Shown: piece by piece, positions 1-28,060 of the stretch | Layout: every line of letters begins with the position of its first letter | Position numbering within the stretch: the first letter of the stretch is position 1 | Origin: Anaeromyces robustus | Lineage: Eukaryota > Neocallimastigomycota > Neocallimastigomycetes > Neocallimastigales > Neocallimastigaceae | Assembly (NCBI GenBank): GCA_002104895.1 | Contig: MCFG01000200.1 | Span: 95,001-123,060 of the forward strand | Length of the DNA stretch: 28,060 nucleotides | Reading direction: 5' to 3' | Made by a program: the position numbers and the translations under genes | The notes under the pieces: model-generated | What the model saw: the letters and a program-made list of their open reading frames with translations, nothing else | What the model was told of the DNA's origin: nothing | Databases searched by the model: none

Positions 1-778
1 ATAAAGATTAAAAAAAAAAAAAAGTAAAAAGCCAGTGACATTCAATTTATTTATAATATTTCCAACCATCAATATATAATAAATATAGACAAAATTTGTA
101 AATCTATTAAATTAATAAAATAATAAACATATATATATTTTAGAAGTTTTTTCTTTTTAATTTATTTTTTATTTTTTGTGATAAAATATAAATATTTTTT
201 TTTTATTTTTTGTTTTTTGTTTTTTTGTTTTTTTTTTCTTCATTTAATCATATACCAAAAAAAAAAAAAAAAAAATAGAATATTAGGGCATACAATTAAA
301 TTTTATATTTTAATAATTTATATATATTTTATCATGTATTATAATTATTAATAACACAAGCGAGAAATAAAAAAAAAAAAAAAAAAAAAAAACTTAATAT
401 ATATAATTATTTATTGAATAGAAGAAAAATATATCAATTATAAATATTTTACAAATAAGTTAAATAAAATTAACATTATTATTATAATGATATATTGTTA
501 ATTATTTTTTCTTCTTTCAACTGGCATCATAATAACATAAAATAATAATAATAAAATAATTTTTAATAAATATTTTATATCTTCGTTATATGCGAAAGAT
601 ATATTTATATATAAATTAAAAATATAATAATATAAAATATACAATATAATAAAAATAAATAAATAAATTAATAAATAATAGAAGTAAAAAAAAAATATAA
701 ATATAATATAAATTAAAAAAATTAAAATATTTATATTTATTATTATACAAATTCCATTTTGAAATTTTTAAATACTAA
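1..778. other. AT-rich intergenic / 5' flank of presenilin
   Basis: This stretch is nearly pure A/T, with poly-A and poly-T runs (for example around 180-240, 260-280 and 370-395). I see no open frame with coding character on either strand, no RNA gene and no recognisable transposon end. It probably holds the promoter and 5' untranslated region of the gene starting at 779, but no specific promoter element stands out from the background composition. Confidence 0.6.
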
Positions 779-4506
<3,728 letters not shown>

Positions 4507-4697
4507 TTTATTATAAATTTCTGTATTTTATTCTGTATTTGTTTCTGTATTTTATTTCTGTATTTCTTTATAGAATTACATGGAATAAAATTAGAAACTT
4601 TAAGAAAAAAAATTATATAATATTTCTTTATTTTTCTATGAGATTCATTTTATATCAAAATATCTTAGTTTCTAGCAATTTTTATTATTTTTTATGA
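4507..4697 (+). pseudogene. Degraded presenilin C-terminal end
   Basis: Just after the in-frame stop (4504-4506) another + frame encodes a hydrophobic stretch ending in IIFLYFSMRFILYQNILVS and SNFYYFL (4620-4697). This resembles the last presenilin membrane segment and its usual FYFAT...QFYI-like C-terminus. Between the stop and this segment lies a short tandem of TTTCTGTATTTTATT-like units (about 4518-4573) where the codons for the conserved Pro-Ala-Leu motif would be expected; no PAL is visible in any frame. The simplest reading is a host gene whose 3' end decayed by a frame change plus simple-repeat expansion, beside the retroelement debris that starts near 4700. An unannotated terminal exon is the alternative. 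Confidence 0.55.
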
Positions 4698-4940
4698 ACT
4701 TTTATTTTTAAAACTATTTTTCCGCAAAAAGTATAAATAGGTGTAAAACTTTTAGTCAAAATATTTTCTTTGTGCTTTTATTCTTTTAATAACTTTCATA
4801 TATATTAGTAATAATTAATTCATAAGTAGTTCGAAACACTACAAAGGTTAGTTATTATTAATTTTTAATAATTAATAAAACTATATTCTAATAAAACATA
4901 TTTTAAATAAAAAATAAAATAAAACTTAAACTTAAATCTT
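4698..4940. other. Retroelement remnant with TATA motif
   Basis: No coding frame is visible. The string AAAAAGTATAAATAGG at 4727-4741 matches the TATA context of the gypsy-type LTR regions at 23120-23134 and 25459-25472, which suggests a decayed LTR promoter end. The rest is AT-rich with no recognisable boundary. Confidence 0.35.
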
Positions 4941-5089
4941 ACTAATATATATATCTCGACACCGACCTTTCGGGTTAATAAAGGAAAGGTGTTCTGATAT
5001 TGCAACAAGTATCTTTTATATTTTATTTTGTTTGTGTTTACTTCAAATCTTGGTGTCAATTGTAATATTGGAACTACCGTTCCGTTACA
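4941..5089 (-). repeat. 150-bp TGTAACGG module, copy 1 (LTR-like)
   Basis: On the - strand this begins TGTAACGGAACGGTAGTTCC and ends with GGTGTCGA followed by a TATATATTAGT tail. A second copy lies on the + strand at 23650-23801. The two outer thirds are nearly identical and the AT-rich middle differs. Both copies keep a hairpin (ACCTTTC ... GAAAGGT, 12-nt loop). It abuts a copia integrase fragment, so it sits inside an older retroelement. It may be a short LTR, but I could not find a matching target duplication. Confidence 0.6.
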
Positions 5090-5608
5090 TCCAGTATAAC
5101 AAAGTCTTTGTACAAGAAATAATGGTTTGATTATATCTTTCTTCTAAACCATTATTTTCTGAATTATAGGGAGGTGAATATACTTTTGATATACCAAATT
5201 CGTTACAAAAATCATTAATTTTCTTATTATTGTATTCCCTTCCCATATCTGATTTAAAAATTTTTATTTTCCTATTCTTATTATTATTATTTAGTAATTT
5301 AAATGCATGTATGATAATATCCACTGCTTCTGATTTATTTTTAAGTAAATATAACCAACATTTTCTACTATATTCATCAATGATGGTTAATATATACTTT
5401 TTCCCAGTATAAGATTCCTTTACTGGTCCTATAATATCAGAGTGGATAATTTCTAGTACTTCATTGGCTTTTGGTGTTATTTTATTATGTGGATTTCTTT
5501 TCATCTTTGCAATTTTACATTCATTGCAAAAATTTTCTTTAATATTATGTAATTTTAAATAATTCTTTAAATCTTCCGTATAAAAATGGCCAAGCCGTCG
5601 ATTTTAGT
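5090..5608 (-). mobile_element. Ty1/copia integrase fragment (fossil)
   Basis: The - strand encodes a pre-integrase HHCC zinc region (RRLGHF, then H and C-x2-C in LHNIKENFCNEC). A retroviral-type integrase core follows, with HSDIIGP, a TIIDEYSRKCWLYLL stretch, an Asp in KSDMGREY and an NGLEERYNQT block. The order and spacing are those of Ty1/copia pol. It is a fossil fragment: one side is capped by the 150-bp TGTAACGG module and the other by a MULE end, and no other copia part (gag, protease, RT, RNase H) is present. Confidence 0.85.
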
Positions 5609-6916
5609 GGGAGAAGTGCATTTCGGAATCGTACATTATTGTATGTGGCTTAATGATAAAATATTTTATAGCCACATTTATCAAAAATAAATAAATAAAT
5701 AAATAAATACATAAATAATTAAATAAAATTAAATATTATTTTATTAATAATCTTTTAAATAATATTTTGTTAAAAATTGTATATAAAAAAGGACTTGTTC
5801 TGTTATCATTAAATAAATAAAACTATTATATTTTAAAAATAATTATTTACATAAATATAATACTAATTATTGGAATTATTATAAGAATATAGAGCATATA
5901 ACAAATAATGCTTCAGAATCTTTTAATAATTACTTAAATAATTTATTTCCAAAAAAACCTTCATTTTTTTAAATTAATTTATATATTAAAAAAAGAAGAA
6001 TCCTTATCCTACAATGATTACGAAAGGAGAATTAATGGAATCTGGAGAAAAAAACAAAAAATAATTAGAAAAACTGATGAAATAAAAAATATAATTGAAA
6101 ATTATAAATATATGGAAAAAGATTATATTTATAATGGATATGATAGAAAAGATATTGTTGAATTATGGTATAATTGCTTAATTGATTTAAATAATAAAAA
6201 ATACTAATTTTTTATTATAAATTAGTATTTTTCTAACCTTTTTAAATTATATGTTATGCTTAATTATTGTTCTTGTAACAATATAAGGAAATAAAATTAC
6301 TTTAAGATTTTTTTAGCTAGTTTTTAGCTAAATTATATCTAAAACTGATCTATTTAACTATAATTAAAATATAATTAATATCAATATCAAAATTTTTAGT
6401 ATAAAAATATTATCAATATCAATGTCAATCTTATTTATAAAAATAATAATATCAATTATGTTTAAAAAATCATTAAATAAATATTTTTTTATTTTTTATT
6501 ATTTTATTAAAATTTTAGTTATTATTATTACAATTTAATAATAAAATAAATTAAAATATTTTATATAAATAATTTTAAATATAAATGAAAAATATTATAA
6601 AATATTAAATAAAATAAAAGACTTTGAAAAAATATGATTTTTGTTTGTTTGTAAAAGTTAATGAATAACTTGAATCTTTCTTTTTTAAATTTTTTTTGTA
6701 TTTTTTTGTATTTTTTTTTTCAATTCTTTGATTTTATTATAATTTTTTTAATTATTTTTATTTCATTTTATTTCATTTTTTAATTTGTAATTATTAATTA
6801 TAATTTTTAATTATTATTTATTTATTTATTCATTTATTTAATATATAAAATTTCATACGCCACAGATTCCGAAATGCACAATTCCGAAATGCACGATTCC
6901 GAAATGCACCACATTC
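5609..6916 (+). mobile_element. Non-autonomous MULE copy M1 (internally deleted)
   Basis: The left end GGGAGAAGTGCATTTCGGAATC and the right end (three GATTCCGAAATGCAC-type units, then CACATTC) match the two different ends of the complete MULE at 14041-17612, in opposite orientation. Inside are the 33-bp subterminal hairpin (5644-5676), one copy of the GATAACAGAACAAGTCC subterminal repeat (reverse, 5791-5807), the transposase C-terminal codons and the GATATTGATATTAAT minisatellite. The first two thirds of the transposase are missing. The flanking 9-mers (gattttagt and ccatttagt) agree at only six positions and belong to different retroelements. Confidence 0.85.
5850..6207 (+). pseudogene. MULE transposase C-terminal remnant in M1
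   Basis: This corresponds to about the last 115 residues of the transposase at 14911-16335, starting near HKYNTN and including NNASESFNNYLNNLFPKKP with the third catalytic residue (Glu). The frame shifts at an extra-T run around 5962-5971, and a nearby AAAAAA run also differs from the intact copy. The upstream junction at about 5835-5850 fuses transposase sequence directly to the subterminal repeat, the same junction as in the M2 copy. Confidence 0.8.
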
Positions 6917-7010
6917 CCATTTAGTAAAGTAGTCCACAATTACTATAATGTATTGGTTACCTTTTTGTGTTACTGGTAGTGGTCCAATGATATTGTAAAG
7001 ATATTTAACG
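6917..7010 (-). mobile_element. Ty3/gypsy integrase fragment (fossil)
   Basis: Read on the - strand, the sequence encodes NIIGPLPVTQKGNQYIIVIV and DYFTKW. This is the start of the integrase core of Ty3/gypsy (IIGPLP ... VDYFTKW). It is a short fossil piece bounded by the M1 MULE end on one side and older MULE-like DNA on the other. It is not part of the copia fragment at 5090-5608. Confidence 0.8.
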
Positions 7011-7769
7011 CCACAGCGTAAAATTCTTAAATATAGTTTAAGCCACTATACGTAGTGATTAAAATTACATAAAATAATTCTGTAAAATTATTGTGAAACA
7101 ATAATTTAAATCAATTAAATAAAGTTCGAAACAAAATAATTACTAAATTTTAATTTTTTTAATTTATAAAATTTTTCATTGTTTTTAAATTTAAAATATA
7201 TAATAAATATATTATTAATATTAGAATAATAAATAAATAATAAATGAACTCAATTAAAATTATTTAGTCTTAGTTTTAATAGTTAATTCAAAATTTCTAT
7301 TTTTAGAAATAATAAATAAATTTATTAAATAATAAAGTTTAGTTAGTTAGATAGTCCGTAAATAAATAGAAATTAAATATAAATAAATTAGTATAATATA
7401 TAATAAATATAATTATGAAAAAATATAAAAATACTTCAAAATTTCTTAAATTTTGAAAGGTGTAATTGTTATTAAATTTAAATAAAAAATTTTAATTATT
7501 TAAATATTAATAAAAAATTATTATAATAAAACAAATTTTTATTTCGTTATTTTATTTTTTTATTTTAGTGTTTGTATTATTGTAATCTATTTCAAATAAA
7601 TCTTTTACATCAAATCAATTATAACTAGTAGGTTATATAGGGAATTTTCTTTAATAATAAAATTTTAATATAAATCGGTTTTAGTTATATATTACTTAAT
7701 AAAATAACTAATAGATAATTTTTATGATTATTAAAACACAATAATTAAATAATCTTAACAAATACTAGA

Positions 7770-8584
7770 AAAATACTAATTTATTTATTTTAAATTAATA
7801 TTTATTTATTGTTTAAATCAAACAATCTTTCTATAATTTAACTAATTCATTTCTGTTACATCCATTATAAAATAAATTTCTTTATTTTTGTAATTTTCAA
7901 TTAAAATTTTAATTTCATCAGTTTTACTAAATATTTTTTTTTCCAATTCCTTTAGTTCTCCTTTCGTAATCATTAAAAAATAAGTTTTCTTCTTTTAATA
8001 TATATATTAATTTATAAATAAAGGTTTTTTCATATGTAGCTTGTTTTTTATTTTTAATATAGAAATGGAAGTAGTGTAAAGCATATTAAATTGTTCAACA
8101 TAAGTTCTTGTTATAAATAACTGATAACTAAATTTCGGTGCTCGGCGAATATATTTTCATGATAATTCGAAAATAAATATGCTTGGAATGATGATTGAAA
8201 GATTATTAGATCTGATTTTTTAAATATCATAAAATTTTCATTTCTTTTTTTTGTTTTATAATATTCTGATTCAATGGGAATATCATCGAAATTTTATGTC
8301 TGGAGGTAATTGTTTTTATATTTCTTATTATTTGAGATTTAATTGTACTATATTCGGGTCATATAAGTCTCATTTCTTGAGAAACGTCATTAAATATATG
8401 TTTAGGTTTTATATCCAAAAAAATTGAATTTTTCCTAATTTCTTCCTAAATTTTATGTTTTGTTACTGATATAGATACATTAATTTCTTCTTCGAGATGG
8501 TTATGTAAACTTTCATATATTTTTAATAATTTGTTCATTTCCTCTATTTGTTTCACTTATTTCAATTTCTATATTGTCCTCCAT
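7770..8584 (-). pseudogene. Decayed MULE transposase (in M3)
   Basis: The - strand start at 8584 encodes MEDNIEIEISETNR, close to the MEEIEKIEFSETNR start of the intact transposase at 16335. Further blocks match through the helical region before the first catalytic Asp and again at the C-terminus (YNGY-like end). Much of the segment from the DDE core to the PKKP region (roughly residues 230-390) is missing, and several frame changes and stops interrupt the rest. It is an old, inactive copy diverged from both M2 and the intact element. Confidence 0.75.
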
Positions 8585-9044
8585 TGGTAATTAAAAATTT
8601 TCAATTTAAATATTTTAATAAATATACTTTTAAATGCTATTTTTTAATTATTATTTATATGATTATTTAATGTTAATGATTCAGTTTTTTTTTAATTAAC
8701 AAATAAATAAAATAATGAATTATATTTTTAATTAATTATTATTTATTAGTTGTATTTGGCGAAATTTTTGGTGGCTTGTATATTTACGGAATGTGGTGCA
8801 TTTCGCAATCGTGCATTTCGGAATCTGTGGCGCATGAAATTTTATTTATTAAATAAATGAATAAATAAATAAATAATAATTATAAATTATAATTAATAAT
8901 TACAAATTAAAAAATGAAATAAAATGAAATAAAAATAATTAAAAAAATTATAATAAAATCAAAGAATTGAAAAAAAAAATACAAAAAAATACAAAAAAAA
9001 ATTTAAAAAAGAAAGATTCAAGTTATTCATTAACTTTTACAAAC

Positions 9045-10658
9045 TGTAACGAACTTAGTGAGAAATTCACTAGGTTGTTGTAGTATTTCAATAATTAAAA
9101 TAAAATAAACAAACAAAATAAACAACACAATATTAAAACATAATGTTTATGGATTTATTTTGTATTTTATTTAATATTTAAATATTTAATATTTTTCTTA
9201 TTAATAATGACTCAAAGAGTAAAAATAATATTAATACATTTCTTTTATATTCAAGACTTATTCTAAATCATTACGTGATTGGTTTACTTATTTAAATAAC
9301 AAAATATTTAATTATTTAACTATTACTATAATTAAGTGAATACATAATTAGTATCTAAATAAAATCGTATTTATATCTAAGTGAACGAATAACTAATATC
9401 TAAATAAATCTAACTAAGTGAATGAATAATTATAGACTAAATAATTCTATTAATAAAATAAGTAAATGAACAAATGTATTAATAACTAAATAAATGAATA
9501 ATTTTCCAAATCAAAAAGGTAAAAGTAGGATTCGAACCAGTGATATCTATGATAAAGGTAAAAGTAGTTACCGTTGAGCCACGAAGTTCCTTAATGTCGT
9601 TTGATAAATAATGAAATTTTTATAGTACTTTTAATTATAATATTAACTTTTAAAAATTCTAATTAGTTTTATTTATTATTATTCTCTATAATTTATTATT
9701 AATTTACTTTAATTATAATTATTTTCTAAACTTCAAATAATTAATAAATTTTAATATTATATTGAATTATCATTTAAAATAATTAATAACATTAATAAAA
9801 AAATAATAAGATTATTAAATTATATTTTAAAACAATATCTTTATCATTATTATCTTAAACTAAATCAATTCTTAAAAATATTATTGAATATTAAATTTAT
9901 ATAAATTATAAACAATTTATAATTAATATTATAAAAATAATAAACGATTCTAAAATATTTTAATTAAATAATATGACTCGAAAATAGTTTCTAAAAACAC
10001 TTTTAAAATACCTTCTAAATACTTTTTAAATATTCTTTACACTTAAATATTTCTAAATTAGAAATAACAACTAATTTTATTTACTTTATAAATAAATAAA
10101 CAGTTTATCTTTATAATTTTATTAATAATATTATTTATTTTTATTATTTATTTTATTATTATTTTTATACATTTTTACTTATTTTATTCAATAATTTTTA
10201 ATTATTTTATTTATATTTTTATAAATACTTGTATTATTTTATTTATTATTGTAAATAGTTTAATTTTAAAGAAAAATATAAATACATGTAAATATTTTTA
10301 TGTAAATTAATTCTTTACTACTATTTTTAATAATAGCTTAGTCATAAATATAATAAATTAATAATTATTAGAATAAATTACTAAATTAAAATATATAATC
10401 AACATAAAATAGTTTAGTTAAGAATAAAACTACTATTTAATAAATAATAATAAATTTAATAAAATTTTAATAAATAAATTTTATATTTTAAACTTAATAA
10501 TAAAACTGTGTTTTATAAAACAATTTTAGTGTTTAAATTTACAATCTACTGGAAAATAACTTAGACAGTTATTCTGAAAATACATAGGTAATATCACTTT
10601 CTTCCCTATAAAGAATTAAGATATTACCATTTTGTATTACGTTGTTGATACCGTTACA
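9045..10658 (+). mobile_element. Solo LTR, TGTAACG...CGTTACA family (fossil)
   Basis: The termini are inverted (TGTAACG and CGTTACA). The flanks caaac (9040-9044) and caaaa (10659-10663) form a 5-bp target duplication with one mismatch. The empty site is visible at the same position of the intact MULE (14321-14330, ACAAACAAAC), which confirms both boundaries. The 5' part (ACTAGGTTGTTGTAGTA, TGACTCAAAGAGT, TCATTACGTGATTGGTT) matches a second copy starting at 23802. No coding region lies inside. A tRNA-like Pol III box pair is at 9529-9581. At 1.6 kb it is long for a fungal LTR. Young to middle-aged: it is inserted into M2. Confidence 0.88.
9529..9581 (-). promoter_or_regulatory. tRNA-like Pol III A box and B box inside LTR
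   Basis: On the - strand, TGGCTCAACGG (9581-9571) fits the A-box consensus and GGTTCGAATC (9538-9529) fits the B box, separated by 32 nt, which is tRNA-like spacing. D-, T- and acceptor stems do not pair properly, so this is not a working tRNA gene. T4/T5 runs follow the B box. The same pair occurs at 24299-24351 in the second LTR. Confidence 0.6.
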
Positions 10659-11183
10659 CAAAAAAACAAAAATCATAGTTTTTCAAAGTCTTTTATTTTA
10701 TTTAATATTTTATAATATTTTTCATTTATATTTAAAATTATTTATATAAAATATTTTAATTTATTTTATTATTAAATTTTAATAATAATAACTAAAATTT
10801 TAATTAAATAATAAAAAATAAAAAAATATTTATTTAATGATTTTTTAAACATAATTGATATTATTATTTTTACTAAATAAGATTGACATTGATATTGTTA
10901 ATATTTTTATACTAAAAAATTTGATATTGATATTAATAATAATATATTTATATTAAAAATTTTGATATTGATATTAATAATATTTTTATACTAAAAATTT
11001 TGATATTGATATTAATTATATTTTAATTATAGTTAAATAGATCAGTTTTAGATATAATTTAGCTAAAAACTAGCTAAAAAAAATCTTAAAGTAATTTTAT
11101 TTCCTTATATTGTTACAAGAACAATAATTAAGCATAACATATAATTTAAAAAGGTTAGAAAAATACTAATTTATAATAAAAAA

Positions 11184-11580
11184 TTAGTATTTTTTATTAT
11201 TTAAATCAATTAAGCAATTATACCATAATTCAACAATATCTTTTCTATCATATCCATTATAAATATAATCTTTTTCCATATATTTATAATTTTCAATTAT
11301 ATTTTTTATTTCATCAGTTTTTCTAATTATTTTTTGTTTTTTTTTTTCTCCAGATTCCATTAATTCTCCTTTCGTAATCATTGTAGGATAAGGATTCTTC
11401 TTTTTTTAATATATAAATTAATTTAAAAAAATGAAGGTTTTTTTGGAAATAAATTATTTAAGTAATTATTAAAATATTCTGAAGCATTATTTGTTATATG
11501 CTCCATATTCTTATAATAATTCCAATAATTAGTATTATATTTATGTAAATAATTATTTTTAAAATATAATAGTTTTATTT
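11184..11580 (-). pseudogene. MULE transposase C-terminal remnant in M2
   Basis: This holds the last third of the transposase, ending with the same NNKKY-type C-terminus as the intact copy, with the ASE-FNNYLNN region upstream and a frame change near the T runs at 11341-11347 and 11400-11407. At about 11560-11572 it is fused to the AATAGTTTTATTTATTTAATGATAAC subterminal repeat, exactly as in M1. Confidence 0.8.
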
Positions 11581-12236
11581 ATTTAATGATAACAGAACAA
11601 GTCCTTTTTTATATACAATTTTTAACAAAATATTATTTAAAAGATTATTAATAAAATAATATTTAATTTTAATTATGTATTTATTTATTTATTATTTATT
11701 ACAATAATTATTTATTTAATAATTATAATAGTTTTATTTATTTAATGATAACAGAACAAGTCCTTTTTTATAATACAATTTTTAACAAAATATTATTTAA
11801 AAGATTATTAATAAAATATTATTTAGATTTTATTTAGTTATTTATATATTTATTTATTTATTTTTGATAAATGTGGCTATAAAATATTTTATCATCAAGC
11901 CACATACAATAGTGTACGATTCCGAAATGCACGATTCCGAAATGCACTTCTCCCATATTTACATTATAAAATATCAACACAATTATTATTAACGCCATAA
12001 ATTAAATATATAACTTTTAAAAAATTGTAGAAATAAGCCACAAAAAATGACACAACTGCATATACGCCCCACGTAATATTACGTGACTTAAAAATTTTTG
12101 CGAATTGCAACTTTATTTATTTAATTATTTATTTATTAAATTTTTAGTAAATTAAGTGGCTTTAAATTAAAAATTATCTAAGCCATTTTACGAAATACAA
12201 GTTTTTGAAATACAAATTTTCGAAATGCACCTTTCC

Positions 12237-12921
12237 GTTAACAAGGCTAGTGAAATTCAAACAATCACGTGATCATAATCCACTCGGTTATTGATTGGTT
12301 CAAGTTGGTTTTTCTCAGAGAAACAATTCTAATGACTTTATAAGTCAAGAAGTATATTATTAAATTAATAATTACGGTATAATTAAGAAAGAACATACCT
12401 AACCTGGCGGTCGTACAAATCCTGATAAACAGCCAAACTGGAGAAACATCAGACCCGTAGAGTCGAACCAAAGAACTTATGTATACTAAGACAACGCCTT
12501 AACAATAAAGTATAAAAGCTGGTTTGACATTATATTAGGGAATAAATTCAAAATGTATTTTACATCTGTATAAACACATTCCATAAGGGTTAGGCTTATT
12601 ATCGTTACTTTTTGTTTGATTGCGTTTGTTTCTTTAGTTTAGGTATTACTATTGGATATATCACTTCGTCACAGTAATAAATCTTTAATGTACCTGACTT
12701 TCTCTATGCTATAATATATAAATAAAATTTTATGAAAAAATCTATGTTAATTATGTGGTCGATACTACGTTATTTAATACTCTTCGTAATTTGATATGCT
12801 ACTTTTTCTATAAAAGGAATCTCATATATATAGAAATCGTATTTAAATTTAAATTTTATTCATTTATTTAAATCGATTTAATATTTAATAGATTAATACA
12901 TGTTATTATATTAAAATTCTA
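12237..12921. other. Non-coding stretch between old MULE and viral cluster
   Basis: No convincing gene is seen. The stretch is less AT-rich than its left neighbour, with TCACGTGA at 12267-12274, a TATA-like GTATAAAAGC at 12509-12518, and a moderately GC-rich patch at 12400-12480 of unknown origin. It could be the outer flank of the viral cluster or an unrecognised LTR. A palindrome CACGTAATATTACGTG lies just outside it at 12070-12085. Confidence 0.4.
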
Positions 12922-13401
12922 TTAATCTAATTCTTCCCAATCTTCGAGAAGAATACCAATTTTGGGTTTTTTCGATGGGTTGTTAGAATTCTCTTCTTCG
13001 CTAGTGGTGGCGATAGCCGAAATATTTTCTAACAAATTTTTTTGAATTTTGGCCGAATTTTTGGCCACTTCTTCAATATCAGGGATCCATTTAGTTTCTA
13101 ACTTTTCCCTGATTTCCTTTTCTCTTCTTTGGACCGCTCTTTTAATTCTTAACTGTTCTCTACGTTCGTAGAGTTTCCTCATGCGGTCCCTAGTTCTTCT
13201 GATGGCGTTGTTGTGCCTTTCGAACTCTTGAGCTAAAGCATAGAGTTCGTGATTTAAATATTTCTCCTCTTCTTCGCCATCTGAAAGAATTAAGTGAGGA
13301 TAATTTCTAATACAAAAATCTTCATTTCCAGTATTATTACTACTGCTACTACTACTACCGCCAGTAGCAGCAAAATACTTGCTTCTTCTAATAGGAGCCA
13401 T
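12922..13401 (-). CDS. Unknown coiled-coil protein of the viral cluster (159 aa)
   Basis: I do not recognise this family. It has a basic start (MAPIRRSKYF), a Ser/Asn-rich linker, an acidic stretch (GEEEEKY), and a long highly charged helix (about residues 50-115, dense in Arg, Glu and Lys) that should form a coiled coil. A nuclear-localisation-like KKPK follows, then an acidic tail. It is the last frame of the minus-strand series and shares its richer composition. The charge pattern would suit a nucleic-acid-binding or scaffold protein, but that is inference. It belongs to the viral fossil. Confidence 0.6.
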   Translation of the reverse strand: MAPIRRSKYFAATGGSSSSSSNNTGNEDFCIRNYPHLILSDGEEEEKYLNHELYALAQEFERHNNAIRRTRDRMRKLYERREQLRIKRAVQRREKEIREKLETKWIPDIEEVAKNSAKIQKNLLENISAIATTSEEENSNNPSKKPKIGILLEDWEELD

Positions 13402-13623
13402 TCTCTAAACAAAAATTTTTCCAAGTTTATTATTTTTTAATATAATTAAATTTTAAAATTAAAATGAGAAAAAGATTTAAAACACAAACTGAAAAATTTG
13501 AGTTTATATAAACCCAAATTTAAAATTGATTGGTAATTTATATTATAATTTATTTATTACAATTGATTGGTAATATATTTATAATATATTAAAATATAAA
13601 TTTATTTTATTATTTTAATATAA

Positions 13624-13687
13624 TGACAATTACAATTACAATTACAATGACAATTACAATTACAATGACAATGACAATTACAATGAT
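13624..13687. repeat. Hexanucleotide repeat (ACAATT/ACAATG)n
   Basis: About ten units of ACAATT and ACAATG lie just past the end of the adjacent minus-strand frame, in the gap between 13401 and 13690. Confidence 0.9.
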
Positions 13688-13689
13688 GA

Positions 13690-14040
13690 TTATGGATTAC
13701 TATGTGGTAAATCCAAATGGAAATTCGATTTAGAGAGATAGATTGAATTTTCACTGTTATCATCGGATACATCGTCGTTTAAATATATTAATTTATTATT
13801 ATTTTTATCGGTTAACCATAATTTTAACGGGCTTCCGTCGTTATTGTATACTTTATAATATATATATTCGTCATCACCTATTGTTTGTTCGGTTGAACTG
13901 TAGTTTTTATTGTATATACTTATTTTATAAGTATTAGGAACCCGTACAGGGTTATCCACTATAAATACTACAGTATTTTGATGATTTACTTTTACTCCGT
14001 TTACACTGTAAATAAATTCACTAAATGGTGTAAAAGTATT
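13690..14040 (-). pseudogene. Part of a viral-cluster protein gene cut by the MULE
   Basis: This is a minus-strand open segment ending in a stop at 13690. It encodes a Tyr/Asn/Asp-rich, probably beta-rich sequence with no match I recognise. It borders the left MULE end, with the target duplication aaaagtatt at 14032-14040. It has the same orientation and similar composition to the segment on the other side of the insertion (17613-18320). Fossil; the MULE is the visible disruption. Confidence 0.6.
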
Positions 14041-14047
14041 GAATGTG

Positions 14048-14107
14048 GTGCATTTCGCAATCGTGCATTTCGGAATCGTGCATTTCGGAATTGTGCATTT
14101 CGGAATC
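14048..14107 (+). repeat. Left terminal iterons of MULE (4 x 15 bp)
   Basis: Four head-to-tail copies of GTGCATTTCGGAATC (first copy GCAATC, third GGAATT). M2 has two at this end (8796 onward) and M1 three (ending 6909). Confidence 0.95.
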
Positions 14108-14529
14108 TGTAGCGCATGAAATTTTACATATTAAATAAATGAATAAATAAATAAATAAATAATAATTAAAAATTATAATTAATAATTATAAATTAAAAAA
14201 TGAAATAAAAATAATTAAAAAAATTATAATAAAATCAAAGAATTGAAAAAAAAATACAAATAAATACAAAAAAAATTTAAAAAAGAAAGATTCAAGTTAT
14301 TCATTAACTTTTACAAACAAACAAAAATCATATTTTTTCAAAGTCTTTTATTTTATTTAATATTTTATAATATTTTTCATTTATATTTAAAATTATTTAT
14401 ATAAAATATTTTAATTTATTTTATTATTAAATTGAAATAATAATAACTAAAATTTTAATAAAATAATAAAAAATAAAAAAATATTTATTTAATGATTTTT
14501 TAAACATAATTGATATTATTATTTTTACT

Positions 14530-14745
14530 AAATAAGATTGACATTGATATTGATAATATTTTTTTACTAAAAATTTTGATATTGATATTAATAATATTTT
14601 TATACTAAAAATTGTGATATTGATATTAATAATATTTTTATACTAAAAATTTTGATATTGATATTAATAATATTTTTATACTAAAAATTGTGATATTGAT
14701 ATTAATAATATTTTTATACTAAAAATTTTGATATTGATATTAATT
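14530..14745. repeat. Minisatellite in MULE, about 38-bp unit
   Basis: Five to six tandem units of ACTAAAAATTTTGATATTGA followed by TATTAATAATATTTTTAT. The same array occurs with different copy number in M2 (about 10865-11020) and M1 (about 6370-6440, opposite strand). Confidence 0.88.
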
Positions 14746-14910
14746 ATATTTTAATTATAGTTAAATAGATCAGTTTTAGATATAATTTAGCTAAAAACTA
14801 GCTAAAAAAATCTTAAAGTAATTTTATTTCCTTATATTGTTACAAGAACAATAATTAAGCATAATATATAATTTAAAAAGGTTAGAAAAATACTAATTTA
14901 TAATAAAAAA

Positions 14911-16335
14911 TTAGTATTTTTTATTATTTAAATCAATTAAGCAATTATACCATAATTCAACAATATCTTTTCTATCATATCCATTATAAATATAATCTTT
15001 TTCCATATATTTATAATTTTCAATTATATTTTTTATTTCATCAGTCTTTCTAATTATTTTTTGTTTTTTTTTCCAGATTCCATTAATTCTCCTTTCGTAA
15101 TCATTGTAGGATAAGGATTCTTTTTTTAATATATAAATTAATTTAAAAAATGAAGGTTTTTTTGGAAATAAATTATTTAAGTAATTATTAAAAGATTCTG
15201 AAGCATTATTTGTTATATGCTCTATATTCTTATAATAATTCCAATTATTAGTATTGTATTTATGTAAATAATTATTTTTAAAATATTCTAAAAATTCCAA
15301 AAAATTGCTATAGTTTTTTTTTTTGCATGCACTTTTGATTTTGAAATAAATATCAAATATATATTCAGGATTTATAAAAGGCAAATTTGAAATAGCTTTA
15401 TAATATACATATACATCATTATTATTATCTACTTCATTAAAACATAATTTATTTTTTTGTTTCTCTAAAGATTTTTTGTAATGCCAAACACAATATTTGA
15501 TATTTAAATTAGGAATAATTTTTCTTGCGGCATTGGATATAGCTATTTCAAAATCACAGTGTAAATTAATTTGGGTAGTTATACTATTTTCCCTAAATTT
15601 ATTTACATTTTTTATTATTTCTTTAAATAATGTTTCATATGTGGCCTCTTTTTTATTTTTTAATATAGAAATTGAAGTAGTATAAAATTTATTTAATTCC
15701 GAAACGTAAGTTCTTGTTATAAATACTTGGTAGCTAAACTTAGGCGCTACATAAAAAGTACCATCAGCAAATATATCTTCATAATATTTCGAAAATAATT
15801 TTGCTTGAAATGGTGATTGAAAAATTATTATATTAGGATTTTTGAATATCATAAAATCCTCTCCTCTTTCTGTTTTATAATATATTGATTCATTTGGAAT
15901 TTCATCAAATGTTGTAATATCTGTATGTATTTGCTTATTTATATTTCTAAGTATTTGGGATCTAATTGTATCATACTCTGGACATATGAATCCCATGTTT
16001 TGAGAAACTTCGTTATATATACGCCTTGGTTTTAAATCCATTGGAATTGTGCTTTTTCTGATTTCCTCTTTAATTTTATGTTTTATTAGTGACAGAGATG
16101 CATCAAATTCTTTTTCAAGATGATTATGGAAACTTTCATATTTTAAAATTTCATTTTTATCATTTAAAATAATGAAAGATTTACATTTATTTGCTGTTTT
16201 GTATTCTGTGCATTTGTATACTTTTGAATTATCTTTTTTTTTAAGTGAAAAATTAAATTTATATTTTTTATTAATAATGAGTTGTTTTTTGCCTCGATTG
16301 GTTTCACTAAATTCAATTTTTTCAATTTCCTCCAT
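14911..16335 (-). CDS. MULE transposase with FLYWCH-type zinc finger (474 aa)
   Basis: Mutator-like DDE transposase that would cut and paste this element and probably the deleted copies M1 and M2. The N-terminal zinc finger spans about residues 25-75 (Cys42, Cys51, His70 and His72 in the FLYWCH/WRKY-GCM1 pattern), for DNA binding. The MULE core follows: Asp191 in FADGTFYVAP, Asp261 in LHCDFEIAISNAARKIIP, the CVWHYKK Cys282/His285 motif, and Glu380 in NNASESFNNYL. The C-terminus is basic and helical, with no SWIM zinc finger. The length is short to normal for the superfamily. One uninterrupted frame fills the gene, with no introns. The ATG at 16335 is followed at once by conserved MEEIEKIEFSE, which also starts the old relic at 8584, supporting this start. 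All three catalytic positions are present, so activity is plausible. Confidence 0.93.
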   Translation of the reverse strand: MEEIEKIEFSETNRGKKQLIINKKYKFNFSLKKKDNSKVYKCTEYKTANKCKSFIILNDKNEILKYESFHNHLEKEFDASLSLIKHKIKEEIRKSTIPMDLKPRRIYNEVSQNMGFICPEYDTIRSQILRNINKQIHTDITTFDEIPNESIYYKTERGEDFMIFKNPNIIIFQSPFQAKLFSKYYEDIFADGTFYVAPKFSYQVFITRTYVSELNKFYTTSISILKNKKEATYETLFKEIIKNVNKFRENSITTQINLHCDFEIAISNAARKIIPNLNIKYCVWHYKKSLEKQKNKLCFNEVDNNNDVYVYYKAISNLPFINPEYIFDIYFKIKSACKKKNYSNFLEFLEYFKNNYLHKYNTNNWNYYKNIEHITNNASESFNNYLNNLFPKKPSFFKLIYILKKESLSYNDYERRINGIWKKKQKIIRKTDEIKNIIENYKYMEKDYIYNGYDRKDIVELWYNCLIDLNNKKY

Positions 16336-16399
16336 TTATAATTATAATATAGTAACTAATTATTTTTTTATTAATAACCGTTTAAAAAAATATTAAAAA

Positions 16400-17470
16400 A
16401 ATTATTTATTTATTAATTATTATTTAATTAATTATTTATTTATCTTATATTTATATATTTTTTTAAATAATTGCTAAATAAATATTAAATAATTATTATT
16501 TATTTATTTATTTATTTATAAATTAATTATTTAGTATTTATTTATTTATTTATTTATCATATATTTATAAATTATTATTTAGTATTTATTTATTTATTTA
16601 TTTATCATATATTTATATGTTTTTTTTTTTAAATAATTGAAAAATAAATAATAAATAATTATTATTTATTTATTTATTAATTAATTATTTAGTATTTATT
16701 TATTTATTTATTAAATATTTATATATTTATTATTTATTTATATATTCAATAATTGTTAAATAAATATTAAAGAATTATCTATTTATTATTTATTTATTTA
16801 GTATTTATTTATTTATTATTTATTAAAATAATTATTTATTTAATAATTATAATTATTTAATAATTACTTATTTATTTAGTATTTATTTATTTATTATTTA
16901 TTAAAATAATTATTTATTTAATAATTATAATTATTTAATAATTATTTATTTATTTATTTATTTATTATTTATTACAATATTTATTTATTTAATAATTATA
17001 ATAGTTTTATTTATGTAATGATAACAGAACAAGTCCTTTTTTAAATAATTTTTTTAACAAAATATTATTTAAAAGATTATTAATGAAATAATATTTAATT
17101 TTATTTAATTATTTAATTATTTAATTATTTAATTATTTATTTATTTATTTATTTATTATTTATTAAAATATTTATTTATTTAATAATTATAATAGTTTTA
17201 TTTATTTAATGATAACAGAACAAGTCCTTTTTTAAATAATTTTTTTAACAAAATATTATTTAAAAGATTATTAATAAAATAATATTTAATTTTATTTAAT
17301 TTTATTTAATTATTTATTTATTTATTTATTTATTATTTATTTATTAAAATAATTATTTATTTAATAATTATAATAGAATAAAGTCCTTATTTATATACAA
17401 TTTTTAACAAAATATTATTTAAAAGATTATTAATAAAATATTATTTTGATTCTATTTTATTTTGATTTTA
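16400..17470. repeat. MULE subterminal AT-rich tandem region
   Basis: TTTA-rich repeats (TATTTATTTATTTA, TAATTATTATT) grade into larger units that each carry AATAGTTTTATTTATTTAAT, GATAACAGAACAAGTCC and AAAATATTATTTAAAAGATT. Full cores are at 17020-17040 and 17211-17235, with a decayed third near 17372-17450. M2 has two cores (11588, 11747) and M1 one (5791-5807, reverse). No gene lies here. Confidence 0.85.
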
Positions 17471-17529
17471 TTTTATTTTGATTTTATTTAGTTATTTATA
17501 TATTTATTTATTTATTTATTTTTGATAAA

Positions 17530-17562
17530 TGTGGCTATAAAATATTTTATCATCAAGCCACA
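17530..17562. other. Subterminal 33-bp hairpin of MULE
   Basis: TGTGGCT and AGCCACA pair around an AT-rich, partly self-pairing loop. The same 33 bp is kept in M2 (11872-11904) and, inverted, in M1 (5644-5676). Confidence 0.8.
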
Positions 17563-17575
17563 TACAATAATGTAC

Positions 17576-17605
17576 GATTCCGAAATGCACGATTCCGAAA
17601 TGCAC
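17576..17605 (-). repeat. Right terminal iterons of MULE (2 x 15 bp)
   Basis: Two copies of GATTCCGAAATGCAC (the reverse complement of the left unit), followed by TTCTCCC and the target duplication. M2 also has two and M1 one. These are probable transposase binding sites. Confidence 0.93.
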
Positions 17606-17612
17606 TTCTCCC

Positions 17613-18320
17613 AAAAGTATTATTAATATTGTTGAGTGTAACGCCACCAAATTCAATTACTGGTTCAACGTTAACATCAAAGTATCCAAAATTTACTGGT
17701 GTTGGTGTTTCATCTTCATCTTCCTCATCTTCTTCTTGATCGTCTTCACCCTCTCTTGTCTTGCTATCTCCGATGAATTTAATGGTTTTAAGATTACGAT
17801 TATCGGGAGCAACAAATTCAAGATCTTGTGGATTATCATTGGTATCTAGCACGGCCCATCGACCGTTTTTATTAACTACTAAATTATTGGCTAATTTGGT
17901 AGCAATATTAGAAACATCAATTTCAATACTGTTCATATAAGTTTTACCGTTAGTATTGTAACCAGTAAGTGGAGTAAAAACTGTACTTGGTAATTCAATT
18001 TTTCCTTGATGGTTTGCGTGAGCGATATCAATCACGGAAGCATCGATAGAACAAGTAGCTGTATTAGATTCTAACATTGAAGCTGGGTTAATTTCTGAAA
18101 CATTAATATAGATGGAATTATAAAAAGATTGATTAGGATCTTCTTTTCCATCGATAATATGATCCCAAGTGGTATCTGGGATTTTAATAATTCCTTCGTC
18201 ATCTACATTACTTTGAGCGACGGTAATATCACTTGAATTTAACTTGACGGAAATGGCGTTATCTTTTAAACTTGGTGTTGGTGTTGGTGTTGGAGAATTG
18301 TTAGATTCATTGGTGGAGCT
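17613..18320 (-). pseudogene. Beta-repeat viral-cluster protein gene, cut by the MULE
   Basis: The open minus-strand segment runs from about 18320, behind an intron-acceptor-like TTTTTGTTAG, to the MULE end; an internal ATG lies at 18077. It starts Ser/Asn-rich, then PTPTPTP. Two related units of about 60-70 residues follow (each a G-x-I-x-IP/LP strand, later NSIY/EI-x-V-SEI/SNI), then a linker with an acidic run (EDDQEEDEEDEDE) and TPTP, and another beta-rich part. It resembles fibre-, spike- or adhesin-like beta architectures; I recognise no family. Its position downstream of the capsid gene suggests a virion accessory protein, which is inference. Fossil, interrupted by one insertion. Confidence 0.6.
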
Positions 18321-18395
18321 AACAAAAATAAAAATTGTAATTATAAAATAGAATTAATAATTGTTAATTGTATATAATATATATAATCATTAAAA

Positions 18396-18662
18396 TTAAA
18401 ATTGGAAAGGTGGATCTAAGGTAGCAGCAGTAGTATCACGTTTTTGTTCCTCTGCAGTTTCACCAATTAAAGCGTGTACGAGTGTTAATCCTGGATATTT
18501 AATAGTTTGTGGTGCTCTAGTATCTGAAGGGACGTAGGAACGATCACCGACAAAGAAGGAATAGACTTTCCAGATAGCTTCATTAATTTTAGTGAAAACA
18601 CATTTACTCCAGTCAATAACTTTTTTAACTACTCCGCCTATGAAAGATTTAGAGGAAATCAT
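18396..18662 (-). CDS. Small viral-cluster protein (88 aa), unknown
   Basis: The start ATG at 18662 follows the stop codon of the preceding frame with no gap. The N-terminal 40 residues look amphipathic, with aromatic residues (VIDWSKCVF, AIWKVYSFFVGD). The rest is polar and ends in DPPFQF. A WxxxV/W pattern also occurs in the preceding protein (WWNPVDWVVWIDKK), so membrane-active or capsid-lining roles are conceivable but unsupported by homology. Part of the viral fossil; open as it stands. Confidence 0.5.
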   Translation of the reverse strand: MISSKSFIGGVVKKVIDWSKCVFTKINEAIWKVYSFFVGDRSYVPSDTRAPQTIKYPGLTLVHALIGETAEEQKRDTTAATLDPPFQF

Positions 18663-19625
18663 TCATTCGCCAAATGGAGTATTAAAACAAATATTGTACT
18701 CAGCGTCAACACAACAACTGAATCTATATTCGTCTAAACCTAAACCAAGATTGGTTAAATCAACATCAGCACCGAACCAGAAATAACAATCACCTTGATG
18801 TAAATCTACAGCAGTTTTATCTTGTTCATAATTTTCTCTGTCATCGTTTAAAACCATAATAGTTTCATCGCCATGTTTAAAGAACCAATAACCAGTTTGA
18901 TCGAGATCATAACGACCACCAGCTTGTAAAGTAACACATTCTTTAATTTTGTTAACTACAACACCACCAACGGCGGTAACAATAGCAAGAAGAGATTCGG
19001 CGATAGCACGTGTTTCACGAGACATTTCACCACGTTGATTTACAATTTTTCTACGTAAAGTATCGGGATCTGCCCAGTGATAAGCAAAAGTAGTTGCATG
19101 AACAGCTTCTTCACCTACTGTGGTATTACTTATTCTTTCCAGTAAACCAAGTGGTATAGCACTAACAATAACTCTACAATCTTCTTTCGATAATTGACCA
19201 TCTTTAGTGATGAATAAATATTCTGCATCGTATTTTGGAACTCCGAAGGCGGAAGTCACGGTGTCATAAACGACGTTGTAAGCGCTTTCTATTTTTTTAT
19301 CAATCCATACTACCCAATCGACAGGATTCCACCAAGCTCGAGTAGCATCACGTAAATCTATCTCCATAGAATTTCCTAAAGAATTTCGAAGTTGAAGACT
19401 TCTTTGTGTAGGAGCATTACTTTGAACTTCTCCGATATTGGCTTCTACATTCATAGTACCATCTTCTAAATGAATATTTTCTTGTAGATTAACACCATTG
19501 ACATTAATAGAATTAGAATCACCAGCAATAAATTGTTTATTGATAATAACTGTACCACTGGTACTACTACCACTGCCACTTTCACCGCTAGTTGTAGAAC
19601 TTTTTATAGATTTTATATATTTCAA
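18663..19625 (-). CDS. Viral-cluster protein (320 aa), unknown
   Basis: I do not recognise this family. The N-terminus is Ser/Gly/Thr-rich (residues 8-25). A beta-looking part (GTVIINKQFIAG, NSINVNGVNL) follows, then a tryptophan-rich amphipathic segment near residues 98-112, a mixed alpha/beta middle (CRVIVSAIPLGLLERI), a hydrophobic Ala/Val/Gly segment near 210-225 (LLAIVTAVGGVVVNKI) that could insert into membrane, and a Cys-containing beta-rich end (CYFWFGADVDL, RFSCCVDAEY). It is third in position after the capsid-like frame and 28 bp from it, so the two are probably co-expressed. A minor capsid or entry protein is possible, by position only. The frame is open; part of the fossil. Confidence 0.55.
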   Translation of the reverse strand: MKYIKSIKSSTTSGESGSGSSTSGTVIINKQFIAGDSNSINVNGVNLQENIHLEDGTMNVEANIGEVQSNAPTQRSLQLRNSLGNSMEIDLRDATRAWWNPVDWVVWIDKKIESAYNVVYDTVTSAFGVPKYDAEYLFITKDGQLSKEDCRVIVSAIPLGLLERISNTTVGEEAVHATTFAYHWADPDTLRRKIVNQRGEMSRETRAIAESLLAIVTAVGGVVVNKIKECVTLQAGGRYDLDQTGYWFFKHGDETIMVLNDDRENYEQDKTAVDLHQGDCYFWFGADVDLTNLGLGLDEYRFSCCVDAEYNICFNTPFGE

Positions 19626-19653
19626 TATATAATTATATAATTAGTTTTTACAG

Positions 19654-20673
19654 TTAATTTATAATAATTAAAATACTTACGACTTTAGATTTTCTTAAAC
19701 CACGGAAAGTACAAGAAACTTCAGCTTCTACGTTGAAATAAACAGTTCTTGGATTAGAGGTTGTTTCTATATCTGCTGGGTATAAACCAACAAGAAGAGT
19801 TGGTTTGAAATTGATAGTGGGATCTTCTTCTAAGAAACATGGATTATTACTGATAGCTGGAGAAATATTGTTTAACATAGTAGCAATACTACGATCATTT
19901 AATACCGTAGAATGAGTAATTTGATCAATGGAAGAGGAATCAAAAGTTGGAATATATTTGAAAGCAGCATCAGCATTAGAATATTGATTATACCAAGATT
20001 TAAGTTGAGCTGTACTTAACCATTGGGATTTTTCAGCAAGTGTTTTTGGTTTTAACCATCTAACAATAGAACAATTTTGACCAATACTAACTTGTCTAGA
20101 TTCAGCACTGCTGTAGGTAGTAATATCAGTACCTACAATACAGTATAAACCATCATTATCGGTAGATTTTCCGATATAATCACGGTTTTTAGGACCGTTT
20201 GGAGCAGCAGTACTGATAGGATCGTCGTTATAAACACCATTGGTGTTTAAAATAAGTTGTTTAGAATTAAGACCAGTTCTATCCCAAGCTGTGTAAACGG
20301 TGAAGGATTGATAACCAGTACTATTGGTATCACCGACAGTGACATTATATTTAGTTGGGATTAATTTAACTTTGATATTATCAATTTTAAATTCATCATA
20401 CATATTAGCATAGGATTGATAAAATTCTGATTTTCTTAATAAATCATAAATGTTTAATGGGAAAGTTCCTACTTCTACCGTTCTTCCACCATAGGTTCCT
20501 TGAACACATTTACAACTAATTTCAGTGGGAATATTCATAACAAATGAAGCTTGATCGGCTTGTTGTTTAGCCGCCTTCATTTGTCCGTAACTTCTTTTCC
20601 CGTAGGAACTTCCATATTTCTTTTTATAATATCTTTTATATCTTCTTTTATAATAACTTCTCCAACTGGCCAT
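19654..20673 (-). CDS. CRESS-DNA-virus-like capsid protein (339 aa), viral fossil
   Basis: The N-terminus (residues 1-31) is a dense Arg/Lys/Tyr/Ser stretch (RSYYKRRYKRYYKKKYGSSY), the nucleic-acid-binding arm typical of circovirus-like capsid proteins. The rest reads as a single jelly roll with characteristic strands: MYDEFKIDNIKVKLIPTKYN, then FTVYTAWDRTGL, a REQ-like RQVSIGQNCSIVRWLKP, EKSQWLST, and a C-terminal VEAEVSCTFRGLRK. YDEY/F-IDKVKVK, TAWDR and TFRG-RK are familiar from CRESS capsid proteins; this is recalled pattern knowledge, not a search result. The frame is open from ATG to stop. A GTAAGT donor-like site lies at its 3' end, so spliced expression is possible. The gene diverges from the + frame at 21030. 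Confidence 0.8.
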   Translation of the reverse strand: MASWRSYYKRRYKRYYKKKYGSSYGKRSYGQMKAAKQQADQASFVMNIPTEISCKCVQGTYGGRTVEVGTFPLNIYDLLRKSEFYQSYANMYDEFKIDNIKVKLIPTKYNVTVGDTNSTGYQSFTVYTAWDRTGLNSKQLILNTNGVYNDDPISTAAPNGPKNRDYIGKSTDNDGLYCIVGTDITTYSSAESRQVSIGQNCSIVRWLKPKTLAEKSQWLSTAQLKSWYNQYSNADAAFKYIPTFDSSSIDQITHSTVLNDRSIATMLNNISPAISNNPCFLEEDPTINFKPTLLVGLYPADIETTSNPRTVYFNVEAEVSCTFRGLRKSKVVSILIIIN

Positions 20674-21029
20674 AATTTATTTAATTTTTACTATTGTTTA
20701 TTTAATTTAATTAATAGATTTATTTAAAATATATTTATATATTCACTTATCTTTTTAATAGAAAGGTTAGAATTTCGAATTCTAATAGGTTAGATTGTAG
20801 TAAAAAACAAATTTTTATAGATATAGAACTAAAGTCTAGAACAAAAAAAATCACGTGAAATAACGGATATTTATAGTAATTCCGAAAATTAAACTTTATC
20901 ATGTGATATTAATTTAAAATGGATGATCCAATCATAAGAGTTAAAATTTAATTTTAATCTAAATGTTTTCTCTATTCTTTTCTTTTCCTCTCTTTATTTA
21001 ATTATAATTATTTTGTTTATTTTAGGATT
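20674..21029. promoter_or_regulatory. Divergent intergenic region between capsid-like gene and + frame
   Basis: These 356 bp separate the two divergent starts. They contain TCACGTGA (20851-20858), a related ATCATGTGAT (20897-20906), and a pyrimidine-rich 35-mer at 20954-20988 repeated downstream of the + gene. TTTATTTTAG precedes the + start by four bases and resembles an intron acceptor. Likely a bidirectional promoter. No Rep-type origin stem-loop was found here. Confidence 0.5.
20954..20988 (+). repeat. 35-bp pyrimidine-rich repeat, copy 1
   Basis: It begins TTAATCTAAATGTTTTCTCT and continues ATTCTTTTCTTTTCC. Copy 2 at 21860-21894 differs at one base; a shorter diverged copy 3 lies at 21975-22005. 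The copies bracket the + strand frame. Confidence 0.85.
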
Positions 21030-21761
21030 ATGGAAACCGCTACTGCTACGACTACTACTACCACTGAAAATTATGAAAATGGTCCCTTTGTAACTCAACA
21101 ACCATTGAATCCACCAGAAAATGAGGATAAAACTCAACAAAATTCTTTTGTTGTCTTGGAAAACACGAAAAGTTTGGAATTTAAGGATGTTTCTTCTGTT
21201 GATACGGTGGATACCGTAGAATATAATGAAGAATTAAATAAGTTTGTTAAAGAATCTGAAGAAATTAATAGAATGGTTAATGAAGAAGGTGAAATTTTAA
21301 AGTTAAGAGAGGAGTATGAAGATGTCAAGAAATTTTATTCTGAATTAAAAGGAATTGACCAGTACGACATCACCGAAAAAGATTTTAAATATTGGAATTC
21401 AGATTATGTCGGTCATTGGTTTAGACTTTTTATTTACAATTCCAGTGAAATTATGGTTTGTACAGCTTTGGTTAATGAAAGAATCCAAATTCGTAATTTG
21501 GATATTGTTATTAAAAAAAGAATGGATAGAAAAAAGAAATTCAAAGATGGTATTTTTAAATACCTTAAAAATGAACATCTTCCAATTGTAATTAAAGAAA
21601 ATGATGAATATTGTAATTGTTCTTCAGATTTTATTCAATGGCGTTTTAAATGTCATTTAATTCGCTTTGGTTTTATAAAAAGTGTTTTAAAAGAAAAATT
21701 TAATTTAAATTATAATGATTATAAAACTTATAAAGATGTTGAAATTCATTTTAATTTGTAA
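21030..21761 (+). CDS. Viral-cluster + strand protein (243 aa), unknown
   Basis: The N-terminus is a low-complexity Thr-rich run (TATATTTTTT), then a Pro/Gln/Asn-rich segment. An acidic, helical, coiled-coil-like region follows (about residues 65-110, NEELNKFVKESEEINRMVNE), then a more globular C-terminal half with aromatic motifs (KYWNSDYVGHWFRLFIY), a basic KKRMDRKKKF and a CNC near residue 197. I see neither rolling-circle motifs (HUH, Walker A GxxxxGK) nor any other enzyme signature, so it is not a recognisable Rep. It diverges from the capsid-like gene and shares its composition, so it probably belongs to the same element. Open frame. Confidence 0.6.
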   Translation: METATATTTTTTENYENGPFVTQQPLNPPENEDKTQQNSFVVLENTKSLEFKDVSSVDTVDTVEYNEELNKFVKESEEINRMVNEEGEILKLREEYEDVKKFYSELKGIDQYDITEKDFKYWNSDYVGHWFRLFIYNSSEIMVCTALVNERIQIRNLDIVIKKRMDRKKKFKDGIFKYLKNEHLPIVIKENDEYCNCSSDFIQWRFKCHLIRFGFIKSVLKEKFNLNYNDYKTYKDVEIHFNL

Positions 21762-21859
21762 ACCAATGTAATATTAATTAATAAATATTAATAAATAAAA
21801 AATAAAATAAAGAATAAAATTAAAAAAATAATAAATATTTTAGTTTGAAGTTGAAGCCC

Positions 21860-22005
21860 TTAATCTAAACGTTTTCTCTATTCTTTTCTTTTCCTTTCCA
21901 AAAAAAATATTTTATATATTTTTATAATTCGTTAATTAACTAACTAACTAATATTTCAATGTATCAGTCTTGCCCTAATCTAACGTTTCTCTATTTTTCT
22001 TTTCC
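21860..22005 (+). repeat. 35-bp pyrimidine-rich repeat, copies 2 and 3
   Basis: Copy 2 (21860-21894) begins TTAATCTAAACGTTTTCTCT. Copy 3 (21975-22005) is CTAATCTAACGTTTCTCT plus a T-rich tail ending TTTCC. They lie beyond the stop of the + frame and may mark promoter elements, a transcription stop region or the edge of the viral element. Confidence 0.75.
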
Positions 22006-22008
22006 AAT

Positions 22009-22539
22009 ATAACGTATTAGTGCTGTATATATACATACATAAATATATGTTACATAAAAAAATTTTTTTTGTAGATAATATCAGTTCTAGTATTATTAGA
22101 ATTATTGTATTTAAATTATAGCTTAAGAATTTGTCAAAAGAATTAGTTTATTATAATAATACTATTATCAATATAGAATAGATTTTGTGTAACAGAGAAT
22201 TTTAATCACTTTAATTTTTCAGATTTAGATTTATCATAACCGTTGAAAGTTAATTTTTTTTTGTTTCATTTAATTCTTTAGAACATTCCTTTGTTTAATT
22301 AGTATTGATTGTATTGTTAATAATTTTTAATAATTTTCACTCAAGCACAGTGACTATAAAGCCTTTCGACCTCGTGCCTAGACCCTCATTCAATATTTAA
22401 TAATTTTCGTTTCCAAGTTCTGCTCCCGAATCTTTCAGAATTTTCAGCCGAACTTACTACTCTCTTGTTGAGAATAAATATTGAACTGTCTAAGCACCTC
22501 TACTCCTGCTTGCTGAGTATGTGCTTAGGTACTCTCTTA
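22009..22539. other. Non-coding stretch, possible LTR upstream part
   Basis: No coding frame is seen. A GC-richer patch at 22340-22530 (CCTTTCGACCTCGTGCC, CTGCTTGCTGAGTATGTGC) precedes the LTR-like promoter region. A different GC-richer patch (24656-24790) precedes the second LTR-like copy, so both may be upstream LTR sequence. Confidence 0.35.
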
Positions 22540-23140
22540 TAATATAATTATTGAATTAAAATATTTTATCTATATAAAATTTATAATTTTTAATTATAAA
22601 AATAATAACTTATGGCGTTTTTCTGTAATTCTGAATTGTTATAATTATTATTTATAAAATATTAATTAGAATAGTAATAATAGTTTTATATAATTTATAA
22701 TATTTGTTAATTATTTTTTATAATTATTAGAATAGTTGAATATTATATTAATTTAAAGAATTTCTTAGAATTCTAAAAATTTCTAGATTTAAAAATTACT
22801 TTTAAGATCTTAAATAATTAAAATAGCCCATTTTATCTATAATTAATTATACAGAAAATATTATAAAAATCAAAAGATAAAGATAATATATAGATAAATA
22901 ATTAAATAGTATACTAAATAATTAAATAGTTAAAATAGTTAAATCTAAAATCTTAGATTAAAATTCCTATAATTAAATTTTAATAGTTTATATAGTTTTA
23001 AATTAGTTTTATATTAGATTTTTATCAATATTATTTTATTTATATATTTTATTTAAAATTATACATGTATAAATATATTAGTAATAGATTATAAAATGTA
23101 TTAGTAATTAATAGTTCAGAAAAAGTATAAATAGGAATTG
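22540..23140 (+). mobile_element. Gypsy-type LTR promoter region, copy 1 (fossil)
   Basis: About 600 bp match 24845-25471 in the same orientation. Shared landmarks are TTAGAATTCTAAAAAT, TTAATTATACAGAAAA, TAGATAAATAATTAAATAGT, TTTTATCAATATTATTTTAT and AAAATTATACATGTATAAAT. Both end in AAAAAGTATAAATA (TATA at 23126-23133). Similarity stops just after the TATA box. A diverged fossil LTR portion. Confidence 0.75.
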
Positions 23141-23649
23141 AAATTGAAGTAGTGCAACGTTTAGAGTTACACAACGAACAAAAAATATATTATTAGTAAA
23201 ATAATTAATTAATTAGTCACAAAAAAAAAATAATAGTAATCATAATAAATTCCTTGCTTGAAATAATAGCAAGAAAACTGTGCAGTTCAGAAAAATTATT
23301 TTTAACTTTTGTGTTAAAAAACATTAAAAAAAGGCGTTTATAGGAGCGATTAGAGCTCATATATAGTGTTTGCAAGTGATATTTGCTTAATCCTTTACCT
23401 GACGAATAGATTTGGTTCTAGACCAGGTAAAACTACATCATCGGTAGAACCCGTAGCCCTTTAAAGAGAAAACGATTCTGGAGGTTTAAAGGAGCACTAG
23501 CGAATAAGGAGCTTGATATACCGAAATATCAAGATTAAAATTATATAGTTTTAAAATTTATTTTGTGCTCACTCGCGGCACTAGTTATATAGTATTGACT
23601 TCTTTCTTTTTACTTTTAAGTCAATTACTATTAATTGTTTTAGTCCAAG
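23141..23649 (+). other. Non-coding stretch downstream of LTR promoter copy 1
   Basis: This is likely the transcribed LTR part and leader of a broken retroelement. No gag or pol similarity is seen. It contains a hairpin-prone GC-richer block (about 23390-23470: TTTACCTG ... CAGGTAAA, and CGGTAGAACCCGTAGCCC). Confidence 0.4.
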
Positions 23650-23801
23650 TGTAACGGAACGGTAGTTCCAATATTACAATTGACACCAATATTGAAAACG
23701 TACACGAAAAGAAAATAAGATAAAAGAAAGTTAATTATACTTTGTAATATCGGAACACCTTTCCTTTGTTAACCCGAAAGGTCGGTGTCGATATATATTA
23801 G
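23650..23801 (+). repeat. 150-bp TGTAACGG module, copy 2
   Basis: Same module as 4941-5089 but on the + strand: TGTAACGGAACGGTAGTTCC at the start and AACCCGAAAGGTCGGTGTCG near the end, with the ACCTTTC/GAAAGGT hairpin. It runs directly into the LTR starting at 23802. Confidence 0.7.
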
Positions 23802-24650
23802 TGTAACGAATATGAGTTATTCTCACTAGGTTGTTGTAGTAATTAATAATAAATAAAACAACAACATGAATAGCTCGAATAAAATATATTGAAATATCTA
23901 TTAAACTGAACGATTTAATTATTTATGGTTTTATATTATTATTTTATTTATTACTAATTGAAATGTTAATGTTGACTCAAAGAGTCAAAATAAAATAATA
24001 CATGAAGTTTTTATATTCAAAATCTATTCTAAGTTATTACATGATTGGTTATATAATTTAAAATAAAATATATTTAATTATTATTAAAATACAATTTATC
24101 TAATTATTAATTAATCTATCCATTTGCTAATTATTAATAATTTATTTAGTTAATTAATGTGTATTCACTTAATTAAGATTTATTTAACTTATTATTTATC
24201 ATTCATTTAATTAAATTATAAGTTTATCTAAAAATTAATGATTCATTCATTTAATTAATTTATTATTATAAATATTATTTCGAAAAGGTAAAAAGTAAGA
24301 TTTGAACCAGTGACAACCAGTATGATACTACAAGCAGGTACCAATGAACCACTTTAGTAACCATAACGATTCTTGATACAATATTCCCTTATATACACAT
24401 TATTTCTAAACCCATATTTTTAAATGTCGCGAATATTAGTGGATTTAAAATTGAAATTCACTAATAGATCAATTACATTTAAATTTCGTTATTGACTAAA
24501 TCACTTAAAATTCGATTTTCAATAAAATAAACAAATATTAAAAAGTATTTAAATTGATATTGTAAAGGGTTTGGACAAATTAAATAAATATTAATCAACT
24601 TAATTTAACCCTTAAGATATTAATAAAAATAATCAGAAGAAAAATAACGA
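23802..24650 (+). mobile_element. LTR fragment of the TGTAACG...CGTTACA family (fossil)
   Basis: It starts TGTAACGAATATGAG and shares TCTCACTAGGTTGTTGTAGT, TGACTCAAAGAGT, TTATATTCAA and TTATTACATGATTGGTT with the solo LTR at 9045. It carries the same tRNA-like box pair. The CGTTACA end is not found, so the copy is incomplete or replaced on its right; the end coordinate is approximate. Confidence 0.75.
24299..24351 (-). promoter_or_regulatory. tRNA-like Pol III A box and B box, second LTR
   Basis: Minus-strand TGGTTCATTGG (24351-24341) and GGTTCAAATC (24308-24299) are separated by 32 nt, identical to the spacing at 9529-9581. They sit 497 bp from the LTR start against 484 bp in the other copy. 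The cloverleaf stems do not form, so this is not a tRNA gene. Confidence 0.6.
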
Positions 24651-25471
24651 TAACTTGGCAAATATTGAAGATTTCCTCCGCTTCGCTTTGATTTTATGCT
24701 CATTGAGAAGCTCTGCTCAAGAGCTACAACATATCTGAATTTCAGCCCATTTGGACCACTGGTTGGCGAGATATTGGACTTTAAAGGTTTATACAATATA
24801 AAAATATAATTAAATATTTACAAGGATCCATAAATAAATAATTATAATATTTTATATAGATAAAATCTTTTTATTTCAATAATTATATTATAATTTATAA
24901 TAATAATAATCATTCAGATATACAGAAAACGCCTTCAAATAATTTATAAAATATTAATTAGAATAATAATAATAATTTATATAATATATTATAATAATTG
25001 TTAATTATTTTTATAAAAATTAGAATAGTTGATTATTATATTAATTTACAGAAATTCTTAGAATTCTAAAAATCTCAAAAAGATTTAAAATTTACTTAAG
25101 ATCTTAAATAATTAAAAATATCCCATTTTATCTAGAATTAATTATACAGAAAAGATTATAAAAATCCAAAGATAAAAATAATTAATATATAGATAAATAA
25201 TTAAATAGTATACTAAACAATTAAAATAATTAAATAGTTAACTAGTTAAATAATTAGAATAGTTATAAATCTAAATCTTAGATTATAAATTCTTATCATT
25301 AAATTTATTAATAGTTTATATAGTTTTATATTAGTTTTATATAGTTAGATTTTTATCAATATTATTTTATTCATATATTTTATTTAAAATTATACATGTA
25401 TAAATATATTATCAATAGATTATAATAATTAAATGTATTAATAATTATTAGATTTAGAAAAAGTATAAATA

Positions 25472-25796
25472 AGGATTGAAATTACAATTCCTTTTAATCT
25501 TTGTAAGATTATTAACTAAATAACTTAGAATTAATGACTTAATAATCTAATTATTATTTAAACTTTTCTTAATTAATTATTAATAAAAAATATTATTATA
25601 AAACTTAATTATTTTAAAAAAGTGTTCTTTTAATTAATTAATTTATTGTGTATTAATAAATAAATTTGCCTATTAATTATATATTTGTTTAATTAGTTAT
25701 TTTGTTATTAATTAAACATCTTGACCTGACCATTATTAAACCAAAACTACCCTCATTTAACAATAATCTTACCTGCTGTTTTCTGGTTACCTTAAG
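25472..25796 (+). other. Retrotransposon leader between TATA box and gag
   Basis: An AT-rich untranslated stretch with GC content rising near 25720-25796. It should contain the LTR end and primer-binding site, but I could not identify a TG...CA boundary or a clear tRNA-complementary site. A minus-strand frame here is not credible. Confidence 0.4.
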
Positions 25797-26858
25797 ATGT
25801 TTGGAAATTCCTATAGAGCTACCACTCCTGCACCTGAAGTTCCCATGGCTGAAGAAGTTGAACAACTTAGGCAAGATGCTACCAGAACTGCTGCTGAAAT
25901 TATCGATGGTGTGCAAGCAAACTTTGTTTCAACTAATGATTTTACCCAATATTATGAACAACTAGAATCTAGGCTAAATAATATTTATTCTGCTATAGAA
26001 AATATTAATCAAAGATTAAATACTGAAAATACTGCGCCACAAGGATATGAAAGATTTGAAACTCCTAGACCATTACTTGGTAATCAAGATTCTGATGATA
26101 GTTCTACCGACACAAACTTCGATTTAGATAGAGATGTAATTATGAAAAGTAAATTTTCTGCTCCTTTAAATCAAGTTCCAGAACCAGGATTTTTCTCAGG
26201 AAAAACTTCGGAAACTGAGTTATTTTGCCAACTTTGTGAAGATACATTCAGAACTACGCCACATAAATATTTACCAGAAGAAACAAAAATTAATTTTGTC
26301 AAATCACGTTTAAGAGATTCTGCAAGAAACTGGTACTTAACCAAGTATAGAGGCAATATTAAACCAGGAACAATGTTTGAATTATTAGCTGGTTTAAAAG
26401 CTGCTTTTTCAAATGTCGCAAGCTATAAATTAGCTAAAATTAAATTAATTTCCTTAAAACAACATTATGGAAAAATAAATGAGTATATAGATGAATTCAG
26501 GAGTTATACTCGTTTATTTAACTGTGAAGAAGAACCATTAGCTTTAATATTTTATAATGGATTACACCCTAAATATCAAGAACAAGTTCAAAAGTTAGAT
26601 GTATTTCCAGCCACATTAGAAGATATTATTACTACGTGTATACTATTTGAAAACTCTATTAGTGTAAAAAATTCCATTAGACAATCTAATAGCAATAATA
26701 AAAATAACAAGAAAAGAAATTCCAGCCACCATTCTAATTACAAAAATAATTACAAAAATTATAATAATAATTATCACAAAAATTATTCTAATAATCAGAA
26801 TAATTACAACAAAAATTCTGATGTTAGTAAAGCCACGAAAATTACTACAAAAAATTAA
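25797..26858 (+). CDS. Ty3/gypsy Gag (353 aa), fossil
   Basis: An N-terminal helical coiled-coil-like region is followed by a retrotransposon-Gag domain of the Ty3/gypsy type (about residues 130-290). Its landmarks are PEPGFFSGK, a W in ARNWYLTKYRG, FAF-like AAFSNVASYKLAK and the ISLKQHYGKINEYIDEFRSY block, then FYNGLHPKYQEQV. In place of a CCHC zinc knuckle, the last 60 residues are a basic Asn/Lys/Tyr-rich tail. Pol begins in an overlapping frame. Confidence 0.88.
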   Translation: MFGNSYRATTPAPEVPMAEEVEQLRQDATRTAAEIIDGVQANFVSTNDFTQYYEQLESRLNNIYSAIENINQRLNTENTAPQGYERFETPRPLLGNQDSDDSSTDTNFDLDRDVIMKSKFSAPLNQVPEPGFFSGKTSETELFCQLCEDTFRTTPHKYLPEETKINFVKSRLRDSARNWYLTKYRGNIKPGTMFELLAGLKAAFSNVASYKLAKIKLISLKQHYGKINEYIDEFRSYTRLFNCEEEPLALIFYNGLHPKYQEQVQKLDVFPATLEDIITTCILFENSISVKNSIRQSNSNNKNNKKRNSSHHSNYKNNYKNYNNNYHKNYSNNQNNYNKNSDVSKATKITTKN

Positions 26859-28060
26859 AAAATGAACATCATTTGGAGTCAATGAATGTTCATAATCAAA
26901 AAATTTTATCCTATAATTTCCCAATTAATTTAGACTCCAATCCAATTCGCGAAATACCAGAAACTTTTTACAAATTCAATTGTAAAATTCCACTAAAATT
27001 AAATGATTTAAATGATAATAATTTAAAAAATCAATTTAATAAACAATATGAATCAATTCTAGACAGTGGTTCATATTGCAATTTTATTTCAACCAAATTA
27101 GTTAAAAATTTAAATTTAAAGCCACAAAAAACAACCAGAATTATACAAATTAATGGTATAAGTGGTGCTACCAAAATTAATGAATATGTTAACCTATATT
27201 TTCAAGCAAAAATATCAATTAATAAATCAATTTATTTAGTTACTTTTAAAGAAAAATTTTTAATAACAGACAAAATTCCTACTTATTTATTACTTGGAAA
27301 TAAATTTATGAAAAATTATAGCTTACATTATAATTACAATGACAAAATTATTTTTACAGATTTAAATTTCAATCAATTTAAGAAAAAATTTTTATCAATA
27401 AAAAATTATAAAAAATTTAATAAAAATTTTATTTATTCAAAATTATATAGTCCAAACTTTAATAAATATAAAAATTTTAATAAAAATAATTATAGAAAAT
27501 TTAATAATAAAAAATTTTATGAATCAAATTTTACATGTAAACAAAACAATTTAGTAGATTCAACGTTAAATAAATCCACAGATAATAGTCCAAATTACAC
27601 CAAATTTCAGATTTATATGAATTATGATAAAAACAACAAGAATATCAAAAATAAAAAGCCACATTTATATTTAAAATTTTTCAAAAAACGCGATCCAAAT
27701 TCTAGAAAAAATTATGAAAATATTAATCAAAATAATTTGAAAAATATAGCTAATAATGATAATAATAAAAATTTAGCTTGTGTAACCACAAATAATACCA
27801 CAAAAATTAATGGAAATTTTTCAAAAAATTTATTAAAAAATTCAAAAAATAATTTTGAAATTCAAGATGAATTTAATTTCAATTATTTTATATATTCATT
27901 TTTATCTAATAATAATGAAGAAATAGATTATTATGATGATGAAGAAGAAGAAGAAGACTTTGAAATAGCAGATATTCCTGAAGCATATAGAGATTTAGTT
28001 GAAGTTTTTAGTAAAATTAAAGCTGATAAATTACCACCACATAGACTTACTGACTGCAAG
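26831..28060 (+). CDS. Ty3/gypsy Pol, partial at window edge: protease and start of RT region (fossil)
   Basis: Open to the last base in the frame one base back (-1) from gag, with a 28-nt overlap. The retropepsin is marked by ILDSGSYCNFIS and a later YLLLGNKFM. A long Asn/Lys-rich spacer follows, then an acidic run, and FSKIKADKLPPHR, which is where Ty3/gypsy RT begins. The polymerase itself is beyond the window. Gag-Pol by -1 frameshifting is known for this group; A_AAA_AAT directly before the gag stop would suit it. Confidence 0.85.

Follow-up and report, generated by a model that had tools for sequence, protein, structure and literature searches.

A probable endogenous fragment of a large, undescribed CRESS-DNA virus lineage in the genome of the anaerobic gut fungus Anaeromyces robustus

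The window, by which we mean the whole stretch of 28,060 nucleotides analysed, belongs to a 123-kb contig in the assembly of Anaeromyces robustus, a gut fungus, and has host repeats to its right. An open 339-aa capsid frame occupies 19654–20673 on the minus strand and is followed 3′ by six further same-strand open frames (320, or 325 stop to stop, 88, 266, 474, 146 and 159 aa). It is faced by a divergent 243-aa gene on the plus strand (21030–21761), the two being separated by an intergenic stretch at 20674–21029. This agrees with the preliminary description, which had reported at least four more same-strand frames and a divergent one. Its view that all of them form a virus cluster in less AT-rich DNA holds for only part of the region: G+C content is 28–36% at 17.5–21.0 kb against 5–22% across most of the window, whereas positions 14041–17612, at 5–21% G+C, are a MULE DNA transposon on the minus strand, and the 474-aa frame is its transposase. 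Because this element is AT-rich and its frame encodes a transposase, the interval 12922–22008 is neither wholly viral nor wholly richer in G+C; the viral stretch was taken as 12882–21761 minus the MULE.

The transposase frame (MULE/FLYWCH, 14911–16335) matches Pfam MULE with an E-value of 2.4e-9. Target duplications of MULEs are usually 8–11 bp long; here a 9-bp duplication, read from the sequence, lies at 14032–14040 and 17613–17621, and the ends of the element are repeated, imperfectly. With transposase, terminal repeats and target duplication all present, the element is a MULE, and its insertion makes 3.6 kb of the reported stretch non-viral. It interrupts a gene whose N-terminal part lies at 17613–18353 (open frame listed as 17553–18353) and whose C-terminal part, matching the C-terminus of a copy on contig C178, lies at 13690–14040, both on the minus strand. 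The name 'fibre-like' is our own reading of this gene, which matched no family. For its C-terminus, dN/dS was 1.26, a value of little weight given the divergent alignment.

A second gene, of about 350 aa, is also broken. Its N-terminal part (320–325 aa, 18663–19640) and C-terminal part (88 aa, 18396–18662), both on the minus strand, are separated by a premature in-frame stop, and in the relatives P0122–P0124 single frames cover both pieces. Since P0121 and P0125, two gene models from NCBI, each fuse parts of different frames, they were rejected as real proteins, though still used for alignment. The gene is present on C178 too. The catalogue contributed three relatives, and their contigs (2,787, 1,262 and 4,218 bases) equal none of the listed capsid contigs in size; no Pfam family was found in P0122. 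The window also yielded no piece of a replication-associated protein (Rep) at an E-value of 0.01 or better. With no Rep found, a premature stop and a transposon insert, the virus copy in the window is incomplete and damaged; its genes are embedded in host chromosomal DNA and decayed, and the locus is an endogenous viral element. The open capsid frame, together with the host gene model BCR32DRAFT_301510 placed within the cluster, would suit a capsid and neighbours co-opted by the fungus and now serving it, a reading we hold to be very improbable, as one cluster gene is split by a stop and another by a transposon, and selection in the virus, prior to integration, could equally account for the low dN/dS seen when the window and C178 copies are compared.

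The capsid gene is the best-defined feature of the locus. Arg, Lys and Tyr make up 53% of capsid residues 1–40 and a median of 15% past residue 40 (45 aligned members, window included), and the blocks MYDEFK, YTAWDR.G and FRGLRK are invariant or nearly so across the 45, in line with the basic arm and jelly-roll blocks first noted in this frame. Counting the window's own, 283 homologous proteins were found (best other E-value 3.2e-188), so the frame is not a chance one; the 282 catalogue relatives reach 85% identity. The AlphaFold2 model (mean pLDDT 80.5) is a jelly roll, and all 50 structures listed in the structure search are viral capsids, porcine circovirus 2 (PCV2) included. As modelled, the protein is a single-jelly-roll capsid with a basic N-terminal arm. 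RNA-virus jelly rolls rank level with circoviruses among these 50, so the fold alone cannot say CRESS; the absence of a bacilladnavirus capsid from the same 50 excludes nothing. Circo_capsid is the only Pfam family at E ≤0.01 in the capsid alignment (20 of 45 members, best E 7.6e-8), while the window capsid itself scores E 0.019 and 15.7 bits against a curated cut-off of 36.2. Neither of the outcomes named beforehand as refuting the virus reading, a model lacking a jelly roll or best matches to a cellular family, was thus encountered. No capsid relatives were found in phage records or PDB sequences. Pairwise dN/dS for the capsid was 0.69 against L035 and 0.74 against C222, again on divergent alignments that carry little weight.

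A free relative gives the locus its wider context. A cattle-gut contig with a capsid relative, counted beyond the 282 catalogue relatives, closes into a circle of 7,620 bp, its two ends sharing an exact repeat of 141 bp. It has seven frames, of which one encodes a rolling-circle Rep, one encodes the capsid and five are additional. Two of the seven, the capsid and the last gene, have clear matches in the window, where their order is kept; the circle's last gene (152 aa) is homologous to the charged 159-aa gene of the window (12922–13401, minus strand) and to a frame of 161 aa on C178. One more matches less surely, the circle's 201-aa gene sharing position and orientation with the window's 243-aa gene at weak sequence similarity. 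For the circle's 108- and 211-aa frames no counterpart was found in the window, its 236-aa frame did not match the fibre-like C-terminus, and no frame of the 350-aa type occurs on the circle. The lineage resembles Circoviridae (PCV2, bat circovirus) in its single-jelly-roll capsid with a basic arm, but their genomes of about 1.7–2.1 kb with Rep and Cap, as given in the available excerpt of PMC12819777, differ from the 7.6-kb, seven-frame circle, which does not have the two-gene, ~2-kb genome of that family. That window and circle are ordinary circoviruses or genomoviruses, with extra genes that are host DNA gained at integration, could draw on the Circo_capsid matches and on the circovirus-type Rep found near a capsid on C222 and C130; it is largely contradicted by the recurrence of the extra genes, and we find it scarcely credible: the last gene is shared by the window, C178 and the free circle, and the 350-aa gene recurs on C178 and in three proteins of the catalogue.

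HUH nuclease and superfamily-3 helicase motifs are present in all 37 aligned Reps, the circle's included, and with its single-jelly-roll capsid the lineage is consistent with Cressdnaviricota on both counts. The circle Rep has a TYP-type motif I, unlike the FTLN type in the circovirus-like Reps of C222 and C130, and its TYP, HxH and YxxK motifs, which we take to be the geminivirus pattern, are shared together with the helicase motifs by Geminiviridae and Genomoviridae such as the fungal SsHADV-1. Unlike those families, the capsid here matches Circo_capsid, the Reps are long (472–714 aa among the matches listed) and the 7.6-kb circle contrasts with the 1.8–2.4 kb of gemycircularviruses in the accessible part of PMC10224137. 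Gemini_AL1_M was matched by 6 of the 37 Reps at E ≤0.01 (best E 1.4e-4), the nuclease profile PF00799 by none at that threshold. In Pfam the circle Rep returned a single chance-level family; a comparison of the Rep with PDB sequences gave no more than three weak matches, to coiled-coil and kinetochore proteins unrelated to it (best E 0.21). On the circle, no nonanucleotide stood out as an origin: NANTATTAC was matched 6 times against 4.25 expected, close to chance. A nonanucleotide scan of the C222 stretch was somewhat enriched (12 matches against 6.63 expected), with no clear site.

Genome size may set this group apart. The circle's 7,620 bp lies above the CRESS sizes in the excerpt of PMC11945456 available to us, which gives, as we read it, about 1.5–5 kb for families without solved capsids and about 4–6 kb for Bacilladnaviridae, the largest family sized there, which are likewise among the larger CRESS viruses and have eukaryotic algae as hosts. 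The group may exceed 4–6 kb, because, of the nine nearest capsids whose contigs reach 5 kb or more, five (contigs of 7.7 to 13.2 kb) have a Rep on a contig of equal size, equal size being the only link between capsid and Rep in these nearest kin; among the matches listed, 43 of 54 rows, and four of the nine nearest, have no equal-sized partner.

CRESS-like sequences are not confined to the window. A further piece, from a related virus, lies on another A. robustus contig, and other parts of the genome hold CRESS-like genes as well, with copies of Rep and capsid dispersed through it. Such dispersal within one genome, and the position of the window's copy amid transposons, could also mark a selfish element of the fungus, akin to a plasmid or to a transposon with a capsid gene, that would move from chromosome to chromosome and never make infectious particles. 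We consider this unlikely: the copies of the capsid have diverged (41% identity between window and C222) rather than forming a near-identical burst, yet the C222 and C625 Reps are 98% alike; catalogue relatives among the matches listed sit on contigs of at most 13,156 bases and one further relative is circular; and in the tree the window capsid nests among catalogue sequences, apart from the C222 and C130 copies, whose placement is unsure. No relative was confirmed when a collection of viral contigs was scanned with the capsid alignment, the circle Rep, the C222 capsid and the circovirus-type and long-Rep alignments, a result not read as rarity since even the circovirus-type Rep alignment found none.

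We therefore regard it as highly likely that 12882–21761, minus the MULE, is an endogenous piece of a CRESS-DNA virus whose hosts were anaerobic gut fungi and which belongs to an undescribed large lineage (7.6 kb in the circle, perhaps 8 to 13 kb in the window's closest kin). Of the integrated genome of a larger, possibly undescribed CRESS-like virus proposed at the outset, the larger size is upheld by the seven-frame circle, whereas the copy is incomplete, with no Rep found and a MULE inside; infection of the host lineage, also proposed, is something we infer from integration alone. The free form would be single-stranded DNA copied by the rolling-circle mode from a Rep nick and packaged by the capsid through its basic arm; the fibre-like protein might bind the fungal cell, and the 350-aa protein could be a minor virion or entry protein. 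Pieces of virus would have entered chromosomes through Rep-made nicks or host end-joining and decayed since. We further think it rather probable that a CRESS group of family or order rank has anaerobic gut fungi as its hosts. Its genomes, at about 7.6–13 kb, would be the largest of any CRESS virus to our knowledge and would carry several genes besides Rep and capsid, among them those for a variable fibre and the 350-aa protein; the group would combine a long geminivirus-like Rep with a circovirus-like capsid and be a frequent source of integrated genes.

A DNA virus is known from the chytrid Batrachochytrium. For gut fungi, no title or abstract among the open-licence papers listed describes such viruses; the nearest report concerns Pecoramyces, a gut fungus whose transcriptomes contain a signal assigned to gemycircularviruses (available part of PMC9501391), also entered as ssDNA in that of PMC10224137. 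Endogenous CRESS genes in fungi and protists, as covered by the accessible portion of PMC3198968, are likewise integrated in microbial eukaryotes, but its table holds 302 Rep and 3 capsid sequences, whereas the window keeps a capsid and neighbouring virus genes in order.

An integrated part in a fungal chromosome and a free circular relative in cattle gut together suggest that gut fungi are hosts to DNA viruses of their own. CRESS viruses are the textbook minimal viruses, and a lineage with seven or more genes would show how minimal genomes grow and raises the question of how several times the usual amount of DNA fits into a circovirus-type capsid. For anaerobic gut fungi, which are key degraders of fibre in herbivores, it would also mean a DNA virus, and copies integrated in a fungus that can be cultured would point to a host for the hundreds of catalogue proteins now lacking one.

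The window, 28 kb long, lies at the end of a contig of 123,060 bases in the genome (70.2 Mb, 769 contigs) of the anaerobic gut fungus Anaeromyces robustus and encodes the NCBI protein BCR32DRAFT_301510. The open 339-aa frame of the preliminary description was borne out at 19654-20673 on the minus strand, and its product has a jelly-roll capsid fold. Read on that strand, the genes follow the order reversed 243-aa gene, capsid, ~350-aa gene in two pieces, fibre-like gene (our own name, as it matched no family) in two pieces and 159-aa gene. The cluster is decayed: comparison with the catalogue relatives P0122 to P0124 reveals that a single gene, the ~350-aa one, is broken into the 320-aa and 88-aa frames by an in-frame stop, and the fibre-like gene is interrupted by a 3,572-base MULE, a DNA transposon enclosing a transposase frame and bordered on both sides by AATACTTTT (14032-14040 and 17613-17621). 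Dispersed host repeats start at ~22,535 on the right, and on the left the DNA common to a second copy stops at 12,882; exact integration borders of the viral stretch were not found in the window.

At the end of the capsid frame, GTAAGTAT resembles a splice donor, and an acceptor-like CTAG precedes the following frame (both within about 19590-19685, minus strand); judged from these signals, a spliced extension of the capsid is conceivable. The 24-base motif AGAATAGAGAAAACRTTTAGATTA, a pattern chosen by eye from the window and of which the finding is the second copy, flanks the 243-aa gene on both sides (20955-20978 and 21861-21884, minus strand) and is unmatched in the stretch of contig C178 examined. 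A retrotransposon gag (25797-26858; Pfam E 6e-8) and an integrase-like fragment recognized by eye (5085-5504) belong to the fungus's ordinary mobile elements.

When bacterial and archaeal genomes were scanned once, a single locus was confirmed: L035, a contig of 7,761 bases that had been binned with a Bacilli genome from the duodenum of dairy cattle. Its ends carry an exact repeat of 141 bases, which is an assembler word length, as would be expected of a circle, and it therefore closes into a circle of 7,620 bp. Seven of its 13 frames of at least 60 aa were taken as genes, in the order Rep (639 aa), 108 aa, 211 aa, reversed 201 aa, capsid (350 aa), 236 aa and 152 aa, which partly matches the order in the window. 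The two capsids are 48% identical, the last genes match with E 2e-12, and for the reversed genes the match is weak, with E 2e-4 when they were compared singly and 0.05 in another comparison. The fibre C-terminus of the window gave no convincing match to L035, and no partner of the ~350-aa gene was found on the circle. A quick capsid tree of 119 rows was built from 115 of 119 catalogue rows (four being omitted because of their length) together with the window, L035, C222 and a piece of C130. In it the window capsid groups with catalogue sequences inside a clade of 22 rows (SH-aLRT 100); the capsids of C222 and C130, other contigs of the fungal genome, lie outside it on long branches and are of unsure placement.

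The L035 Rep has 150 relatives (120 listed). When it was aligned with 36 of these, the three HUH motifs, Walker A, Walker B and motif C were present in all 37 sequences; at E ≤0.01, six matched Gemini_AL1_M and none Gemini_AL1. Its helicase part aligns at 31% over 193 residues with a gene (410 aa) in the fungal genome, itself a match to Gemini_AL1 (E 7.9e-10). A 24-base stretch of the L035 Rep gene is exactly repeated in the intergenic region before Rep (91-114 / 724-747). On contig C388, a single 540-aa frame (L028, 4057-5679) comprises Rep and the next gene, and the catalogue Reps P0185, P0200 and P0217 likewise bear a long C-terminal tail.

Searches of the window with the L035 Rep, seven of its relatives and the circovirus-type Reps of the genome found no Rep pieces. 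An L035-type Rep may go with the window's capsid, as equal contig sizes indicate indirectly. Longest-contig sizes of 119 listed capsid rows (window omitted) were compared with those of the 120 listed Rep rows: 11 of the 54 listed capsid rows on contigs of at least 5 kb shared an exact size with a Rep row (10 distinct sizes), against a mean of 0.57 and a maximum of 3 in 120 shifted controls. Of the nine among these 54 capsid rows that are at least 60% identical, five matched the size of a Rep row (8,344, 13,156, 11,833, 7,900 and 7,731) and four were without an equal-sized one. The contigs of P0122 to P0124 (2,787, 1,262 and 4,218 bases) equal no listed capsid row.

Several further pieces are integrated in the fungal genome. 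On C178 the gene order of the window recurs, with a part of the 350-aa gene followed by the fibre-like gene and one of 161 aa, at 80-85% DNA identity; no capsid was found on it. By a simple count, dN/dS between the two was 0.16, 0.24, 0.18 and 0.32 for four segments, and the C-terminus of the fibre gave 1.26. Two separate arrivals of related viruses would account for this better than a host segment that was copied and is decaying. Genome-wide, capsid relatives occur in six places including the window, circovirus-type Reps give seven matches on five contigs, and long-Rep relatives seven matches (weakest E 0.03). C222 holds a capsid and a circovirus-type Rep in divergent arrangement; on C130, a Rep and a capsid that each occupy two frames stand in line with fibre-like and further frames. 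On C130, locus L023 (capsid, fibre-like gene, 314-aa gene, Rep end, following gene) resembles a rotation of locus L021, as expected for pieces of circular genomes opened at different places. L022 (C130:35901-42000) contains a separate element at 1527-4937, whose 410-aa geminivirus-type Rep faces three frames (172, 170 and 176 aa). These have no relatives in the set of compared loci, and the element may represent a second type of ssDNA virus that became integrated.

The virus represented in the window would replicate by rolling circle, and its particles would carry single-stranded DNA; the fibre may be a receptor-binding protein, and the 350-aa protein may be a minor constituent of the virion or act in entry. 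Integration could have proceeded through Rep nicks or end-joining, and the virus probably infected the fungus.

CRESS genes integrated in microbial eukaryotes are already known, mostly Rep, with 302 Rep versus 3 capsid sequences in the table consulted from PMC3198968. We found no description of such a 7.6-kb circle or its larger kin among the open-licence papers listed in our searches. In the parts of PMC11945456 consulted, CRESS families without solved capsids have, on our reading, about 1.5-5 kb and Bacilladnaviridae genomes about 4-6 kb, whereas the 7.6-kb circle with its seven frames, and its kin on contigs of up to 13.2 kb, go beyond these sizes.
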